Positions 1 through 64,000 of a stretch of 64,000 nt of DNA are shown one piece after another. Within the stretch, counting starts at the first letter, position 1; each line of letters begins with the position of its first letter. The position numbers and the translations under genes were made by a program. Location of the stretch: assembly GCF_000093025.1 (NCBI RefSeq), contig NC_014207.1, forward strand, positions 2,356,001 through 2,420,000, read 5' to 3'. The stretch is from Methylotenera versatilis 301. GTDB lineage: Bacteria > Pseudomonadota > Gammaproteobacteria > Burkholderiales > Methylophilaceae. The notes beneath the pieces were generated by a model. The model saw only the letters and a program-made list of their open reading frames with translations. It did not search any database and was not told the origin of the DNA.

Positions 1-1512
1 CATTTTATTGATAAAAATGGAGAAGGTGTTTTAGCATTTATTACTAATCATAGCTACTTAGATAACCCAACCTTCCGTGGCATGCGCTGGGCGTTAATGC
101 AGTCTTTTGATGACATTTACATATTAGATTTACATGGTAACGCAAAGAAAAAAGAAACCGCACCTGATGGGGGAAAAGATGAAAACGTATTTGATATACA
201 GCAAGGAGTCTCAATTGCCTTTATGGTTAAAACTGGGAAAAAAGCAAAAGGCGCATCTGCCAACATTTGGCACAGTGAGATTTTTGGTAAGAGAGAATAT
301 AAATACAATTATCTTAACCAAAGTGACATAAACCTAATCAACACTAGACTAAAACCTTCAATTCCACATTATGCTTGGGTGGAGCGTGATGAAACTGAAT
401 TAGTAAACTATAGCTTAGGCTTCAGTATACAAGCATTATTTCCAATTAATTCTGTCGGCATTGTGACAGCAAGAGATAATTTCACAATCCACCATTCAAA
501 AGAAGCTGTCAAAAAGACCATTCAGAAATTCTTATCTATAAATGATGATATAGCGCGTAATGAATTTTCATTAGGTGCGGACGTACGTGATTGGAAGGTT
601 GCTTATGCAAGAGCTGATTTGGAGAAATCAGAAGTTAATTTTGATAAGTATTTATCTAAAATTAGCTACCGTCCATTTGATGACCGCTTCACATATTACA
701 CGGGACATTCAAAGGGGTTTCACTGCATGCCACGCGGAGCCGTGATGAGACAATTGCAAGGTGCTGACAATTTAGGGCTCGTTGCATTGAGACAAGTTAA
801 AACAGGAGATAGTTACTGTCATTGTTTTATAACTAAGTATATTTTTGAATCATGTTTAGTTTCAAATAGAACTTCTGAAATTGGTTATGGGTTTCCACTA
901 TACATTTACCCCGATACTAAAGATATGCTTTCAGATGCCAGCCGCACCCCCAACCTAAATATGCAAATTGTTAAAGCAATTGCCACAAGTTTACAACTTA
1001 CATTTACACCAGAAAAAACTGATAACGCCAACGCCTTTTCTCCGATTGATTTACTTGATTACATTTACGCGGTACTGCACAGCCCAACCTATCGTGAGAC
1101 CTATAAGGAGTTTCTTAAAATAGACTTTCCTCGCGTGCCATACCCTAGCGATATAAAACAATTCTGGCTGCTCGTGGCACTAGGTAATGAACTGCGTCAA
1201 TTACACTTACTAGAAGATACGGCAATCAATCAACTTATTACCAGATACCCTGAGGGCGGTAACAACTTAGTTGATAAGCCACGTTATGATGATGGCAAGG
1301 TTTATATCAATGAAACTCAGTATTTTGAGGGCGTGCCAAAGTTAGCGTGGGAGTTTTATATCGGTGGCTACCAACCTGCGCAAAAATGGCTAAAAGACCG
1401 TAAAGGGCATACATTAGGCTATGAGGATATTGTGCACTATCAAAAAATCATCAAAGCAATGGTTGATACTGATAGGTTAATGCAAGAGATTGACCAATAT
1501 AATGTCATTTAG
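1..1512 (+). CDS. Type ISP-like restriction-modification enzyme, C-terminal part (5' end outside window)
   Basis: The reading frame is open from the first base and ends at a TAG, giving 503 visible residues; the N-terminal part (nuclease, helicase and methyltransferase motifs in this family) lies upstream of the window. The visible start carries a conserved-looking block with NPTFRGMR at about residues 22-29, followed by DLHGN and a DENVFDIQQGV stretch. A later YRPFDDR...YYT...GFHCMPR block resembles the target-recognition region of single-chain LlaBIII-type restriction-modification enzymes. In that family one polypeptide methylates adenine and cleaves DNA. The next genes are a toxin-antitoxin pair, so this is accessory DNA. 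An internal ATG at 82 is not a likely start because homology extends upstream of it. I am sure of the family type and cannot judge whether the enzyme is complete. Confidence 0.85.
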   Translation, partial: HFIDKNGEGVLAFITNHSYLDNPTFRGMRWALMQSFDDIYILDLHGNAKKKETAPDGGKDENVFDIQQGVSIAFMVKTGKKAKGASANIWHSEIFGKREYKYNYLNQSDINLINTRLKPSIPHYAWVERDETELVNYSLGFSIQALFPINSVGIVTARDNFTIHHSKEAVKKTIQKFLSINDDIARNEFSLGADVRDWKVAYARADLEKSEVNFDKYLSKISYRPFDDRFTYYTGHSKGFHCMPRGAVMRQLQGADNLGLVALRQVKTGDSYCHCFITKYIFESCLVSNRTSEIGYGFPLYIYPDTKDMLSDASRTPNLNMQIVKAIATSLQLTFTPEKTDNANAFSPIDLLDYIYAVLHSPTYRETYKEFLKIDFPRVPYPSDIKQFWLLVALGNELRQLHLLEDTAINQLITRYPEGGNNLVDKPRYDDGKVYINETQYFEGVPKLAWEFYIGGYQPAQKWLKDRKGHTLGYEDIVHYQKIIKAMVDTDRLMQEIDQYNVI

Positions 1513-1668
1513 ATTTAGTGTCAGCGCTAGCATTAGAATGCCATGTATACTACAATTAATTTGATGATAGCAATAAATTAGTGGGCTTACATCCTTTATA
1601 CTCACTCTACTGTACTAATTAAAACTATAAAGAGAGGCGCATAAGTCGTTATGTTTCCATTGAAAATA

Positions 1669-1686
1669 TATAACTTATAAGTTATA
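1669..1686. promoter_or_regulatory. 18-bp perfect palindrome abutting the toxin start; probable autoregulatory operator
   Basis: The sequence TATAACTTATAAGTTATA is a perfect 18-bp palindrome that ends one base before the ATG at 1687. It takes the place where a Shine-Dalgarno sequence would be expected. Toxin-antitoxin operons are usually repressed by the antitoxin binding such a palindrome, and the downstream antitoxin has a Xre-type helix-turn-helix. Operator function is inferred. The position also suggests that the toxin message may be leaderless or poorly initiated. Confidence 0.55.
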
Positions 1687-2100
1687 ATGTTTAACCTAAA
1701 TATTTTACCTGATGTCAAAAAAGACATCCTTGCTATAAAAGTTAAGAGCAATACAGCCGCAATCAAGCTTGTGGCTTTTTTTGAACAGTTAAATAACAAC
1801 CAAGAGTTTTTAGGCCACTTACTTGAACATAATCATGGTGAACCTGATAAAGATGCCTTTAATGTAAGTAAATGGCAAGCATATTGGAATCTAGGCTATA
1901 ACTTATGGCGCTTAAAGTTATTTGATTTAGAAAATGTAGGATTAAGATACAGAGTTATTTACGCTTACGCTTTAGAAAAACGCATCCCAACTTTTTATAT
2001 ATTAGCGGTAGTACATAGAGACTTTGATTATGACCCAACCAATGAAATTACAAAACGACTTATTCAGACCTACATCAAGCTCGGAATCGGTAATCATTAA
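1687..2100 (+). CDS. RelE/HigB-like toxin of a type II toxin-antitoxin pair
   Basis: This 137-residue protein has features of the RelE/ParE fold: an N-terminal helical half, then a strand-rich C-terminal half with the pattern LRYRVIYAY...IPTFYILAVVHRDFDYD (about residues 86-117). The family cleaves mRNA at the ribosome or, in ParE, poisons gyrase; which applies here cannot be told. It overlaps the next gene, a Xre-type regulator, by about 70 bases. The toxin-first order is typical of HigBA-like modules. No Shine-Dalgarno sequence is visible, and an 18-bp palindrome sits directly upstream. It lies in accessory DNA next to a restriction-modification gene. Toxin identity is fairly safe from fold pattern plus context; the subfamily is uncertain. 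Confidence 0.7.
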   Translation: MFNLNILPDVKKDILAIKVKSNTAAIKLVAFFEQLNNNQEFLGHLLEHNHGEPDKDAFNVSKWQAYWNLGYNLWRLKLFDLENVGLRYRVIYAYALEKRIPTFYILAVVHRDFDYDPTNEITKRLIQTYIKLGIGNH

Positions 2101-2485
2101 TGACTCGATTGCTCGAGCTTCAACCGAGTCAATAGCAGCCATATATGTATTCAATGATTTTGTTGAAGTCAAAAAGCCAAAGAACGGCTTTGTATCTATG
2201 GATGATTTTTTAGCTGATTTAGAGAGCGATTCCGACTTCAGTGAATCATTGCCAGAGGGCCGCAAATGGGTTGCAGATTCATTTTATAAAGATAATAATT
2301 CTTTATCAAAATTAAGACTTGAAAGAGGATGGTCACAAAAGCAACTTGCTGAAAAGCTAAATACAAAGCAACCTTATATCGCAAGAATTGAAAACGGAAT
2401 AGATGATATACAGCTATCCACCATCAAGAAGCTGGCAAAAGTATTCGGCCTTAGCATTGTCGAAATCATTGAGGCTGTTAGCTAG
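2030..2485 (+). CDS. Xre-family HTH antitoxin, partner of the upstream toxin
   Basis: The C-terminal third (about residues 93-148) is a clear Xre-type helix-turn-helix: SKLRLERGWSQKQLAEKLN followed by YIARIENGID and an LAKVFGLS helix. The N-terminal 90 residues are acidic and low in recognisable motifs; in such antitoxins this part usually wraps the toxin. The chosen ATG at 2030 has an AGAG about nine bases upstream. A TTG at 2024, an ATG at 2042 and an ATG at 2198 (giving about 95 residues, nearer the usual HigA size) are alternatives. It overlaps the toxin gene, so translation is probably coupled. It is expected to repress its own operon at the palindrome at 1669-1686. Confidence 0.72.
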   Translation: MTQPMKLQNDLFRPTSSSESVIINDSIARASTESIAAIYVFNDFVEVKKPKNGFVSMDDFLADLESDSDFSESLPEGRKWVADSFYKDNNSLSKLRLERGWSQKQLAEKLNTKQPYIARIENGIDDIQLSTIKKLAKVFGLSIVEIIEAVS

Positions 2486-2486
2486 G

Positions 2487-2915
2487 ATGGCTAGAACATT
2501 ACAAACAATTTGGTGCGATGATGTAAGAGTTGAAGCAGGAAATAAAATTTCCTTAATGGGTGTTTACGGAGGGGAAATGCTCGTTCCAGCATTCCCATTT
2601 ACCATTGAAAAATTATGTTTAAGCTGCAAATCAAGCACAGATATTAAAAAACCGTTTAAGCAACTTAAACTAGTTGTGTCAAAAGACAAAACCATTATGG
2701 CTGAAGTTGAGATGTCAGAAATGGAAAGTCAACAAGTAGCACCTGTGGAACATATCAAAAACGGTGCAAATATCATGTCCGTCCAATCGCTCATTATATT
2801 GCGACAAATAGTTATCGACAGCCCCGCCATATTCAGAGTAAAGTTAATTTCCGAGACTGGCGAGGTCAAAGGCCACGGCTTAAGAGTAGGACTTGCTCAG
2901 CAACCCTCAATCTAA
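2487..2915 (+). CDS. Conserved hypothetical protein, DUF6941-like
   Basis: This 142-residue protein starts at an ATG one base after the antitoxin stop codon, so it is translationally linked to the toxin-antitoxin pair. The N-terminus reads LQTIWCDDVR..GNKISLMGVYGGEM, and it has a strand-rich body without signal peptide or membrane segments. The pattern of a Cys-Asp near the start, then a Gly-rich 'make a picture of' segment and a Pro-Phe turn, resembles small proteins grouped as DUF6941, whose function is unknown. That assignment is from memory of the family pattern and is tentative. The association with a toxin-antitoxin operon and a restriction-modification gene makes a role in defence or element maintenance possible but unproven. 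Confidence 0.6.
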   Translation: MARTLQTIWCDDVRVEAGNKISLMGVYGGEMLVPAFPFTIEKLCLSCKSSTDIKKPFKQLKLVVSKDKTIMAEVEMSEMESQQVAPVEHIKNGANIMSVQSLIILRQIVIDSPAIFRVKLISETGEVKGHGLRVGLAQQPSI

Positions 2916-2943
2916 GACTTTAAATAGTCTTACATTAAGTTTA

Positions 2944-2967
2944 TGACGGTATATTTGACGGTATATT
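2944..2967 (+). repeat. Two perfect tandem copies of TGACGGTATATT
   Basis: A 12-bp unit, TGACGGTATATT, is repeated twice without a gap. It lies 28 bases after the last accessory gene and about 80 bases before a strong terminator. Short tandem sites of this kind beside an island boundary resemble arm-type sites bound by tyrosine recombinases. No integrase gene is visible in the window, so this is a suggestion only. Confidence 0.5.
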
Positions 2968-3045
2968 GAAATACAATCCCCGTAGTATGTAAGTCGAACA
3001 AGGCTTTCAGAAGGTTGTTATGGGGACTCTTTCCCACCAATTCAG

Positions 3046-3077
3046 ACGCCCCTTTCGAGAGATTGGGGCGTTTTTTT
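3046..3077 (+). terminator. Rho-independent terminator
   Basis: ACGCCCC (3046-3052) pairs with GGGGCGT (3065-3071) around a 12-base loop and is followed by a run of seven T. The nearest upstream gene ends at 2915, leaving about 130 bases in between that resemble the 3' tail of an RNA gene (ending in CCCACCA at about 3032-3038). The hairpin may therefore belong to such a remnant rather than to the protein gene. Confidence 0.8.
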
Positions 3078-3304
3078 ATTTATGTTGGCTACACCGAGCT
3101 AGCATTAACGGTAGGGGCTTACACCCTGCTATATCTGTATAGAAAACAGCTAACTCTAGCCGTATAGCGGTTGAACAAACTTGACGCAGACACATTTTAT
3201 AGTAGCGAAATAGGTTATATTAACTGTCCACCTAGCGATTATAAAATCTCTAAATTAATGATTCAAAGAATAGAACGCATTATTTTAAAAAACTGGAGAA
3301 CATG
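3078..3304. other. Non-coding gap between accessory DNA and dodecin gene
   Basis: Together with 2916-3045 this forms a gene-free stretch of almost 390 bases. Apart from the tandem 12-mers, the terminator and the dodecin ribosome-binding site (GGAGA at 3295-3299), I see only AT-rich sequence. It may hold the dodecin promoter, but no box is convincing. Confidence 0.4.
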
Positions 3305-3514
3305 ATGTCACATCACACTTACAAAATTATTGAGTTAGTTGGATCTTCACCCATCGGTACGGACGATGCAATTAAAAGCGCCATTGCCAAAGCATCACTT
3401 ACGGTTAAGCATTTGGAGTGGTTTGAAGTAGTTGAAACGCGCGGGCATATTGTTGATGGAGCAGTTGCTCACTTTCAAGTCACCCTTAAGGTGGGTTTTA
3501 GAATAGAAGATTAA
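3305..3514 (+). CDS. Dodecin, flavin-binding dodecamer subunit
   Basis: The 69-residue protein matches dodecin along its whole length: [11 protein letters not shown], then [10 protein letters not shown], then [13 protein letters not shown] and [13 protein letters not shown] at the C-terminus. The Trp in the LEWFEV segment is the residue that stacks on flavins in bacterial dodecins. The family forms hollow dodecamers in the cytoplasm that store or buffer FMN/riboflavin and limit flavin photochemistry. The start at 3305 is preferred over the adjacent ATG at 3302 because it gives better spacing from GGAGA at 3295-3299. The gene is monocistronic and ends in a strong hairpin shared with the convergent pqqA gene. 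Two photolyase-type flavoproteins are encoded in this window. Confidence 0.93.
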
Positions 3515-3544
3515 ACTTGGTTGCTTGTTTTAATGCCCATTAAA

Positions 3545-3577
3545 AAGCCCAGTGACTTCTCACTGGGCTTAATATTT
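3545..3577. terminator. Bidirectional terminator between dodecin and pqqA
   Basis: AAGCCCAGTGA (3545-3555), a four-base loop and TCACTGGGCTT (3560-3570) form an 11-bp perfect stem. An AT-rich, T-containing tail follows on the plus strand. On the minus strand the stem is followed by TTT, so it can also end transcription of pqqA. Confidence 0.85.
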
Positions 3578-3620
3578 TTAAATCAATTAACTGATTACTT
3601 ATTCAGCTTATTTATTCAAC

Positions 3621-3692
3621 TTACTTATTCATTACGTACATTGTAACTTCAAAGCCAAAACGCATTTCTGTAGCTGCTGGTGTTGTCCACAT
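3621..3692 (-). CDS. pqqA: PQQ precursor peptide PqqA (stand-alone copy)
   Basis: This 23-codon gene encodes a peptide beginning MWTTPAATEMRF and ending MYVMNK. It carries the Glu15-x3-Tyr19 pair (segment FEVTMY) that the radical-SAM enzyme PqqE cross-links to build pyrroloquinoline quinone. A good Shine-Dalgarno sequence (AAGGAT) lies about eight bases upstream of the ATG, and a terminator follows. The peptide is a substrate in the cytoplasm; PQQ is the cofactor of periplasmic methanol dehydrogenases. No pqqBCDE genes are near; the neighbours are a cryptochrome gene upstream on the same strand and a convergent dodecin gene. Separate extra pqqA copies are known in methylotrophs. The motif match leaves little doubt about identity. 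Confidence 0.93.
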   Translation of the reverse strand: MWTTPAATEMRFGFEVTMYVMNK

Positions 3693-3808
3693 GATTATTA
3701 TCCTTTTGATTTTGGCGACTCACAATGATTCGCTCTGTGTGTTGCATTATGGACGCTATCTCAAAACCTACCCTATGTACTTAGCGTAATTGTGCCTAGT
3801 GATTTTGC

Positions 3809-5368
3809 TTAAATGGCATTGATCTGCTGAAGTACATATTGAGCGCGCGCTTGCACTTCGGCCTTATCTGCCTCGCTGAATCGATCTACATTTTTAGTCA
3901 TTAAGGTGGTGCGTGGGTTGCGGCTAAAGGTGTCGTAATGTTTAATTAAAAAATTCCAATAAAGTGTGGTGGTTGGACACGCGGTTTCGCCGGTTTTTAG
4001 CTCTGGCTTGTATTTACAATGGCTGCAATAGTTGCTCATACGCTTAATATACGCGCCACTGGCGATGTAGGGCTTACTGGTAAAGCGCCCCCCGTTAGCG
4101 TACAAGGCCATGCCAGCAACGTTGGGTAGTTCTACCCATTCAACAGCATCTACATACACAGCTAGATACCAAGCTTCCACTTCACGCGGATTTAACTCAG
4201 CCAGAATGCCAAACATACCGGTGACCATTAAGCGTTGAATATGGTGCGCATAGCCGTGCTGCATGGTGTCGTTTATAGTTTGTTTCATGCAATTCATGTG
4301 CGTATCGCCAGTCCAATACCAGCTTGGCAGTGTGCATGTATGCTTGTAATGATTGGCCTCGCCCATTTTTGGCATATCTAGCCAATATACGCCGCGTATA
4401 AACTCGCGCCAGCCTAAAATTTGCCGAATAAACCCCTCTACACTGGCTAAAGGTAATTGCTGTTGATGATAAGCCGCAACTGCTGCAGCGATAACTTCTC
4501 GCGGATTGAGTAGTTTTAAATTAAGAGAAGTAGACAGCAGAGAATGCCATAAATATGGGCTTTGACTACTATTAGCTGATTGCCACATCGCGTCTTGATG
4601 GTCACCAAAACCTGCCAGCTTGTTTTTGATAAAATCCTCTAAAAACTGAAGTGCAGCTGCGCGGGTGACAGGCCAAATAAAGTTTTTTAGCGACCCTGGG
4701 TGATTAGGGAAATATGTTTCTACAGTATCTATGACTGTTTGGGTAAGTCCATCAATACTTACTTGCGGTGCTGCAGGCACATTTTGCGGACCAGATTTAC
4801 CAAAGGTTTTGCGATTTTCAGCATCATAATTCCACGCGCCGCCTACCGGCTCATCACCTTGCATTAGTAGATCATATTTTTGACGCATTTTGCGATAAAA
4901 AAACTCCATGCGTAATTGCTTATTCACTTTTGCCCAATGTATAAAGTCTGCTTTAGAACACATAAAATGTGTGTCATCACGCACCACTAACTCCGCGTTC
5001 ATTTCCTTGCACAGCGCAATTAAATCTTGCTCTAGGCGATATTCACCAGGTTCACAAACAATCACTTTTTGCGGTTTTAATAAGGAGATTTGCTGTGCCC
5101 ATGCGTCTTTAAGTGTTGCAAAACTGTGTTCATCTAATTTTAAATAACTGCCTTGCAAGCCGCTTGGATATTGGTGAACTAGCGCCGCATAGAAGTGGCG
5201 CATGGCAGATAAAAATAAGACGATTCGCGCTTTGTGGCTCCAAACCTGAGTTGCTTCATGGCTTACCTCTGCCATTACAATTGCATCTTGCGTAGAATCA
5301 AAATCCTCTAGCGCTGGGTTATCAAGATTTAATTGGTCGCCCAAAATTAGAACAAGGTGACGCGTCAT
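3809..5368 (-). CDS. Cryptochrome/photolyase of the Fe-S bacterial (FeS-BCP) class
   Basis: The 519-residue protein begins MTRHLVLILGDQLN, typical of the photolyase-related family that includes (6-4) photolyase PhrB and CryB. The C-terminal half holds the FAD-binding helical region (ILGWREFIRGVYW; NPREVEAWYLAVYVDAVEW). It also holds four cysteines fitting the [4Fe-4S] site: one in HMNCMKQ, then Cys-x2-Cys-x12-Cys in the segment starting YCSHCKY. The family repairs (6-4) photoproducts with blue light or acts as a light sensor, using FAD and often a lumazine antenna. Its ATG overlaps the stop codon of the DUF2256 gene (ATGA), so both are translated together. A class I CPD photolyase is encoded separately at 38.2 kb, so the two enzymes probably divide the lesion types. 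Confidence 0.92.
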   Translation of the reverse strand: MTRHLVLILGDQLNLDNPALEDFDSTQDAIVMAEVSHEATQVWSHKARIVLFLSAMRHFYAALVHQYPSGLQGSYLKLDEHSFATLKDAWAQQISLLKPQKVIVCEPGEYRLEQDLIALCKEMNAELVVRDDTHFMCSKADFIHWAKVNKQLRMEFFYRKMRQKYDLLMQGDEPVGGAWNYDAENRKTFGKSGPQNVPAAPQVSIDGLTQTVIDTVETYFPNHPGSLKNFIWPVTRAAALQFLEDFIKNKLAGFGDHQDAMWQSANSSQSPYLWHSLLSTSLNLKLLNPREVIAAAVAAYHQQQLPLASVEGFIRQILGWREFIRGVYWLDMPKMGEANHYKHTCTLPSWYWTGDTHMNCMKQTINDTMQHGYAHHIQRLMVTGMFGILAELNPREVEAWYLAVYVDAVEWVELPNVAGMALYANGGRFTSKPYIASGAYIKRMSNYCSHCKYKPELKTGETACPTTTLYWNFLIKHYDTFSRNPRTTLMTKNVDRFSEADKAEVQARAQYVLQQINAI

Positions 5369-5529
5369 ACTTTAGCTTTCGATAACGTTCGACATTTGTC
5401 GGAGCAATATTTAATCTCATCCCAGTTTTTGGCCCAAGATTTTCGCCATGTCATGCTTAAGCCGCATTGAGCGCAAATTTTGCTAGGCAAACTACTTTTA
5501 TTGCCCTTAAATGTGTTTTTAATTTTCAA
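5365..5529 (-). CDS. DUF2256 small zinc-ribbon-like protein, coupled to cryptochrome gene
   Basis: This 54-residue protein contains LPSKICAQCG, then MTWRKSWAKNWDEIKYCS and CR: two Cys pairs (CxxC and CxxxC) around a Trp-rich core, the pattern of DUF2256. The stop codon overlaps the cryptochrome ATG by four bases (ATGA). The only usable in-frame start is a TTG at 5529, since an in-frame TAG lies eight codons upstream; no clear Shine-Dalgarno sequence precedes it. DUF2256 genes are commonly found beside this photolyase class, but the function is unknown; assembly of the Fe-S or flavin sites is a reasonable guess. The Cys pattern supports metal binding. Confidence 0.85.
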   Translation of the reverse strand: MKIKNTFKGNKSSLPSKICAQCGLSMTWRKSWAKNWDEIKYCSDKCRTLSKAKV

Positions 5530-5544
5530 CTGACAATTGCTGAT

Positions 5545-6006
5545 CTACTCAGCAACCACTTGGCCGTCTTTGTAACTGGTTGTTGATTTGATGCTGCCAT
5601 CTTTAGCCCACGCGTATTCAACACCATCTTTTTTACCATGTATAAAATTAGCTTCTAGCCTTTTTTGTCCATTTTCATACCACTGCGTAAACATTCCATG
5701 TTCTTGCCCTGCTTGGTAATGCGCCTCTAGCTTTAGCTGACCATTTTCGTACCATTGATTCCAAACACCGTCTTCTTTATCGTCCACGTAGTTCGTTTGA
5801 ATTTGTTTGCTACCATTTGGGTAGTAAAAAATCTCCAGCCCTTCTTTTTTGCCTTTTTTAATATTGACTTCGTATTTTGGTTTACCGTCAGCGAACTTCT
5901 CTACATGTTTTCCGGTAAAGTTTTCATCAAAAAAGGTTTGTGCACTGGCTATGCTACTTATGGCAAATAACATGATAGCGATTAAATTGACGCTTAATTT
6001 ATACAT
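5545..6006 (-). CDS. Exported protein with YwqK/MORN-like repeats
   Basis: A signal peptide (hydrophobic stretch in residues 5-20, cleavage after SSIASA) is followed by about five repeats of about 22 residues: FADGKPKYEVNIKKGKKEG, YYPNGSKQIQTNYVDDKEDG, WYENGQLKLEAHYQAGQEHG, WYENGQKRLEANFIHGKKDG and a last degenerate one. This repeat is PF07661, found in proteins named YwqK-family antitoxins, although a signal peptide points to the periplasm or outer membrane here. No toxin gene lies beside it. It is followed after 15 bases by the DUF2256 and cryptochrome genes on the same strand, so it may be the first gene of that operon. The function is unknown. Confidence 0.8.
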   Translation of the reverse strand: MYKLSVNLIAIMLFAISSIASAQTFFDENFTGKHVEKFADGKPKYEVNIKKGKKEGLEIFYYPNGSKQIQTNYVDDKEDGVWNQWYENGQLKLEAHYQAGQEHGMFTQWYENGQKRLEANFIHGKKDGVEYAWAKDGSIKSTTSYKDGQVVAE

Positions 6007-6186
6007 AATTTAAATATCGAATGAATTGAACGTATAGGATACGAATGAGATTGAAATGTTCCTGCTAGCACTAAATTTAGCCATTTGTGTTGCTCTAATA
6101 CAGTCAGTTTCTTCTACAATGAACGTCAACACAAATGGCTAGTCTACGTTATGTGTGACACAACACTTTTTTATAAAGGATATTGT

Positions 6187-6504
6187 ATGAAAATTTTACA
6201 AATTTCAGTAGTGGCGGCTTTGGCGTTGGGCTTAACGCAAATGGCATACGCTAACCATGATGGTAAAGATGGCATGCACAGTGATCACATGCACGCCATG
6301 CAAGACGCTGATACCAATAAAGACGGCGTAATAAGCCATGATGAATTTACCGCAGCACATCAAAAAATGGCAGATGAGATGTTTGCTAAGATGGATACTA
6401 ATAAAGACGGTAAAATCGACCAAGCCGAGCGTGATGCAATGAAAGAAAAAATGGGCAAGCATTGCAAAATGAAAGAACATAAAATGGAGGATATGGCTAA
6501 ATAG
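6187..6504 (+). CDS. Exported EF-hand protein, His/Met-rich
   Basis: The ATG at 6187 has AAAGGA about seven bases upstream and starts a signal peptide (MKILQISVVAALALGLTQ, cleavage after AYA); an in-frame upstream ATG at 6085 would mask it. The mature part, about 83 residues, has two canonical 12-residue EF-hand loops, DTNKDGVISHDE and DTNKDGKIDQAE. His/Met-rich flanks (HSDHMHAM near the start; KHCKMKEHKM near the end) surround them. EF-hands bind calcium, and in methylotrophs related periplasmic proteins can bind lanthanides; the His/Met tails could bind copper or nickel. Which metal is bound cannot be told. The gene is monocistronic and followed by a terminator. Confidence 0.88.
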   Translation: MKILQISVVAALALGLTQMAYANHDGKDGMHSDHMHAMQDADTNKDGVISHDEFTAAHQKMADEMFAKMDTNKDGKIDQAERDAMKEKMGKHCKMKEHKMEDMAK

Positions 6505-6524
6505 CCTGATCCATAAAGCGTTTA

Positions 6525-6560
6525 AAAAGCCACAACTTAGATTGTGGCTTTTGTATTTTT
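6525..6560 (+). terminator. Rho-independent terminator after the EF-hand gene
   Basis: AAAAGCCACAA (6525-6535) and TTGTGGCTTTT (6542-6552) form an 11-bp stem with a six-base loop, followed by a T-rich tail. Confidence 0.85.
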
Positions 6561-6600
6561 AGGCGGATAATTTATCAATTATTTATTTGAGGATTTAGCA

Positions 6601-7290
6601 ATGACTTACCAAGTATTAATTACTGGCGCCAATCGTGGCATTGGACTGGAATTCACTCAACAATATGCGCAAGATGGTTGGAACGTATTGGCGTGTTGCC
6701 GCGATCCTCAGCACGCTGGCGCCTTGCAGGCTTTGGCGAAAGTGCATGCCAACATTCGTATATTGCATTTAGATGTAGCAGATTTTGCACAAATTGATGC
6801 GCTGGCTTTGCAATTAAAAAATGAAAAAGTTGATGTGTTAATCAATAACGCAGGCGTTTATCCTGAAAGTAGTTTGGGTGATGCGGATACCAACGATTGG
6901 CTAGACGCGTTTAAAATCAACAGCATTGCACCGCTAAAAATGGCCACAGCTTTTACTGCACATATTGCCAATAGTGAGCTTAAAAAAATTGCGACACTTT
7001 CTAGCAAAATGGGCAGCATGAGCGACAATACCAGCGGCGGAAGTTACATTTATCGCAGTACAAAAACGGCTGTGAATATGGTCATGAAAAGCCTTTCGAT
7101 AGACGTACAAGCTGCAGGCATTGCCGTAGTAACGTTACACCCAGGCTGGGTACAAACAGACATGGGCGGCAGTAATGCATTGATAGATACCAAAACCAGC
7201 GTGGCAGGCTTGCGTAAGGTGATTGAGGAGTTGAACTTGAGTAATACTGGAAAATTTATTGCTTATGATGGCAAAGAGATTGCTTGGTAA
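6601..7290 (+). CDS. Short-chain dehydrogenase/reductase (C-factor/sniffer-like)
   Basis: A classical SDR of 229 residues. TGANRGIG at 8-15 binds NAD(P), NNAG is at 82-85, a Ser lies near 134-138 (ATLSSKMGS), and the catalytic Tyr151-x3-Lys155 is in YRSTK. The short length, the HPGWVQTDMGG segment after the active site and the C-terminal YDGKEIAW fit the CsgA/sniffer-like carbonyl reductase group. The substrate cannot be told. The ATG has GAGGA about eight bases upstream. The gene stands alone between the EF-hand gene and the convergent acetyltransferase-like gene. Confidence 0.88.
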   Translation: MTYQVLITGANRGIGLEFTQQYAQDGWNVLACCRDPQHAGALQALAKVHANIRILHLDVADFAQIDALALQLKNEKVDVLINNAGVYPESSLGDADTNDWLDAFKINSIAPLKMATAFTAHIANSELKKIATLSSKMGSMSDNTSGGSYIYRSTKTAVNMVMKSLSIDVQAAGIAVVTLHPGWVQTDMGGSNALIDTKTSVAGLRKVIEELNLSNTGKFIAYDGKEIAW

Positions 7291-7341
7291 CGCATTTGAT
7301 TGTCATTTTAATGCAGCGAAGAATGGTGATACTGGCTAAGT

Positions 7342-8466
7342 CTATTGCGCTTTAAACGGCGCGCGCTCCTCTAGCTCGTTGGTATAAGCGGCAATACCTT
7401 GTGACTCTTGTGTGACAAACGTTTGAATAGCATGCGCAAAATCAGGGTGCGCAATTTTGTGAAAGGAGCAAGTTGGGCGTGGCTTAAAACCACGAGCCAG
7501 CTTGTGTTCACCTTGCGCGCCTCCTTCAAAATACTGAATCTTTTCTGCAATACAAAACTCTTGAGCCTGATAATAACATAGCTCAAAATGCAAATTAGGT
7601 ACATATCTCAACCCGCCCCAATAGCGGCCATACAAGGTAGTTTGATGGTAAATATTCAGCGCAGCGGCTATTGGCTTACCCTCTAAATAGGCCAATACCA
7701 GCAAAATATTCTGCGGCATACTACGGCCAATTTGCTGAAAAAATGCAGGCGTTAAATAAGGTGTTGAGTGATGCTCAAGGTAGGTATTTTCATAGCATTC
7801 GTAGAAAAAACTCCACTCCTCTGGCGTAATATCGGCACCTTTAATGCGCTTGCAAACCACTCCGGAAGCGTTAACTTTTTTACGCTCTTGATGAATCTTC
7901 TTGCGCTTATCGTGACTGAGAGTACGTAAGAAATCTTCAAAATCCGTAAAGTTATCGTTTTGCCACCTAAATTGCACACCGTTACGCTGCAACCAACCGG
8001 CCTTTTCAAACGCAGCTGCAGAAGCATCATCAGGGAAAAGCACATGCGCAGACGACAACTGATGTTTGTGCATGGTTTCAGTGAGCGCTTCCACCATCAA
8101 CACTTGTGTTTGCGGGTTATTTGCAATCAACCTCTGGCCAGTGATGGGCGTAAACGGAATCGCTGAAACTAATTTAGGGTAATAATTTAGTCCATTGCGC
8201 TGATAAGCCTCAGCCCACGCCCAGTCAAATACGTATTCGCCGTAAGAGTGGCTTTTTATGTATAGCGGCATTGCGCCGACTAATTTACCATCGTCATGCA
8301 CTAGCATTGGGTAAGGCTGCCAACCTGTGCCTTTACCAACTGAGCCGGAACTTTCCAGAGCACTCAAAAATGCATGGCTGAGTAGCGGCATATCGCCCAC
8401 TAAGGCATCCCAACTTTGGGCATCAATTTGCTGAATGCTGTCAGTGATTTCTAGAATCAAGCTCAT
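7342..8466 (-). CDS. COG3146-type GNAT-fold protein (FemAB-like)
   Basis: A 374-residue soluble protein of the COG3146 family, annotated as a GNAT-fold N-acetyltransferase or 'peptidoglycan biosynthesis' protein. Recognisable blocks are SWDALVGDMPLLSHAFLSALE near the N-terminus, the central KRKKIHQERKKV basic stretch, and the C-terminal FEGGAQGEHKLARGFKP and TCSFHKIA segments. The double GNAT arrangement suggests transfer of an acyl or aminoacyl group, but I know of no established substrate. The protein lacks a signal peptide and is expected in the cytoplasm. The downstream neighbour is the convergent SDR gene and the upstream neighbour is an exported EF-hand protein on the same strand 84 bases away. 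Confidence 0.85.
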   Translation of the reverse strand: MSLILEITDSIQQIDAQSWDALVGDMPLLSHAFLSALESSGSVGKGTGWQPYPMLVHDDGKLVGAMPLYIKSHSYGEYVFDWAWAEAYQRNGLNYYPKLVSAIPFTPITGQRLIANNPQTQVLMVEALTETMHKHQLSSAHVLFPDDASAAAFEKAGWLQRNGVQFRWQNDNFTDFEDFLRTLSHDKRKKIHQERKKVNASGVVCKRIKGADITPEEWSFFYECYENTYLEHHSTPYLTPAFFQQIGRSMPQNILLVLAYLEGKPIAAALNIYHQTTLYGRYWGGLRYVPNLHFELCYYQAQEFCIAEKIQYFEGGAQGEHKLARGFKPRPTCSFHKIAHPDFAHAIQTFVTQESQGIAAYTNELEERAPFKAQ

Positions 8467-8550
8467 CAGTCGCTAATATTAATCTGTAAAGAAAATGGTA
8501 AAGCGGCTAGGGGAAATAACGCTGAATACAGCGTAATGATAGCTTGATAG

Positions 8551-9144
8551 CTAATAAGTGCGCTTTTTGGAATTATTAGAAGCTTGTTTGCTTTTAGATT
8601 TGGCGGCTATTGAGGCGTCTGTTGCCTGTAATTTTTGCGCCTCTATTGTAGCTTCTGCAGCACTTCTACGTTCAGCTGCGCGAGATTGCGCGTCCTGCAG
8701 TTCTTCTAATGAAATAACACCGTCTTGATTCGTATCCACTTGACTAAAAAGCCTTGCGATCTGCGGTAGCTTTTCTGTAGCTTCTTGCCTATCTATAGTG
8801 CCGTCATTATCATTGTCAGCATCTAAAAAACGCTCTTTTAGGCTCTCTTGCATAGCACGACGACGCTCTTCAATTCGGTCATGATCTTGGTCTACTGATT
8901 TGGCATAATCATCTAATGCCTTACGAATTTTTTCGCGATTTTCTGGGCTAAAATTAAGATTGAGCGTTTGTCGCATGCCATCACCTGCGGCCTCTTCACC
9001 AGGGACGGGTTTTTCAACACTACCTGCTGCAATGAAGTTGGTTTTTCCCGCAGCACTCACATTAAACGACATTCCAAAGCCCATACACATCGCGATGCAT
9101 GTGTATTTAACTGTTAAAATACGTTTTGAAGTGAGTTTAATCAA
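8551..9144 (-). CDS. Exported EF-hand domain protein
   Basis: This 197-residue protein has an N-terminal hydrophobic export signal (residues about 13-31, cleavage probably after NVSA). A charged, helix-forming middle follows, then two canonical EF-hand loops in the C-terminal half, DNDNDGTIDRQE and DTNQDGVISLEE, and a basic Ser/Lys-rich tail. It is a second periplasmic calcium-binding candidate in this window, distinct in sequence from the one at 6.2 kb. The role is unknown. The divergent neighbour is ompR, separated by 332 bases. Confidence 0.85.
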   Translation of the reverse strand: MIKLTSKRILTVKYTCIAMCMGFGMSFNVSAAGKTNFIAAGSVEKPVPGEEAAGDGMRQTLNLNFSPENREKIRKALDDYAKSVDQDHDRIEERRRAMQESLKERFLDADNDNDGTIDRQEATEKLPQIARLFSQVDTNQDGVISLEELQDAQSRAAERRSAAEATIEAQKLQATDASIAAKSKSKQASNNSKKRTY

Positions 9145-9476
9145 TGCTCTAACTTTATAATAAATAAGTTGAAAAACAAATTAGCTTAACTTAACCGCAT
9201 CATAATGAAGTACGATTGTTAACTGATTGTTTCATTGAACATTGAAATTGTAATTAATTGTAACGATAAAAAAGTGGTCATTTATAGCCCCTAAAGCTAA
9301 GTTGAGTTTGCCTGATTTAATTTATGGCGTTATTTTAAATTCACTCAATTTAGCTTACACTTTGTAATGGTTTAATATTCTGATTTTTGACAAAGTAACA
9401 TTAAACTTAGTTTCATCATATTTGCATTAAAAGTCAATTTCAATTAACTGAATAACAAGACGCGAGCTAAATAACT
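9145..9476. promoter_or_regulatory. Divergent AT-rich intergenic region upstream of ompR
   Basis: This 332-base gene-free stretch separates two divergent genes and must hold promoters in both directions. A possible ompR promoter is CTTACA with TATTCT about 16 bases further, at roughly 9353-9380. The region is rich in TTAATTGT/TTAACTGA-like words but I see no clear inverted repeat or riboswitch. Confidence 0.35.
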
Positions 9477-10199
9477 ATGGTTGATCAAAATAAAAAAATA
9501 TTAGTAGTTGATGATGATGTGCGCTTACGTGAGTTATTGCAGCGCTACCTGACGGAGCAAGGTTTTACAGTGAAAGTGGCTTCTGATGCTAAAGAGATGG
9601 ATGTCGTTTTAGCGGCTGAACCTGTAGATCTGTTAGTGCTAGATTTAATGCTACCTGGTGAAGACGGCTTGTCTATTTGTCGTAGAGTGCGTGGATCTGG
9701 CACTTTGTTACCCATTGTGATGCTGACAGCACGCGGTGATGAAGTTGATAGAATTATTGGCTTAGAAATGGGTGCTGATGATTATTTACCGAAACCATTT
9801 AATCCGCGTGAATTGCTCGCCAGAATTAACGCAGTGATGCGCAGACATGAGCGCTTACAACCAAGTGCACCTGCCGCGAATACCGACAGCGTGACAATTG
9901 GCGAATTTATATTTAATGCGTCTACCCGCTCACTGAGCAAAGACGGTGCTTCTGTCACTATTACCAGCGGCGAGTTTGCCTTGCTGAAAGTATTTGTGGA
10001 CCATCCCCGTCAGCCGCTATCTCGCGATAGACTGATGCAACTTGCACGTGGACGTGAACTAGATGTATTTGACCGCAGCATTGATGTGCAAGTATCACGT
10101 TTACGCAAGCTGATTGAACCTGATGCCGCGCACCCACGCTACTTACAAACTATGTGGGGGTTCGGTTATGTGTTTATTCCTGATGGCGAAGTTGACTAA
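9477..10199 (+). CDS. ompR: OmpR-family response regulator
   Basis: A 240-residue two-domain regulator. The receiver domain (1-120) has the acidic pocket VVDDD at 11-14, phosphoacceptor Asp56 in LLVLDLMLPGEDG, Thr84 and Lys106 (PKPFNP). The C-terminal winged helix (about 140-235) has LSRDRLMQLARGRE and the recognition segment DRSIDVQVSRLRKLIE followed by MWGFGYVF. The long receiver-linker form with VDQNKKILVVDDD matches OmpR rather than PhoB. It is followed after 117 bases by an EnvZ-like kinase, the expected partner. In proteobacteria this pair controls porins and envelope genes in response to osmolarity and pH; the targets here are unknown. Confidence 0.9.
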   Translation: MVDQNKKILVVDDDVRLRELLQRYLTEQGFTVKVASDAKEMDVVLAAEPVDLLVLDLMLPGEDGLSICRRVRGSGTLLPIVMLTARGDEVDRIIGLEMGADDYLPKPFNPRELLARINAVMRRHERLQPSAPAANTDSVTIGEFIFNASTRSLSKDGASVTITSGEFALLKVFVDHPRQPLSRDRLMQLARGRELDVFDRSIDVQVSRLRKLIEPDAAHPRYLQTMWGFGYVFIPDGEVD

Positions 10200-10316
10200 G
10201 GCCAAGATTGATTAGCAAAAGTTAATTAAATAGCGAGGGCGATTAGTTGCGTCTGAATTATTCATAAATACTTTTGTCTTTCAAAACATGACTAAACCAA
10301 TTACAGAACACTCAGT

Positions 10317-11630
10317 TTGAAATTCACTTTTCTACCTAAAACATTGCTCGCACGAGGCATGTTGCTCATTGCTTTTTTACTAGCCATTGGGCAAATTGCT
10401 TCATTGCAAATCTTTGAGTATTTTGAACGCGAACCTCGCGCAGAGGCCACAGCCTTGCAAGCGGTTACCGTAGTGAACTACACCCGTGCATCGCTGATTG
10501 CCTCACAAGACAATCTGCGCTTAGCTTTGCTTTCTGAACTCACAGGTAAAGAGGGCGTGCGCGTTTATTACGCCGATTTTATGGAGGACATTGAACCTCT
10601 ACCTCCTGACCCATTTATCAATATGGTGGCTGAAAAGATTAAGGAAAGACTAGGCGTAGAAACGATTATTACCGTCAACCACTATGGCGTTCAGGGACTT
10701 TGGGTGAGCTTTAATATCGGGCAAGATGATTTTTGGGTAGTCATTCCTAAACTGCATGTTGAGCGTCGCTTTCCATGGCAGTGGTTAGGTTGGGGGGCAT
10801 TGATATTGCTGCTCTCACTAGCAGGTGGCTACTTTATTGCCTTGCGGATTAATCGACCCATGCACCTATTAATGAATGCTGCTAATAGACTACGTAAAGG
10901 CGAACAACCTGAAAAATTGCCTGAAGGCAGCTTTGCTGAGTTACGTGAAGTGAATGAAACTTTTAATAAAATGGCAGATTCTTTAGCTGAGCTTGATGCA
11001 GAAAGAACCTTGATCCTTGCAGGTGTTTCACATGACATTCGTACGCCACTAGCAAGGTTGCGTTTATCCGTCGAAATGTTACCCGACGAGGGTTGCGGCA
11101 GCCTAAAAAACGGCATGATACAAGACATTGCCGACATGGATAACATCATTCATCAGTTTCTAGATTTTGTGAAAGGTGTCGAAGGCGAGCCCACACAAAT
11201 GATAGACATCAACACCTTATTACAAGCTGTGCATGACAGACAACTCCGCGCTGGGCGTGACTTAGTAGTGCAGTTAGCGCCCACTTACTTCATTCCCATC
11301 AAGCCATTAGCCATGCAACGCTTGTTGGACAATTTAGTAGGGAATGCTTATGCCTATGGCAAAGGGCAAGCACGCATAGCAGGCAAAGTCACGGCTGAAC
11401 ATATTGTGATAAGTGTGTTTGATAACGGCCCTGGGATTCCTGAAAGCCACTTACAAAAGCTACTACGCCCATTTGAAAGACTAGATACCGCACGTAGCAA
11501 TGCAGGTGGTAGCGGCTTAGGTTTAGCGATTGCGGACCGCATTGCCAAATTACATCATGGCAAACTAGAGTTAATTAACCGCCCAGAAGGTGGTTTAGAA
11601 GCAAGACTAAGTATTCCAATTAAAAGCTAA
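10317..11630 (+). CDS. envZ: EnvZ-like sensor histidine kinase
   Basis: A 437-residue membrane kinase. TM1 is about 12-32, a periplasmic domain of about 120 residues follows, TM2 is about 156-176, then a HAMP segment. The HisKA phosphoacceptor is His239 in LAGVSHDIRTPLARLR. The ATPase domain has the N box (NLVGNAYAYG), G1 (DNGPGIP) and G2 (GGSGLGLAI). The TTG at 10317 is taken as start because the product then begins MKFTFLPKTLLARG, as EnvZ proteins do; the ATG at 10359 would cut into TM1. It follows ompR and presumably phosphorylates and dephosphorylates it. The short SVSHDIRTPLAR motif is EnvZ-type. Confidence 0.88.
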   Translation: MKFTFLPKTLLARGMLLIAFLLAIGQIASLQIFEYFEREPRAEATALQAVTVVNYTRASLIASQDNLRLALLSELTGKEGVRVYYADFMEDIEPLPPDPFINMVAEKIKERLGVETIITVNHYGVQGLWVSFNIGQDDFWVVIPKLHVERRFPWQWLGWGALILLLSLAGGYFIALRINRPMHLLMNAANRLRKGEQPEKLPEGSFAELREVNETFNKMADSLAELDAERTLILAGVSHDIRTPLARLRLSVEMLPDEGCGSLKNGMIQDIADMDNIIHQFLDFVKGVEGEPTQMIDINTLLQAVHDRQLRAGRDLVVQLAPTYFIPIKPLAMQRLLDNLVGNAYAYGKGQARIAGKVTAEHIVISVFDNGPGIPESHLQKLLRPFERLDTARSNAGGSGLGLAIADRIAKLHHGKLELINRPEGGLEARLSIPIKS

Positions 11631-11640
11631 TAACTCGCGC

Positions 11641-11670
11641 GTTATTGTTATTGTTATTGTTATTGTTATT
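11641..11670. repeat. (GTTATT)5 hexanucleotide microsatellite
   Basis: Five perfect copies of GTTATT follow the envZ stop codon. The repeat runs into the stop codon of the convergent GGDEF-EAL gene (TAA on the minus strand at 11668-11666). Copy-number change would alter the spacer, not the envZ product, though loss of the last unit could move the other stop codon. Confidence 0.9.
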
Positions 11671-14314
11671 TTAACTTTAATAAACTACCAAACTGCTCAA
11701 TAGGCATAGGCTTGCCAAACAAGTATCCTTGAAAGTGTTGACATCCTTTACTTAGCAGAAGCTCTTTCTGTGCTTCAGTTTCAACGCCTTCGGCAATCAC
11801 TTCAAAACCTAAGTTCTTCGCCATGGCAATAATTGTACCGACGATAGATCTATCATTGCTATCCTCAACAATATCACGAACAAATGATTGGTCGATTTTG
11901 AGCTGGTTCAATGGCAACATTTTTAAATACTGTAAAGATGAATACCCTGTACCAAAATCATCTAACGAGAACTGCACGCCTATAGATTCTAAAGCAACCA
12001 TAGAAATGACGATGTTATCGACATGCTCTAGCAAGATGCTTTCGGTTAGCTCCAATTTCAGATGTTGCGGCTTAACATTGTATCGACTCAGCTTAGCTTG
12101 AACTTGCCGCACAAAATCTGCTTGGCTAAACTGCTTGGCGCTAACATTCACTGATAACGTCAGGTTTTTTGTCGATTTTTCCTTTTGCCAAACCTCAAGC
12201 TGAGCACAAGCCGTATCGAGAACCCATTCTCCAATAGGTAAAATCAAACCCGTTTCTTCCGCAAGTGGGATAAAGTCTAATGGAGAAATCATGCCACGCT
12301 CAGGATGTATCCAGCGAATTAAAACCTCTGCCCCAAATGGACGTGCCAATTGATCGACTTGCACTTGGTAATACAATTGAAACTGCTTACTTTCAAGAGC
12401 TCTCCGAAGCTCTATTTCCAACGTGGCTCGAATATTAAAAGCCTCTTGCATTTTTGGGTCAAAGAAGCGTAACGTATTGCGCCCAGCCTTCTTAGCCTGA
12501 TACATAGAAATATCAGCCTGTTTTAGAAGGTCCGCTATCATCAACTGGTGTCCTTCAAACATAGTTACACCAATACTAGACGTAGTGTGATAATGATTTG
12601 AACCAAGTACGTATGGCTGATTAAGTGCAACTAAAATTTTATCACCCAACACTTCTGCAGAAGTGGCTGCATCTAATGCATTATCACTAAGGTCTTCTAA
12701 TAAAATAACAAACTCATCGCCACCAAGGCGGGCGACAGTATCACCTTCACGTACATTTAAATTAAGGCGCTCTGCAACCTGCTGAAGTAACAAATCACCT
12801 ATATCATGCCCTAGCGTATCATTCAGCGTCTTAAAGTTATCTAAGTCTATCAGTAGCAACGCGCCAATTTGAGAGGTACGCGCACTAGAGGCTATCGCTT
12901 GCTTGAGCCTATCATTGAAAAGTTGTCGGTTAGGTAGCTGAGTGAGTAAGTCATGAAAAGCAATATGAAGTATTTTATCAGCAGCAGCCTTTCGCTCAGT
13001 AATGTCGACATGAGAGCCTACATAATGGGTAACAACACCATCTTTGCTTTTAACGACAGAGATCGAAAGCAAATTAGAAAGCAACTGACCATTTTTATGA
13101 CGATTTAAAATTTCACCTTGCCATGAGCCAGTCGTATTAACCTCATGCCATATATGCTCATAAAAATCAGCATCTTGTGAGCCGGACCTCAGTAACTTAG
13201 CAGTTTTACCTACCGCCTCTTCTGCGGTGTATCCGAAAATATCGGTAAACGCTTTATTCACTCTGAGTATATTGAGTGAAGCATCCGTAATCATTACTGA
13301 ATTTTGAGACTCAAATGCTACTGCCGCAATCTGTAAGTTAATCTCAGCCTGCTTACGCTCAGTAATATCACGTGAGATACCAAATAGACCAATCACATTC
13401 CCCGCCGCATCAAACATTGGCCCTTTGGTCACATCAAAAACCATAGATTTACCACCAAACGAGACTACACTCTCCTCGTGACTTTGCGTACGTCTGCTGT
13501 CCATAACCTTTTGATCTTGCAGCATCACGGCTTTAGCTGAGCTTTCTGGAAAAAGGAAGTAATCGTCTTTTCCTAGTATTTCGGCCATGGGCATGCCAGC
13601 AAAATTGGCCGCTGCCTGATTCACAATGAGGTAGCGCCCTATCTTATCTTTAACGAAAACCGCATCTGCTGTGCCAGATACCGCGACATTGAGCAACTTG
13701 AGATTATTTTCCGCCCTCGCCCTCATACGCATTAACATTTCACTAAATATACTCAATATCAGCCCACTAAAAATCAGTGTGCTCCATTGAATCAAGTCGT
13801 ATTTATCTGAAATTTCAAAGCTATGTAAGGGCTGAATCACTAAGTAGTCGGTGCCAATTGAAGCTAAAAAGGTAGCCAGTAAACCTGGGCCCAAGCCTCC
13901 AAGTAATGCACTTAATAGAATTGGCAGCATGAACAAGATCATGAGCGGTCGGTGATCCGCATTCAGTCCCATATGCATGCGTACAAACAGCATCAGCAAA
14001 GTTACAATAATAGCAAATACGTAAGTGAGCCAAGCGGATCTGCGTTCAAACAAAACACCTGAGAATACGACGTCTTGCAGGCGTAGATTGCTTGCATCAT
14101 TTGATAAAGGCATTGCGCGTAGAGCAAAGAAAAAACCTAAGGCTGAAGCGAATACAAAGAAGACGCCTTTTGCTGTTGACAGCCAGACGATAGAGTTAAT
14201 GTCGGTAAAAATTGATAAGAGCTGATCCGATAGAAATATCCATAGCAACGCCAGCACGAAGTAGCTAATTGTAACGAGCAGAATGTACCTATTACGAAGT
14301 AACATTATTGTCAT
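11666..14314 (-). CDS. Membrane PAS-PAS-GGDEF-EAL regulator of cyclic di-GMP
   Basis: An 882-residue signalling protein. Two TM helices are near 10-30 and 43-65; a DUF4118/KdpD-like four-helix membrane domain spans about 95-195. PAS1 (205-320) and PAS2 (325-442) each end in DITERK. In the GGDEF domain, GGDEF is at 531-535 with the I-site REGD at 522-525, five residues upstream. In the EAL domain the signature is EVL at 663-665, with DDFGTGYSSL at 785-794, AEGVET at 841-846 and QGYLFG at 862-867. Both active sites look intact, so the protein may make or degrade c-di-GMP according to the PAS input, with product inhibition through the I-site. The gene is convergent with envZ. Confidence 0.93.
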   Translation of the reverse strand: MTIMLLRNRYILLVTISYFVLALLWIFLSDQLLSIFTDINSIVWLSTAKGVFFVFASALGFFFALRAMPLSNDASNLRLQDVVFSGVLFERRSAWLTYVFAIIVTLLMLFVRMHMGLNADHRPLMILFMLPILLSALLGGLGPGLLATFLASIGTDYLVIQPLHSFEISDKYDLIQWSTLIFSGLILSIFSEMLMRMRARAENNLKLLNVAVSGTADAVFVKDKIGRYLIVNQAAANFAGMPMAEILGKDDYFLFPESSAKAVMLQDQKVMDSRRTQSHEESVVSFGGKSMVFDVTKGPMFDAAGNVIGLFGISRDITERKQAEINLQIAAVAFESQNSVMITDASLNILRVNKAFTDIFGYTAEEAVGKTAKLLRSGSQDADFYEHIWHEVNTTGSWQGEILNRHKNGQLLSNLLSISVVKSKDGVVTHYVGSHVDITERKAAADKILHIAFHDLLTQLPNRQLFNDRLKQAIASSARTSQIGALLLIDLDNFKTLNDTLGHDIGDLLLQQVAERLNLNVREGDTVARLGGDEFVILLEDLSDNALDAATSAEVLGDKILVALNQPYVLGSNHYHTTSSIGVTMFEGHQLMIADLLKQADISMYQAKKAGRNTLRFFDPKMQEAFNIRATLEIELRRALESKQFQLYYQVQVDQLARPFGAEVLIRWIHPERGMISPLDFIPLAEETGLILPIGEWVLDTACAQLEVWQKEKSTKNLTLSVNVSAKQFSQADFVRQVQAKLSRYNVKPQHLKLELTESILLEHVDNIVISMVALESIGVQFSLDDFGTGYSSLQYLKMLPLNQLKIDQSFVRDIVEDSNDRSIVGTIIAMAKNLGFEVIAEGVETEAQKELLLSKGCQHFQGYLFGKPMPIEQFGSLLKLK

Positions 14315-14426
14315 GCCGACCGAATATTAAGACGTAAATACTAACAGTAAATATAGGTGATGCAAATTACCAGCTAAGGGGAATAAACCCTTCAAACTTT
14401 CAATTCATATTGTGGTTGGCACCTAG

Positions 14427-15818
14427 TTAATTAGCGCCTGGTTCAAACCAATTCAAACGCTCACGCAAGTGAACGACTTCGCCGATAATTGTCAGACATG
14501 GCGCTTTTATTTGCGCCTCTTTAACTTTCGCAGCTAAATCTTTAAGCGTTGCCACAACCACGCGCTGCTTTTGTGTGGTGCCTTGCTGAACCACTGCGGC
14601 AGGCATATCTGGCGATACACCATGGGCAATGAGTTGCTCGCAAATCTTTTCCATTCCAACCAAGCCCATATAAATCACAACGGTTTGGCGAGGGCGCGAC
14701 ATCGCTACCCAATCAAGGTCTACATTCCCTTCTTTTAAATGGCCTGTAATGAACAGACAAGCCTGCGCATAATCTCGATGTGTAAGTGGGATACCAGCAT
14801 AGCTAGAAACACCATTTGCTGCGGTAATACCTGGCACCACCTGAAATGGTACGCCGCGTTGCATCAAGGTTTCAATTTCTTCGCCACCTCGCCCGAAAAT
14901 AAACGGGTCGCCGCCCTTTAAGCGTAGTACGCGTTTACCTTCTAGTGCTAGTCTAGCCAATAACTCGTTAATTTCTTCTTGTGGAAGTGTATGCTGATCG
15001 CGAGACTTACCTACGTAAATCAGCTCTGCATCCCGACGTACCAACTCCATCACTTCTGGGCTGACTAATTTATCGTAGACACAAACATCACATTGCTGCA
15101 TAAGTCGCAAAGCTCTAAATGTGAGCAGATCTGGGTCGCCTGGACCGCCACCCACCAAATAGACTTCTCCATGATGCTTAGGATCTGCTTTATCAGACAA
15201 CACATCATCTAACGCTCTTCTTGCCGCCTCATCTTGCCCAGACAAAATACGCTCTACAATCGGTCCTTGCAGCACACCCTCCCAAAAAATGCGGCGTTGC
15301 TGCGTAGTGGTAAACTTTGCTTTGACTTTATCTCTGAATTCACCAGCAATTTCAGCGATACGGCCATAACTTGCAGGCAACATGGTTTCAATTTTTGTAC
15401 GTATATAACGCGCTAATACTGGAGCATTCCCTTCACTTGAAATGGCAATGACGATAGGTGAGCGTTCAACGATGGATGCCATCGTGAAAGTGCACAAAGC
15501 AGGTGAGTCAACCACATTCACTGGGATATTAAGCGCCTTTGCGGCAAGCGAAACAGCCGTATTCACGGCCTCATCATCCGTGGCTGCAATCACCAAGCAT
15601 GCCCCTTCAAGTTGGCTTGGCTGAAAGTTGGCATTGATATGAGTGATTTTTTCTGCACTAGCTAAATCACTTAGCTCATGGCATAGTTCAGGCGAATATA
15701 GCTCCACAGCCGCATTCGCTTTAAGTAACATCGTGACTTTACGCGCAGCCACATCGCCACCGCCGATGACCACACAGCGGCGGTTAGTAATATTAATAAA
15801 AATGGGAAGTGCTTGCAT
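14427..15818 (-). CDS. cysG: Siroheme synthase CysG (trifunctional)
   Basis: A 463-residue fusion. The N-terminal half (1-210) is the precorrin-2 dehydrogenase/sirohydrochlorin ferrochelatase, with CVVIGGGDVAARKV as NAD site and TDDEAVN. The C-terminal half (about 217-460) is uroporphyrinogen-III methyltransferase, with VYLVGGGPGDPDLLTFRAL, VYDKLVS, RLKGGDPFIFGRGGEE and VVPGITAANG. Together they convert uroporphyrinogen III to siroheme, the cofactor of sulfite and nitrite reductases. Length matches E. coli CysG. It lies 112 bases downstream of the GGDEF-EAL gene's start on the same strand, so it is probably a separate unit; no sulfur-assimilation genes are adjacent. Confidence 0.95.
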   Translation of the reverse strand: MQALPIFINITNRRCVVIGGGDVAARKVTMLLKANAAVELYSPELCHELSDLASAEKITHINANFQPSQLEGACLVIAATDDEAVNTAVSLAAKALNIPVNVVDSPALCTFTMASIVERSPIVIAISSEGNAPVLARYIRTKIETMLPASYGRIAEIAGEFRDKVKAKFTTTQQRRIFWEGVLQGPIVERILSGQDEAARRALDDVLSDKADPKHHGEVYLVGGGPGDPDLLTFRALRLMQQCDVCVYDKLVSPEVMELVRRDAELIYVGKSRDQHTLPQEEINELLARLALEGKRVLRLKGGDPFIFGRGGEEIETLMQRGVPFQVVPGITAANGVSSYAGIPLTHRDYAQACLFITGHLKEGNVDLDWVAMSRPRQTVVIYMGLVGMEKICEQLIAHGVSPDMPAAVVQQGTTQKQRVVVATLKDLAAKVKEAQIKAPCLTIIGEVVHLRERLNWFEPGAN

Positions 15819-15893
15819 GCCTAGCCTTTAATGCCTTGATTAACTGAATACGCTACTTAATACATTACGAATTAATGAGTGACGATGAGTCAC

Positions 15894-16481
15894 CTACTCT
15901 TTTAACACCATATCGATACATAACACTGCTGCCATAATCAGCACACGCGCCGTATCATTAGCGGCAACGCTGTTATCAATTGTCAGCATATAATTATCTG
16001 CACTGGTAAACAGCTCTTTACCCAAACCAGCCCATTTTTTTGAAACGTTAGCGAGCTCTTTTTCGCCTTTCATAAATCTAAAATCCCAGCTAGTCCATTT
16101 GCCTTGTAATGTACAAATCACCGTCCCTTGGGCATCTAGCACATCAAACTTACCGCCAATCGAAAAGAACTTGCGGCTGAATGTACCAGCTAATTTACCT
16201 AACTCATCAAACACTTCTACTCTTGAATCGAATATAGAAAAACCACGCTTCACGCTTAGAATATTTTGACCTTCTGGCGTACGCACTTCTACATCAAAGG
16301 GCGTCATACGCTTGTAATCGGTAAAGCGAAAAATCTTGGTAAAAATGCCAAGATTAGGTTCACGGCATTCTATTATTTTTTGATTAGTGCTAGGGTCATA
16401 AATATCGTAATTGTTAGCGGCTTTAAACATACCCACTTGTTCTTTAACAAAAAATAGATTGTTACGAAGCACTGCGTGCAT
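15894..16481 (-). CDS. LURP-one-related/phospholipid scramblase-like protein
   Basis: A 195-residue protein of the Tubby-C-terminal-like superfamily (scramblase/LURP-one-related). Visible signs are the start VLRNNLFFVKEQVGMFKAANNYDI, the repeated beta pattern 'VFDELGKLAGTFSRKFFSIGGKFDVLDAQGTV' in the middle, and the C-terminal hydrophobic helix RVLIMAAVLCIDMVL. The fold is a beta-barrel around a central helix; bacterial members have no proven function. The final helix could insert in or lie on the membrane. It stands alone, upstream of cysG on the same strand and divergent from miaB. Confidence 0.72.
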   Translation of the reverse strand: MHAVLRNNLFFVKEQVGMFKAANNYDIYDPSTNQKIIECREPNLGIFTKIFRFTDYKRMTPFDVEVRTPEGQNILSVKRGFSIFDSRVEVFDELGKLAGTFSRKFFSIGGKFDVLDAQGTVICTLQGKWTSWDFRFMKGEKELANVSKKWAGLGKELFTSADNYMLTIDNSVAANDTARVLIMAAVLCIDMVLKE

Positions 16482-16637
16482 AGACGACCCTTGATATAAT
16501 TTTAGATGAGTTAGATAAAAACGTAATTTTAATGGATTAAGAAGTTAGCGCATACTTAAATCGTCAGCAGCACATTGATTAGGCTTTTTATAAGACCAAG
16601 GTAATTAGTACTAGGTGTAGCAAAATGCGTTAAAATT

Positions 16638-18059
16638 ATGCTTTACAAACGCACGCGGCTGTTGAAAAGCAGCCACAAAAAAACAGCCTTGAAAACCACT
16701 GAAAAAAAACTAGACATCCTTACGCCCATTAGCAACTCACCTAAAAAAGTGTTCATTAAAACTTTTGGCTGCCAAATGAACGAGTACGACTCATCGCGCA
16801 TGGCTGATATGCTTAATGCGACCGACGGCATGGTAGAAACACTCACGCCTGAAGATGCTGATGTGATTCTGCTCAACACCTGCTCCGTGCGTGAAAAAGC
16901 TGAAGATAAAGTATTTAGCCATCTTGGACGTTTTATCCCACTCAAAAAAGCTAATCCTAATTTAGTGATTGGCGTGGGCGGCTGTGTGGCGAGTCAAGAA
17001 GGCGATAACATCATTAAACGTGCACCTTATGTTGACGTAGTATTTGGTCCACAAACTTTGCATCGCCTGCCTGACATGATTAAAAGTAGTCAATCTAGCG
17101 GTGTTTCTCAGGTAGATATTAGCTTCCCTGAAATTGAGAAATTTGACCATTTACCGCCACCTCGCATCGAAGGCGCCAGTGCTTTTCTTAGCATTATGGA
17201 AGGCTGCAGTAAATATTGCAGCTTCTGCGTAGTCCCTTACACGCGTGGCGAAGAGGTCTCGCGTCCGTTTGAAGCTATTTTGACTGAAGCCGCACAACTG
17301 GCTGAACAAGGCGTGAAAGAAATTACCCTGCTCGGACAAAACGTGAATGCCTACCGCGCCCAATATAATGACTTAGAAGCTGATTTGGCGATGTTGATTG
17401 AATACATCGCCGAAATTCCGCAGGTGGAACGCATACGCTTTACCACTAGCCACCCAAATGAAATGAGTCAGCGATTGATCGATTGCTTCGCTAACATTCC
17501 AAAACTAGCGGTGCAATTACATTTACCTGTACAAGCTGGCAGTGACCGCGTGTTGATGGCGATGAAGCGCAACTACACAGCGCTACAATTTAAATCCACT
17601 ATACGCAAACTGCGCGTGGCAAACCCGAACCTTACTTTCACTTCCGACTTTATCATTGGCTTTCCAGGTGAATCAGAAGCGGAATTTGAAGCTACGGCAA
17701 AACTCATGCAAGACGTAGGTTTTGATTACAGCTTTAGTTTCTTATACAGCCCACGCCCAGGTACACCAGCCTCTTACCTCGCTGACGAAACTTCACAAGA
17801 AGTAAAATTAGCGCGATTAACAAAGCTGCAAGCGATTAACGAAGAGTTAGGTAAAAGCATCAGCACGCAAATGTTGGGCACCATTCAACGCGTACTGATT
17901 GAAAGCGCCTCATGGAAAAACGCCAATGAGCTAGCAGGCAAAACCGACAATAATCGTATTGTCGACATTGCAGGAGATAAGAGCCTGATACACACATTCG
18001 TGAACGTACGTATTACCAATGTGAGCAATCCTAAACGCTTACGCGGCGAAATTGTTTAA
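16638..18059 (+). CDS. miaB: tRNA-2-methylthio-N6-dimethylallyladenosine synthase
   Basis: Radical-SAM methylthiotransferase that adds a methylthio group to i6A37 of tRNA. The N-terminal UPF0004 domain has Cys45, Cys82 and Cys116 for one [4Fe-4S] cluster. The radical-SAM triad is Cys190-x3-Cys194-x2-Cys197 in [13 protein letters not shown]-terminal TRAM domain covers about the last 65 residues. The usual N-terminus is [17 protein letters not shown], so the ATG at 16638 gives about 35 extra basic residues. No better start with a ribosome-binding site is visible; a GTG at 16749 is an alternative. It is followed closely by phoH and may be co-transcribed with the phoH-ybeY-corC series, as in many betaproteobacteria. 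Confidence 0.95.
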
Positions 18060-18079
18060 TTATTGAAATTAGAGTCGCA

Positions 18080-19027
18080 ATGGAAATCAACCTAACCCCA
18101 GAAGACAACTCACGTTTAGCCAATCTATGCGGCGTGCTTGATGAAAATATCAAGCAAATTGAAGATGCGCTAGAAGTACAAATCGCAAGACGTGGTGCAC
18201 ACATGCGCTTTACTGGCGAGGTGCACAATATGCGCTTGGCGGTGCAGTTGATTGAGAGTTTTTATATTCGTGCTAAGAATCCAATTGGTCTTGATGAGAT
18301 TCAGTTGGGTTTAGTAGAAATCAATAAGCTCAAGCCTGAAGATGTAGCCACTTCAAACGCCCCGGTTTTAATGACACGCCGCACGGAGTTACATGGCCGC
18401 ACACCTAGACAGATTGCCTATTTACAGCAGATTCAAGACCATGACATCACTTTTGGCATTGGCCCTGCTGGTACGGGTAAAACGTATTTGGCGGTTGCCA
18501 GCGCAGTGGATGCAATGAGTCGTGACCGAGTAAAACGTATCGTTCTAGTGCGCCCAGCGGTAGAAGCTGGCGAAAAACTAGGGTTTTTACCGGGCGATTT
18601 AAACCAAAAAGTCGACCCCTATTTACGCCCTTTATACGACGCCCTATATGACTTAGCGGGTTACGATACCGTGAATAAAATGTTTGAGCGCGGTGCGATT
18701 GAAGTTGCGCCTTTGGCTTATATGCGCGGACGTACGCTCAACCAAAGCTTTATTATTCTGGATGAAGCGCAAAACACAACGCCTGAACAGATGAAAATGT
18801 TTTTAACGCGTATTGGCTTTGGCACCAAAGCCGTGATTACTGGCGACGTGACGCAGATTGACTTACAGCGCCACCAAAAAAGTGGCTTGGTCGAAGCACA
18901 GAAAGTGTTAAAAGACATCAAAGGCATCGCCATGACGCACTTTTTATCTGCCGACGTAGTACGCCATCCATTGGTCCAAAAAATCGTCAATGCCTATGAA
19001 GAATACGAGAAAAATAACGAGAAATAA
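18080..19027 (+). CDS. ybeZ: PhoH-like ATPase (YbeZ)
   Basis: A 315-residue PhoH-family protein with Walker A GPAGTGKT at 128-135 and Walker B with FIILDEAQN about 85 residues later. A typical N-terminal region (LCGVLDENIKQIEDAL) precedes them, and 'LTRIGFGTKAVITGDVTQIDL' follows. PhoH2-like proteins are predicted RNA-binding ATPases/helicases, and YbeZ works with the RNase YbeY in ribosome maturation and RNA turnover. It starts 20 bases after miaB. The YbeY gene follows after an intervening psiE-like gene, an uncommon insertion between these usually adjacent partners. Confidence 0.93.
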   Translation: MEINLTPEDNSRLANLCGVLDENIKQIEDALEVQIARRGAHMRFTGEVHNMRLAVQLIESFYIRAKNPIGLDEIQLGLVEINKLKPEDVATSNAPVLMTRRTELHGRTPRQIAYLQQIQDHDITFGIGPAGTGKTYLAVASAVDAMSRDRVKRIVLVRPAVEAGEKLGFLPGDLNQKVDPYLRPLYDALYDLAGYDTVNKMFERGAIEVAPLAYMRGRTLNQSFIILDEAQNTTPEQMKMFLTRIGFGTKAVITGDVTQIDLQRHQKSGLVEAQKVLKDIKGIAMTHFLSADVVRHPLVQKIVNAYEEYEKNNEK

Positions 19028-19083
19028 AACCTTACAAGTAGTAAGGTATAATTGATTTTCCATTTGAAGATTCAGGTTTAAAA

Positions 19084-19503
19084 ATGACGCCCAATAAATT
19101 TAGCAAACTCATGCAGCGCGGACTTGGTTATGTCGAACAAACCGTCTTAATTACCATTGCATTTGCCACTATTTTTGCAGTATTTCAGGCGATTACGCAT
19201 ATCTGGCTAGCTGGTGCGATTACAGTAGGTGATTTGCTATTACTATTTTTATACCTAGAAGTCATGTCTATGCTCAACCACTATCTTGGCTCTGGCAGCT
19301 TACCTGTGCGTTATCCACTATATATCGGCATTATTGCGCTAGCGCGATATTTGGTATTGGAAGTCGCAGAGATTGATGCATGGCGTATGTTTGCGCTATC
19401 AGGCTCAATTTTCTTAATTGCGATTGCCATTCTTATTATCCGTTTTGGGCATGTGCGCTATCCGTATGTAGATTGCCCGACTCAGCAATCAAATAACAAT
19501 TAA
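19084..19503 (+). CDS. PsiE-family membrane protein
   Basis: A 139-residue protein with four predicted membrane helices (about 20-42, 46-68, 78-95, 103-125). It has the PsiE-type blocks ITVGDLLLLFLYLEVMSML and PVRYPLYIGIIALARYLVLE. PsiE is a phosphate-starvation-inducible inner-membrane protein of unknown function in E. coli. It lies between phoH and ybeY in the same direction, 56 bases after phoH and 32 before ybeY, so it is probably co-transcribed. Both PsiE and PhoH carry phosphate-starvation names, but PhoH-like YbeZ is not a proven phosphate-regulon member, so the link may be accidental. Confidence 0.85.
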   Translation: MTPNKFSKLMQRGLGYVEQTVLITIAFATIFAVFQAITHIWLAGAITVGDLLLLFLYLEVMSMLNHYLGSGSLPVRYPLYIGIIALARYLVLEVAEIDAWRMFALSGSIFLIAIAILIIRFGHVRYPYVDCPTQQSNNN

Positions 19504-19535
19504 TCAACTACTACTCACTGCCAACTTAAAACAAT

Positions 19536-19973
19536 ATGCCCACACTTAATTTGGCAGTTCAATACGCTTCAACCTTAAATGATTTGCCCAGCAGATCGCA
19601 GTTTAGACTATGGGCAAAAGCCGCTATTCGGGTTGATACCGAAGCGGCGATAAGAATCGTCGATGAAGCTGAAGGCCGCGAGCTTAATAAAGCCTATCGG
19701 GGCAAAGATTATGCGACCAATGTGCTGACATTTCCGCTCACTGAAGAACCACATCTGATGGGCGACATTATCATTTGCGCACCTGTGGTTGCCGCAGAGG
19801 CGCTCGCGCAAAACAAGCCGCTTGAAGCCCATTACGCGCATTTAACGGTGCATGGCATTTTGCATTTGCATGGCTATGACCATGAAGTTGAAGCGCAGGC
19901 GGAACTGATGGAAAGTTTAGAGACTGCAATTATCACAAAATTAGGGTATGCTAATCCCTATCTCATTACATAG
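19536..19973 (+). CDS. ybeY: Endoribonuclease YbeY
   Basis: A 145-residue single-domain metal-dependent RNase. The zinc-binding signature HGILHLHGYDH (residues about 108-118) is complete. ATNVLTFPL and the LNKAYRGKDY segment precede it, as in all YbeY proteins. It processes the 3' end of 16S rRNA and takes part in 70S ribosome quality control. It lies directly before corC and two genes after its functional partner phoH/ybeZ. Length matches the family. Confidence 0.95.
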   Translation: MPTLNLAVQYASTLNDLPSRSQFRLWAKAAIRVDTEAAIRIVDEAEGRELNKAYRGKDYATNVLTFPLTEEPHLMGDIIICAPVVAAEALAQNKPLEAHYAHLTVHGILHLHGYDHEVEAQAELMESLETAIITKLGYANPYLIT

Positions 19974-19983
19974 GACGCCACTA

Positions 19984-20859
19984 ATGGCTGCCGAGTCGGA
20001 AAAACCTAGCAACAAACCCACTAATCATAAGTTAAATAACAAGCCAAGCTTGTTAGAACGTCTCAGTCACTTTTTACTACGTGAACCTGAAGACCGTGAA
20101 CAACTTGTAACGCTACTGCACGGCGCTTACGAAAACAGTTTGATGGATGCAGACTCGCTCGCCATGATTGAAGGTGTGCTGCAAGTCAGTGAAATGCAAG
20201 TGCGCGACATCATGATTCCGCGCTCTCAAATGGATGTCATCGACATCACAGACCCTCCTGAAACATTCATACCACATGTCATTGAAACCGCCCACTCGCG
20301 CTTTCCTGTCATTGAGGATGACAAAAACGATGTCATCGGCATATTATTAGCCAAGGATTTATTACGCTATTACGCCGGTGAAGACTTTGAAGTGCGGGAT
20401 ATGCTGCGCCCTGCAGTATTCATCCCTGAATCGAAGCGCTTGAATATTCTGCTTAAAGAGTTTCGCAGCAATCGTAACCATATTGCGATTGTCGTTGACG
20501 AATATGGCGGCGTAGCAGGCATGGTCACCATTGAAGATGTGCTTGAGCAAATCGTCGGCGATATTGAAGATGAATACGACTACGACGAAGATGAAGACAA
20601 TATCATTCAAAATGCTGACGGACAGTATCGCGTCAAAGCACTGACAGAAATTGCAGATTTTAACGAAGCTATTGGCACAGATTTAAGTGATGAAGAGTTT
20701 TCGACCATCGGCGGTTTAGTGGTACATCAATTCGGTCGTCTACCAAAGCGAGATGATGAAATCACACTGAGTGGCTTACGCTTTAGAGTGCTTCGGGCAG
20801 ATAGCCGCCGCTTACACACCGTGATGGTGGAAGTGTTATCTGATACTAATGAAAACTGA
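19984..20859 (+). CDS. corC: CorC/YbeX-type CBS-domain protein
   Basis: The ATG at 19984 (AGGA nine bases upstream) gives 291 residues. Two CBS domains span about 75-190 (MIPRSQMDVID; FPVIEDDKNDVIGILLAKDLL; IAIVVDEYGGVAGMVTIEDVLEQIVGDIEDEYD). A C-terminal CorC_HlyC domain has FSTIGGLVVHQFGRLP. CorC is described as a cobalt/magnesium efflux factor and, as YbeX, as a ribosome-metabolism factor beside YbeY and YbeZ. It is the last gene of this transcription unit, with a strong terminator after it. The usual next gene, lnt, is displaced by mscL on the other strand. Confidence 0.93.
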   Translation: MAAESEKPSNKPTNHKLNNKPSLLERLSHFLLREPEDREQLVTLLHGAYENSLMDADSLAMIEGVLQVSEMQVRDIMIPRSQMDVIDITDPPETFIPHVIETAHSRFPVIEDDKNDVIGILLAKDLLRYYAGEDFEVRDMLRPAVFIPESKRLNILLKEFRSNRNHIAIVVDEYGGVAGMVTIEDVLEQIVGDIEDEYDYDEDEDNIIQNADGQYRVKALTEIADFNEAIGTDLSDEEFSTIGGLVVHQFGRLPKRDDEITLSGLRFRVLRADSRRLHTVMVEVLSDTNEN

Positions 20860-20876
20860 CCTCAAAATTAAGTGGT

Positions 20877-20906
20877 AAAAAAAGGGCTTAAAAGCCCTTT
20901 TTTATT
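20877..20906. terminator. Bidirectional terminator between corC and mscL
   Basis: AAAGGGCTT and AAGCCCTTT form a 9-bp stem around two A, flanked by A-rich and T-rich runs, so it can serve both the plus-strand corC and the convergent minus-strand mscL. Confidence 0.85.
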
Positions 20907-20937
20907 GTTCTACTAATACAGAATATTGTGCAAAATA

Positions 20938-21351
20938 TTATTTTTTCAATGCATCACGAATTTCACGTAACAACACAACGTCTTCTGGCGTTGGTGCTGG
21001 CGCTGCAGGTGGTTCTGCTTTTTTCATTCTGTTCATCATTTTAACCATTTGAAAAATAACAAAAGCTAAAATCAGGAAGTTAATTGAAATAGTCAAAAAG
21101 TTACCGTAAGCAAGCACTGAGCCTGCCTTTTTAGCATCAGCTAAAGATAAACCCGCGGCTTGACCACTAAGTGCGACATACATATTTGAAAAATCTACAT
21201 TACCAATGATTTTTCCTATGATAGGCATAATAATATCGCCCACCATTGAGTCAATAATCTTACCAAAAGCACCGCCAATAATTACACCGACAGCTAAATC
21301 CATTACATTGCCTTTTAAGGCAAATTCTTTAAACTCAGATGCCATGCTCAT
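20938..21351 (-). CDS. mscL: Large-conductance mechanosensitive channel
   Basis: A 137-residue channel subunit. The amphipathic N-terminus [36 protein letters not shown] forms TM1, with the pore-constriction Gly/Val residues. TM2 (about 76-97, [20 protein letters not shown]) and a C-terminal helical bundle with [18 protein letters not shown] follow. MscL opens as a pentamer under high membrane tension and releases solutes during osmotic down-shock. It lies on the opposite strand between corC and lnt, which are usually adjacent. Confidence 0.97.
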
Positions 21352-21511
21352 ACGTTTCTCCCATAAAATTAAAGATGACCAATTAAATTAATTGTTGTAG
21401 CAGCCCGTAATATAGGTTCTAAAGGTATTTCATGTCAATCGACACGATATTTTCACTGTGTTTAGATCGTAAATTTTTGTTATCTGACGCTATCAAGCTA
21501 CAATTCAGCCC

Positions 21512-23035
21512 ATGCAAATAATCATAAAAAATAGATTCATTAGGTCAATCACAGTTTTTCTACTTGGCGCCTTATGCGTGCTTGGTTTTGCGCCATTCTA
21601 TTTTTATCCCTTCAGCATTGTATCGCTCATAGGCTTATTCTACTTTTGGCATCAGGACTGCACCCCAAAGCAAGCAGCCATGTCAGGCTTTATCTATGGC
21701 CTAGGATTATTTAGCACAGGTATTTATTGGATTTATATCAGCCTGCACGACTTTGGCAATATGCCCGGTGCAGCGGCTGGTTTAGCTACATTTTTGTTAT
21801 GTGCATTTATGGCCTTATTCACGGCTCTGGTCGGCGCATTCAGTGTAAAAATCTCAAAGCCTCAATCTTCACAATTACTCATCAGCATTCCTATATTTTG
21901 GGGATTAGCTGATTGGACACGCAGCTGGATTTTCACTGGCTTTCCGTGGCTCACCATGGGCTACAGCCAAGTGCCGCATAGCCCATTGGCAGGCTACATG
22001 CCGATTATCGGCGTGTATGGCGTTTCTATGATCACGGTGTTTATTGCGAGTTTGATTGGCTATTGGCTTGCTAAAAAACCTGCATCTGTTATTTGGAAAC
22101 GTAACACGATTGCATTATTGGTACTCATTTTGGTGACAAGTTGCCTACTAAAACTGGTTGAATGGACTGCGGCAACATCCAAACCAATCCAAGTGGCGTT
22201 ACTACAAGGCAATATCGCGCAAGATATTAAATGGTCACCAGAAGTCGCTGAAAAGACTTTAAGCCTATACCTTCACATGGCTGAGGCGAGTCAAGCAAAA
22301 CTTATCATCATGCCGGAAACAGCCATGCCTGTGCTTTCCAGCCAAATTCCGCAAGAGCTGATCGTGCGTTTGCAAACTCATGCGGTTAAAAATCAAGGCG
22401 CAATTCTAGTCGGCGCGGTTGAGCATGAAAATGATGAGTATTTCAACAGCGTAATGAGTATTGATGGCGGCAAACCTGAAGTTTACCGCAAGTCGCACCT
22501 AGTACCTTTTGGCGAGTTCATCCCCTTAAAAGTGGCTTTCGGCTGGATTTATCGCGATTTGCTTAATATGCCACTCAGTGATTTAACCAGAGGCAGTATT
22601 CACCAACAACCTATGAATATCGCTGGTGAAAATGTCGCCATCAACATTTGTTATGAAGACGTATTTGGCGAAGAAATCATCCGCCAATTACCCGCCGCCA
22701 CACTTTTGGTGAATGCCAGCAATGACGCTTGGTATGGACAATCCAATGCCGCGTATCAGCATATGCAATTCTCACAAGCCCGCGCTTTAGAAACTGGTCG
22801 TACCGTTTTACGTGCAACTAACACTGGCGCAACCGCCATCATCGACCCGCATGGCAATGTGTTAGCTCATGCGCCACATTTTACTGAAACTACGTTGAAT
22901 GGCATGGCGCAAGGTTACAGTGGCAGTACGCCTTATGTACGTTGGGGCAACTGGCTGTTTCTGATTATTTGCTTGGTTGGTCTCACCATCATCTGTTTGC
23001 CCAATTTTTTGGCAAGTAAGCGTAAAACAAAGTAA
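21512..23035 (+). CDS. lnt: Apolipoprotein N-acyltransferase
   Basis: An inner-membrane enzyme of 507 residues: about six N-terminal membrane helices (10-215), a nitrilase-like periplasmic domain (220-470) and a final helix (480-500). The catalytic triad is Glu269 (MPETAMP), Lys327 (YRKSHLVPFGEF) and Cys380 (NICYEDVFGEE). It transfers an acyl chain from phospholipids to the N-terminal cysteine of lipoproteins, the last step before Lol sorting. The spacing of the triad fits the family. It follows the mscL gene divergently, and glyQ follows after 92 bases. Confidence 0.96.
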   Translation: MQIIIKNRFIRSITVFLLGALCVLGFAPFYFYPFSIVSLIGLFYFWHQDCTPKQAAMSGFIYGLGLFSTGIYWIYISLHDFGNMPGAAAGLATFLLCAFMALFTALVGAFSVKISKPQSSQLLISIPIFWGLADWTRSWIFTGFPWLTMGYSQVPHSPLAGYMPIIGVYGVSMITVFIASLIGYWLAKKPASVIWKRNTIALLVLILVTSCLLKLVEWTAATSKPIQVALLQGNIAQDIKWSPEVAEKTLSLYLHMAEASQAKLIIMPETAMPVLSSQIPQELIVRLQTHAVKNQGAILVGAVEHENDEYFNSVMSIDGGKPEVYRKSHLVPFGEFIPLKVAFGWIYRDLLNMPLSDLTRGSIHQQPMNIAGENVAINICYEDVFGEEIIRQLPAATLLVNASNDAWYGQSNAAYQHMQFSQARALETGRTVLRATNTGATAIIDPHGNVLAHAPHFTETTLNGMAQGYSGSTPYVRWGNWLFLIICLVGLTIICLPNFLASKRKTK

Positions 23036-23086
23036 AATCATTACTTTCTTAAATACTACGATTTAAAGCTGTACGACTTAAATCTA

Positions 23087-23127
23087 TTAGACTAGAACCA
23101 TTTAGAATCGAACCTTAGAATCAAACC
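23087..23127 (+). repeat. Three 13-bp near-identical units directly before the glyQ start codon
   Basis: The units are TTAGACTAGAACC (23087-23099), TTAGAATCGAACC (23102-23114) and TTAGAATCAAACC (23115-23127). The last ends at the base before the glyQ ATG. They occupy the place of the Shine-Dalgarno sequence, which is missing. Confidence 0.75.
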
Positions 23128-24051
23128 ATGGCACTCACTTTTCAACAAATTATTCTCACCCTGCAAAACTACTGGAGCGATAAAGGTTGCGCATTGCTGC
23201 AATCTTACGACATGGAAGTTGGCGCAGGGACTTCACACACCGCGACTTTTTTGCGCTCATTAGGCCCAGAGCCATGGAAAGCGGCTTACGTGCAGCCAAG
23301 CCGTCGCCCAAAAGATGGCCGTTATGGTGAAAATCCAAACCGCTTGCAACATTACTACCAATTTCAAGTCGTGTTAAAACCAGCACCAGCGGACATTTTA
23401 GAGCTGTATTTAGGCTCACTTGAAGCGCTTGGTTTTGATTTAAAAAAGAACGACATTCGCTTTGTTGAAGATGACTGGGAAAATCCAACGCTAGGCGCAT
23501 GGGGCTTGGGTTGGGAAGTTTGGTTAAACGGTATGGAAGTCACACAATTCACCTACTTTCAACAAGTCGGCGGCATTAACTGCAAGCCGATTACAGGTGA
23601 AATCACCTACGGATTAGAGCGCTTGGCAATGTATCTACAAGGCGTAGACAACGTTTACGACTTAACTTGGACAGCAGGTTTGAGCTACGGCGATGTCTAT
23701 CTGCAAAATGAAAAAGAACAATCAACCTATAACTTTGAACACTCAGATGCTGACTTCTTGTTTACCGCATTCACGGCACATGAAAAACAAGCTTTGCATC
23801 TCATTGAAGAAAAACTTTCACTACCTGCTTACGAGCAAGTGCTAAAAGCCGCACATACCTTCAATTTGCTAGATGCACGTGGAGCGATTTCAGTCACAGA
23901 ACGCGCAGGCTATATTGGTCGCATTCGCAATCTAGCCCGTTCAGTCGCCGCAGGCTACTTGGAAAGCCGCGCAAGACTTGGCTTCCCAATGGCACCCAAA
24001 GATTGGGCAGATGAAGTATTAACAGAATTAGCTAAGAAAGCCGCAGCATAA
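23128..24051 (+). CDS. glyQ: Glycyl-tRNA synthetase alpha subunit
   Basis: A 307-residue class II aminoacyl-tRNA synthetase subunit with the characteristic start [22 protein letters not shown]. It has the [27 protein letters not shown] motif and the C-terminal [22 protein letters not shown]. It binds ATP and glycine; the beta subunit (glyS) binds tRNA in an alpha2beta2 enzyme. In most proteobacteria the two genes are adjacent; here 376 bases carrying a GIY-YIG gene and two inverted palindromic repeats separate them. No Shine-Dalgarno sequence precedes the ATG. Confidence 0.97.
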
Positions 24052-24067
24052 ACTTAAATTCCAGTGT

Positions 24068-24092
24068 CGTCATTCCCGCGCAGGCGGGAATC
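24068..24092. repeat. REP-like palindrome, left end of GIY-YIG unit
   Basis: The 25 bases have GATTCCCGCC-type arms: ATTCCCGC pairs with GCGGGAAT around GCAG. It differs from the right copy at one position (C for T in the loop). Six bases inside (CTAGGC after GGGAAT) are shared, inverted, with the right copy at 55.88 kb. Confidence 0.9.
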
Positions 24093-24106
24093 TAGGCAAG
24101 ATAAAT

Positions 24107-24391
24107 ATGCAACCCTGTGTTTATATGATGGCCAGTGGTAGAAATGGAACACTGTATATTGGCGTAACATCAAACCTGATCACTCGAGTTTGGCAGCATA
24201 GAAATAATGCTATAGATGGTTTTACACAAAAGAATAAAGTTCACCAGTTGATATGGTATGAACCTCACGAAAATATGGAGTCAGCGATTTCTCGTGAAAA
24301 AGCACTTAAAAAATGGAATAGAATTTGGAAATTACGCCTGATTGAGCAATACAATCCTGAATGGCAAGATTTATATGAACAACTTACTTGA
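24107..24391 (+). CDS. GIY-YIG domain nuclease, single-domain (COG2827 type)
   Basis: A 94-residue stand-alone GIY-YIG domain. The first motif is CVYMMAS (VYM for GIY) and the second LYIGVT (YIG). Then comes the NLITRVWQHR helix with the catalytic-type Arg, and the EKALKKWNRIWKLRLIE segment with the metal-binding Glu. The family cuts DNA, as in UvrC and homing endonucleases; small COG2827 members have no established target. The gene occurs exactly between two inverted REP-like palindromes and 376 bases of non-glyQS sequence, so it may act on such repeats. The start is an ATG with only a weak AAG upstream. It is co-directional with glyQ and glyS. Confidence 0.9.
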   Translation: MQPCVYMMASGRNGTLYIGVTSNLITRVWQHRNNAIDGFTQKNKVHQLIWYEPHENMESAISREKALKKWNRIWKLRLIEQYNPEWQDLYEQLT

Positions 24392-24394
24392 CTG

Positions 24395-24419
24395 GATTCC
24401 CGCCTACGCGGGAATGACG
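24395..24419. repeat. REP-like palindrome, right end of GIY-YIG unit
   Basis: Inverted copy of the palindrome at 24068-24092, starting four bases after the GIY-YIG stop codon and ending nine bases before the glyS ATG. It therefore occupies the place of the glyS ribosome-binding site. Confidence 0.9.
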
Positions 24420-24427
24420 AAAAAATA

Positions 24428-26548
24428 ATGAGCATGCAAAATTTATTAGTAGAATTATTTGTAGAAGAACTACCGCCGAAAGCCCTGAATAAACTAGGTG
24501 AGGCATTTTCAAACGTATTGTTTGAAACGCTTAAATCACAAGGTTTAGCCGCTGTTGGCACAATTGTTACGGCCTTTGCATCTCCACGTCGCCTTGCAGT
24601 GCATGCAACAAATATACTAGCGGTCGCGCCAGATAAAACTTCTACACAAAAACTTATGCCTGTTAGCGTCGGCTTAGACGCGAGCGGCAATCCAACACCC
24701 GCTTTAATCAAGCGTCTAAATGGCATGGGCTTGGACGAAAGCGCTGTTGCAAACTTAACCAAGCAAGCAGATGGCAAGAATGAAGCTTTGTTTTTAGATG
24801 TGTTGCAAAAAGGCGTTTCGCTTAAAGATGGCTTGCAAAGCGCATTGAATGAAGCAATCTCAAAACTGCCGATTCCAAAAGTCATGACTTATCAATTAGC
24901 CGATGGCTGGACGAGCGTGAACTTTGTGCGCCCTGCGCATAGCTTAGTCGCGCTTCATGGTAATGAAGTGGTTGCGGTTACCGCGCTTGGTTTAACAGCT
25001 GGTAATGCTACCCAAGGTCACAGATTTGAAGCTGCAGTTTCTCCAGTTGTTTTAAAAAACGCAGATAGTTACGCAGAACAATTGAAAACCGAAGGCGCAG
25101 TGATTGCCAGCTTTGCTGAACGCCGTGCAGAAATCGTACGTCAACTCAACGCTGCCGCAGCTAAACAAAATCTAAAACCGATTGAAGATGAAGCCTTGCT
25201 CGACGAAGTTACTGCACTTGTTGAGCGCCCAAATGTGCTACTCGGTCAGTTTGAAGAAATTTACCTAGAAGTACCGCAAGAATGTTTGATTTTGACTATG
25301 AAGGCAAATCAAAAATACTTCCCGCTACTTGATGCTAACGACAAGCTAACCAATAAGTTTTTGATTGTCTCTAACATCAGCCCTGATGATGCCAGTGCTG
25401 TCATCGGTGGTAATGAGCGCGTTGTTCGCCCACGCCTTGCTGATGCCAAGTTCTTCTTTGACCAAGACCGTAAGAAAACTTTGGAAAGCCGCTTAGAGGG
25501 TTTAAATAAAGTGGTTTACCACAACAAGCTTGGTTCTCAAGGCGAACGTACTGAGCGTGTTCGTGAAATCGCAAGAGATATAGGTAAAGCTTTACTTAAT
25601 GAAGATGCTTATTACGGTGACTCGCTGTCAGGGAAAGCTTCAATTGCTGCAAAACTATCAAAAACCGACTTGGTGACAGATATGGTTGGTGAATTTCCTG
25701 AGCTTCAAGGCATTATGGGGCGCTACTATGCCCAGCATGAAGGCTTGGAAAATGACATTGCATTCGCTATAGAAGACCATTACAAGCCACGCTTTGCAGG
25801 TGACGCGTTACCGCGTAATCCAATAGGCGTCGTTGTAGCTTTAGCTGATAAATTAGAAACCTTAGTTGGCTTATTCAGTATCGGTGAGAAACCTACTGGT
25901 GATAAAGACCCGTTTGGTTTACGCCGTCAAGCACTCGGTGTTATTAGAATATTAATTGAGAAAAAATTGGAGCTATCTCTTAATGAGTTAATTCGCATTG
26001 CAGAACGTCCATTTAAAGGACTTGGTGCTGAAAACTATCAATTATTAAAAGCATTTTTCTCTGACCGAGTTGCTAATATGTTACGTGAGCAAGGTGCAAA
26101 CTCACAAGAAGTAGAGGCAGTACTTTCACTTAACCCAGAAATTTTAAGTGATATTCCTCAGCGTTTAAATGCAGTACGTGCCTTTTCAGCTTTGGAAGAA
26201 GCCCCTGCCCTAGCCGCCGCTAACAAACGTGTCGGTAATATTCTGAAAAAAGTTGAAGGCGAAGTAAAAGCTGAAGTAAATGCTAACTTACTGCAAGAAG
26301 CAGCTGAAATCGCACTCAACGATGCATTAAGCAAAGTAAAACCTGAAGCTGATAAGTTGTTTGAAAGTGGCGATTACACAGCATCTCTTAAATCACTCGC
26401 GGCTTTAAAAGCACCTGTGGATGCTTTCTTTGACAATGTCATGGTAAATGCTGACGACCCTGCGCTTAAAGCGAACCGTCTTGGTTTATTGGCGATTTTG
26501 CACCAAACCATGAACCGTGTTGCAGATTTATCTAAACTAGCTAGTTAA
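24428..26548 (+). CDS. glyS: Glycyl-tRNA synthetase beta subunit
   Basis: A 706-residue tRNA-binding subunit of the tetrameric glycyl-tRNA synthetase. It opens with the family start QNLLVELFVEELPPKAL and contains ECLILTMKANQKYFPL, then VVRPRLADAKFFFDQDRK, and a C-terminal anticodon-binding-like region (FFDNVMVNADDPALKANRLGLL). The ATG at 24428 has no Shine-Dalgarno sequence, because a REP-like palindrome ends nine bases upstream. Translation may therefore depend on coupling or a leaderless mode. It is followed by gmhB after 19 bases. Confidence 0.96.
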   Translation: MSMQNLLVELFVEELPPKALNKLGEAFSNVLFETLKSQGLAAVGTIVTAFASPRRLAVHATNILAVAPDKTSTQKLMPVSVGLDASGNPTPALIKRLNGMGLDESAVANLTKQADGKNEALFLDVLQKGVSLKDGLQSALNEAISKLPIPKVMTYQLADGWTSVNFVRPAHSLVALHGNEVVAVTALGLTAGNATQGHRFEAAVSPVVLKNADSYAEQLKTEGAVIASFAERRAEIVRQLNAAAAKQNLKPIEDEALLDEVTALVERPNVLLGQFEEIYLEVPQECLILTMKANQKYFPLLDANDKLTNKFLIVSNISPDDASAVIGGNERVVRPRLADAKFFFDQDRKKTLESRLEGLNKVVYHNKLGSQGERTERVREIARDIGKALLNEDAYYGDSLSGKASIAAKLSKTDLVTDMVGEFPELQGIMGRYYAQHEGLENDIAFAIEDHYKPRFAGDALPRNPIGVVVALADKLETLVGLFSIGEKPTGDKDPFGLRRQALGVIRILIEKKLELSLNELIRIAERPFKGLGAENYQLLKAFFSDRVANMLREQGANSQEVEAVLSLNPEILSDIPQRLNAVRAFSALEEAPALAAANKRVGNILKKVEGEVKAEVNANLLQEAAEIALNDALSKVKPEADKLFESGDYTASLKSLAALKAPVDAFFDNVMVNADDPALKANRLGLLAILHQTMNRVADLSKLAS

Positions 26549-26567
26549 CCAACAAAGCGAGCCACCC

Positions 26568-27128
26568 ATGAAATTAGTGATTTTAGATAGAGACGGCGTG
26601 ATCAATCAAGATTCTGCCAATTTCATCAAAAGTCCAAATGAGTGGATTTCTATTGCAGGTAGCCTAGAGGCGATTGCCTTGCTGAATCAATCTGGTTTTA
26701 GAGTGGCGGTGGCGACTAATCAATCTGGCATTAGTCGCGGATTGTTTGATATGACCACGCTCAATAACATTCATGACAAAATGCATAGAGAGTTAGCTGT
26801 TGTAGGTGGGCGAATCGATGCGATATTTTATTGCCCTCATGCAGCGGATGAGCATTGTCATTGCCGCAAGCCTGATACAGGCATGATAGAAGAAATTGGC
26901 CTACGTTTTTCAATGGAAATGAATGGCGTGCCTGCTGTGGGCGATGCGCTACGCGATTTGCAAGCCTTTGCCAGCGCTGGTTGCCAGCCTATTTTAGTGC
27001 TTACAGGTAAAGGTGAGGCGACTTTAGCTGCATCAAAACAAAACCCTGAAAAAGCCTTACCGCCAAACACTTGGATTTGCGTAGATTTAGCAGAAGCTGT
27101 GCAGCGCATTGTCACCGAGCTAGACTAA
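26568..27128 (+). CDS. gmhB: D-glycero-beta-D-manno-heptose 1,7-bisphosphate 7-phosphatase
   Basis: A 186-residue HAD-superfamily phosphatase. The catalytic motif is LDRDGVIN (Asp7/Asp9), motif II is ATNQSGISRG, and the zinc-binding insert reads CPHAADEHCHCRKP (one Cys-His and two Cys), typical of GmhB. The last motif is AVGDALRDLQA. It makes heptose 1-phosphate for the ADP-heptose used in lipopolysaccharide inner core. It lies 19 bases after glyS and before a PlsC-like acyltransferase, an order common in betaproteobacteria. The product acts in the cytoplasm. Confidence 0.93.
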   Translation: MKLVILDRDGVINQDSANFIKSPNEWISIAGSLEAIALLNQSGFRVAVATNQSGISRGLFDMTTLNNIHDKMHRELAVVGGRIDAIFYCPHAADEHCHCRKPDTGMIEEIGLRFSMEMNGVPAVGDALRDLQAFASAGCQPILVLTGKGEATLAASKQNPEKALPPNTWICVDLAEAVQRIVTELD

Positions 27129-27164
27129 ACCTAAACACACGGCTAAACACTCTCGAAAGTCAGT

Positions 27165-27869
27165 ATGCTATTTTTGCGTTCTTTGTTGTTTTTTATCGGC
27201 CAAGTCATTACCGCGCCAATTTTCACGCTAGTTGCCCTGCTCGCCATGCCGCTTAACCCGATATTGCGTAACGATTTAATCTCAGGCTGGGCGCGCAGTA
27301 TGTTGTGGTGGCTAAAAGTTACTTGCAACATTCGCCATGAAATTACAGGCTTAGAAAACATCACAGATACACCTACTATCGTGCTGTCTAAGCACCAATC
27401 TGCTTGGGAAACACTGGCTTTTCAAGCTATTTTTCCAACGCAAGTTTACGTGCTAAAACGTGAGTTATTATGGATTCCAATTTTTGGCTGGGGTTTAGCC
27501 ATGTCATCGCCTATCGCCATTGATCGCAGCGCTGGTCGTGAAGCACTTAAAAAATTAGTCGCAAACGGTCAGGCAAGGTTAAACCGTGGATTTTGGGTGG
27601 TGATATTCCCAGAAGGCACACGTATTGCGCCAGGCGAGCGCAGTAAATATCACATTGGTGGCGCATGGTTAGCAACGCACACAAAAACTCAAGTACTGCC
27701 AGTTGCGCACAATGCAGGTGAATATTGGGCTAAAAACACGTTCATCAAAAAACCGGGCGTGATTAAAATGCACATCGGTAAACCGATTCAAACAGCAGGC
27801 TTGAAGGCAGATGCATTAAATCACCAAGTTGAAGGCTGGATTGAAGCTGAGATGCTCACACTAAATTAA
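27165..27869 (+). CDS. plsC: 1-acyl-sn-glycerol-3-phosphate acyltransferase (PlsC-like)
   Basis: A 234-residue membrane acyltransferase. Two hydrophobic segments (about 4-24 and 38-50) precede the catalytic motif SKHQSAWETLA (His-x4-Glu, a known variant of H-x4-D). The acceptor motif IFPEGTR follows near residue 147. The family acylates lysophosphatidic acid to phosphatidic acid, the precursor of all phospholipids. It is part of a run with glyS, gmhB and the metallopeptidase gene, with which its stop codon overlaps by one base (TAATG). No other plsC is seen in the window, so it could be the main enzyme or a lysophospholipid acyltransferase. Confidence 0.88.
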   Translation: MLFLRSLLFFIGQVITAPIFTLVALLAMPLNPILRNDLISGWARSMLWWLKVTCNIRHEITGLENITDTPTIVLSKHQSAWETLAFQAIFPTQVYVLKRELLWIPIFGWGLAMSSPIAIDRSAGREALKKLVANGQARLNRGFWVVIFPEGTRIAPGERSKYHIGGAWLATHTKTQVLPVAHNAGEYWAKNTFIKKPGVIKMHIGKPIQTAGLKADALNHQVEGWIEAEMLTLN

Positions 27870-28573
27870 TGAGCCACTCCCTCACATTACCCTCTGGCGA
27901 TCAATTACATTACCAGCTAGAACGTCGCCAACGCCGCACTGTAGGCTTAAAAATCACACAAACGGGCTTGGTTATACATGCCCCTAAACGCATTTCACAA
28001 TCGCAGCTTGAAGACATCATTGTGCAAAAGGCAGACTGGGTGCTTAGAAAACTCGCCTCCGTCACTGCAAATAAAATACCAGAAATACAATGGCGACATG
28101 GCGAACAGCTCTTACTTTTAGGTAACGCGATGACGTTAACAATTGAGCACAATGTCCGCTCAAAAGCGGTGGAGTATGAGCCAGGTGTTTTGCAATTGGC
28201 GATGCCAAATCAAGATAAAATGTTAATCGCGCGTAAAGTGGTTCAATGGTACAAAAAGCAGGCCATCACTGATTTTACAAGGCGTTTAGAGATTTTCTCA
28301 AGCAAGCTGGGCGTTAAATTCACATCGCTCACGTTATCCAACGCGGCCTCACGCTGGGGAAGCTGCAATTCAAAAAAAGAGATTCGGTTGAATTGGCGCT
28401 TACTACAAGCTCCACCGCACATTATCAACTACGTGGTTTGCCACGAGCTGGCACACATCAAAGAAATGAATCATTCAGCCAAGTTTTGGGCGACTGTTGA
28501 AAGTATTTTTCCAGATTACAAAGCCGCTGAAAAAGAATTAAAAGCCATATCACCCCAACTACACAGGTTTTAA
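27869..28573 (+). CDS. YgjP/DUF45-family metallopeptidase
   Basis: A 234-residue protein of the M48-like SprT/YgjP family. The zinc motif is HELAHIKEMNHSAKFW (HExxH plus the downstream His). RRQRRTVGLKITQTGLVIHAPKR leads the N-terminal domain and SRWGSCNSKKEIRLNWRL the middle. YgjP-like proteins often accompany restriction or housekeeping operons and have no proven substrate. The start ATG shares its A with the TAA of the preceding acyltransferase gene, so they are translationally coupled. Confidence 0.88.
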   Translation: MSHSLTLPSGDQLHYQLERRQRRTVGLKITQTGLVIHAPKRISQSQLEDIIVQKADWVLRKLASVTANKIPEIQWRHGEQLLLLGNAMTLTIEHNVRSKAVEYEPGVLQLAMPNQDKMLIARKVVQWYKKQAITDFTRRLEIFSSKLGVKFTSLTLSNAASRWGSCNSKKEIRLNWRLLQAPPHIINYVVCHELAHIKEMNHSAKFWATVESIFPDYKAAEKELKAISPQLHRF

Positions 28574-28661
28574 AGTTAACCATATTTAATATTCTTTGCA
28601 CGGCTAACATGCTAATATTTTAAGCGCTACAACAACTTAATAAAATAACTGGAGGGGCAAA

Positions 28662-28997
28662 ATGAACTTTCAAGATGCAGTAAAGGCGTGCTTTCAAAAA
28701 TATGTAGATTTTAGCGGCCGCGCAAAACTACCAGAGTTTTGGTGGTTCTTTTTGTTCTGTTTCGCAGTCGCTGTGGTGTTAGAGTTTGTAGGCAGCTATG
28801 TTTCATGGGCTTTTTCACTTGCAACATTCTTACCTTCATTGGCGGTAGGTGCTCGTCGTTTGCACGACACAAACAAAAGTGGCTGGTTTCAACTGATTTG
28901 GATTATTCCAATTTTAGGTTGGATTGCGATGATTTACTTGTTGGTTCAACCGAGCGACCCAGCAGATAATCAATATGGCACAGCACCAAGCAATTAA
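28662..28997 (+). CDS. DUF805 membrane protein
   Basis: A 111-residue protein with three to four membrane helices. DUF805 features are FSGRAKLPEFWWFFLFCFAV near the start, SLAVGARRLHDTNKSGWFQL in the middle and a final helix IIPILGWIAMIYLLVQPSD. The family is common in the bacterial inner membrane with unknown function. An excellent Shine-Dalgarno sequence (GGAGGGGC) precedes the ATG, and a terminator follows, so it is monocistronic. Confidence 0.92.
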   Translation: MNFQDAVKACFQKYVDFSGRAKLPEFWWFFLFCFAVAVVLEFVGSYVSWAFSLATFLPSLAVGARRLHDTNKSGWFQLIWIIPILGWIAMIYLLVQPSDPADNQYGTAPSN

Positions 28998-29021
28998 GCC
29001 AGATTAGCCAATTCAATTATA

Positions 29022-29046
29022 AAAAAGGGGCTTAGCGCCCCTTTTT
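29022..29046. terminator. Bidirectional terminator after the DUF805 gene
   Basis: AAAAAGGGGC (29022-29031) and GCCCCTTTTT (29037-29046) form a 10-bp stem with a five-base loop. A and T runs at both ends let it serve the convergent SCO gene too. Confidence 0.88.
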
Positions 29047-29064
29047 AAACTTCAAATTTTCGTA

Positions 29065-29652
29065 TCAGAGTATTTGCTTAATATCATTGGCAATATCGGC
29101 AGGCTTCTCTCCGTAGTCGACATACAGCCTTATTTTTCCTGTTTTATCAAATATATACATTCCCGCACTATGATCTAAGGTATAACCGCCCTTACCTTGC
29201 GCTTCTACTTTCTTTGCATAGATTTTAAAAGTGGCTGCTGTAGCAGCGATAGTTGGCTCATCTCCTCGCAACCCAATAAACCGTTTATCAAAAGAAGGTA
29301 CAAACTGCGCTAACACTTCTTGACTGTCTCTAGCTGGATCAAGTGTAACAAAAAGCACCTGCACTTCATCAGCACGTGGTCCAAGTAGCTTCATGGTTTG
29401 TTTTAAATCCAGCATCGTGGTGGGGCAAACATCTGGGCAATGTGTGTAGCCAAAAAACAATGCTACCGCCTTACCCTTAAAATCAGCCAGCGTACGCGTT
29501 TTACCTGTGTGATCCGTCAAACTGAATGATTGGCCAAAATCTGCGCCTGTAATATCAGTTGCGACCAACTGACTGGCTTCGCCCGCAGGCTTGCAAGCCG
29601 ATAAAAAACTTAAGAAAACAACAAGACAGATTGCTTTTAGTAAATGTTGCAC
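29065..29652 (-). CDS. SCO1/SenC-family copper-binding lipoprotein
   Basis: The GTG at 29652 is preferred as start because TTGGAG lies six to seven bases upstream. It yields 195 residues beginning with a lipoprotein signal (QHLLKAICLVVFLSFLSAC; lipobox Cys). An ATG 48 bases further upstream would add 16 residues. The thioredoxin-like domain has the copper motif CPDVCP after GYTH and the third ligand His in DHSAGMYIFD. SCO proteins help build the CuA site of cytochrome c oxidase or act as thiol-disulfide reductases in the periplasm. No oxidase genes are nearby. Confidence 0.93.
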   Translation of the reverse strand: MQHLLKAICLVVFLSFLSACKPAGEASQLVATDITGADFGQSFSLTDHTGKTRTLADFKGKAVALFFGYTHCPDVCPTTMLDLKQTMKLLGPRADEVQVLFVTLDPARDSQEVLAQFVPSFDKRFIGLRGDEPTIAATAATFKIYAKKVEAQGKGGYTLDHSAGMYIFDKTGKIRLYVDYGEKPADIANDIKQIL

Positions 29653-29767
29653 AAAAAACTCCAAATAAGTTTTAAATTTATACGCTTTTGATTTTAACAT
29701 GCGCTAAGAATTCCGCGCTTTAGTTTACAATAATGCTTTTACAAAATTCGTTAATAAGGCAGCAATA

Positions 29768-30700
29768 ATGGCAATTCCAACCTCAATGGCAGACCGTGAT
29801 GGCGTAATTTGGTATGACGGTAAAATGGTTAACTGGCGTGACGCGACTACACACGTTTTAACACACACTTTGCACTACGGCATGGGCGTGTTTGAAGGTG
29901 TTCGTGCTTACAAAACTGATAAAGGCACTGCCATTTTCCGTTTGCAAGAACATACGGACCGATTGTTTCGTAGCGCGCACATTTTGCAAATGAAAATGCC
30001 ATTTACAAAAGAAGAGATGATGGAAGCGCAGAAAGCAGCCGTGCGTGAAAATAATCTAGAGTCAGCTTATATGCGCCCAATGGCGTTTTATGGCGCTGAA
30101 GCGATGGGTATTTCTGCTAAAACATTGTCAACCCACGTGATTGTTGCCGCTTGGAAATGGGGCGCATACATGGGTCAAGAAGCGCTAGATAACGGCATTC
30201 GCGTAAAAACATCTTCATTTTCACGTCATCATGTGAACATCACCATGTGTAAAGCCAAAGCTAACGGCAACTACATGAACTCAATCTTAGCGCATCAAGA
30301 AGCTGCACAAGATGGCTACGAAGAAGCTTTGTTGCTTGATGTAGATGGTTTTGTTGCTGAAGGTTCAGGCGAGAACATATTTATTGTGCGCAATGGCAAA
30401 CTTTACACACCAGACCTGACTAGCGCGCTAGAAGGCATTACACGCGATACGATTGTTCAGCTTGCTGCTGAAATCGGCTTAACTGTGATTGAAAAACGCA
30501 TCACACGCGACGAAGTATATGGCGCAGATGAAGCTTTCTTTACTGGTACCGCCGCTGAAGTGACACCGATTCGCGAATTAGATCGCCGCGCAATTGGTGC
30601 TGGCACAGCTGGCCCTATCACTAAGCAATTACAAAAAATGTATTTTGATGTAGTGACTGGCAAATCAGCTAAACATGCTAATTGGTTAACACTGGTTTAA
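29768..30700 (+). CDS. ilvE: Branched-chain amino-acid aminotransferase
   Basis: A 310-residue class IV pyridoxal-phosphate aminotransferase. The start is MADRDGVIWYDGKMVNWRDATTHVLTHTLHYGMGVFEG, and the catalytic Lys lies in MCKAKANGNYMNS (about residue 160). EGSGENIFIV follows, as does GITRDTI. It makes valine, leucine and isoleucine from their 2-oxo acids with glutamate. Length matches IlvE. Downstream, after a REP-like palindrome, is a small zinc-finger gene that may be in the same transcript. Confidence 0.96.
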   Translation: MAIPTSMADRDGVIWYDGKMVNWRDATTHVLTHTLHYGMGVFEGVRAYKTDKGTAIFRLQEHTDRLFRSAHILQMKMPFTKEEMMEAQKAAVRENNLESAYMRPMAFYGAEAMGISAKTLSTHVIVAAWKWGAYMGQEALDNGIRVKTSSFSRHHVNITMCKAKANGNYMNSILAHQEAAQDGYEEALLLDVDGFVAEGSGENIFIVRNGKLYTPDLTSALEGITRDTIVQLAAEIGLTVIEKRITRDEVYGADEAFFTGTAAEVTPIRELDRRAIGAGTAGPITKQLQKMYFDVVTGKSAKHANWLTLV

Positions 30701-30742
30701 CTTTGTAAAAGTTTAACTATTCACACCATTAGAATTTTTGGT

Positions 30743-30770
30743 CGTTATTCTCGCGAAGGCGGGAATAACG
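30743..30770. repeat. REP-like palindrome, diverged single copy
   Basis: CGTTATTCTCGC and GCGGGAATAACG are the arms of a 28-base imperfect palindrome, related to those at 24.1, 24.4 and 55.8-55.9 kb but with AATAACG in place of AATGACG. It lies between ilvE and the zinc-finger gene, five bases before GGGAG. Confidence 0.85.
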
Positions 30771-30788
30771 AATTGGGAGCAAATCAGT

Positions 30789-30977
30789 ATGTCCAACATA
30801 AACGAAATTGAAGTCTCTGCAAAAGACCTACCTTTACATTGCCCAACTGCTGAAGTTGCGCTTTGGTCTTCTCATCCACGTGTATTTTTAGATGTAGCTA
30901 AAACCGGCCACGTTGCATGCCCTTACTGTGGCACAAAATATAAACTTAAAGCAGGCGAAGTCGTCGCGCATCATTAG
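30789..30977 (+). CDS. zf-CHCC zinc-finger protein (NDUFS6-like)
   Basis: A 62-residue protein with the zf-CHCC pattern: LHCPTAEVALWSSHPRVFLDV then GHVACPYCGTKYKL, giving one Cys, one His and two Cys for zinc. The domain is also found in the NDUFS6 accessory subunit of complex I; bacterial stand-alone forms are uncharacterised. The ATG at 30789 has GGGAG nine bases upstream. An upstream in-frame start (30738) would read through the REP-like palindrome, so it is not favoured. It is placed between ilvE and the convergent murI. Confidence 0.9.
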   Translation: MSNINEIEVSAKDLPLHCPTAEVALWSSHPRVFLDVAKTGHVACPYCGTKYKLKAGEVVAHH

Positions 30978-31005
30978 CAGCTTGTAGCTTTGAGCTATTC
31001 AACTG

Positions 31006-31857
31006 CTACAACATTAACACCTTTACATCACCGCCCCACAACTGCTCGATCACTACTTTAGCATTTGGATTTTCACTATTTGTCCAAAACTGCACCTTAC
31101 TCTTCGAAAACTGTGCATCGGCCTCTGCAGTGCGGTTTGACAGTAAACCTTTTTCTTCTAATTGTCTTTTCAATTGCTTTGCGACCGCCGCACCAGTATC
31201 AATCAATGCGACATTAGCACCAACCACTTGCTCAATCAGGTGCCGCACAAATGGATAATGTGTACAACCTAGCACAATCGTATCAGCACCTTCAGCTAAC
31301 AAGGGCGCACAATATTGCTGGATGAGCATTTTGGTATTATCCGCATCCAACTCTCCACGCTCGATACATTCAACCAAGCCGACACAAGCTTGCGTCACTA
31401 CTTTTACATTGCGACCATAACTTTCTAGTAAGCCTGCGAACTGGGCACTTTTAAGTGTACCTGTGGTTGCCAGTACGCCAATAATGCCATTTCTGGAAGC
31501 TTCGGCGGCTGGTTTAACTGCTGGCTCCATGCCTATTATTGGTAAAGAGTACCTTTCACGTAACGAGTCAATGGCTGCGGCAGTCGCTGTATTACAAGCC
31601 ACTACAAGCGCCTTGGCATCTTTAGCCATTAAAAATTCGGCAATCTCAAAGCAGCGTGCTTGAATTTCTGCTGCTGTTTTGTTGCCATATGGCGCGTATT
31701 TGCTATCAGCCACATAAAGCAATTGTTCATTCGGCAATAGCGCCTGTATATGTTTTAAAACGGAAATTCCGCCGACGCCAGAATCGAATACGGCAATAGG
31801 TTTTTCAATGGGCTTATTAACAGGTGTTTCGTTAGACTTAATGGTTTGAGCGCTCAT
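31006..31857 (-). CDS. murI: Glutamate racemase
   Basis: A 283-residue cofactor-independent racemase. VFDSGVGGISVLK carries the Asp/Ser of the active site, VACNTATAAA the first catalytic Cys and VLGCTHYPF the second. It supplies D-glutamate for peptidoglycan. An extra N-terminal segment of about 20 residues precedes the domain. It diverges from the cobalamin adenosyltransferase gene across 47 bases. Confidence 0.95.
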   Translation of the reverse strand: MSAQTIKSNETPVNKPIEKPIAVFDSGVGGISVLKHIQALLPNEQLLYVADSKYAPYGNKTAAEIQARCFEIAEFLMAKDAKALVVACNTATAAAIDSLRERYSLPIIGMEPAVKPAAEASRNGIIGVLATTGTLKSAQFAGLLESYGRNVKVVTQACVGLVECIERGELDADNTKMLIQQYCAPLLAEGADTIVLGCTHYPFVRHLIEQVVGANVALIDTGAAVAKQLKRQLEEKGLLSNRTAEADAQFSKSKVQFWTNSENPNAKVVIEQLWGGDVKVLML

Positions 31858-31904
31858 TACAAGGTCGTCATCAGTTACAATGCACGTATTATAGAGGAAA
31901 TATT

Positions 31905-32453
31905 ATGGGAAACAGACTCAGTAAAATTTATACCCGCACAGGTGATAGCGGCACAACTGGCTTGGGTGATGGTAGCCGCATCAACAAAGATAGCTTGCGT
32001 GTTGAAGCAATGGGCGATGTTGATGAGCTAAACTCAGTCATTGGTGTGATGATGACCGAAGCGTTGCCCAACAAGCTTGTTGAACCTCTTACCCAGATTC
32101 AACATGATTTATTCAATGTGGGTGGTGAAATCTGCATTCCAGGTTATGTCATATTGCAGCAATCCCGCATCAGTGATTTAGAGAACGTGATTGATGAACT
32201 CAACAGCCAATTGTCGCCACTAAAAGAATTTATTTTACCTGGCGGCACCAAAGCCGCAGCGTACTGCCACCTTGCCCGCACTGTGTGTCGACGCGCCGAG
32301 CGCAAGTTGGTTGAGCTTCATCGTAATGAGAAGGTTACCGATATTTCACTGCAATATTTGAATCGTTTGTCTGATTTATTGTTTGTCATGTGCCGCGTCA
32401 TTAACAAAGAGGCTGGCGTGAATGACGTTCTTTGGAAAAACGAGCATGCTTAA
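31905..32453 (+). CDS. Cob(I)yrinic acid a,c-diamide adenosyltransferase, PduO type
   Basis: A 182-residue PduO/MMAB-family enzyme. TRTGDSGTTGLGDGSR (residues about 8-23) binds ATP, DVDELNSVIG is the second motif, and ARTVCRRAERKLVEL with YLNRLSDLLFVMCRVIN is the third. It adds the 5'-deoxyadenosyl group to cob(I)alamin, the last step in making adenosylcobalamin. GAGGAA lies six bases before the ATG. In this group it is often next to pcnB, as here (48 bases downstream). Confidence 0.93.
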   Translation: MGNRLSKIYTRTGDSGTTGLGDGSRINKDSLRVEAMGDVDELNSVIGVMMTEALPNKLVEPLTQIQHDLFNVGGEICIPGYVILQQSRISDLENVIDELNSQLSPLKEFILPGGTKAAAYCHLARTVCRRAERKLVELHRNEKVTDISLQYLNRLSDLLFVMCRVINKEAGVNDVLWKNEHA

Positions 32454-32501
32454 TTTTTAGCTTAATTTTTAGAAGTTCTCTTCGTAAGTTATAATTCGAC
32501 C

Positions 32502-33962
32502 ATGATTAAAAAACTGCTTGATAGAATTTTTAAGCCCAATAGTGCCAAACCTGAGCACGCTAAAGTCGCGGCGGTTAAAACACAGCAAGCGCCTACGCAT
32601 CGCCCGACACTTAGAACTAAAAAAACAGCGCATAAAAATGTCGATAGTGTTAATCATGGCGCAACGGTAATTGCACATAAAACACATAAATTTGACCGTG
32701 ACTTGTTAAGCAACGCTGCGCTAAAAACCACCGAAGGCTTACATAAAGCAGGCTTTGAAGCTTATATTGTCGGTGGTGCAGTACGCGACTTACTGCTTAA
32801 CCGCACGCCAAAAGACTTTGATGTAGCGACTGATGCCACGCCAGAAGAAGTGAATCGCATCTTTAGACGCTCACGCATTATCGGCAAAAGATTCAGATTA
32901 GTACACGTACTATTTGGGGATGAAACCATAGAAGTTTCAACCTTTCGCGGTAGCCACCTAGAAACTGAGGGTAATCCAAAAGGTGACTCTAAAACCACGG
33001 ATTCAGGTCGCATCATCCGCGACAATGTATTTGGCTCAATAGTAGATGATGCTGTTCGCCGTGACTTTACAGCTAATGCGCTTTATTACAACCCAGCCAG
33101 CCAAGAGGTATTGGACTTTCACCACGGCTATACCGATATAAAAGCAGGCGTTCTGCGCATGATAGGCAAACCTGAAACACGCTATGCCGAAGACCCCGTG
33201 CGTATGCTGCGTGCAGTGCGTTTGTCTGCAAAGTTAGGCTTAAAGATCGATCAAGCTACGCAAGCACCTATCGCCAAAATGGCAGATTTGCTGCAAGACG
33301 TACCGCCTAGCCGTTTGTTTGATGAAATGCTCAAGTTGTTTTTGTCTGGTCATGCCATGGAAAGCGTCAGTGCTTTGCGTGAGCAACACCTGCACCATGG
33401 CTTATTGCCGATGTTAGATGTAGTGCTTGAACAGCCGATGGGTGAGCGTTTCGTCATGCTGGCACTCAAAAATACTGACGACCGCATCCTTTCTGGCAAA
33501 TCAGCTAATCCGAGCTTTTTATTCGCCACCCTACTCTGGCATGAAATGTTAGCAGCTTGGGAAAGCTACAAAGCAGAAGGTCAGCACGCGATTCCAGCGT
33601 TACACATGGCGATGAGTGAAGTGATTGCCACTCAAGCTGAGAAAATGGCGATTCATAACCGCTACACCGCCACCATGAAAGAAATTTGGGGCATGCAGCC
33701 ACGCTTTGAACAACGTGCAGGAAAGCGACCTTTTGGCTTGCTTACACACCCACGCTACCGCGCTGGCTATGATTTTTTACTTTTACGTTGTGAATCTGGT
33801 GAGTTACCAATGGAATTAGGCGAGTGGTGGACTGAATTCGCTAACGCTGATGGTGAAGGTCGTACAGCCATGTTACAAGCAGATACCGCACCTAAAAAAC
33901 GTAAGAAGAGAAGTCGCAAAAAACCTGCTGGTGCAAGCTCTACTATTAGCACAACTGAGTAA
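32502..33962 (+). CDS. pcnB: Poly(A) polymerase I
   Basis: A 486-residue class II nucleotidyltransferase. A basic N-terminal extension of about 60 residues precedes the catalytic GGAVRDLLLNRTPKDFDVATDATPEEV motif and the RRSRIIGKRFRLVHV segment. A basic tail (KKRKKRSRKKPA) ends the protein. It adds 3' poly(A) tails to RNAs, which speeds decay. The family also contains CCA-adding enzymes; the N- and C-terminal basic extensions and the FRRSRIIG block favour PcnB. It is followed by folK after 12 bases. Confidence 0.94.
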   Translation: MIKKLLDRIFKPNSAKPEHAKVAAVKTQQAPTHRPTLRTKKTAHKNVDSVNHGATVIAHKTHKFDRDLLSNAALKTTEGLHKAGFEAYIVGGAVRDLLLNRTPKDFDVATDATPEEVNRIFRRSRIIGKRFRLVHVLFGDETIEVSTFRGSHLETEGNPKGDSKTTDSGRIIRDNVFGSIVDDAVRRDFTANALYYNPASQEVLDFHHGYTDIKAGVLRMIGKPETRYAEDPVRMLRAVRLSAKLGLKIDQATQAPIAKMADLLQDVPPSRLFDEMLKLFLSGHAMESVSALREQHLHHGLLPMLDVVLEQPMGERFVMLALKNTDDRILSGKSANPSFLFATLLWHEMLAAWESYKAEGQHAIPALHMAMSEVIATQAEKMAIHNRYTATMKEIWGMQPRFEQRAGKRPFGLLTHPRYRAGYDFLLLRCESGELPMELGEWWTEFANADGEGRTAMLQADTAPKKRKKRSRKKPAGASSTISTTE

Positions 33963-33974
33963 ATTCCTGTATTT

Positions 33975-34466
33975 ATGAAACAAGCTTTTGTTGCGCTAGG
34001 GAGTAATTTAGCAAACCCAATTTCACAAGTAGAATCTGCCTTTGCAGCACTTGAAAACCTACCAAACACACGTGTGATAAAGAAGTCATCTTTATATAAA
34101 ACGGCACCGATAGGCTACGAAGCTGAGCAACTAAACCAGATTCCAGACTTTATTAATGCAGTAGCGGAGCTTGAAACAGATTTAGCCCCGCTTGAATTGC
34201 TCGATGCGCTATTGGAAATTGAAAATCAGGCTGGGCGTGAACGCCCTTTCCCCAATGCTCCCAGGGTGTTAGATTGTGATTTACTGCTTTATGAGAATGT
34301 AAGCATGGAGTCCACCAAGCTCATATTGCCACATCCAAGAATGCATCAACGCGGTTTCGTTTTATTACCATTATTTGAAATCGCAGCACAATTATCCATC
34401 CCGAATCATGGCAAAATAGCGACATTGATTCACGAGCAGCAATTTACTGGCATTACAAAACTATAG
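33975..34466 (+). CDS. folK: 2-amino-4-hydroxy-6-hydroxymethyldihydropteridine pyrophosphokinase
   Basis: A 163-residue folate-synthesis enzyme. VALGSNLANP, the middle LLDALLEIENQAGRERPFPNAPRVLDCDLLLY (catalytic Arg/Asp region) and LPHPRMHQRGFVLLPL are all present. It transfers pyrophosphate from ATP to 6-hydroxymethyl-7,8-dihydropterin. It sits in the common pcnB-folK-dNK-panB-panC series. Confidence 0.96.
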   Translation: MKQAFVALGSNLANPISQVESAFAALENLPNTRVIKKSSLYKTAPIGYEAEQLNQIPDFINAVAELETDLAPLELLDALLEIENQAGRERPFPNAPRVLDCDLLLYENVSMESTKLILPHPRMHQRGFVLLPLFEIAAQLSIPNHGKIATLIHEQQFTGITKL

Positions 34467-34482
34467 GCAGCACACTAATCGC

Positions 34483-35130
34483 ATGAGCATTTTTAATAAA
34501 TACCCTTATATCGTTGTTGAAGGCCCTATTGGCTGCGGCAAAACTACGCTGGCCAAAATGTTAGCCGATAAATTTCCTGTAGATTATTTATCTGAAAAAG
34601 CCGAAGCGAATCCATTTTTGCCGCGCTTTTATCAAGATGCACAACGTTATGCATTGCCTACACAGCTGTTTTTTTTGTTTCAGCGCGCTAATCAGATGAA
34701 AGATTTGAGCCAGCGTGACATGTTCGCCAAACCAATTATTGCTGACTTTTTCTTAGAAAAAGACCCGATATTTGCGCGACTGAATTTGGATGATGAAGAG
34801 TACGCGCTATATCACAACATTTATCAGCATTTGCAATTAAAAGCGCCTAAACCAGACTTGGTGATTTACCTACAAACGCCTATTGACGCCCTGATGGAGC
34901 GTATTGAAGAGCGCAGTGTCACTTACGAACAAGACATTCCGCGTGAATATATAGAGCGTTTAGCAAATGCGTATAGCGAGTTTTTTCATAATTATGACGC
35001 TTCACCAGTACTGATTGTGAATAATGAAAAACTTAATGTGCTAAAAAATGAAGATGCGCTGGAGCTGTTGCTTAACCGTATTATGCAAATTAAAGGTCAG
35101 CGCGAATTCTTTAATCCGAACTTTGATTAG
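34483..35130 (+). CDS. Deoxynucleoside kinase (dAK/dGK family)
   Basis: A 215-residue kinase with P-loop EGPIGCGKTTL (14-24), DLVIYLQTP and the LID-region ERSVTYEQDIPREYIERL. It phosphorylates deoxyadenosine or deoxyguanosine in nucleotide salvage. Which nucleoside is preferred cannot be told. It stands between folK and panB, a conserved order in betaproteobacteria. Confidence 0.92.
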   Translation: MSIFNKYPYIVVEGPIGCGKTTLAKMLADKFPVDYLSEKAEANPFLPRFYQDAQRYALPTQLFFLFQRANQMKDLSQRDMFAKPIIADFFLEKDPIFARLNLDDEEYALYHNIYQHLQLKAPKPDLVIYLQTPIDALMERIEERSVTYEQDIPREYIERLANAYSEFFHNYDASPVLIVNNEKLNVLKNEDALELLLNRIMQIKGQREFFNPNFD

Positions 35131-35138
35131 CTTTCCAA

Positions 35139-35951
35139 ATGAACTTAGCCCAATTACATGAAATGGCGGCGGCAGGCGAGAAAATCGTCATGCTGACCAG
35201 TTACGATTCCACTTTTGCAAAGCTTTCTGAAGAAGCCGGTGTAGATATCCTGCTCGTAGGCGATTCACTGGGCATGGTGTTGCAAGGTGCTGAAAATACG
35301 CTCAATGTCAGCATGCATCACATGACTTACCACACCAAAAGCGTCTCTGCAGGAGCTTTAAATACCTTTATCATGGCGGATATGTCACTTGGCAGCTATG
35401 AACACGATAATGAAGCTGCTTACAAAAATGCTGAATGGCTGATTAAATCAGGCGCACACATGGTGAAATTTGAAGGCGGCGGTAGCAAGGTGAAAACGGC
35501 TCGTTACTTAGTGGAACGAGGTATTCCAGTGTGTGCTCACTTAGGATTTACACCACAATCGGTCAATCAGCTTGGTGGCTACAAAATTCAAGGTAAAACA
35601 GATGAAAGCGCCGCGCAAATCATGCAAGATGCTATCGCCATGAGTGAAGCTGGTGTTGGTTTTATTTTACTGGAAATGGTGCCTGCTGCCCTAGCCAAAA
35701 AAATCACCGAAACCATTAAAACACCAACTATAGGCATAGGCGCTGGGGTTGATTGCAGTGGACAAGTACTAGTGGTTCAAGATTTACTCGGCATCTACAC
35801 AGGCCCTGCAAGTAAGAAACCCAGCGAATTCAAATCTCCACGTTTCGTGCGTAATTTCTTAAAAGATACCAATAGCGTGCAATCTGCAGTTGAAGCCTAT
35901 GTCAAAGCAGTTAAAGATAAAACCTTCCCAGCGCTTGAACATAGCTATTAA
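35139..35951 (+). CDS. panB: 3-methyl-2-oxobutanoate hydroxymethyltransferase
   Basis: A 270-residue TIM-barrel enzyme, first step of pantothenate synthesis: 5,10-methylenetetrahydrofolate plus 2-oxoisovalerate gives ketopantoate. LTSYDSTFAKL, VGDSLGMVLQG, the magnesium Asp in ADMS and GIGAGVDCSGQVLVVQD are present. It is the first gene of the panB-panC pair, 24 bases upstream of panC. Confidence 0.97.
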   Translation: MNLAQLHEMAAAGEKIVMLTSYDSTFAKLSEEAGVDILLVGDSLGMVLQGAENTLNVSMHHMTYHTKSVSAGALNTFIMADMSLGSYEHDNEAAYKNAEWLIKSGAHMVKFEGGGSKVKTARYLVERGIPVCAHLGFTPQSVNQLGGYKIQGKTDESAAQIMQDAIAMSEAGVGFILLEMVPAALAKKITETIKTPTIGIGAGVDCSGQVLVVQDLLGIYTGPASKKPSEFKSPRFVRNFLKDTNSVQSAVEAYVKAVKDKTFPALEHSY

Positions 35952-35975
35952 GTCATTTCTCTAAGTCTTATTTTC

Positions 35976-36824
35976 ATGCAAATTATTAACACCATAGCCG
36001 AATTAAGAAGCGTTTTAAAAAACCAATCGAATGTCGCTTTTGTACCAACGATGGGCAACTTGCATGCGGGTCATATTCAATTGGTTGAAGTAGCAAAGCA
36101 ACACGCAGAATGCGTGGTGGTCAGTATATTTGTAAACCCATTACAATTTGGTCCGAATGAAGATTTAGCGAGCTACCCACGCACTCTAGAGGCGGATTGT
36201 GGGAAATTAAAAACTGCCGGCGCAAGTATTGTTTTTACACCAAGTGTTGAGGAGATGTACCAGGACTTTGACGGTATAAATCTCAATCAAACCATGTCGA
36301 TTACACTGCCATCAATTGCCAACGAGCTTTGTGGTGCTTCGCGACCAGGTCACTTTGCTGGTGTTGCGACGGTGGTAATGAAGCTTTTCAATATGGTACA
36401 ACCTAGCATTGCCGTGTTTGGTCAAAAGGATTTCCAGCAACTATTCATCATCAAACAAATGGTGAAACAATTTAATTTGCCAATTAATATTATTGGCGTG
36501 GATACAGTACGCGAGCCTAGCGGTTTAGCGATGAGTTCGCGCAACGGCTATTTAACTGATGCACAGCGTGCCTCTGCAAGCCAATTAAATAGCGCCTTGC
36601 AGAGCATTATTCAGTCAGTAATGTGTGGCAATAAAGATTATGCTCAACTAGAGCTACAAGCTAAATCCACACTCAATAGCCAAGGTTGGCTGGCTGATTA
36701 TATTTCAATACGCTCTAGCCTAACGCTACTTCTTGCAAGCAGCACAGATACGAATTTAGTTGTTTTAGGTGCCGCTAAACTAGGTAATACCCGTCTAATC
36801 GACAATCTTACTTTCAATATTTAA
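35976..36824 (+). CDS. panC: Pantoate-beta-alanine ligase
   Basis: A 282-residue ATP-dependent ligase that joins pantoate and beta-alanine. VPTMGNLHAGHIQLV (HIGH-like), FVNPLQFGPNEDL, GQKDFQQL and AMSSRNGYL (KMSKS-like region) are all there. It is followed by a terminator. panD, which makes the beta-alanine, lies just beyond. Confidence 0.97.
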   Translation: MQIINTIAELRSVLKNQSNVAFVPTMGNLHAGHIQLVEVAKQHAECVVVSIFVNPLQFGPNEDLASYPRTLEADCGKLKTAGASIVFTPSVEEMYQDFDGINLNQTMSITLPSIANELCGASRPGHFAGVATVVMKLFNMVQPSIAVFGQKDFQQLFIIKQMVKQFNLPINIIGVDTVREPSGLAMSSRNGYLTDAQRASASQLNSALQSIIQSVMCGNKDYAQLELQAKSTLNSQGWLADYISIRSSLTLLLASSTDTNLVVLGAAKLGNTRLIDNLTFNI

Positions 36825-36849
36825 TACATCTTCCCAGACAATATTTGAA

Positions 36850-36879
36850 AATAAAAGCCTGAGTCGCACGGCTTTTATT
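36850..36879 (+). terminator. Probable terminator after panC
   Basis: AATAAAAGCC (36850-36859) and GGCTTTTATT (36870-36879) form a 10-bp stem with a 10-base loop. The T tract is only TTTT inside the arm, so it may be weak. It separates panBC from panD. Confidence 0.65.
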
Positions 36880-36960
36880 AGTAGTGAATAGATGTTAAGT
36901 TACTATAAACCGTTGAATACACTATAATACTGTTTTTTCTATCTAAGAGTTTTCTGCATT

Positions 36961-37341
36961 ATGCAAAGAACAATGCTTAAATCTAAATTACACCGTGTAC
37001 ATGTGACACACAGCGAACTTCATTACGAAGGCAGTTGTGCGATTGATGAAAACTTGCTTGAAGCCGCTAACATTAGTGAGTACGAGCAAATTCATTTGTA
37101 CAACGTAACCAATGGTGAGCGCTTTAGCACATACGCGATTTTAGCTGAGCGTGGCTCAGGCATTATCTCAGTAAACGGTGCAGCCGCTCACAAAGCAGCG
37201 CCTGGCGATATTATGATTATTGCCAGTTACGCGAATTATAATGAATTAGAACTACAAAAGTTCTCTCCCCAACTTGTGTATGTGGACAATCACAACCGCA
37301 TACAATCTCAACGCAATGCAATACCAGCACAGGCCGCTTAA
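36961..37341 (+). CDS. panD: Aspartate 1-decarboxylase proenzyme
   Basis: A 126-residue pyruvoyl-dependent enzyme. The start [13 protein letters not shown] and the self-cleavage site Gly24-Ser25 in YEGSCAID are exactly as in PanD; cleavage turns Ser25 into the pyruvoyl group. It decarboxylates aspartate to beta-alanine for PanC. Its TAA is directly followed by the rsfS ATG with no gap, so translation is probably coupled. Confidence 0.97.
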
Positions 37342-37719
37342 ATGACAATTGATGTAAACGCAGTAAACTATTTAGAAACAATGAAACAAGCGGTGATTGA
37401 CGCCATCGAAGATATTAAAGGCTTCGATATCACACCTATGGATGTTCGCAAACTGACGAGCATGACCAGTTACATGATTGTAGCTTCAGCTACATCAAGC
37501 CGCCAAGCAAAAGCGATTGCCGACAACGTGCGCGAAAAACTGAAAGAAAAAGGCTATCACATTCGCGGTACAGAAGGCGAAAAAGAAGGCGAATGGGTAT
37601 TGGTAGATTTAGATGATATCGTTGTACACATCATGGTACCAACCACTCGTGCTTACTACAACCTAGAACAATTATGGGGCGAGGCTGAAAGCCGCCGCGG
37701 CCATATCAAAGCTGAGTAA
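37342..37719 (+). CDS. rsfS: Ribosome silencing factor
   Basis: A 125-residue RsfS (Iojap/YbeB) protein. MTSYMIVASATSSRQAKAIADNVRE and GEKEGEWVLVDLDDIVVHIM are typical. It binds ribosomal protein L14 and blocks subunit joining in starvation. In most bacteria it precedes rlmH, as here (28 bases). Confidence 0.95.
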   Translation: MTIDVNAVNYLETMKQAVIDAIEDIKGFDITPMDVRKLTSMTSYMIVASATSSRQAKAIADNVREKLKEKGYHIRGTEGEKEGEWVLVDLDDIVVHIMVPTTRAYYNLEQLWGEAESRRGHIKAE

Positions 37720-37747
37720 TTAACTCTCTCGCCAGCAGGGCTAGTAC

Positions 37748-38215
37748 ATGAAGCTGCGTATTATCTCTGTCGGCCACAAAATGCCAAGCTGGGTCGAAAC
37801 CGCTTGCGCAGAATACACCAAGCGCATGCCGCGCGAAGCTACAGTTGAAATTATCGACATCAAGCCTGAGAAACGTGCCGCAGGTAACAGCACTGAGAAC
37901 ATTCAACTCATTGAAGCAAAACGTATTTTAGAAGCTGTTGGTAAAGACTTTTGCATTGCCCTAGATGAACGCGGGCAAGAAGTCACCACACTGCAACTTG
38001 CAGATAAATTCAAAGACTGGCAAGCTTCAAGCCGTGATGTGGCACTCATCATTGGCGGCGCTGATGGATTGCATACTTCAGTCAAACAGAAAGCCGATTG
38101 GTTATGGGGGCTTTCTAAGCTTACATTGCCACATGCGATGGTGCGCGTATTGCTGGTTGAGCAACTTTACCGCGCGCACTCTGTCATTACTAATCACCCC
38201 TACCATCGCGAGTAA
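37748..38215 (+). CDS. rlmH: 23S rRNA pseudouridine-1915 N3-methyltransferase
   Basis: A 155-residue SPOUT-class methyltransferase. LRIISVGHKMPSWVE opens it, and IGGADGLHTSVK then ALPHAMVRVLLVEQLYRAHSVITNHPYHR-type segments end it (the typical SAM-binding knot and C-terminus). It methylates pseudouridine 1915 of 23S rRNA on the assembled ribosome. It is followed by the photolyase gene after two bases, so they are probably co-transcribed. Confidence 0.97.
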   Translation: MKLRIISVGHKMPSWVETACAEYTKRMPREATVEIIDIKPEKRAAGNSTENIQLIEAKRILEAVGKDFCIALDERGQEVTTLQLADKFKDWQASSRDVALIIGGADGLHTSVKQKADWLWGLSKLTLPHAMVRVLLVEQLYRAHSVITNHPYHRE

Positions 38216-38217
38216 AT

Positions 38218-39657
38218 ATGTCTCAAGCACAGCAAAAATCAACCTATGAAAAATCTTTAGTTTGGTTTAGACGTGACTTACGAGATTACGACCATGCAGC
38301 GCTATACCACGCATTAAAATCCTCAAAAAAAGTGTATTGCGTCTTTGTATTCGATACCGCTATTCTTAATCAGTTAAATGATAAGGCAGATCGCCGAGTA
38401 GAGTTTATTTGGGAAAGTGTGCGTGAGTTAAAAACTTCGCTACAAAAACACGGTAGCGATTTAATTGTGCTGCATGGCAACGCTGGCGATGAAATTCCAA
38501 AATTAGCCAACACACTTTTAGTAAATGCCGTATTTACCAACCATGATTACGAACCTAGTGCCATTACTCGCGATGCGCATGTGGCTGAGCAGCTCAATAA
38601 AAGCAGTATTGCATTTCATCATTACAAAGATCATGTGATTTTTGAAAAAGATGAAGTGTTAAATCTCTCTGGCAAACCTTATTGTGTATTTACACCCTAT
38701 AAAAACATGTGGCTTAAAACAGTTAATGATTTCTTTTTCAAAGCTTATCCAGTCGATAACCATTTAAACAACTTGGCTAAAACTAATGCCAGTCCGTTTA
38801 TAAGTTTAGAGGACTTAGGGTTTAAGCACACAAATTTGGCTAGCATGAGGTTACCCACTGGAATGCAAGGTGGTCTAACACTCTTTAATGACTTTATAGA
38901 ACGTATGAGTCGTTACAAAGATGCGAGGGACTTCCCTGCAATAAAAGGTGTTTCTTATTTATCCGTACACCTACGTTTTGGCACTATCTCTATACGCCAT
39001 CTAGCACGCGAGGCTATGCAATCGGCTAATACTGGCGCACAGACGTGGCTAAGCGAACTTATCTGGCGTGATTTTTATGTGCAAATATTACATCACAACC
39101 CAAGTGTTGCCGCAGGTAGAGCTTATAAAGTAGAGTTCGAATCTTTAAAATTTCCAAATGATACCGCACTTTTTCAAGCTTGGTGTGATGGCAAAACGGG
39201 CTACCCGCTTGTAGATGCCGCTATGCGACAACTTAACACTACAGGATTTATGCATAACCGTTTGCGTATGGTAGCTGCGAGCTTTTTGGTGAAAGATTTA
39301 CTGATAGATTGGCGTTGGGGCGAGCGCTATTTTGCTGAAAAATTAATCGATTTTGACCTAAGTGCTAATAATGGCGGCTGGCAATGGGCCGCTAGCACTG
39401 GCTGCGATGCACAACCTTGGTTTCGCATCTTTAATCCAATCACGCAAAGTGAGCGTTTTGATGCACAGGGAAAGTTTATTCGTAAGTATGTGCCAGAATT
39501 GACAAAGTGCAACGACAAGGAAATTCATGCACCATGGCTGATTCCGCTATTACGCTTACAAGAGCTAAATTTAAGCATAGGGAAAGACTACGCAGCACCT
39601 GTAGTTGACCACGCCACACAAAGGTTGCAAGCACTAGCGCTCTATAAAAACATATAA
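38218..39657 (+). CDS. phrB: Deoxyribodipyrimidine photolyase, class I
   Basis: A 479-residue CPD photolyase. The antenna domain has SLVWFRRDLRDYDHAAL. The FAD domain has YLSVHLRFGTISIRHL, WLSELIWRDFY and RQLNTTGFMHNRLRMVAASFLVKDLLIDWRWGE. The Trp-rich NNGGWQWAASTGCDAQPWFRIFNP region supplies the electron-transfer chain. It repairs cyclobutane pyrimidine dimers in light. It follows rlmH by two bases. A separate Fe-S cryptochrome/photolyase is encoded at 3.8-5.4 kb, so light-driven repair is well provided for. Confidence 0.96.
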   Translation: MSQAQQKSTYEKSLVWFRRDLRDYDHAALYHALKSSKKVYCVFVFDTAILNQLNDKADRRVEFIWESVRELKTSLQKHGSDLIVLHGNAGDEIPKLANTLLVNAVFTNHDYEPSAITRDAHVAEQLNKSSIAFHHYKDHVIFEKDEVLNLSGKPYCVFTPYKNMWLKTVNDFFFKAYPVDNHLNNLAKTNASPFISLEDLGFKHTNLASMRLPTGMQGGLTLFNDFIERMSRYKDARDFPAIKGVSYLSVHLRFGTISIRHLAREAMQSANTGAQTWLSELIWRDFYVQILHHNPSVAAGRAYKVEFESLKFPNDTALFQAWCDGKTGYPLVDAAMRQLNTTGFMHNRLRMVAASFLVKDLLIDWRWGERYFAEKLIDFDLSANNGGWQWAASTGCDAQPWFRIFNPITQSERFDAQGKFIRKYVPELTKCNDKEIHAPWLIPLLRLQELNLSIGKDYAAPVVDHATQRLQALALYKNI

Positions 39658-39781
39658 TATGTTTTATATAAGACATAAGTGTTATATAATTTACGCCATT
39701 AAAAAGCTCTCACAATTACAGAACTCAAGCGCACAAGTTAAGTATACTCATACACATGTTCTAATTATTTGAAAGATCATT

Positions 39782-40852
39782 ATGGCACTCGTTTCATTAC
39801 GTCAATTGCTTGATCACGCTGCTGAGCACGATTACGGCCTAGCCGCTTTTAATGTTAACAACATGGAGCAAGTTCACGCCATTATGCAAGCGGCGGATGA
39901 GGTGAATAGCCCAGTAATTCTACAAGGATCAGCTGGTGCCCGCAAATATGCTGGCGAAGCCTTTTTAAGGCATTTAGTGCTAGCCGCCATAGAAACCTAC
40001 CCGCACATCCCCGTTGTCATGCATCAAGATCATGGCCAATCGCCCGCAGTGTGCATTCAGGCAATACGCTCGGGCTTTTCAAGCGTGATGATGGATGGCT
40101 CATTAATGGAAGATGCAAAAACACCCTCCACTTACCAATACAACGTCGATGTGACCAGAAAGATCGTAGAAATCGCGCATGCGATTGGCGTGTCTGTTGA
40201 GGGCGAACTCGGTGTACTAGGCTCTTTAGAAACGGGCTTAGCCGGTGAAGAAGATGGCTCTGGCGCAGTTGGTGTATTAAACCACGACCAAATGCTCACT
40301 GACCCAGAAGAGGCCGCTGACTTTGTGCGCAGAACAGGTGTAGATGCATTAGCTATCGCCATCGGCACTTCACATGGCGCTTATAAGTTTAGCAAGCCTC
40401 CAACAGGAAAAACCCTTGCGATTAGCCGCATCAAGGAAATTCACGCACGCATCCCAAATACGCATTTGGTAATGCATGGCTCATCATCAGTTCCTCAAGA
40501 ATGGTTACAAATCATCAATGAGTTTGGCGGCGATATGGGCGAAACTTATGGCGTACCCGTAGAAGAAATTGTCGAAGGTATCAAACACGGTGTGCGCAAA
40601 ATCAACATTGATACAGACTTACGCATGGCTTACACAGGTTCAATTCGCAAATTTTTCACTGAAAAAAGAAAAGAATTCGACCCAAGGAAATTCCTTAGCG
40701 CCTCTACTGTTGCCATGCGTGCTATTTGCAAAGAACGCTACGAAGCTTTTGGCTCCGCAGGGCAAGCTGCACTCATTAAACCTATCTCATGCGATCAAAT
40801 GGCTTTACGTTATAAGGCAGGTGAATTAGATGCGATCGTTAAATCAAAGTAA
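39782..40852 (+). CDS. fbaA: Class II fructose-bisphosphate aldolase, Calvin-type subfamily
   Basis: A 356-residue zinc-dependent aldolase. [28 protein letters not shown] (zinc His and the Asp), [23 protein letters not shown] and [13 protein letters not shown] are present. It interconverts fructose 1,6-bisphosphate and the two triose phosphates. The GSSSVPQ form and length fit the Cbb-type class II enzymes of methylotrophs and autotrophs. It is followed by tpiA after 66 bases. A TATAAT at 39685-39690 may be its promoter. Confidence 0.96.
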
Positions 40853-40918
40853 CTCGACTTATAAGTCAAAAATATCGCTGATCAAAAGTCTAGCGAGTTA
40901 GAAATAAGGAATAAAGAA

Positions 40919-41686
40919 ATGCGGCGTAACCTAGTAGTAGGCAATTGGAAGATGCATGGTGATATCCATAGCAATGAAACTCTACTCAACACACTGATTA
41001 CTGGATTAAGTGATTACAAAAGTGCGGATTATGTCGTTTGTGTTCCAAACCCATACTTACACCAAACAAGGTCATTACTAGAAAACACTGGTATTGCATG
41101 GGGTGGACAAAACGTTAACCAGTTCGAAGAAGGTGCATTCACTGGCGCCGTCTCTCCGCACATGCTCACAGACCTAGGCTGCACCTATGTGCTGCTTGGA
41201 CACTCGGAAAGACGCGTGTTATTTCATGAAACCAATCTATCCGCCGCCGCTAGATTTGATGCATCGATTAAAGCCAATCTAACGCCAATTTTATGTGTAG
41301 GTGAAACCCTTGCTGAACATGATGCGGGACTGACAGAAGTTATCGTTGCAAGCCAGATGGATGCCGTAATGGCAACCCTTAATGATGAAAATTTTGCTAA
41401 AGCGATGGAACTGAATATGGTGTTTGCATATGAGCCAGTATGGGCTGTTGGCACAGGCAAAACCGCCACGCCAGAGCAAGCACAAGAAGTGCATCAATTT
41501 ATACGGCAACGCATCGCTAGACGTAATGCTGAAGCAGCCTCAAAAGTCCGTATTATTTATGGCGGCAGTGTGAAAGCTCAAAATGCCGCTAAATTATTCA
41601 GTATGCCAGATGTTGATGGCGGCTTGGTTGGTGGCGCATCACTCAATGCGGAAGAGTTCATCGCCATTTGCAAAGCGGCTAACTAG
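40919..41686 (+). CDS. tpiA: Triose-phosphate isomerase
   Basis: A 255-residue TIM barrel with Asn9/Lys11 in GNWKMHG, the catalytic His in LLGHSERR, the catalytic Glu in AYEPVWAVGTGKTA (mobile loop after it) and YGGSVKAQNA. It interconverts dihydroxyacetone phosphate and glyceraldehyde 3-phosphate. With fbaA upstream and the convergent fbp, the region holds the lower part of the sugar-phosphate recycling expected in a RuMP methylotroph. Confidence 0.97.
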   Translation: MRRNLVVGNWKMHGDIHSNETLLNTLITGLSDYKSADYVVCVPNPYLHQTRSLLENTGIAWGGQNVNQFEEGAFTGAVSPHMLTDLGCTYVLLGHSERRVLFHETNLSAAARFDASIKANLTPILCVGETLAEHDAGLTEVIVASQMDAVMATLNDENFAKAMELNMVFAYEPVWAVGTGKTATPEQAQEVHQFIRQRIARRNAEAASKVRIIYGGSVKAQNAAKLFSMPDVDGGLVGGASLNAEEFIAICKAAN

Positions 41687-41695
41687 CCGCTTTTG
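41673..41695 (+). terminator. Terminator overlapping the tpiA stop codon
   Basis: AAGCGGCTA and TAGCCGCTT form a 9-bp stem with a two-base loop, followed by TT. The TAG of tpiA is part of the right arm, so the last codons are inside the hairpin. Confidence 0.75.
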
Positions 41696-41716
41696 TGACT
41701 AAACACAAATTAAGAG

Positions 41717-42721
41717 TTATTTCCGCTTAGCAGTGACTTGATGATAAGCAGCAATTCTATCAATCTCGCTTTTACAGCCCATCATCACTGGTACGCGCTG
41801 ATGTATGCCGCTAGGCTGCACTTCCAAAATACGCTGTGAACCAGTCGTTGAAGCACCACCCGCTTGCTCAACGATAAAACTCATAGGATTAGCCTCATAC
41901 ATTAAACGCAGTTTCCCAGACCGTGATTTAGTATCAGTTGGGTACATAAACACGCCACCACGCACCAAGATACGATGCACTTCTGCCACCATTGAAGCCA
42001 CCCAGCGCATGTTAAAGTCTTTTTTACGATCACCCTCTTCACCCTGCAAACACTCATCAATGTAACGTTGCACAGGCTCGCGCCAAAAACGGTAGTTCGA
42101 CATATTGATAGCGAACTCCTGCGTTTCTTTAGCAATTTGCATATTAGGATGCGTCAGCAAGAACTCATTGGAATCTGCATCTAGCGTAAATCCATTCACG
42201 CCATTACCCGTAGTAAACACTAACATAGTAGATGTGCCATACAAGGCATAGCCAGCACAGATTTGAGCGGCTCCTGACTGCAAATAATCAGCTAAATCTG
42301 GCTTTTTACTTGCACTTTTTAAAATAGAGAAAATAGTACCGACCGATATATTCACATTCACGTTTGACGAGCCATCCAGTGGGTCAAACATCAATAGATA
42401 GTCACCATTTTTTTTGTGCTCATCGGCAACATCAATCACATCAACCAATTCTTCAGAAACCATGCCTGCAACGTAGCCACTACGCTGACAAGCTTCAACA
42501 AAGATGTCATTAGTAATCACATCCAAGGCTTTTTGGACTTCGCCCTGCACATTCTCAGAACCTAAGCTACCCATATTGCCAGCCACAGCGCCTTTATCAA
42601 TGGCTACAGCAATTTTTTTACATGCATCTACTACATCACTTAATATCGCATTAAGCGCAACGCCATGCTCACCTTGCAAATGCTGCTTTAAAAAATCTGA
42701 GATCTTGATATGTTTAGTCAC
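41717..42721 (-). CDS. fbp: Class I fructose-1,6-bisphosphatase
   Basis: A 334-residue enzyme with the metal and phosphate motif FDPLDGSSNVNVNISVGTIFSI and the C-terminal LRLMYEANPMSFIVEQAGG. It hydrolyses fructose 1,6-bisphosphate to fructose 6-phosphate, so carbon can return to the pentose cycle. It is convergent with tpiA. A 17-bp inverted repeat lies 21 bases upstream of its start. Confidence 0.96.
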   Translation of the reverse strand: MTKHIKISDFLKQHLQGEHGVALNAILSDVVDACKKIAVAIDKGAVAGNMGSLGSENVQGEVQKALDVITNDIFVEACQRSGYVAGMVSEELVDVIDVADEHKKNGDYLLMFDPLDGSSNVNVNISVGTIFSILKSASKKPDLADYLQSGAAQICAGYALYGTSTMLVFTTGNGVNGFTLDADSNEFLLTHPNMQIAKETQEFAINMSNYRFWREPVQRYIDECLQGEEGDRKKDFNMRWVASMVAEVHRILVRGGVFMYPTDTKSRSGKLRLMYEANPMSFIVEQAGGASTTGSQRILEVQPSGIHQRVPVMMGCKSEIDRIAAYHQVTAKRK

Positions 42722-43054
42722 ACGGCTTCCTAAATTTTGACGTCACATGATGTGTGACTGATGAATTCTACTAAGTTAAATCTATATTGATAATTGTGCC
42801 ACTTAAACGAGTTGACCGCGAGTAAATCATGAAAAGCATGCAAAAAGACCCTTCACATCATCAATTCAAATAAGTTAAAAAGCCATTAAAATTAAGGCTG
42901 ACATAAGCAAATGCTGGACAATGTCCATCCGCTAAGTTAAAGTTATGATACGTTTTTCCGTAGTTGCTCATATAGTTAGCCTACCTGTTTATAAAAGTAC
43001 CTTAAACAGCGTTTTATGATGAAATCAGAGAAAAACTACAATTTGGGGTCTTGC
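42722..43054. other. Divergent intergenic region fbp/mlaA
   Basis: About 330 bases, or 294 if the upstream mlaA start is used, without a convincing gene. Beyond the inverted repeat at 42742-42758 I see nothing recognisable. It must hold both promoters. Confidence 0.4.
42742..42758. promoter_or_regulatory. Inverted repeat upstream of fbp
   Basis: GTCACA, five bases, then TGTGAC: a perfect 6-bp inverted repeat 21 bases upstream of the fbp start codon. The size fits a dimeric regulator's operator, but no regulator can be named. Confidence 0.35.
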
Positions 43055-43849
43055 ATGCGTACTAAAACAATTAAAAATTATAAAACTATTATCCTTGCTA
43101 CTTGTGTTCTAACACTGGCGGCACTATCTGGCTGCGCCACACAGAGCAATAAAGACCCGCTTGAAGGTCTGAATCGTGGCGTTTACAAATTTAACGATGT
43201 TGCTGACAAAGCGATTATTAAACCTGTAGCTACCGCTTATAAAACCATCACCCCCTCACCGATTCGTACTGGATTCAACAACTTTTTTAGCAATCTAGGC
43301 TCAATCACTACCGTTTTAAACGATTTATTGCAACTTAAACTTGCCTATGCGTTTACTGATGCAGGTCGATTTGTCATTAACAGCACATTCGGTATTGCTG
43401 GCTTTATTGATGTCGCAGGCATGGATAAAATTAAAAACCATAAAGAGGATTTTGGTCAGACATTAGGTTACTGGGGCGTTGGCAACGGCGCTTACTTGGT
43501 TTTACCACTACTAGGCCCATCAAGCGTGCGTGATACGACTGGTTTGGTATTCGACACATTCACTACCGATCCAATCACCTACCCTCGCAACATTGGTCAA
43601 ATCAGGCTGAGCAACCAATTGCGTGCTGCACAATTCTTGGATAAACGTACTGAGTTACTGACTGCATCTGATTTAGTTGATGAAGCATCATTAGATCCAT
43701 ACGCATTTACACGTGACGCTTATTTGCAAAAACGTGCAAGTTTGGTTCAAGATGGTCTAGCACCTCAAGAATCAACCAAAGATGACTTTGAAGATGTTGA
43801 TACTGAAACAGCAATTGACCCTGTAAAAGCAGATACCCCAGCCCAATAA
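43055..43849 (+). CDS. mlaA: MlaA/VacJ lipoprotein of phospholipid transport
   Basis: The ATG at 43055 has GGGG about six bases upstream. It begins a lipoprotein signal ending in the lipobox AALSGC, giving 264 residues; an ATG at 43016 would add 13 residues. The MlaA block DPLEGLNRGVYKFNDVADKAI and the later GVGNGAYLVLPLLGPSSVRDT are typical. MlaA is an outer-membrane lipoprotein that removes misplaced phospholipids from the outer leaflet and passes them to MlaC. It is alone here, without mlaBCDEF. The tail after residue 235 is acidic. Confidence 0.93.
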   Translation: MRTKTIKNYKTIILATCVLTLAALSGCATQSNKDPLEGLNRGVYKFNDVADKAIIKPVATAYKTITPSPIRTGFNNFFSNLGSITTVLNDLLQLKLAYAFTDAGRFVINSTFGIAGFIDVAGMDKIKNHKEDFGQTLGYWGVGNGAYLVLPLLGPSSVRDTTGLVFDTFTTDPITYPRNIGQIRLSNQLRAAQFLDKRTELLTASDLVDEASLDPYAFTRDAYLQKRASLVQDGLAPQESTKDDFEDVDTETAIDPVKADTPAQ

Positions 43850-43865
43850 GCTGAATTAATGTAAT

Positions 43866-43895
43866 AAAAAAGCCCCATTACTGGGGCTTTTTTAT
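43866..43895. terminator. Bidirectional terminator between mlaA and pmbA
   Basis: AAAAAAGCCCCA (43866-43877) and TGGGGCTTTTTT (43882-43893) form a 12-bp stem with a four-base loop. It serves both convergent genes. Confidence 0.9.
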
Positions 43896-43910
43896 TACGG
43901 TGCGAATGCC

Positions 43911-45251
43911 TTATTCACTAGCTACAGTCATACGCTCGATTAAAATAGAGCCCACTTGCTTTGAGCCCTGTATGCAAATGTCACTGCCTATCGCGACTAT
44001 CATTTTCAGCATTTCGGCCATATTGCTGGCGATTGTAATTTCTTCTACCGCATGCACAATCACACCACTCTCAACCCAGAAGCCCGCCGCACCGCGTGAA
44101 TAGTCCCCTGTGACCATATTCATACCACTACCAAGTAGCTCCGTGACCAATAAGCCTGTTCCCATTTGCTTTAGCAAGCCCGCGAAGTCTTGTGCGCCTG
44201 ATTGCACGATTAAATTATGGTTTCCACCTGCATTACCTGTCGTTTGCATGCCCAACTTACGCGCAGAATAACTGCCCATTACATAGCCTTGCAATACGCC
44301 ATCTTGTACTAATTGTCGCGACTGTGTTGCCACGCCTTCGCTATCAAACGGGCTACTTGCCAAACCTTTTTTGAGATGCGGCTCTTCATAAATATTAAGT
44401 AATGGTGAAGCAACTTGCTTACCTAAGCTATCCAACAAAAATGAAGACTTGCGGTATAAATTGCCGCCTGAAATTGCATTAATTAAACTGGAGATTAAGC
44501 CGCTCGCTAACGGCGCTTCAAACATCACCGGCACTTGGCAAGTTTTAATTTTTTTGGAATTTAAACGCCGGACTGTTCGCTCGCCAGCTTTCTTGCCAAT
44601 AGCTGCGGCTGACTCTAAATCTACCGCTGCGCGAGCGGTGCTATACCAGTAATCGCGCTGCATATTATCGTCAGATTCTGCGATGACTGAGCAACTCACA
44701 CCATGGCGCGAACTTGGGTAGCCGCCAGTAAAGCCATGACTATTGCTATAGGCAAAGTAGCCTGTACTTGTGGAAACACTAGCGCCTTCTGAGTTGGTAA
44801 TACGCGCATCCACACCTAGCGCAGCAGCTTCACATTCTTTTGCAATAACGATAGCTTCTTCTACTGAGATATTCCAAGGATGATGCAAGTCTAAGTCCAG
44901 AGCCTCTTTCGCCATTAAATTCGGGTCAGCTAAACCACAAAACTCATCTTTTGCTGTGTACTTAGCGATATTGCAGGCGGCGGCTACTGTATCTTTAATC
45001 GCTAACGGGCTTAAATCTGAAGTGCTGGCATGGCCTTTTTGCTGGCCAAAATATACCGTAACGGACATGCCTTTATCGCGGTTGTATTCAATGTTTTCAA
45101 CCTCGTTCAAGCGCACCGAAACGTTTTGACCGATGCTTAAACTCAGCTCTGCCTCTGCCGAGCTTGCCCCTAAATCTTTTGCAACTCTAAGCACGTCTCT
45201 CGACATTTGCTTAATTTCATCTAAAGAATAACTAAATCCAGAATCTGCCAT
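43911..45251 (-). CDS. pmbA: Metalloprotease PmbA/TldE
   Basis: The ATG at 45251 (AGAAGAG upstream) gives 446 residues; a longer frame starts at 45305 but adds a sequence unlike the family. The conserved N-terminal domain (VSVRLNEVENIEYNRDKGMSVTVYFG) and the C-terminal GNAGGNHNLIVQSG and GMNMVTGDYSRGAAGFWVESG are clear. PmbA works with TldD to degrade or mature peptides, as in microcin B17 and CcdA; its partner is not in the window. It is convergent with mlaA and divergent from yjgA. Confidence 0.95.
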   Translation of the reverse strand: MADSGFSYSLDEIKQMSRDVLRVAKDLGASSAEAELSLSIGQNVSVRLNEVENIEYNRDKGMSVTVYFGQQKGHASTSDLSPLAIKDTVAAACNIAKYTAKDEFCGLADPNLMAKEALDLDLHHPWNISVEEAIVIAKECEAAALGVDARITNSEGASVSTSTGYFAYSNSHGFTGGYPSSRHGVSCSVIAESDDNMQRDYWYSTARAAVDLESAAAIGKKAGERTVRRLNSKKIKTCQVPVMFEAPLASGLISSLINAISGGNLYRKSSFLLDSLGKQVASPLLNIYEEPHLKKGLASSPFDSEGVATQSRQLVQDGVLQGYVMGSYSARKLGMQTTGNAGGNHNLIVQSGAQDFAGLLKQMGTGLLVTELLGSGMNMVTGDYSRGAAGFWVESGVIVHAVEEITIASNMAEMLKMIVAIGSDICIQGSKQVGSILIERMTVASE

Positions 45252-45328
45252 AACTCTTCTACTATAAAAATACGCACAAAATACTAAAGGAATGTCTATC
45301 AACATCTAGGCTGTTATAATACCGCACT

Positions 45329-45958
45329 ATGAAACCTCAAATATCAGCAAAACCTAAAAAGACCGCTAAAGACCGCGAATTAGACAATGAATTCAATAAG
45401 CAAGTTGAATCAGACGTTGACGAGCCTATTAGCAAAACCAAACTTAAAGCTGAAGCTGACGCACAGCAAGCGCTTGGCGTTAGGTTATCTGAGTTGCCTA
45501 AAGACAAACTGCTTAAGTTAGACTTACCTGATGCGGTAACAACAGCTGTGCTTGATACTAAAAAAATAACGGCAAATGGCGCCATTAGACGCCATCGCCA
45601 ATATTTAGGTAGATTGATGCGAGAGCTAGATAACGCACCAATTCTTGAACAGTTAGCACGCTGGGATGGTAAACACACTGCCGAAAATGCTTATTTTCAT
45701 GGTTTAGAGCGCTGGCGTGATCGTATGATTGCTGACAGCAATGTGCTTTCTGAGTTTATGGCGCTACACCCAAAAACAGATAGCCAGCAATTGCGTACCT
45801 TGATTCGCAATGCGCAAAAAGAACTTGAGGCTAATAAACCGCCTAAGAGCAGTCGTGAGATTTTTAAACTGCTACGTGAAATCACTCAAGAATCTCAAGA
45901 CAATAGCGATGCCGAGGCTGGCTATACACCTACAGATGAGTTAAATCCTGATAATTAA
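45329..45958 (+). CDS. yjgA: DarP/YjgA, 50S ribosome-assembly factor (DUF615)
   Basis: A 209-residue protein with a charged N-terminal region and the DUF615 core: LSELPKDKLLKLDLPDAV, RRHRQYLGRLMRELD and AYFHGLERWRDRMI. E. coli DarP binds late 50S precursors. It is divergent from pmbA, as in many proteobacteria, where yjgA and pmbA are neighbours. Confidence 0.95.
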   Translation: MKPQISAKPKKTAKDRELDNEFNKQVESDVDEPISKTKLKAEADAQQALGVRLSELPKDKLLKLDLPDAVTTAVLDTKKITANGAIRRHRQYLGRLMRELDNAPILEQLARWDGKHTAENAYFHGLERWRDRMIADSNVLSEFMALHPKTDSQQLRTLIRNAQKELEANKPPKSSREIFKLLREITQESQDNSDAEAGYTPTDELNPDN

Positions 45959-46009
45959 GCTGTCATCGCTAGCCAATCCATTAACAAAACAAAAAATTAG
46001 CTAATCAAT

Positions 46010-47245
46010 ATGGAACACTCGCCCGCTATTCTGCACGCCAAAGAGTTACTGTTTTTACTAGGCATGATATTAGGCGTTGGTATGTTGACTGGCTTTATCG
46101 CGCGCTTGTTAAAAGTGCCAGATGTTGTGATGTTTTTATTGGCTGGGATGGCCTTAGGTAGCGCTGGACTTGGCATTATTGATGTAAAAGTAGATTCGAC
46201 ACTTAACCAGTTGCTACTCATTTTTGGCTCTTGTTACATTCTTTTTGATGGTGGCGCGAGTGTACGCTTAAATGTACTTAAAGGCGTGTGGCCAACCTTA
46301 GTCTCTCTCTCCACATTCGGTGTGCTTATCAGCGCGGTAGTCACAGCATTTGCCGCACAGTATTTTCTACACTTACCTTTCATATTTGCCATGTTACTTG
46401 GCGCTGTTATTGCTTCTACAGACCCCGCAACGTTGGTACCAGTATTTCGTCAAGTAAAAATTCGTGCAAAAGTGGCACAAACTGTAATGAGCGAATCAGC
46501 TTTTAACGATGCCATGGGGGCGATACTCACCTTTGCCGTATTAGGCGTTGCGGTTTCTGGCGGTAGCTTTTCAATTAGCCAGAATTTACTGTCGTTATTA
46601 CAACAGTCATTGCTAGGTGTGTTAGGCGGTGCTATTTTGGGTTATTTAGCAGCTATGTTTATTGCCCATGAAAAATATAGTTTTCTAGCAGAGTATGCGC
46701 CGATTGTGACCATCATGTCCGTCGCAGCCGCCTATTTAAGCGTAGATAATCTACACGCCAGCGGCTTTATGGCGGTATTTGTATTTGGCATGGTATTAGG
46801 TAATAAAGATTTACTCGGCTTTAAAATGGAAGAAAACGAAGAAAGCAAACTTGAGGATTTTATACTCACCACATCACTCATTATGCGAATTTTTATTTTC
46901 GTATTGCTAGGCTCGCAAGTGAACTTTGCATTACTTCAACAATATTTTTGGCCTGCATTAGCGGTAGTTATTGTATTCATGTTAGTTGCTCGACCACTCG
47001 CTGTATTTGCTTGCGCTTTACCTGATAGACGCGCCAAATGGACGGCTCAAGAGTTGCTGTTTATGTGCTGGACACGTGAAACTGGCGTAATACCTGGCGC
47101 ATTGGCGGGCATACTTGTGGGTATGAAAGTGCAATATAGTGATGTGATTGCCTCAGTGACTTTTATGGCAATTTTATTGACGATTTTATTGCAAGCCACA
47201 ACTACTAAGTGGCTTGCGGCTAAGCTAGATTTGTTAGAAGAATAA
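46010..47245 (+). CDS. CPA1-type cation/proton antiporter
   Basis: A 411-residue membrane protein of about 12-13 helices. The conserved ion-binding region is ASTDPATLVPVF followed by MSESAFNDAMGAIL (Asn-Asp of the NhaP type). DGGASVRL is in the early part. The family exchanges sodium or potassium for protons. No C-terminal TrkA or CBS domain is present. The closest subfamily is NhaP/KhaP-like, and the ion cannot be told from sequence. It is convergent with the PDZ gene. Confidence 0.88.
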   Translation: MEHSPAILHAKELLFLLGMILGVGMLTGFIARLLKVPDVVMFLLAGMALGSAGLGIIDVKVDSTLNQLLLIFGSCYILFDGGASVRLNVLKGVWPTLVSLSTFGVLISAVVTAFAAQYFLHLPFIFAMLLGAVIASTDPATLVPVFRQVKIRAKVAQTVMSESAFNDAMGAILTFAVLGVAVSGGSFSISQNLLSLLQQSLLGVLGGAILGYLAAMFIAHEKYSFLAEYAPIVTIMSVAAAYLSVDNLHASGFMAVFVFGMVLGNKDLLGFKMEENEESKLEDFILTTSLIMRIFIFVLLGSQVNFALLQQYFWPALAVVIVFMLVARPLAVFACALPDRRAKWTAQELLFMCWTRETGVIPGALAGILVGMKVQYSDVIASVTFMAILLTILLQATTTKWLAAKLDLLEE

Positions 47246-47273
47246 ATCTAGCTTTACTTTGAATGTGCGATTG

Positions 47274-48101
47274 CTATTTTCGTGAGTTCAAAGCAACCGT
47301 AGTTTTAACATCTTCATCGCCATGGCGAAATGCGACTTCTACTGCTTGACCTTGATAGCGCTTAACCGCCGCAAATAAATCATCAGCTACTTCAAGCGTG
47401 ACATCCCCTATTTTAAGCAAGGTATCACCAGTAACAATACTTGCTTTAGCAGCAGGCGAATCTTTAATCACGGCTATAATCTTTAGACCAGGTTGCGCAA
47501 CACCCTCTTCACTTGGATTAGCCGAGGCTTTTACCAATTTAATGACATGTACGCCAAATAAAGGCATAGGCAATTTTGCCCAGTAACTAGCGTAATGAAT
47601 GGTTTTCTCATTTTTAGCGTTCTCCTCATTGGCTTCCTGAATCATTTTTTTGCCTTCTTCAGTGCCATCTAAACTCACCATATTAGTTGTGAGTGAGGTA
47701 GGTTTATCAATCACCAAAACACTATCAGCTTTAATTTTCTTTCCATAAACTCTAGCTAACTCTGCTGGTATTTTTCCAGAAACAAATTCAGAAGTTCCCA
47801 TCATGTCATAGCCATTTTCTAGCATACGAGTAGTATCAGCCTCTTGATTTTCACTTATCTCTAAAGTAGTGTCAGGTGAGGCTTTCAGCGATTTAAGATG
47901 ATGATCATTTTGCTCGACATATTTTTCTTCAAACAAATTTGAATTAGCCTTAACCACATCATAAGCATTTGCTTTGGGGGCTAATAAAACAGCACCTAAA
48001 CCCAACAAACTAAGCAACATTAAGCTACCAGTCATTCGCCTCTTCAGCACGAGGGTTCGCGTTTGTGTTTCCTTACTGAATTGCTGGATATTTGGCTGCA
48101 T
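47274..48101 (-). CDS. Exported PDZ-domain protein
   Basis: A 275-residue protein. A basic N-terminus and hydrophobic segment (about 25-42, GSLMLLSLLGLGAVLLA, then PKANA) form a signal peptide. The C-terminal PDZ domain (about 185-270) has the GLKIIAVIKDSPAAKASIVTGDTLLKIGDVTL pattern. No protease domain is present. The middle part (50-180) I do not recognise. It may bind C-termini of envelope proteins. It is divergent from mogA. Confidence 0.8.
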   Translation of the reverse strand: MQPNIQQFSKETQTRTLVLKRRMTGSLMLLSLLGLGAVLLAPKANAYDVVKANSNLFEEKYVEQNDHHLKSLKASPDTTLEISENQEADTTRMLENGYDMMGTSEFVSGKIPAELARVYGKKIKADSVLVIDKPTSLTTNMVSLDGTEEGKKMIQEANEENAKNEKTIHYASYWAKLPMPLFGVHVIKLVKASANPSEEGVAQPGLKIIAVIKDSPAAKASIVTGDTLLKIGDVTLEVADDLFAAVKRYQGQAVEVAFRHGDEDVKTTVALNSRK

Positions 48102-48166
48102 AAAATGTCCTTTACCTTGATAATGTTATGATTAGCTTTTTTACCTATTTAACTACAGACAAACGA

Positions 48167-48748
48167 ATGACAAAAGAATTCATTAAAATTGGTTTAGTTT
48201 CAATTAGCGACCGTGCAAGCAGCGGTGTGTATGAAGACTTAGGCCTACCTACACTCAAAAACTGGCTTGATAGTGCACTAACGACCCCTTATCAAATGAT
48301 TGCACGATTGATTGCCGATGAGCAAGATGAAATTGAATCCACCCTCATTGACTTAGTTGATAGTGAAAAGTGTAGTCTGATTTTAACCACAGGCGGCACA
48401 GGCCCAACCTTGCGTGACGTGACACCAGAAGCCACACTTGCCGTTGCTGATAAAGAAATGCCAGGGTTTGGTGAACAGATGCGTCAAATCAGTTTAAATT
48501 TTGTGCCTACCGCGATATTGTCACGCCAAGTTGCCGTGATTCGCAAACAATGCTTAATCATCAATTTACCAGGCCAGCCCAAAGCTATCGCACAGACGCT
48601 AGAGGGTTTAAAAGATGAAGCTGGCAATACCAAGGTGCATGGTATATTTGCTGCCGTGCCCTACTGCTTAGATCTGATTGGCGCGCCTTATATTGAAACC
48701 AATGAAATCTTAGTTAAAGCGTTTCGACCAAAATCTGCAATAAAATAG
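48167..48748 (+). CDS. mogA: Molybdopterin adenylyltransferase
   Basis: The ATG at 48167 gives 193 residues starting MTKEFIKIGLVSISDRAS; an upstream in-frame start at 48128 adds 13 residues without homology. The MPT-binding motif TTGGTGPTLRDVTPEAT and NLPGQPKAI are present. MogA adenylates molybdopterin before molybdenum insertion. It is alone, without other moa/moe genes here. Confidence 0.93.
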   Translation: MTKEFIKIGLVSISDRASSGVYEDLGLPTLKNWLDSALTTPYQMIARLIADEQDEIESTLIDLVDSEKCSLILTTGGTGPTLRDVTPEATLAVADKEMPGFGEQMRQISLNFVPTAILSRQVAVIRKQCLIINLPGQPKAIAQTLEGLKDEAGNTKVHGIFAAVPYCLDLIGAPYIETNEILVKAFRPKSAIK

Positions 48749-48800
48749 CGTCATGACAATACCTATCAACAACTTTCTACAAAAAATAAAAGGGAGCCAC

Positions 48801-49700
48801 ATGGAAAACAGTCCTTCAGTACAGTCGTCGATTAAATATATTGTCATAGGTGTAATTGTGGTGGTCTTGCTCACTTGGTTATGGCCTTTGCGTAGCGTGC
48901 CTACAGGTAGTCGTGGCGTTGTCACTGTTGGTGGCGCGATTAAAGGAATTGAAAGCGAAGGTTTCATGTTAGTTGCCCCTTGGCAAACTTTAAGCATTTT
49001 CAATATACGTGCTGAAGAAGCTGCAGTAGAAAACGCTGATGGCAGTACTAGCGATACTCAACCCGTGCGCGTGAGCCTCACGGTGCGATATAGCATCAAA
49101 CCAGATAAAGTCGCTGAAGTATTTGAGAAGTACAGCCATGACGGTAATTTACAATCTTATGTACAAACTGCAACGCAAGAAGTGTTTAAAGCAGTAACGG
49201 CTAGATATACAGCGCCAGATTTAATTGGCAAACGCTCTTTAGTTTCCAGTGACATTTTAGATGCGCTGCGCAAAAAATTAGAAGTCTATGGTGCTCAAGT
49301 TATTAACGTGGATATGCGCAACTTCTCATTCTCCCAAGACTATATGGCAGCCATCAGTGCCAAAGTGACACAAGAGCAATTACGTCTTGGCGCAGAGAAT
49401 AAACTTAAAACCGTTGAGTCCGAACAAAAGCAAAAAGTCGCTATCGCCGAGGCTGAAGCTAGTGCGCTAAAGGCACAAGCAGATGGTGAAGCCTATCAGA
49501 TTTTGAAGTTAGCCACCGCACAGGCTGATGCGCTGAAAGTGCAAAATGCTGCCTTAGCACAAAATAAAGACGTGCTGGAGTTACGCCGCATTGAGGTAGA
49601 GCAAACTAAAGCGGCAAAATGGAATGGCCAATTACCATCTGCAGTTTATGCAAGTGCGCCAATTCCTTTCTTTAATGCGCCTTCCAGTAGCTCTAAATAG
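48801..49700 (+). CDS. SPFH/prohibitin-family membrane protein
   Basis: The ATG at 48801 has GGGAG six to eight bases upstream and gives 299 residues; the frame extends to 48753. One N-terminal helix (about 12-34), a band-7 domain (RGVVTVGGAIKGIESEGF; VRVSLTVRYSIKPDKVAEV) and a long coiled coil (KQKVAIAEAEASALKAQAD) with a short tail follow. The family forms large membrane rings that scaffold proteases or membrane domains. It is 21 bases upstream of thiL but not functionally linked to it. Confidence 0.9.
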   Translation: MENSPSVQSSIKYIVIGVIVVVLLTWLWPLRSVPTGSRGVVTVGGAIKGIESEGFMLVAPWQTLSIFNIRAEEAAVENADGSTSDTQPVRVSLTVRYSIKPDKVAEVFEKYSHDGNLQSYVQTATQEVFKAVTARYTAPDLIGKRSLVSSDILDALRKKLEVYGAQVINVDMRNFSFSQDYMAAISAKVTQEQLRLGAENKLKTVESEQKQKVAIAEAEASALKAQADGEAYQILKLATAQADALKVQNAALAQNKDVLELRRIEVEQTKAAKWNGQLPSAVYASAPIPFFNAPSSSSK

Positions 49701-49721
49701 TGCCCATAGAATTTAAATTTA

Positions 49722-50684
49722 ATGACACCAGAGTTTAATTTAATCAAACAATACTTCACCCGAGCCACGCGTGATACGAAATTGGGCGTTGGCGACGATG
49801 CTGCATTAATTAGCCTGACAACAGGCATGGAGCTTGCCATCTCAGCGGATATGCTGGTAGCGGGCACTCACTTTTTTACAGATTGTGATGCTTATCAACT
49901 GGGCTGGAAATCACTCGCCGTGAATATCTCCGACATGGCGGCTATGGGCGCGAACCCAAAGTGGGCAACATTGGCCATTGCCTTACCCGAAATTAATGCG
50001 TCATGGCTAGCCGAGTTCTCACGCGGATTTTTTGCATGTGCTGATAACTTTAGTGTCGATTTAATCGGTGGCGACACCACGCGCGGCCCACTCATCATCA
50101 GCGTGCAAATCATGGGGGAAGTACCGATTGGCAAAGCAATAAAACGTGGTGGCGCGAAGGTTGGAGATGAAATTTGGGTATCTGGTAAATTGGGAGATGC
50201 GGCTATCGCCTTACAGCACATGCTAGGTAAAATAACATTGCCAATAGACGTCCTTACCTCATGTGCAAAAGCACTACATGAACCGCAACCACGAGTGACC
50301 CTAGGTTTAGCATTGCAAGATATAGCCAATAGTGCGATTGATGTTTCAGACGGCTTGCTGGCAGATTTAGGTCACATCTTGGAACAATCGAATATTGGTG
50401 CAGCGCTAGAATTAAAAAGGATTCCCCATTCAACTTTTGTAGACTTTCCAATAGACCTGCGTGATGAGAGTCTGAGAAAAATGGTGTTAGCTGGTGGCGA
50501 CGATTACGAACTATGCTTTACAGCACCTGCAGAAAAACATGCAGAAATCGTAAAATTAAGTGAAACGACTAAACTCCAGTTAAGTTGCGTAGGTCACGTT
50601 ACAAGCGATACTGGCTTAGTATTACATGGTTTAGATAACGAAATTTTAAACATTAAGGAAACTGGTTTTGACCACTTTAGTTAA
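49722..50684 (+). CDS. thiL: Thiamine-monophosphate kinase
   Basis: A 320-residue enzyme of the PurM/ThiL fold, with FNLIKQYF, LGVGDDAALI, the AVNISDMAAMGANP metal motif, GGDTTRGPL and DVSDGLLADLGHI. It phosphorylates thiamine monophosphate to the diphosphate. It overlaps pgpA by 17 bases. Confidence 0.96.
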   Translation: MTPEFNLIKQYFTRATRDTKLGVGDDAALISLTTGMELAISADMLVAGTHFFTDCDAYQLGWKSLAVNISDMAAMGANPKWATLAIALPEINASWLAEFSRGFFACADNFSVDLIGGDTTRGPLIISVQIMGEVPIGKAIKRGGAKVGDEIWVSGKLGDAAIALQHMLGKITLPIDVLTSCAKALHEPQPRVTLGLALQDIANSAIDVSDGLLADLGHILEQSNIGAALELKRIPHSTFVDFPIDLRDESLRKMVLAGGDDYELCFTAPAEKHAEIVKLSETTKLQLSCVGHVTSDTGLVLHGLDNEILNIKETGFDHFS

Positions 50685-51165
50685 ATTGCCAAATGTACAG
50701 TTTTTGTTACAGCACCCTGCCCATTTTTTTGGACTAGGCTTTGGCAGCGGTCTAGCGCCAAAGGCGCCGGGGACGTTTGGCACACTGATCGGCTACCCAC
50801 TATTCTGGCTGATTTCGGTTTATGCTTTATCAACGCAACTCATCATCATCTCTGCTTTATTTTTAATTGGTATTTATTTCTGCGGCGTAACGGGTAAAGC
50901 GCTTGGTGTATCAGATCATGGCAGCATTGTTTGGGACGAAATTGTCGCCATGATGTTAGTACTCGCTTTCACACCCAACCAATGGCAGTGGTGGATTGTG
51001 GCGTTTTTACTATTTAGATTATTCGATATTTGGAAACCATTCCCCATCAGGCAATTTGATGCCAAACTCAAAAATGGTTTTGGTGTAATGTTTGATGATT
51101 TACTTGCTGCAGTCTACGCCATTATCGGCCTGCAGGGTTTGCTGTGGGCAGTTGCACATGGATGA
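50668..51165 (+). CDS. pgpA: Phosphatidylglycerophosphatase A
   Basis: A 165-residue membrane phosphatase. The TTG at 50668 is preceded by AAGGAA at good distance, and no earlier in-frame start fits. GFGSGLAPKAPGTFGTL and DEIVAMM (metal Asp/Glu) are PgpA signatures, and three to four helices follow. It removes phosphate from phosphatidylglycerophosphate to give phosphatidylglycerol. It overlaps thiL and the next gene at both ends, so the three form an operon. The separate ynb-like cluster at 52-58 kb holds another phosphatase of a different type. Confidence 0.94.
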   Translation: MTTLVKLPNVQFLLQHPAHFFGLGFGSGLAPKAPGTFGTLIGYPLFWLISVYALSTQLIIISALFLIGIYFCGVTGKALGVSDHGSIVWDEIVAMMLVLAFTPNQWQWWIVAFLLFRLFDIWKPFPIRQFDAKLKNGFGVMFDDLLAAVYAIIGLQGLLWAVAHG

Positions 51166-51655
51166 TGTTGCTTTATCAAACTTAGCTGCCGAACTAGGCG
51201 CAGCACTTAAAGTGCGAGGCTATACGCTAGCTTTAGCTGAGTCTTGTACAGGTGGCATGGTTGCCGAAGCCGTCACCAGTGTAGCTGGAAGTTCAGCGTG
51301 GTTTGACCGTGGTTTTGTGACTTACAGTAACCAAGCAAAAGTTGAGATGTTGGGAGTATCCACACAAACCTTAGACATCTTTGGTGCTGTAAGCGAACAA
51401 ACCGCCATTGAAATGGCTGTCGGTGCATTAAAAAACAGTCATGCGCAAATGACTGGCAGCATCTCGGGCATTGCTGGCCCAGATGGCGGCACACCTGAAA
51501 AGCCTGTCGGTACCGTTTGTTTTGCTTGGGCTGATGCTCACAAACCCACATCAACGACAACCAAATACTTTAAAGGTAATCGTCAAGAGATCCGTCAACA
51601 AGCCACCATCGAGTTAATGACGGGGCTTATCGACAGGTTAAACGGTAACGATTAG
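51158..51655 (+). CDS. pncC: CinA C-terminal domain protein (nicotinamide-nucleotide amidase)
   Basis: The ATG at 51158 overlaps the pgpA end by eight bases and gives 165 residues. The CinA C-terminal domain is whole: LALAESCTGGMVAEAVTSVAGSSAWFDRGFVTYSNQAKVEMLGV, then GISGIAGPDGGTPEKPVGTV-type sequence. The family deamidates NMN to nicotinate mononucleotide, part of pyridine-nucleotide salvage. The competence-damage N-terminal domain is missing, as in stand-alone PncC. Confidence 0.93.
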   Translation: MDDVALSNLAAELGAALKVRGYTLALAESCTGGMVAEAVTSVAGSSAWFDRGFVTYSNQAKVEMLGVSTQTLDIFGAVSEQTAIEMAVGALKNSHAQMTGSISGIAGPDGGTPEKPVGTVCFAWADAHKPTSTTTKYFKGNRQEIRQQATIELMTGLIDRLNGND

Positions 51656-51665
51656 AGCATTAAAA

Positions 51666-52031
51666 CTAGCGGTGACCGCCATGGCGCCCCTCATCGTGTC
51701 CTCCGCGACTCCAATCGCCTCGATCACCATCGCCATGACCCCAACCATGATGCTCACGGCCTTCGTGACGCCAGCCTCTATCATAATCGCGGTATCCTAC
51801 ATTGTAATACTGGTATGAAACGGCAGGCTGATAATACACAGGTTGCGGAGCACGGTAATAAATGGGCTGACTGTAGTACACCACAGGCGGCGCAGGATAA
51901 TAAGCAACTGGTGGCGCATAGCCATAACCGCCGATGTTAACACCCAAACTAAAAGAATCTCGCGCAGAGGCAGTAGATATAGAAGCCACACCAATGGCTA
52001 AAGCAATAACAGCAGAACGTAATAATTTCAT
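51666..52031 (-). CDS. Exported Tyr/Pro-rich protein with His/Gly-rich tail, unknown function
   Basis: A 121-residue protein with a signal peptide (residues 1-23, cleavage at TASA). A Tyr/Pro-rich middle follows (YPAPPVVYYSQPIYYRAPQ), then a His/Gly/Arg/Asp-rich tail (HEGREHHGWGHGDGDRG). No family is recognised beyond low-complexity exported proteins. His-rich tails often bind metals. It has good start signals. The stop codon faces that of pncC with ten bases between. Confidence 0.7.
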   Translation of the reverse strand: MKLLRSAVIALAIGVASISTASARDSFSLGVNIGGYGYAPPVAYYPAPPVVYYSQPIYYRAPQPVYYQPAVSYQYYNVGYRDYDRGWRHEGREHHGWGHGDGDRGDWSRGGHDEGRHGGHR

Positions 52032-52132
52032 TTTTTATCTCCAATCACAAAATACAGTTTGTGAGATTAAAAAACGTATTAACTTACATTTGGTTGACCT
52101 GATGACTGAATGACTATGAACAATTGCTCAAA

Positions 52133-52558
52133 TTAAGCCAACCAAACTGCAGTTATCAGCAAAAAAAATTGCACAAATACCAATACCAACCCACGGTTAA
52201 ATAGCCTATAACTGCCTTGTAATCTCTCCTCTAAAGCTCTACCTGTCTGATGCTTTGGGTTGATGTTGCTAAGCGCATCATCTAACGCGTTAATCTCAAA
52301 GCTATCCCACTGTTCAAACAAAGTAATATCTATGCGTATACGTAGCGCAAAGTAAAAAACTCCCAAACCCACTGCTAATATTAATATTGCCAACACTTTG
52401 AGTGGCAACTCAGGTGTATATATGAAAGCAACGATTGCAAGCAGATTATTCGCCAAAGCAAGCAGCTCGGCTAATTTAAATGCTTTGAGCAGAGACAGAA
52501 TCACGCTTAATTTTGCATGCACTTTAGGCTTAGTGTGGCTTAACTCAGAATCACTCAT
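52133..52558 (-). CDS. Small membrane protein, last gene of the ynb-like cluster
   Basis: A 141-residue protein with about three hydrophobic helices (about 38-50, 52-75 and 118-140) and a short cytoplasmic N-terminus. No family is recognised. The ATG lies one base after the stop codon of the PAP2/phosphatase gene, so it is translationally coupled and part of the operon. Between the second and third helices is an acidic loop (about 80-115) with Arg/Glu-rich sequence. It may be an accessory subunit or regulator. Confidence 0.7.
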   Translation of the reverse strand: MSDSELSHTKPKVHAKLSVILSLLKAFKLAELLALANNLLAIVAFIYTPELPLKVLAILILAVGLGVFYFALRIRIDITLFEQWDSFEINALDDALSNINPKHQTGRALEERLQGSYRLFNRGLVLVFVQFFLLITAVWLA

Positions 52559-52559
52559 C

Positions 52560-53897
52560 TCAATCCAACTCTTTTAGCGCTTGTTCGATATTAGCTTCAT
52601 GCTCTTTGCTTAAAACTACACCTACTCTCTTAGTATCTATCATAGCAATGGCCTGTTGAACACTATCAGCATGCCCACGCCAAACTAGCCAGCAAGCTAC
52701 TACACTGCTACTTCGCGACAATCCCAAAGCACAGTGCACCAACACGTCACCTTGCTGTTGTGTACGCTCTAACCAACGCACTGCACGGACTAGGGTTTTC
52801 GGCTTAGGTGGCGTTAAATCTAAAACTGGCAGATATTTTTGAATTGGGGCCTTAAGTACAGAAGCTGGAAACTCATTGGTTAAATCCATCACACCATGCC
52901 AATTTATGCCAAGATTGCTCACTGCAGTTCTTGGAAAGGCTCCCAGCCACACATTACTATGAATTTTATTGGGTAAAAATCGACGCTTGGTATACATGCG
53001 ATAGCTACACCAACTTAAAAATAAATACGGTGCCAATAAAAATTTGGCTGGCCAACGCATATTGCCACGCCTGACGGATAGGCTATCCCGCTGAAATACC
53101 TGTTGCTCAAATCCTAAATATGCAAAACTTATGAGCGTTAATGCAATAGTCGTCCACATAAAAATAGCCGCGAGTAAAACTGAAACCTGATGAGCAAGCA
53201 TTGATGCAACTATCGTGCATGCGGCTAATAGACCATAGCGCATTGCTAGCCGCCTCATTTGCGCAGTTGGTTTCTGCCAACGCCATGAGAATGGCTGATC
53301 TGGAATCAGATACAAACAAGCAACGCCCACCAAAGCACCTGTCCAAACATCAATAAAATGATGCTGATAAACCAGCAGCACAGAAGCGGCAATGGCAAAA
53401 AACCAAATGTGCAAAGCCATACGCGCAAAGCCTTGCAGGCGCTTAGCGTACAACTCCCACAAGACTATCAGCAGACTGATATGTAATGAGGGTGCTTGGT
53501 TATAGGGCTTATCAAACCCCAGCAAAATCGCCTGCAACGCTCCATTAAAACCGTCTGCTTTAGGCACTTCAAAAGAGAATTGCAGCGGATACAGCAAAAA
53601 GCCGATAAGCGAAACTACCGTTGCCAGCAAGAGCCTGAGCGCATGTCTATCCAGCGCGCTACGCTTACGAAACAAAAATAGCGACGCTGCGTAAAATGCA
53701 TCAATCGACATATAAGGCAACATCAGCCATGGCACAAATGGTAATTGATGCTCCCAAGCTTCAACCATCACGCCTAAATCGCTACGCCCGCTGGTGTAGT
53801 AATTCACCCAGCCATAACTTAGAAAGAAAAATGGACCGAGAAGCGCTAGCCAAATGGCGCCGCGCTTCCATAAGATAGGTGATTGATTGATTTGCAT
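52560..53897 (-). CDS. PAP2/dual-specificity phosphatase fusion (YnbD-like)
   Basis: A 445-residue membrane protein. The N-terminal part (about 1-240) is a PAP2-type phosphatase with about seven helices. PSLHIS is its second motif and HHFIDVWTG the third, and the first motif (KxxxxxxRP) is poorly conserved or absent. The C-terminal part (about 300-445) is a dual-specificity phosphatase with the P-loop VHCALGLSRSSS (Cys about 388). NCBI names this architecture phosphatase PAP2/dual specificity phosphatase; E. coli YnbD has it. Such phosphatases could remove phosphate from a phosphatidyl-polyol phosphate, as PTPMT1 does. It lies five bases after the hydrolase-methyltransferase gene. Confidence 0.85.
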   Translation of the reverse strand: MQINQSPILWKRGAIWLALLGPFFFLSYGWVNYYTSGRSDLGVMVEAWEHQLPFVPWLMLPYMSIDAFYAASLFLFRKRSALDRHALRLLLATVVSLIGFLLYPLQFSFEVPKADGFNGALQAILLGFDKPYNQAPSLHISLLIVLWELYAKRLQGFARMALHIWFFAIAASVLLVYQHHFIDVWTGALVGVACLYLIPDQPFSWRWQKPTAQMRRLAMRYGLLAACTIVASMLAHQVSVLLAAIFMWTTIALTLISFAYLGFEQQVFQRDSLSVRRGNMRWPAKFLLAPYLFLSWCSYRMYTKRRFLPNKIHSNVWLGAFPRTAVSNLGINWHGVMDLTNEFPASVLKAPIQKYLPVLDLTPPKPKTLVRAVRWLERTQQQGDVLVHCALGLSRSSSVVACWLVWRGHADSVQQAIAMIDTKRVGVVLSKEHEANIEQALKELD

Positions 53898-53902
53898 AGA
53901 CT

Positions 53903-55690
53903 TTAGCGACGTTTTGCTAGAGATACACTAAATATGCCCCAAGTATCGGTCAATTGGTCAATCTTCTCAAACCCTGCTGCTGCAACTAATTGATCCATCT
54001 CACGTTGCGTGCGCCTGCGCATTACCCACGCTTTATTTTGGCGATGACTGGTTAATGTTCGCGCAATCAATTCCAACTGTGGATGCCATGGTTGATTGGT
54101 ATAGACTAAGTATCCATCGTCTTCTAAAGCTGCATGAACGCCTTTTAGCGAGGTTTGTATTAACGAATTTTCAGGAAATAATTCATATAAGCCAGACACA
54201 ATCGCCAATGTTGGTTTAGGCGTAACTGCTGCAATTGAAGCTGCATCAAACGCATCGGCTAATTCAAATTGAGCTGTATTTTCTAAACTATGCTGCTTAA
54301 TCATTGCACGCCCAGCCGTCACATTCAGCTCACTATAATCACGCATTAATACGTGGTCAGCTTTTACTGCAAGCGCTGCATCTAAAACATAACGACCATG
54401 CCCAGCTGCAATATCCATCATACGCACTGGCTTTTGTGCTGCTCGTAAGAGTGCTGCGGCTTTAGCCAACATCGCTTCATTATGTATTTTACGTACACGA
54501 ATGCCGCGCCAGCCTATGGCATTGAGGTAAGTACGGTCGATAATTTCACCCAAAGCGCCGCCAACAAATGTTCTGCTTCGGGCTTTATTTTCGTACACAT
54601 AATCCAGCGTGCTGCCTGAATCAAAGCCAGTATCCACGCTCAGTTTCAAGCCATGGGACATATTGCTGCCAAATCGAATGTTAGCTCGGGTAGCTGCAAA
54701 ATATAGGTTTTTCAGGCTAAACGTAGGTAAAGGCTTTTTCAGTTGCTCGGCTTCGTCAAAGGTATAGCCTGAAAGGTCTGCGTTGGTTAAACTAGGTTCA
54801 GCAAATGCTGTTGAAAACTGTTTTTCTATAAACTCACGCGCCTTCGCCAATGGTAAATGACGATCTTTTTCACCCAGTGTATCGTGAAAAAAGCCTTCAA
54901 ACTCGTGATACTCTTTACTGCTAGCACCTAACTTTTCATATAAGTCTTTGACTGGTTGTTGGTGCACCACCCAATCACTACCTGACACTAAAAACTGCGT
55001 TGGCGTGGTAATTGCCGCCGCATCTTTTACCAAACGCTCGGCAGTATCATACAATTCCAGCAAAATATTCACTGCAATTGGACGGGTAATTAATGGGTCA
55101 TTGTCGTATGAGGCTATGCGTGTTTCATCGTGGGTTAACCATTTGGCTTTTACATAAGAGTTCACAAAAGCCAGAGCAGGCACTAATTTTGTTAGTCCTA
55201 GAGCTTGCATTAGAGCAAGAGAAGCGCGAGCAAACGGCACATACAATTTCACCTTAAGCGCTGGTGAAGCCAATACCAAACTGCGAATATTCGGCGCGTA
55301 ATCATGTACCCAAGCTGCGGCAATCACCCCTCCGACGCTTTGTGCAATCACAGAAATATCTTCCATCTCAAAACCATGTTTGCTGCAAATATGCCGCGCA
55401 AACACATCTGCATCTTTGACCAGCACGCCAAAATTTTCTGCATATCCACGTACGCCTGGAGACTTACCTAAACCACGAGCGTCCCAAGCGAAACAATCGT
55501 ACTCTGGCATATTTAAGCCATCTACCACATCTTGCTGACGGCCAGAATGCTCATGCCCACGATGGAATAAAATGATTGCTCGTTTGTTATTACCCTGCTG
55601 CTGACTTGGCCAATGGCGATAAAAAATCTCAGCACCATCTATCGCGGTAAAGGTATGCTCTTCTGCTACTCTAATCATGACAAATTCCAT
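53903..55690 (-). CDS. Alpha/beta-hydrolase and SAM-methyltransferase fusion (YnbC-like)
   Basis: A 595-residue bifunctional protein. The hydrolase half (1-300) resembles serine aminopeptidase S33/monoglyceride lipase: FHRGHEHSGRQQ oxyanion region, AQSVGG with the nucleophile Ser (the first Gly of GxSxG is Ala), and the catalytic His in FFHDTLG. The methyltransferase half (about 330-590) has MMDIAAGHGRYVLDAAL as SAM motif I. Residues 310-420 between them are a variable part. The same fusion occurs in E. coli YnbC. The likely substrate is a lipid or acylglycerol-type molecule, as judged by the cluster. An inverted repeat and a REP doublet lie upstream, so it may have its own promoter. Confidence 0.87.
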   Translation of the reverse strand: MEFVMIRVAEEHTFTAIDGAEIFYRHWPSQQQGNNKRAIILFHRGHEHSGRQQDVVDGLNMPEYDCFAWDARGLGKSPGVRGYAENFGVLVKDADVFARHICSKHGFEMEDISVIAQSVGGVIAAAWVHDYAPNIRSLVLASPALKVKLYVPFARASLALMQALGLTKLVPALAFVNSYVKAKWLTHDETRIASYDNDPLITRPIAVNILLELYDTAERLVKDAAAITTPTQFLVSGSDWVVHQQPVKDLYEKLGASSKEYHEFEGFFHDTLGEKDRHLPLAKAREFIEKQFSTAFAEPSLTNADLSGYTFDEAEQLKKPLPTFSLKNLYFAATRANIRFGSNMSHGLKLSVDTGFDSGSTLDYVYENKARSRTFVGGALGEIIDRTYLNAIGWRGIRVRKIHNEAMLAKAAALLRAAQKPVRMMDIAAGHGRYVLDAALAVKADHVLMRDYSELNVTAGRAMIKQHSLENTAQFELADAFDAASIAAVTPKPTLAIVSGLYELFPENSLIQTSLKGVHAALEDDGYLVYTNQPWHPQLELIARTLTSHRQNKAWVMRRRTQREMDQLVAAAGFEKIDQLTDTWGIFSVSLAKRR

Positions 55691-55724
55691 TTATTGAGGT
55701 TTTAACTAAAAAACATTTTACAAC

Positions 55725-55744
55725 ATAACTATATAATTAGTTAT
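55725..55744. promoter_or_regulatory. Inverted repeat upstream of the YnbC-like gene
   Basis: ATAACTA, six bases, then TAGTTAT. It lies 35-54 bases upstream of the start codon in the minus direction. The central TATAAT reads as a minus-10 box on the plus strand only. It may be an operator, with no known regulator. Confidence 0.35.
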
Positions 55745-55832
55745 TTAGTTTTATGTGTCAAGCGCTTTGTAAAAATGCTTTAAGTTGATATTGAACAGCA
55801 ACTCAGATATATAAAACTTGAACTCCCTTTTT

Positions 55833-55905
55833 CCGTCATTCCCGCGTAGGCGGGAATCAAGTCAGTGCAGATTAGCCTAGATTCCCGCCTACGCGGGAAT
55901 GACGG
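55833..55905. repeat. Paired REP-like palindromes (doublet), GIY-YIG-free form of the element
   Basis: Two perfect inverted 26-base copies (55833-55858 and 55880-55905), outer ends CCGTCATTCCCGCG and CGCGGGAATGACGG, separated by 21 bases. Bases next to the inner ends (AAGTCA on the left, AGCCTA on the right) match those inside the ends of the GIY-YIG unit at 24.1-24.4 kb, inverted. The doublet can fold into a long hairpin. It lies between the NTF2-fold and YnbC-like genes. Confidence 0.9.
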
Positions 55906-55966
55906 TTAAGGAATATATTCGTGAGTAATTGAATGGCAACTACTTTGTATTAAATGCTCGTAAGAA

Positions 55967-56572
55967 TTATGATTTTTTTCGACGTAAAAACACCATGCCC
56001 AGCACGCCTAGCAGCAAGCCAAGCACTAAACCGCCTACAGCATAATATTTAGTCGAATCTTTAACTGCCGCAAAAATAGGATTGTCATAAAAGTTTGTAC
56101 CTATATGCAAAGCTAGAATGCGCCATTTACCATCAGCTTCTTTAATCACCGTGGCGGTCCAGCGTGTTTTCATGGCTAAATTGCGGCCATCCACTAATTG
56201 ATAGTTTTCTGTACCAGACCCATAAACCAATCCCCAACTTGGGTTTGCGGGGTCACCATATAAGTCGGTTAAAGCATCTGGCGTTAACTTAATGTCTAAT
56301 TTTTTTAAATAGCCACCTTTGCCAAACCAGTCTTTAAAGTAAGCATCTATGCCATCTGGTGTAGAAATTACATTTTGGTTGATGGTGGTTATTTTTAACT
56401 TGTCATCAAAATACTGTTTTAAATCACCATATTTTTCAGTATTAATCGCCTTTTCTATGCCTTGCAATAACCCGCGCAGCTCCTCATGTATCGCGTGGTT
56501 AGGCTCTTCAGTGGCAGCAAAGCTCGTGCTATTCATTAACAAGCAAACGATTATTAGTAATTTCTTCAACAT
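55967..56572 (-). CDS. Exported NTF2/SnoaL-fold protein with C-terminal membrane anchor
   Basis: A 201-residue protein. The signal peptide (1-19) ends in SFAA, then an NTF2-like domain (about 25-160) has the pattern LRGLLQGIEKAINTEKYGDLKQYFDDKLKITT, a middle with GLVYGSG and the final strand WRILALHIG. A final helix (about 175-195) plus RRKKS tail anchors it in the inner membrane with the domain in the periplasm. NTF2-fold domains often bind small molecules or lipids. It is inserted between the CdsA-like and YnbC-like genes, 62 bases after the former. E. coli ynbABCD has no such gene, as far as I recall. Confidence 0.78.
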   Translation of the reverse strand: MLKKLLIIVCLLMNSTSFAATEEPNHAIHEELRGLLQGIEKAINTEKYGDLKQYFDDKLKITTINQNVISTPDGIDAYFKDWFGKGGYLKKLDIKLTPDALTDLYGDPANPSWGLVYGSGTENYQLVDGRNLAMKTRWTATVIKEADGKWRILALHIGTNFYDNPIFAAVKDSTKYYAVGGLVLGLLLGVLGMVFLRRKKS

Positions 56573-56634
56573 ACGATCAATCTCCCTTTACATGATGCAA
56601 ATTTTAAATTTGCTGTTTCACAAAATCTGTCGCT

Positions 56635-57561
56635 TCAATAGTGCAGATAATACACAAAATGAAAAAACAATGGCGCGGTATAGGTCAGACTGTCAACACG
56701 GTCGAGAATACCACCGTGACCTGGAATCAGATTGCCCGTATCTTTAATACCCAAGTCGCGTTTCACGGCTGAAATACTCACATCTCCCACAAATCCAGCT
56801 AATCCAATCAGCACGCCTGCTGCAAGTGGCTCCCAACCGACCAGCGGCGTTAAATAAGGCGCTAGCAGCCATGACAACATGGTCGTTGTTACGATTCCGC
56901 CGAGTAAACCACCTAAGGTTTTATTGGGGCTAACCTTGGGAATCACTTTAATACTACCCAGCAATTTACCCCACACATACTGCATGATGTCGTTAAATTG
57001 CGTAAGAAACACCAAAAACAAAAGTATGCCCGCGCTACCAGCCGCTGGATTAACCTGATTAGGCAATGCAAGTAAATACGCCGCATGCGAGAGTAAAAAT
57101 ACCGTTGTCATCAAACCCCAGTGCAAAGTGCCTGCGGCCTTCAAAAATCCTTGTGTTTCGCCTTCTATCAGCATGCGAAGCGGCATCAGCAAAAACATAT
57201 AGACAGGAATAAAAATGATAAACATGCCATACCAACCCAGCCAAACCCACAAATACTGTAGCGGAATGGCGAGATACGCCCATAGCAACACACGTTTATC
57301 GGCGCTTCTAGTAGGAATAATACTGAGATATTCTTTTAGCGCTAAAAAGCTCACTAGCACGAAAAATAACACACCCAACGTACGGTTCACGGCAATGGCT
57401 AAAATAAACAATCCTGCCATCATCCACCAAGAGCGCATGCGCAAACCAAGTTCATGGTCAGACGCACTTGGGCGAAATACTCGTTTAAGCCAAATAATCA
57501 GCGTGCCTGTGATAAGTACAATGACTACTCCCCACAAAGCAATCTGCAAATTAATCGGCAT
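56635..57561 (-). CDS. Phosphatidate cytidylyltransferase (CdsA family, YnbB-like)
   Basis: A 308-residue membrane protein with about eight helices and the full CdsA signature near the C-terminus, SAVKRDLGIKDTGNLIPGHGG then ILDRVDSL. It makes CDP-diacylglycerol from phosphatidate and CTP. Placed beside a CDP-alcohol phosphatidyltransferase and overlapping it by 11 bases, it probably provides substrate to that enzyme. The main housekeeping cdsA is not in the window, so this could be a paralogue like E. coli ynbB. Confidence 0.88.
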   Translation of the reverse strand: MPINLQIALWGVVIVLITGTLIIWLKRVFRPSASDHELGLRMRSWWMMAGLFILAIAVNRTLGVLFFVLVSFLALKEYLSIIPTRSADKRVLLWAYLAIPLQYLWVWLGWYGMFIIFIPVYMFLLMPLRMLIEGETQGFLKAAGTLHWGLMTTVFLLSHAAYLLALPNQVNPAAGSAGILLFLVFLTQFNDIMQYVWGKLLGSIKVIPKVSPNKTLGGLLGGIVTTTMLSWLLAPYLTPLVGWEPLAAGVLIGLAGFVGDVSISAVKRDLGIKDTGNLIPGHGGILDRVDSLTYTAPLFFHFVYYLHY

Positions 57562-58192
57562 GCAGAGCCTTTGCAGTTTCTTTCAATGCGCCTCTAGCAC
57601 GATTGAAAATCGTCATTACCAATAGCAACAGCATTACGACGAACAACCAGTTCACCCAGCCGCCAAACGGCATGCCTATGCCAAGCGCCAGAGCGACTGC
57701 GCCTAACCAGAATGCACGGTCACTTTTACCCATAGGCCCTTGGTACTGGCGTGTTGCGCCAATCTGCACGGCAACCACACCCATCATTTCGCTGATAGTC
57801 GCCAGTAGTACTAGCAACACGATCAAGCTTGCACAGATGCGAGGCAGCAAAGCTAAAGGCAAATACAAGGCAGCATCAGCAACCACATCGCCCAATTCAT
57901 TCAATATTGCGCCTAATTTAGATTGTTGAGCATGCTCACGAGCTAACATGCCATCTATCGCATTCAAACCCATACGCAAAAACAGCACTAAAGGTAGAGC
58001 CAACAAAGGCCAAGTGGCATCAGGCTGCCAAGCAATTAAAGCCCCGCCGATAAAGGATAAAATCACTGCTGCAATAGTCACCTGATTGGCAGTAACACCC
58101 GCACGCGCAAGAGCATTGACAATAGGTCTTAACAAGGCTTGAAATCGTGGTTTTAAATCGTATATCGAAGGCAAAATAATTTCCTCATTCAT
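57551..58192 (-). CDS. CDP-alcohol phosphatidyltransferase (YnbA-like), variant motif
   Basis: A 213-residue membrane protein with about five helices. The catalytic motif is LNAIDGMLAREHAQ...LGAILNELGDVVAD. Compared with the consensus DxxDGxxAR...GxxxDxxxD, the first Asp is Asn and the third Asp is Asn. Two Asp of four remain. The pattern NAIDGMLAR and NELGD seems conserved in this branch, so it may use a different metal geometry. The family joins CDP-diacylglycerol with an alcohol or polyol phosphate. It is the first gene of the cluster and overlaps the CdsA gene by 11 bases. Confidence 0.88.
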   Translation of the reverse strand: MNEEIILPSIYDLKPRFQALLRPIVNALARAGVTANQVTIAAVILSFIGGALIAWQPDATWPLLALPLVLFLRMGLNAIDGMLAREHAQQSKLGAILNELGDVVADAALYLPLALLPRICASLIVLLVLLATISEMMGVVAVQIGATRQYQGPMGKSDRAFWLGAVALALGIGMPFGGWVNWLFVVMLLLLVMTIFNRARGALKETAKALHAD

Positions 58193-58288
58193 TTAGATTT
58201 TTATTATTCGTAGGAGACATTATGCCATCGCCTAGAGGACAAAGCACAATTCAGCTATGGTGCAGAGTTTTTAGCATATGCAAAAACT

Positions 58289-58304
58289 AAATGCATACGC
58301 ATTT
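58289..58304. promoter_or_regulatory. Short inverted repeat upstream of recA
   Basis: AAATGC, four bases, then GCATTT, about 135 bases before the recA start. I do not find a CTGT-N8-ACAG LexA box. It may be an operator of another kind or a chance repeat. Confidence 0.25.
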
Positions 58305-58437
58305 GTCAGTAAAACAATAATTTACAAATACTTAATTCACATTTAATCGTAATCTAAAGCCACTAGAGCCTTACTTTAGGGGCAAATTTATGGAATAATC
58401 ATGCGATTAACTTAGCAACAAAATTCAAAGGCGATAC

Positions 58438-59466
58438 ATGGACGATAATAAAAGCAAAGCACTGAGCGCGGCACTTGCACAAATTGAAAAACAATTTGGT
58501 AAAGGCTCCATTATGCGCATGGGCGACGGCAATATTGGTGAAGATATTCAAGCAGTTTCAACAGGTTCATTGGGCCTTGATATTGCCTTAGGCATTGGCG
58601 GTTTACCACGCGGCCGTGTGATTGAAATTTACGGTCCAGAATCATCAGGTAAAACTACATTAACCCTTTCAGTGATTGCACAAATGCAAAAATCTGGCGG
58701 TGTAGCAGCGTTTATCGATGCTGAGCATGCACTTGATCCACAATACGCTGCAAAGCTAGGCGTAAACGTGCCAGATTTATTGATTTCACAGCCAGATACT
58801 GGTGAGCAAGCATTAGAAATCGTGGATATGTTAGTGCGTTCAGGCTCAGTTGACATTGTAGTCATCGACTCTGTTGCAGCGCTTACACCACGTGCCGAAA
58901 TTGAAGGCGAAATGGGCGATTCACACATGGGTTTACAAGCGCGCTTAATGAGCCAAGCTTTGCGTAAACTCACAGGTAACATCAAACGTACCAACACCAT
59001 GGTGATTTTCATTAACCAAATTCGTATGAAAATTGGCGTGATGTTTGGTAACCCAGAAACGACCACTGGTGGTAACGCACTTAAATTCTACGCTTCTGTG
59101 CGTTTAGACATTCGCCGCACCGGCGCGATTAAAAAAGGTGACGAAGTCATTGGTTCAGAAACACGCGTAAAAGTGATTAAAAACAAAGTCGCGCCACCGT
59201 TCAAACAAGCTGAATTTGATATTCTTTATGGCGAAGGCATCTCACGTGAAGGCGAGATTATTGAGCTGGGCGCAAACCTGAAAATGGTTGAAAAAGCAGG
59301 TTCTTGGTATAGCTACAACGGTGAAAAAATCGGCCAAGGTAAAGACAATGCCCGCGAATTCCTAAGATCTAACCCAGCCATCGCTAATGAAATCGACGCA
59401 AAAATCCGCGCCAATATGAAGTCATTAAGCGAAGCAATGCCTGCGGTACGCTCTGAAGAAGATTAA
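58438..59466 (+). CDS. recA: Recombinase RecA
   Basis: A 342-residue recombinase. Walker A GPESSGKT (66-73), [24 protein letters not shown] (Walker B), the MAW-type [28 protein letters not shown] and the L2 loop [19 protein letters not shown] are complete. It forms filaments on single-stranded DNA, drives strand exchange and triggers LexA self-cleavage. It is followed by recX, 31 bases downstream. Confidence 0.98.
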
Positions 59467-59497
59467 GCATTCATTAAATCTGTAACGAGGTTGCGCA

Positions 59498-59962
59498 ATC
59501 GAATTCAAACCTAAAAGCCTGCGGCAACGGGCACTTGATTATCTGGGTAAGCGCGAGTATTCATACTTTGAGCTCACCCAGAAATTAAAACCGTTTGCAG
59601 AAGAGTCCGATGACATTTCGGTCATTCTGGATGATTTTAAAAAACGTGGCTGGCTTTCAGATGCTAGGTTCACTGAACAACTGGTGCATGCAAGACAAAG
59701 TAAATTTGGCAGCGCACGTGTCGCCAATGAGTTACGAGAAAAAGGCGTGGCGGATGATTTAATCGCTGACGCTGTTGAAGAGGTAAAAGTAAATGAACTA
59801 GATTTTGCACGTGAAGTTTGTCGCAAAAAGTTTAAAGCCAGCCCTAGTAGCCGGGAAGACTGGGCAAAACAAGCCAGATTTTTACAAAGTCGTGGCTTTG
59901 GTTTTGATGTAATTAAAAAAGTGCTCAATGAAAAAAGTATCAATGAGTCAGCTAACGATTAA
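59498..59962 (+). CDS. recX: RecX regulatory protein, apparent ATC start
   Basis: The frame open from 59486 (after an in-frame TAA at 59483) encodes EFKPKSLRQRALDYLGKREY, YFELTQKLKPF, FKKRGWLSDARF, SKFGSARVANELREKGV and so on, a full RecX of three-helix repeats (154 residues counting the start). RecX binds RecA filaments and limits their activity. No ATG, GTG or TTG occurs in the frame before the conserved sequence. An ATC at 59498 lies seven bases after a good Shine-Dalgarno sequence (ACGAGG, 59485-59490) at the family's normal N-terminus. A shorter version from the ATG at 59684 would lack half the protein. Confidence 0.85.
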   Translation: MEFKPKSLRQRALDYLGKREYSYFELTQKLKPFAEESDDISVILDDFKKRGWLSDARFTEQLVHARQSKFGSARVANELREKGVADDLIADAVEEVKVNELDFAREVCRKKFKASPSSREDWAKQARFLQSRGFGFDVIKKVLNEKSINESAND

Positions 59963-60009
59963 ATGCATGATTAAATACAATAGTAATTAAAATCAACGAT
60001 AAACAAATA

Positions 60010-62715
60010 ATGACAATCAAACTAAGTAACAACCCAAGCAGTAACGAAATTCGCAAGGCGTTCCTCGATTTCTTTGCCTCTAAAGGCCATCAAATCGTCG
60101 CTTCCAGCTCGCTAGTTCCTCACGGCGACCCTACCCTGCTATTCACTAACGCTGGGATGAATCAATTTAAAGACGTGTTTTTAGGTTTTGACAAGCGCAC
60201 ATACACTCGCGCGACGAGCAGCCAAAAATGTGTACGCGCAGGCGGCAAACATAACGACCTTGAAAATGTAGGCTATACAGCACGGCACCATACATTCTTT
60301 GAAATGTTAGGCAACTTTAGCTTTGGCGATTACTTTAAAGATGACGCAATTGCTTACGCCTGGGAGCTACTCACCGAAGTTTTCAAGCTACCAAAAGACA
60401 AACTCACCGTCACCGTCTATGCAGACGATGATGAAGCCTACAACATTTGGCATGACAAAATTGGCGTGCCTGCCGAGCGTATTATCCGCATTGGCGACAA
60501 CAAAGGCGCACGCTACGCCTCAGACAATTTCTGGATGATGGGGGATACTGGCCCATGCGGCCCGTGTACTGAAATTTTTTACGACCACGGCGACCACCAC
60601 TTTGGTGGCCCACCAGGCAGCCCAGATGAAGACGGCGACCGCTTTATCGAAATCTGGAATAACGTGTTCATGCAGTTCAACCGCGACGAAGCGGGCATGA
60701 TGCATCCACTACCAAAACCCTCTGTGGATACAGGTATGGGCTTGGAGCGTATTTCTGCAGTATTGCAACATGTGCATGCCAACTATGAAATTGATATTTT
60801 CAAGACTTTAATAGATGCGGCGGCACGTGAAGTATTCGTAACTCCATCAAACCAAACCTACTCTGTTGCAAGCCTGAGCGAACTAAAAAGCAAATATCCA
60901 GAAATTTTAAATAACCCGTCACTTAAAGTATTAGCTGACCACATCCGAGCTTGCTCATTCTTAATCGCTGACGGCGTGATTCCAGGCAACGAAGGACGTG
61001 GCTACGTTCTACGCCGCATTATTCGCCGCGCCATCCGTCATGGCTATAAGTTAGGTACACGCGCAGCATTCTTCTACAAACTTGTACCTGACTTAGTCAA
61101 GCAAATGGGCGAAGCCTATCCTGAACTGGTTGCGAATCAGTCGCGCATCATGGATATGTTGAAGCTGGAAGAAGATCGCTTCTTTGAAACCATTGAAAAC
61201 GGTATGGAAATTTTAGAAACTGAACTTGCTACCATGTCTAAAGCGAATAACACCCTTTTCAATGGCGACCTTGCTTTTAAACTGCATGATACTTTTGGCT
61301 TCCCACTTGATTTAACGGCAGACATCTGCCGTGAACGTGATGTCAATGTAGATAGCGCAGCATTTGATGCTGCTATGACACGTCAAAAAGAACAAGCTCG
61401 CGCCGCTGGTAAGTTCAAAATGGCAACCAATCTTGAATACAATGGCGCGAATACAGACTTTAAAGGTTATGAAACATTAGAAGCTAGCGCTAAGATTTTA
61501 GCGCTATACAAAGATGGCACGGCAGTGAATCAACTATCAGAGGGCGAGCAAGGTGTTGTGGTACTAGATAATACGCCGTTCTATGCTGAGTCTGGTGGTC
61601 AAGTCGGTGATAATGGCGTGCTTAAAGCCGAAAACGGTATTTTTGCTGTGGAAGATACGCAAAAAATCCAAGCGGCTGTTTTTGGCCATCATGGCATTTT
61701 AAAAACTGGCAAAATCAGTGTGGGTGAAAGCCTAAAAGCGAGTGTGGACATAGCCGCTCGTGCTAACATCATGCGCAATCACTCAGCAACACATTTGATG
61801 CACAAAGCACTTCGCCAAGTATTAGGCACGCATGTGCAACAAAAAGGTTCGCTGGTTGATGCGGATAAAACACGTTTTGACTTTTTGCATAACGCGCCGA
61901 TGACTGATGAAGAAATCGCCAAAGTCGAAGCGATTGTCAATGCCGAGATTCTTGCTAACGCACCAACACAAGCCCGTGAAATGGACATTGAATCCGCACA
62001 AAAAACCGGTGCAATGATGCTATTTGGCGAGAAATACGGTGATATTGTGCGAGTTTTAGATATTGGTAGCACCACAGAATTATGTGGTGGTACGCATGTG
62101 AACCGCACTGGCGATATAGGCCTATTCAAAGTTTATGCCGAAAGTGGCGTCGCTGCAGGCGTTCGTCGTATAGAAGCAGCCACTGGTAATGGCGCGCTGA
62201 AATTGATTAATGCTCAACAAGCACTGATTTCTCAACTTTCCGCTGACTTGAAAGCGCCAACTAGTGAACTTGCTTCTAAGGTTGCGCAATTAAGTGATCA
62301 TGCAAAATCATTAGAAAAAGAACTGGCACGCTTAAAATCTAAACTAGCATCATCTCAAGGTGATGATTTGGCCACACAAGCGACTGAGATTGCAGGTGTA
62401 AAAGTCTTAGCTGTGACGTTAGAGGGCGCCGATGCAAATACCTTGCGCGAAACGATGGATAAGCTAAAAGATAAACTAAAATCAGCTGCCATAGTCTTAG
62501 CTAGCGTTAACGATGGCAAAGTCAGTTTGGCAGCAGGTGTAACATCAGACTTAACAGGTAAGATCAAAGCGGGTGAACTGGTCAACTTTGTTGCGCAACA
62601 AGTAGGTGGCAAAGGCGGAGGTAAGCCAGATATGGCAATGGCAGGCGGTACGGATGCCAGCCAATTACCTAAAGCGCTTGCAGGCGTGAGCGACTGGGTA
62701 AGCAGTAAACTATAA
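60010..62715 (+). CDS. alaS: Alanyl-tRNA synthetase
   Basis: A 901-residue class II synthetase. Catalytic part: [39 protein letters not shown], then [15 protein letters not shown]. Editing domain: [16 protein letters not shown] (His-x3-His) with the zinc Cys/His in ELCGGTH. The C-terminal DHHA1 domain has a [15 protein letters not shown] end. It charges tRNA-Ala and edits Ser/Gly errors. The order recA-recX-alaS-lysC is typical of this group. Confidence 0.98.
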
Positions 62716-62783
62716 TTCAACTAATTTATATTAACTAAACTTTAATCAAGTAGCCTTTGATTAATTAACTTATAGAGCTAAAA

Positions 62784-64000
62784 ATGGCATTGATTGTACA
62801 AAAATATGGTGGCACATCTGTAGCGAATCCTGAGAGGATACGCAATGTTGCCCGACGCGTAGCGCGTTATAAAGCAATGGGGCATCAAGTCGTAGTGGTG
62901 GTTTCAGCCATGTCTGGTGAAACTAACAAACTGATTGGCCTAGCTAAAGAGCTCATGGCAGAGCCAGATCCACGCGAGTTGGACATGATTATCTCCACAG
63001 GCGAACAAGTCACCATTGGCTTAACTGCGCTGGCGTTAATCGAGCTAGGTATTAAAGCGAAAAGCTACACGGGTGCACAAGTCAAAATTTTAACGGACGA
63101 CTCTTATACCAAAGCACGCATTCTTAATATCGACAAAGAAAATCTGAAAGCTGACTTAGATGCTGGTTATGTATGCGTTGTAGCAGGCTTTCAAGGTGAA
63201 GATGAGAATGGCAATATCACCACATTAGGCCGCGGCGGCTCTGACACTACTGGCGTCGCTCTAGCGGCGGCATTGGGCGCAGATGAATGCCAAATCTACA
63301 CAGATGTTGATGGTGTTTACACCACTGACCCGCGCGTAGTGCCTGAAGCGCGTCGTTTAAAATCAATAACTTTTGAAGAAATGCTTGAATTAGCAAGCCA
63401 AGGTTCAAAAGTACTGCAAATTCGCTCTGTAGAATTCGCAGGAAAATACAAAGTTAAGCTACGTGTGCTTTCAAGCTTTGAAGAAGAAGGCGACGGCACA
63501 CTGATTACATTTGAGGAAGAAGACAACATGGAACAACCCATCATTTCAGGCATTGCGTTTAATCGTGACGAAGCCAAAATTACCGTGCTAGGCGTGCCAG
63601 ACAAACCAGGTATCGCTTACCAAATTTTAGGTCCAATCGCCGATGCGAATATCGATGTCGATATGATTATTCAAAACACTGGTGCTGATGGCACAACCGA
63701 CTTCACATTCACTGTTCATAAAAATGAGATGAATAAAGCGCTGAATATTTTACGTGATAAAGTACAAGGTCACATCGGCGCACGTGAAATCAGCGGCGAT
63801 GACAAAATCGCCAAAGTATCAGTCGTTGGTGTGGGTATGCGCTCACACGTAGGCATCGCCAGCCAAATGTTCCGCACTTTGGCGGAAGAAGGCATCAACA
63901 TACAAATGATTTCGACCTCAGAAATTAAAATTGCAGTCGTTGTTGATGAAAAATACCTAGAGCTAGCTGTGCGCGTACTACACAAAGCATTTGAATTAGA
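62784..64000 (+). CDS. lysC: Aspartate kinase (3' end outside window)
   Basis: The frame from ATG 62784 is open to the window end (405 residues). KYGGTSV (7-13), the active-site GRGGSDTTGVALAAALGAD and the linker FEEMLELASQGSKVLQIRSVEFA lead into two ACT domains. The second ACT ends beyond GINIQMISTSEIKIAVVV. It phosphorylates aspartate for lysine, threonine and methionine synthesis, and the ACT domains sense lysine and/or threonine. Little of the C-terminus is missing. It is 68 bases after alaS. Confidence 0.97.
   Translation, partial: MALIVQKYGGTSVANPERIRNVARRVARYKAMGHQVVVVVSAMSGETNKLIGLAKELMAEPDPRELDMIISTGEQVTIGLTALALIELGIKAKSYTGAQVKILTDDSYTKARILNIDKENLKADLDAGYVCVVAGFQGEDENGNITTLGRGGSDTTGVALAAALGADECQIYTDVDGVYTTDPRVVPEARRLKSITFEEMLELASQGSKVLQIRSVEFAGKYKVKLRVLSSFEEEGDGTLITFEEEDNMEQPIISGIAFNRDEAKITVLGVPDKPGIAYQILGPIADANIDVDMIIQNTGADGTTDFTFTVHKNEMNKALNILRDKVQGHIGAREISGDDKIAKVSVVGVGMRSHVGIASQMFRTLAEEGINIQMISTSEIKIAVVVDEKYLELAVRVLHKAFEL

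What the first reader, a model, noticed from the sequence alone, without database searches (positions are those of the whole stretch)
52133..58192. Six-gene cluster like E. coli ynbABCD that could make an undescribed, methylated glycerophospholipid
Seen: a CDP-alcohol phosphatidyltransferase and a CdsA-type enzyme overlap by 11 bases. They are followed by an NTF2-fold exported protein, an alpha/beta-hydrolase-methyltransferase fusion, a PAP2/dual-specificity phosphatase fusion and a coupled membrane protein. Known: E. coli ynbA, ynbB, ynbC and ynbD have the same domain content and order, and to my knowledge no product has been defined. PTPMT1, a dual-specificity phosphatase, dephosphorylates phosphatidylglycerophosphate. 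Inference: CDP-diacylglycerol is made, joined to a polyol phosphate, dephosphorylated by the fusion phosphatase, and the head group or acyl chain is altered by the hydrolase and methyltransferase. The canonical pgpA is separate, at 50.7 kb, so this is probably a parallel route.
Basis: partly seen in the sequence, partly recalled or inferred. Interest (0 to 1): 0.78.

Follow-up and report, generated by a model that had tools for sequence, protein, structure and literature searches.

The report
Arc1/Ynb lipid cluster in Methylotenera
This is a bacterial gene cluster for making or repairing an unidentified membrane lipid; it is related to a little-known E. coli cluster and very probably to a Pseudomonas cluster that helps cells survive membrane-attacking toxins, and its key enzyme has an unusual active site.

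Summary
The six genes are real and lie where stated. Four are orthologues of E. coli YnbA-D (39-52% identity, same relative order). The last gene (Orf6) is a family component; the NTF2-like gene was found almost only in Methylotenera and sits where related clusters carry an acyltransferase (PlsC).

The commonest family order, ynbA-ynbC-ynbD-orf6-plsC-ynbB (89 of 112 loci), fits the published description of Pseudomonas aeruginosa arc1A-F (PA2541-36), needed to survive type VI secretion attack, including lipase effectors. I did not compare the PA genes directly. So "undescribed" fits the lipid product, not the kind of cluster.

The proposed chemistry (polyol-phosphate transfer, then YnbD dephosphorylation) is weakened: YnbA has Asn at two of four signature Asp positions in 119 of 120 relatives and lacks the Arg/Lys that follows D4 in inositol-phosphate enzymes; E. 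coli YnbD did not replace PGP phosphatases (published); inositol-1-phosphate synthase was not found.

New here: a PlsC-CdsA pair elsewhere in the genome looks like the missing half. YnbA-family genes and this CdsA occur in the same 9 of 100 Methylophilaceae genomes, and 5 of 5 genomes with the recA-linked YnbA lack the pair's usual YnbA-like neighbour.

The parts
57551..58192 (-). YnbA: CDP-alcohol-phosphatidyltransferase-fold enzyme with the variant motif N-x2-DG-x2-AR-x8-G-x3-NE-x2-D
   Evidence: Pfam PF01066 above cut-off; 46.5% to E. coli YnbA; AlphaFold2 pLDDT 92.5, nearest solved folds PIP synthases; motif
56635..57561 (-). YnbB: CdsA-type CDP-diacylglycerol synthase, E. coli-like subtype
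   Evidence: PF01148 215 bits; 46.8% to E. coli YnbB; tree, 12-row set with E. coli at 100/100
55967..56572 (-). Exported or membrane-anchored NTF2-like protein (hydrophobic N terminus, C-terminal hydrophobic helix), in the place of plsC
   Evidence: PF14534 below cut-off; hydropathy and tblastn: Methylotenera cluster loci plus one weak match, L103
55833..55905 (.). Perfect 26-base inverted repeat with a 21-base spacer, in the gap between the two halves of the cluster
53903..55690 (-). YnbC: monoacylglycerol-lipase-like hydrolase fused to a SAM methyltransferase
   Evidence: PF12146 and PF12147; best solved relatives of the hydrolase half are monoacylglycerol lipases; Ser motif in 112 of 112, Asp in 110, His in 105, SAM motif in 111
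52560..53897 (-). YnbD: PAP2-like membrane domain fused to a dual-specificity phosphatase
   Evidence: PF00782 above, PAP2 below cut-off; motifs; Foldseek finds DUSPs including PTPMT1
52133..52558 (-). Orf6: small membrane protein without a named family; a family component (fits arc1D by position, inferred)
   Evidence: no Pfam or NCBIfam match; hit in 103 of 112 loci with YnbC, 21 of them under 60 bits

Best explanation
It is a Methylotenera version of the Ynb/Arc1 cluster, a specialised phospholipid synthesis and remodelling pathway. Inferred route: the acyltransferase PlsC2 (encoded elsewhere in the genome) makes phosphatidate; YnbB and/or CdsA2 make CDP-diacylglycerol; YnbA, a CDP-alcohol-phosphatidyltransferase-fold enzyme with a re-arranged metal site, moves the phosphatidyl group onto an unidentified acceptor. 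YnbC (hydrolase plus methyltransferase), YnbD (PAP2-like plus phosphatase) and Orf6 finish, methylate or turn over the product at the membrane. The likely purpose is to keep the envelope intact under phospholipase attack, as shown for the P. aeruginosa cluster that it resembles. Shown here: gene content, conservation, motifs, co-occurrence and partner exchange. Shown by others: the arc1 phenotype and YnbB activity. Inferred: that PA2541-36 is this family, every substrate, the order of steps, and the purpose in Methylotenera.
For: Content and order: of 112 loci with YnbC, YnbA is in 111, YnbD 109, YnbB 104, Orf6 103, PlsC 100; 89 have the full order ynbA-ynbC-ynbD-orf6-plsC-ynbB (two pairs of loci are the same genome). 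Sampling by YnbA instead: 31 of the 41 strong genomes have YnbC; in the other 10, YnbB lies by YnbA in 9 and PlsC in 8. Arc1: six genes, five phospholipid-related, four like phosphatidylglycerol-synthesis enzymes, needed against T6SS attack (PMC8926400); arc1A needed for full resistance to lipase effectors TseL and Tle1 (PMC12663445). Own-genome PlsC2-CdsA2 pair: CdsA2 is 50-58% identical to the YnbB of 26 clusters but 39% to the window YnbB. In 100 Methylophilaceae the 9 genomes with CdsA2 are the same 9 with a YnbA-family match. Partner exchange: 5 of 5 genomes with recA-linked YnbA lack the YnbA-like gene before PlsC2; 6 of 6 other carriers have it. One of the 5 (G500) kept only ynbA of the cluster at that site.
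Against: PA2541-36 sequences were not compared; the match rests on the paper's description, on gene order in named Pseudomonas species and on recalled gene names. The Gac/Rsm regulation of arc1 was not tested here. In B. thailandensis competitions no single effector explained the Arc1 defect (PMC8926400), so a lipase-specific role rests on the later paper. The cluster is patchy (4 of 100 family genomes), and its role in a methylotroph is untested. In the window genome no T6SS VipB was found. The six YnbA-like genes beside PlsC2 carry Arg after D4, unlike YnbA, so an exchange with identical chemistry is not certain. The family co-occurrence is not phylogenetically independent, and in five of the nine genomes the two genes are neighbours.
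Confidence: 0.5

Rival explanations
1. One reading: YnbA joins CDP-diacylglycerol to a polyol phosphate, YnbD removes the phosphate in the manner of PTPMT1, and YnbC methylates the head group or chain, giving a new phospholipid.
For: YnbA's nearest solved relatives are PIP synthases; the DSP half of YnbD matches DUSPs including PTPMT1; Arg198 of YnbA, which aligns with the inositol-phosphate ligand R195 (PMC4634129 passages), is invariant in A1. The YnbA-like genes beside PlsC2 have Arg after D4.
Against: Asn at D1 and D3 (119 of 120); no Arg/Lys after D4 in 120 of 120, where R94Q nearly abolishes activity in the M. tuberculosis enzyme (PMC6506517 passages); no inositol-1-phosphate synthase hit in the genome; E. 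coli YnbD fails as a PGP phosphatase.
Confidence: 0.18
2. A clean-up and salvage system rather than a maker of a new lipid: lysolipids made by phospholipases are hydrolysed by YnbC and YnbD or re-acylated by PlsC, and YnbB and YnbA return the product to ordinary phospholipids.
For: The hydrolase half of YnbC is most like monoacylglycerol lipases and has a lysophospholipase L2 hit; PlsC lies in 100 of 112 clusters; arc1A contributes to lipase resistance (PMC12663445).
Against: It gives no role to the methyltransferase or to the altered YnbA site; deleting arc1A and aas besides arc3A did not add to the arc3A defect (PMC12663445); ynbA-ynbB-plsC occurs without YnbC and YnbD.
Confidence: 0.2
3. 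A backup route to the glycolipid MPIase (GlcNAc-pyrophosphoryl-diacylglycerol), with YnbB as the main enzyme.
For: E. coli YnbB overproduction raises MPIase and YnbB does not complement cdsA for bulk phospholipid (PMC6362211 and PMC7018664, passages).
Against: Deleting ynbB did not significantly change MPIase; it explains none of YnbA, YnbC, YnbD, Orf6 or PlsC; the cluster is absent from most relatives, whereas those papers call MPIase essential in E. coli.
Confidence: 0.06
4. A redundant route to ordinary phosphatidylglycerol or phosphatidylserine.
For: Four arc1 genes resemble phosphatidylglycerol-synthesis enzymes (PMC8926400).
Against: The genome has canonical PgsA and PssA with intact D/D motifs, and PgpA; YnbA lacks that motif; E. 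coli YnbD does not supply PGP phosphatase.
Confidence: 0.06

Closest known systems
E. coli K-12 ynbABCD
   Same: Four orthologous proteins in the same relative order; same N/N motif in YnbA; same YnbB subtype.
   Different: E. coli has no NTF2-like gene, Orf6 or PlsC in the cluster. The window cluster is split by a 276-base gap with an inverted repeat.
P. aeruginosa arc1A-F (PA2541-36)
   Same: Six genes, five phospholipid-related; the named Pseudomonas loci have ynbA-ynbC-ynbD-orf6-plsC-ynbB, which fits that description. Gene-by-gene assignment is inferred and partly recalled.
   Different: The window has the order ynbA-ynbB-NTF2-ynbC-ynbD-orf6 and no plsC in the cluster; Gac/Rsm control not tested.
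Clusters of Chromobacterium, Aquitalea, Andreprevotia and L142
   Same: Order ynbA-ynbB-x-ynbC-ynbD-orf6.
   Different: x is plsC there and the NTF2-like gene in the window.
YnbA-like/PlsC2/CdsA2 triple beside pssA in other Methylophilaceae
   Same: Same three enzyme types; N/N motif in the YnbA-like gene of 6 of 6.
   Different: Only distantly like YnbA (63-68 bits on the YnbA profile), Arg after D4, no YnbC or YnbD hit.

Membership tests
E. coli Ynb system | Orthologues of YnbA, B, C and D in one cluster in the same relative order | tested here: met
Arc1 (antagonism resistance cluster 1) | Sequence homology to PA2541-36 | not tested
   P. aeruginosa genes were not among the fetched loci; the link rests on PMC8926400's description and on other Pseudomonas loci
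Arc1 (antagonism resistance cluster 1) | Six-gene content with CDP-AP, hydrolase/methyltransferase, PAP2-DSP, small membrane protein, PlsC and CdsA (my reading of the content) | tested here: inconclusive
   Five of six in the window; PlsC2 with a second CdsA about 178 kb away
Arc1 (antagonism resistance cluster 1) | Gac/Rsm control | not tested
   published for P. aeruginosa (PMC8926400); no search made for it here
Arc1 (antagonism resistance cluster 1) | Protection against T6SS or lipase effectors | not testable with these tools
   needs competition or phospholipase assays
CDP-alcohol phosphotransferases | Fold | tested here: met
   PF01066 above cut-off; Foldseek TM 0.74 by query length to 5d92
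CDP-alcohol phosphotransferases | Eight-residue signature D1xxD2G1xxAR...G2xxxD3xxxD4, called absolutely conserved in PMC4634129 (passage) | tested here: not met
   D1 and D3 are Asn in 119 of 120 YnbA (1 is A/N); D2, G1, G2 and D4 kept
Phosphatidylinositol-phosphate synthases | Arg/Lys after D4 (R94 of the M. tuberculosis enzyme) and a source of inositol phosphate | tested here: not met
   V105 I11 M2 L2 of 120; no PF01658 match in the genome
PAP2 phosphatases | C1, C2 and C3 motifs (C1 form recalled) | tested here: inconclusive
   C2/C3-like PSLH and HHxxD in 106 and 105 of 110 YnbD rows; the C1-like stretch is degenerate in the window; Pfam score below cut-off
PGP phosphatases (PTPMT1-like role) | Supplies PGP phosphatase activity in vivo | not testable with these tools
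   published test of E. coli YnbD was negative (PMC7413402 Table 2, passage); the window protein itself is untested
MPIase synthesis | Makes GlcNAc-PP-diacylglycerol | not testable with these tools
   published only for E. coli CdsA/YnbB

The most novel reading that the evidence does not exclude
YnbA founds a catalytically distinct branch of the CDP-alcohol phosphotransferase fold (Asn at D1; Asn-Glu at D3 and D3+1) that makes a phospholipid not yet described, which YnbC methylates; this lipid hardens membranes against phospholipase toxins. E. coli ynbABCD and Pseudomonas arc1 would be the same system, and in some Methylotenera the imported YnbA took over a resident PlsC-CdsA pair after its native YnbA-like partner was lost.
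Probability: 0.3. Interest if true: 0.74.

Novelty: new variant of a known kind. Interest (0 to 1): 0.52.

Why it matters
The four E. coli ynb genes have no agreed role as a cluster, and arc1 has a defence phenotype but no chemistry. Treating them as one family makes both testable together: E. coli K-12 becomes a convenient host for the chemistry, and the arc1 phenotype gives a reason for the genes. The N/NE site in YnbA is a concrete lead: either a new way to run CDP-alcohol transfer or a different reaction. If the lipid guards against phospholipases, it would be a membrane-hardening defence unlike re-acylation by Aas.

Tried and rejected
Rejected or weakened: (a) inositol phosphate as acceptor: no PF01658 match in the genome (the control found it in 6 of 14 genomes) and no Arg/Lys after D4. 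(b) YnbD as a plain PGP phosphatase: published negative test. (c) The NTF2-like gene as a core component: tblastn over the loci held then found it only in Methylotenera cluster loci, plus one weak match (L103, 22.5%, E 5e-8, close to that cluster). (d) One six-gene operon: neither shown nor excluded. (e) Tree support for grouping the window YnbC with the Chromobacterium-order clusters was weak (85/93), so the idea that NTF2 replaced plsC rests on gene order. (f) Structure of YnbD: mean pLDDT 79, pTM 0.62; Foldseek hits were to the DSP half, with no PAP2 entry among the 50 rows shown, so the PAP2 half gained no structural support. (g) Mobility: YnbC relatives on 29 of 72,556 plasmid records, all under 60% identity; no recent source found.

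Literature limits: open-licence PMC only. Searches for ynb genes; for arc1/PA genes; for PIP synthases. I saw PMC8926400 as outline, sections 5 and 6 and passages; PMC6362211, PMC8609368, PMC12663445, PMC4066749, PMC6506517, PMC4634129, PMC7413402, PMC11888443, PMC7018664, PMC13031359 and PMC9603957 as passages; other papers as listings. 'ynb' has no occurrence in PMC8926400, PMC12663445 or PMC11888443, and 'arc1' none in PMC7413402. I claim only that these four papers do not make the link.
Full report
What is there. Domain calls are; the PAP2 and NTF2/DUF4440 calls are below Pfam's cut-offs. A 276-base gap with a perfect 26-base inverted repeat separates ynbA-ynbB-NTF2 from ynbC-ynbD-orf6. 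The window is part of a 3,059,871-base contig.

Relation to E. coli. YnbA, B, C and D are 46.5, 46.8, 52.3 and 38.6% identical to the K-12 proteins, which lie in the order A-B-C-D. In E. coli, 4579 of 5426 complete genomes hold a match to the K-12 cluster, 4242 with at least 80% of it.

The wider family. PF12147 (YnbC) is in 31 of 397 phylum genomes and 4 of 100 family genomes, all four in the window's genus. I surveyed 112 loci with YnbC (30 unnamed, 80 named, the window and E. coli) with profiles made from the unnamed set. YnbA is in 111, YnbD in 109, YnbB in 104, Orf6 in 103 (21 of them under 60 bits) and PlsC in 100. The order ynbA-ynbC-ynbD-orf6-plsC-ynbB is found in 89. The set was chosen by YnbC, so YnbC itself is not informative. 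Chosen by YnbA instead, 41 of 397 genomes have a strong match and 31 of these have YnbC; in the 10 others YnbB lies near YnbA in 9 and PlsC in 8. Hence a core of PlsC, CdsA-type enzyme and YnbA, with YnbC, YnbD and Orf6 as an add-on.

Two subtypes. The YnbB tree separates the window, E. coli, the four clusters with order ynbA-ynbB-plsC-ynbC-ynbD-orf6 (L104, L119, L133, L142) and five ynbA-ynbB-plsC loci from the Pseudomonas-like type, with 100/100 support. The window order equals that of the four, with the NTF2-like gene in the place of plsC.

The link to Arc1. PMC8926400 (sections 5 and 6) names PA2541-36 arc1A-F: six Gac/Rsm-controlled genes, five related to phospholipid metabolism and four like phosphatidylglycerol-synthesis enzymes, needed by P. 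aeruginosa against the type VI secretion of B. thailandensis and not against general stress. The named Pseudomonas loci of this family have six genes of that make-up. PMC12663445 (passages) finds arc1A needed for full resistance to lipase effectors of V. cholerae and A. baylyi, with an auxiliary part beside arc3A. I did not compare the PA sequences themselves, so the identity of the clusters is a strong inference and not a test. The window genome also has an Arc3A-family match (PF10101) and no VipB match.

YnbA is unusual. PMC4634129 (passage) calls eight residues of the D1xxD2G1xxAR...G2xxxD3xxxD4 signature absolutely conserved. YnbA has Asn at D1 and D3 in 119 of 120 sequences where the motif can be read (117 of 118 after removing duplicates), with Glu after the D3 position in 120 of 120. 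PgsA and PssA of the same genome have the normal Asp residues. The residue after D4 is V, I, M or L in 120 of 120, whereas PMC6506517 (passages) finds Arg or Lys there in inositol-phosphate enzymes and near loss of activity on changing it to Gln. The fold is still that of PIP synthases. No inositol-1-phosphate synthase was found in the genome. This argues against a phosphorylated inositol acceptor and weakens, without excluding, other phosphorylated polyols.

The missing half. The window genome has a second CdsA-type gene beside a PlsC gene and pssA, about 178 kb away (L008). This CdsA2 is 50-58% identical to the YnbB of 26 clusters elsewhere but 39% to the window YnbB. In 100 Methylophilaceae genomes CdsA2 is found in 9, and a YnbA-family match at E 1e-10 in the same 9. 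Of 11 carriers looked at (these nine plus G495 and G500), 6 have a YnbA-like gene (N/N motif, Arg after D4) just before PlsC2. The 5 that have the recA-linked YnbA (the window genome, G420, G478, G484, G500) have none there. G500 keeps only ynbA of the cluster at the recA site. The simplest reading is that the cluster's YnbA took over the PlsC2-CdsA2 pair. Cautions: the genomes are related; the Arg difference means that the two YnbA kinds may not run the same reaction; G495 was checked for recA-linked YnbA only at its recA locus, and G500 for a YnbA-like gene only in the 878 bases before PlsC2.

The site. Of 21 congeners searched, 19 have recA. Fifteen of the 19 show no YnbA hit within 1.5 kb upstream of recA, and 13 of these 15 show cinA there, one only the small PXPV-like gene, and one neither. 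So the cluster sits in a place that is usually empty: a gain in some species or a loss in others.

Mechanism. Best reading: PlsC2 makes phosphatidate, YnbB/CdsA2 make CDP-diacylglycerol, YnbA transfers the phosphatidyl group to an unknown acceptor, and YnbC, YnbD and Orf6 modify or turn over the lipid. The likely benefit is tolerance of phospholipases. YnbB making CDP-diacylglycerol in vitro is published for E. coli (PMC7018664 passage). YnbD as a PGP phosphatase was tested in E. coli and not found (PMC7413402). The acceptor, the role of the methyltransferase and the order of steps are inference.

Verdict. I rate it a new variant of a known kind. The most useful new points are the probable identity of ynb and arc1, the N/NE site of YnbA, and the exchange of YnbA partners in Methylotenera.

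Noticed in passing
window 55833-55905: Perfect 26-base inverted repeat (CCCGC-rich, REP-like) in the gap inside the cluster; a similar core palindrome also at 24399.
   Followed up: partly
L008:7326-9835: plsC2-cdsA2-pssA run in the same genome; order plsC2-cdsA2-pssA in 10 of 11 loci looked at, the other (L203) ending before pssA.
   Followed up: yes
L230:7821-8423 (G500): A congener keeps ynbA alone between recA and the PXPV-like gene, without ynbB, NTF2, ynbC, ynbD and orf6 at that site.
   Followed up: partly
L231:573-1487 and L073:6165-7079 (same genome, G484): ynbB is broken by an in-frame stop in this congener although ynbA, ynbC and ynbD hits are whole and CdsA2 is present.
   Followed up: no
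L060, L061, L062: In three genomes of one family (f59), ynbA is divergent from ynbC-ynbD and no PlsC or YnbB hit lies within the fetched stretch.
   Followed up: no
L103:11944-12444: Weak NTF2-like relative (22.5%) close to the ynb cluster of a betaproteobacterial MAG.
   Followed up: no
window 51666-52031: Small secreted Gly/His/Tyr-rich PXPV-like protein between cinA and the cluster; relatives lie in the same slot in several congeners.
   Followed up: no
L227 (own genome 2895714-2897969): Arc3A-family protein (PF10101, 634 bits) in the window genome, with no VipB match.
   Followed up: partly
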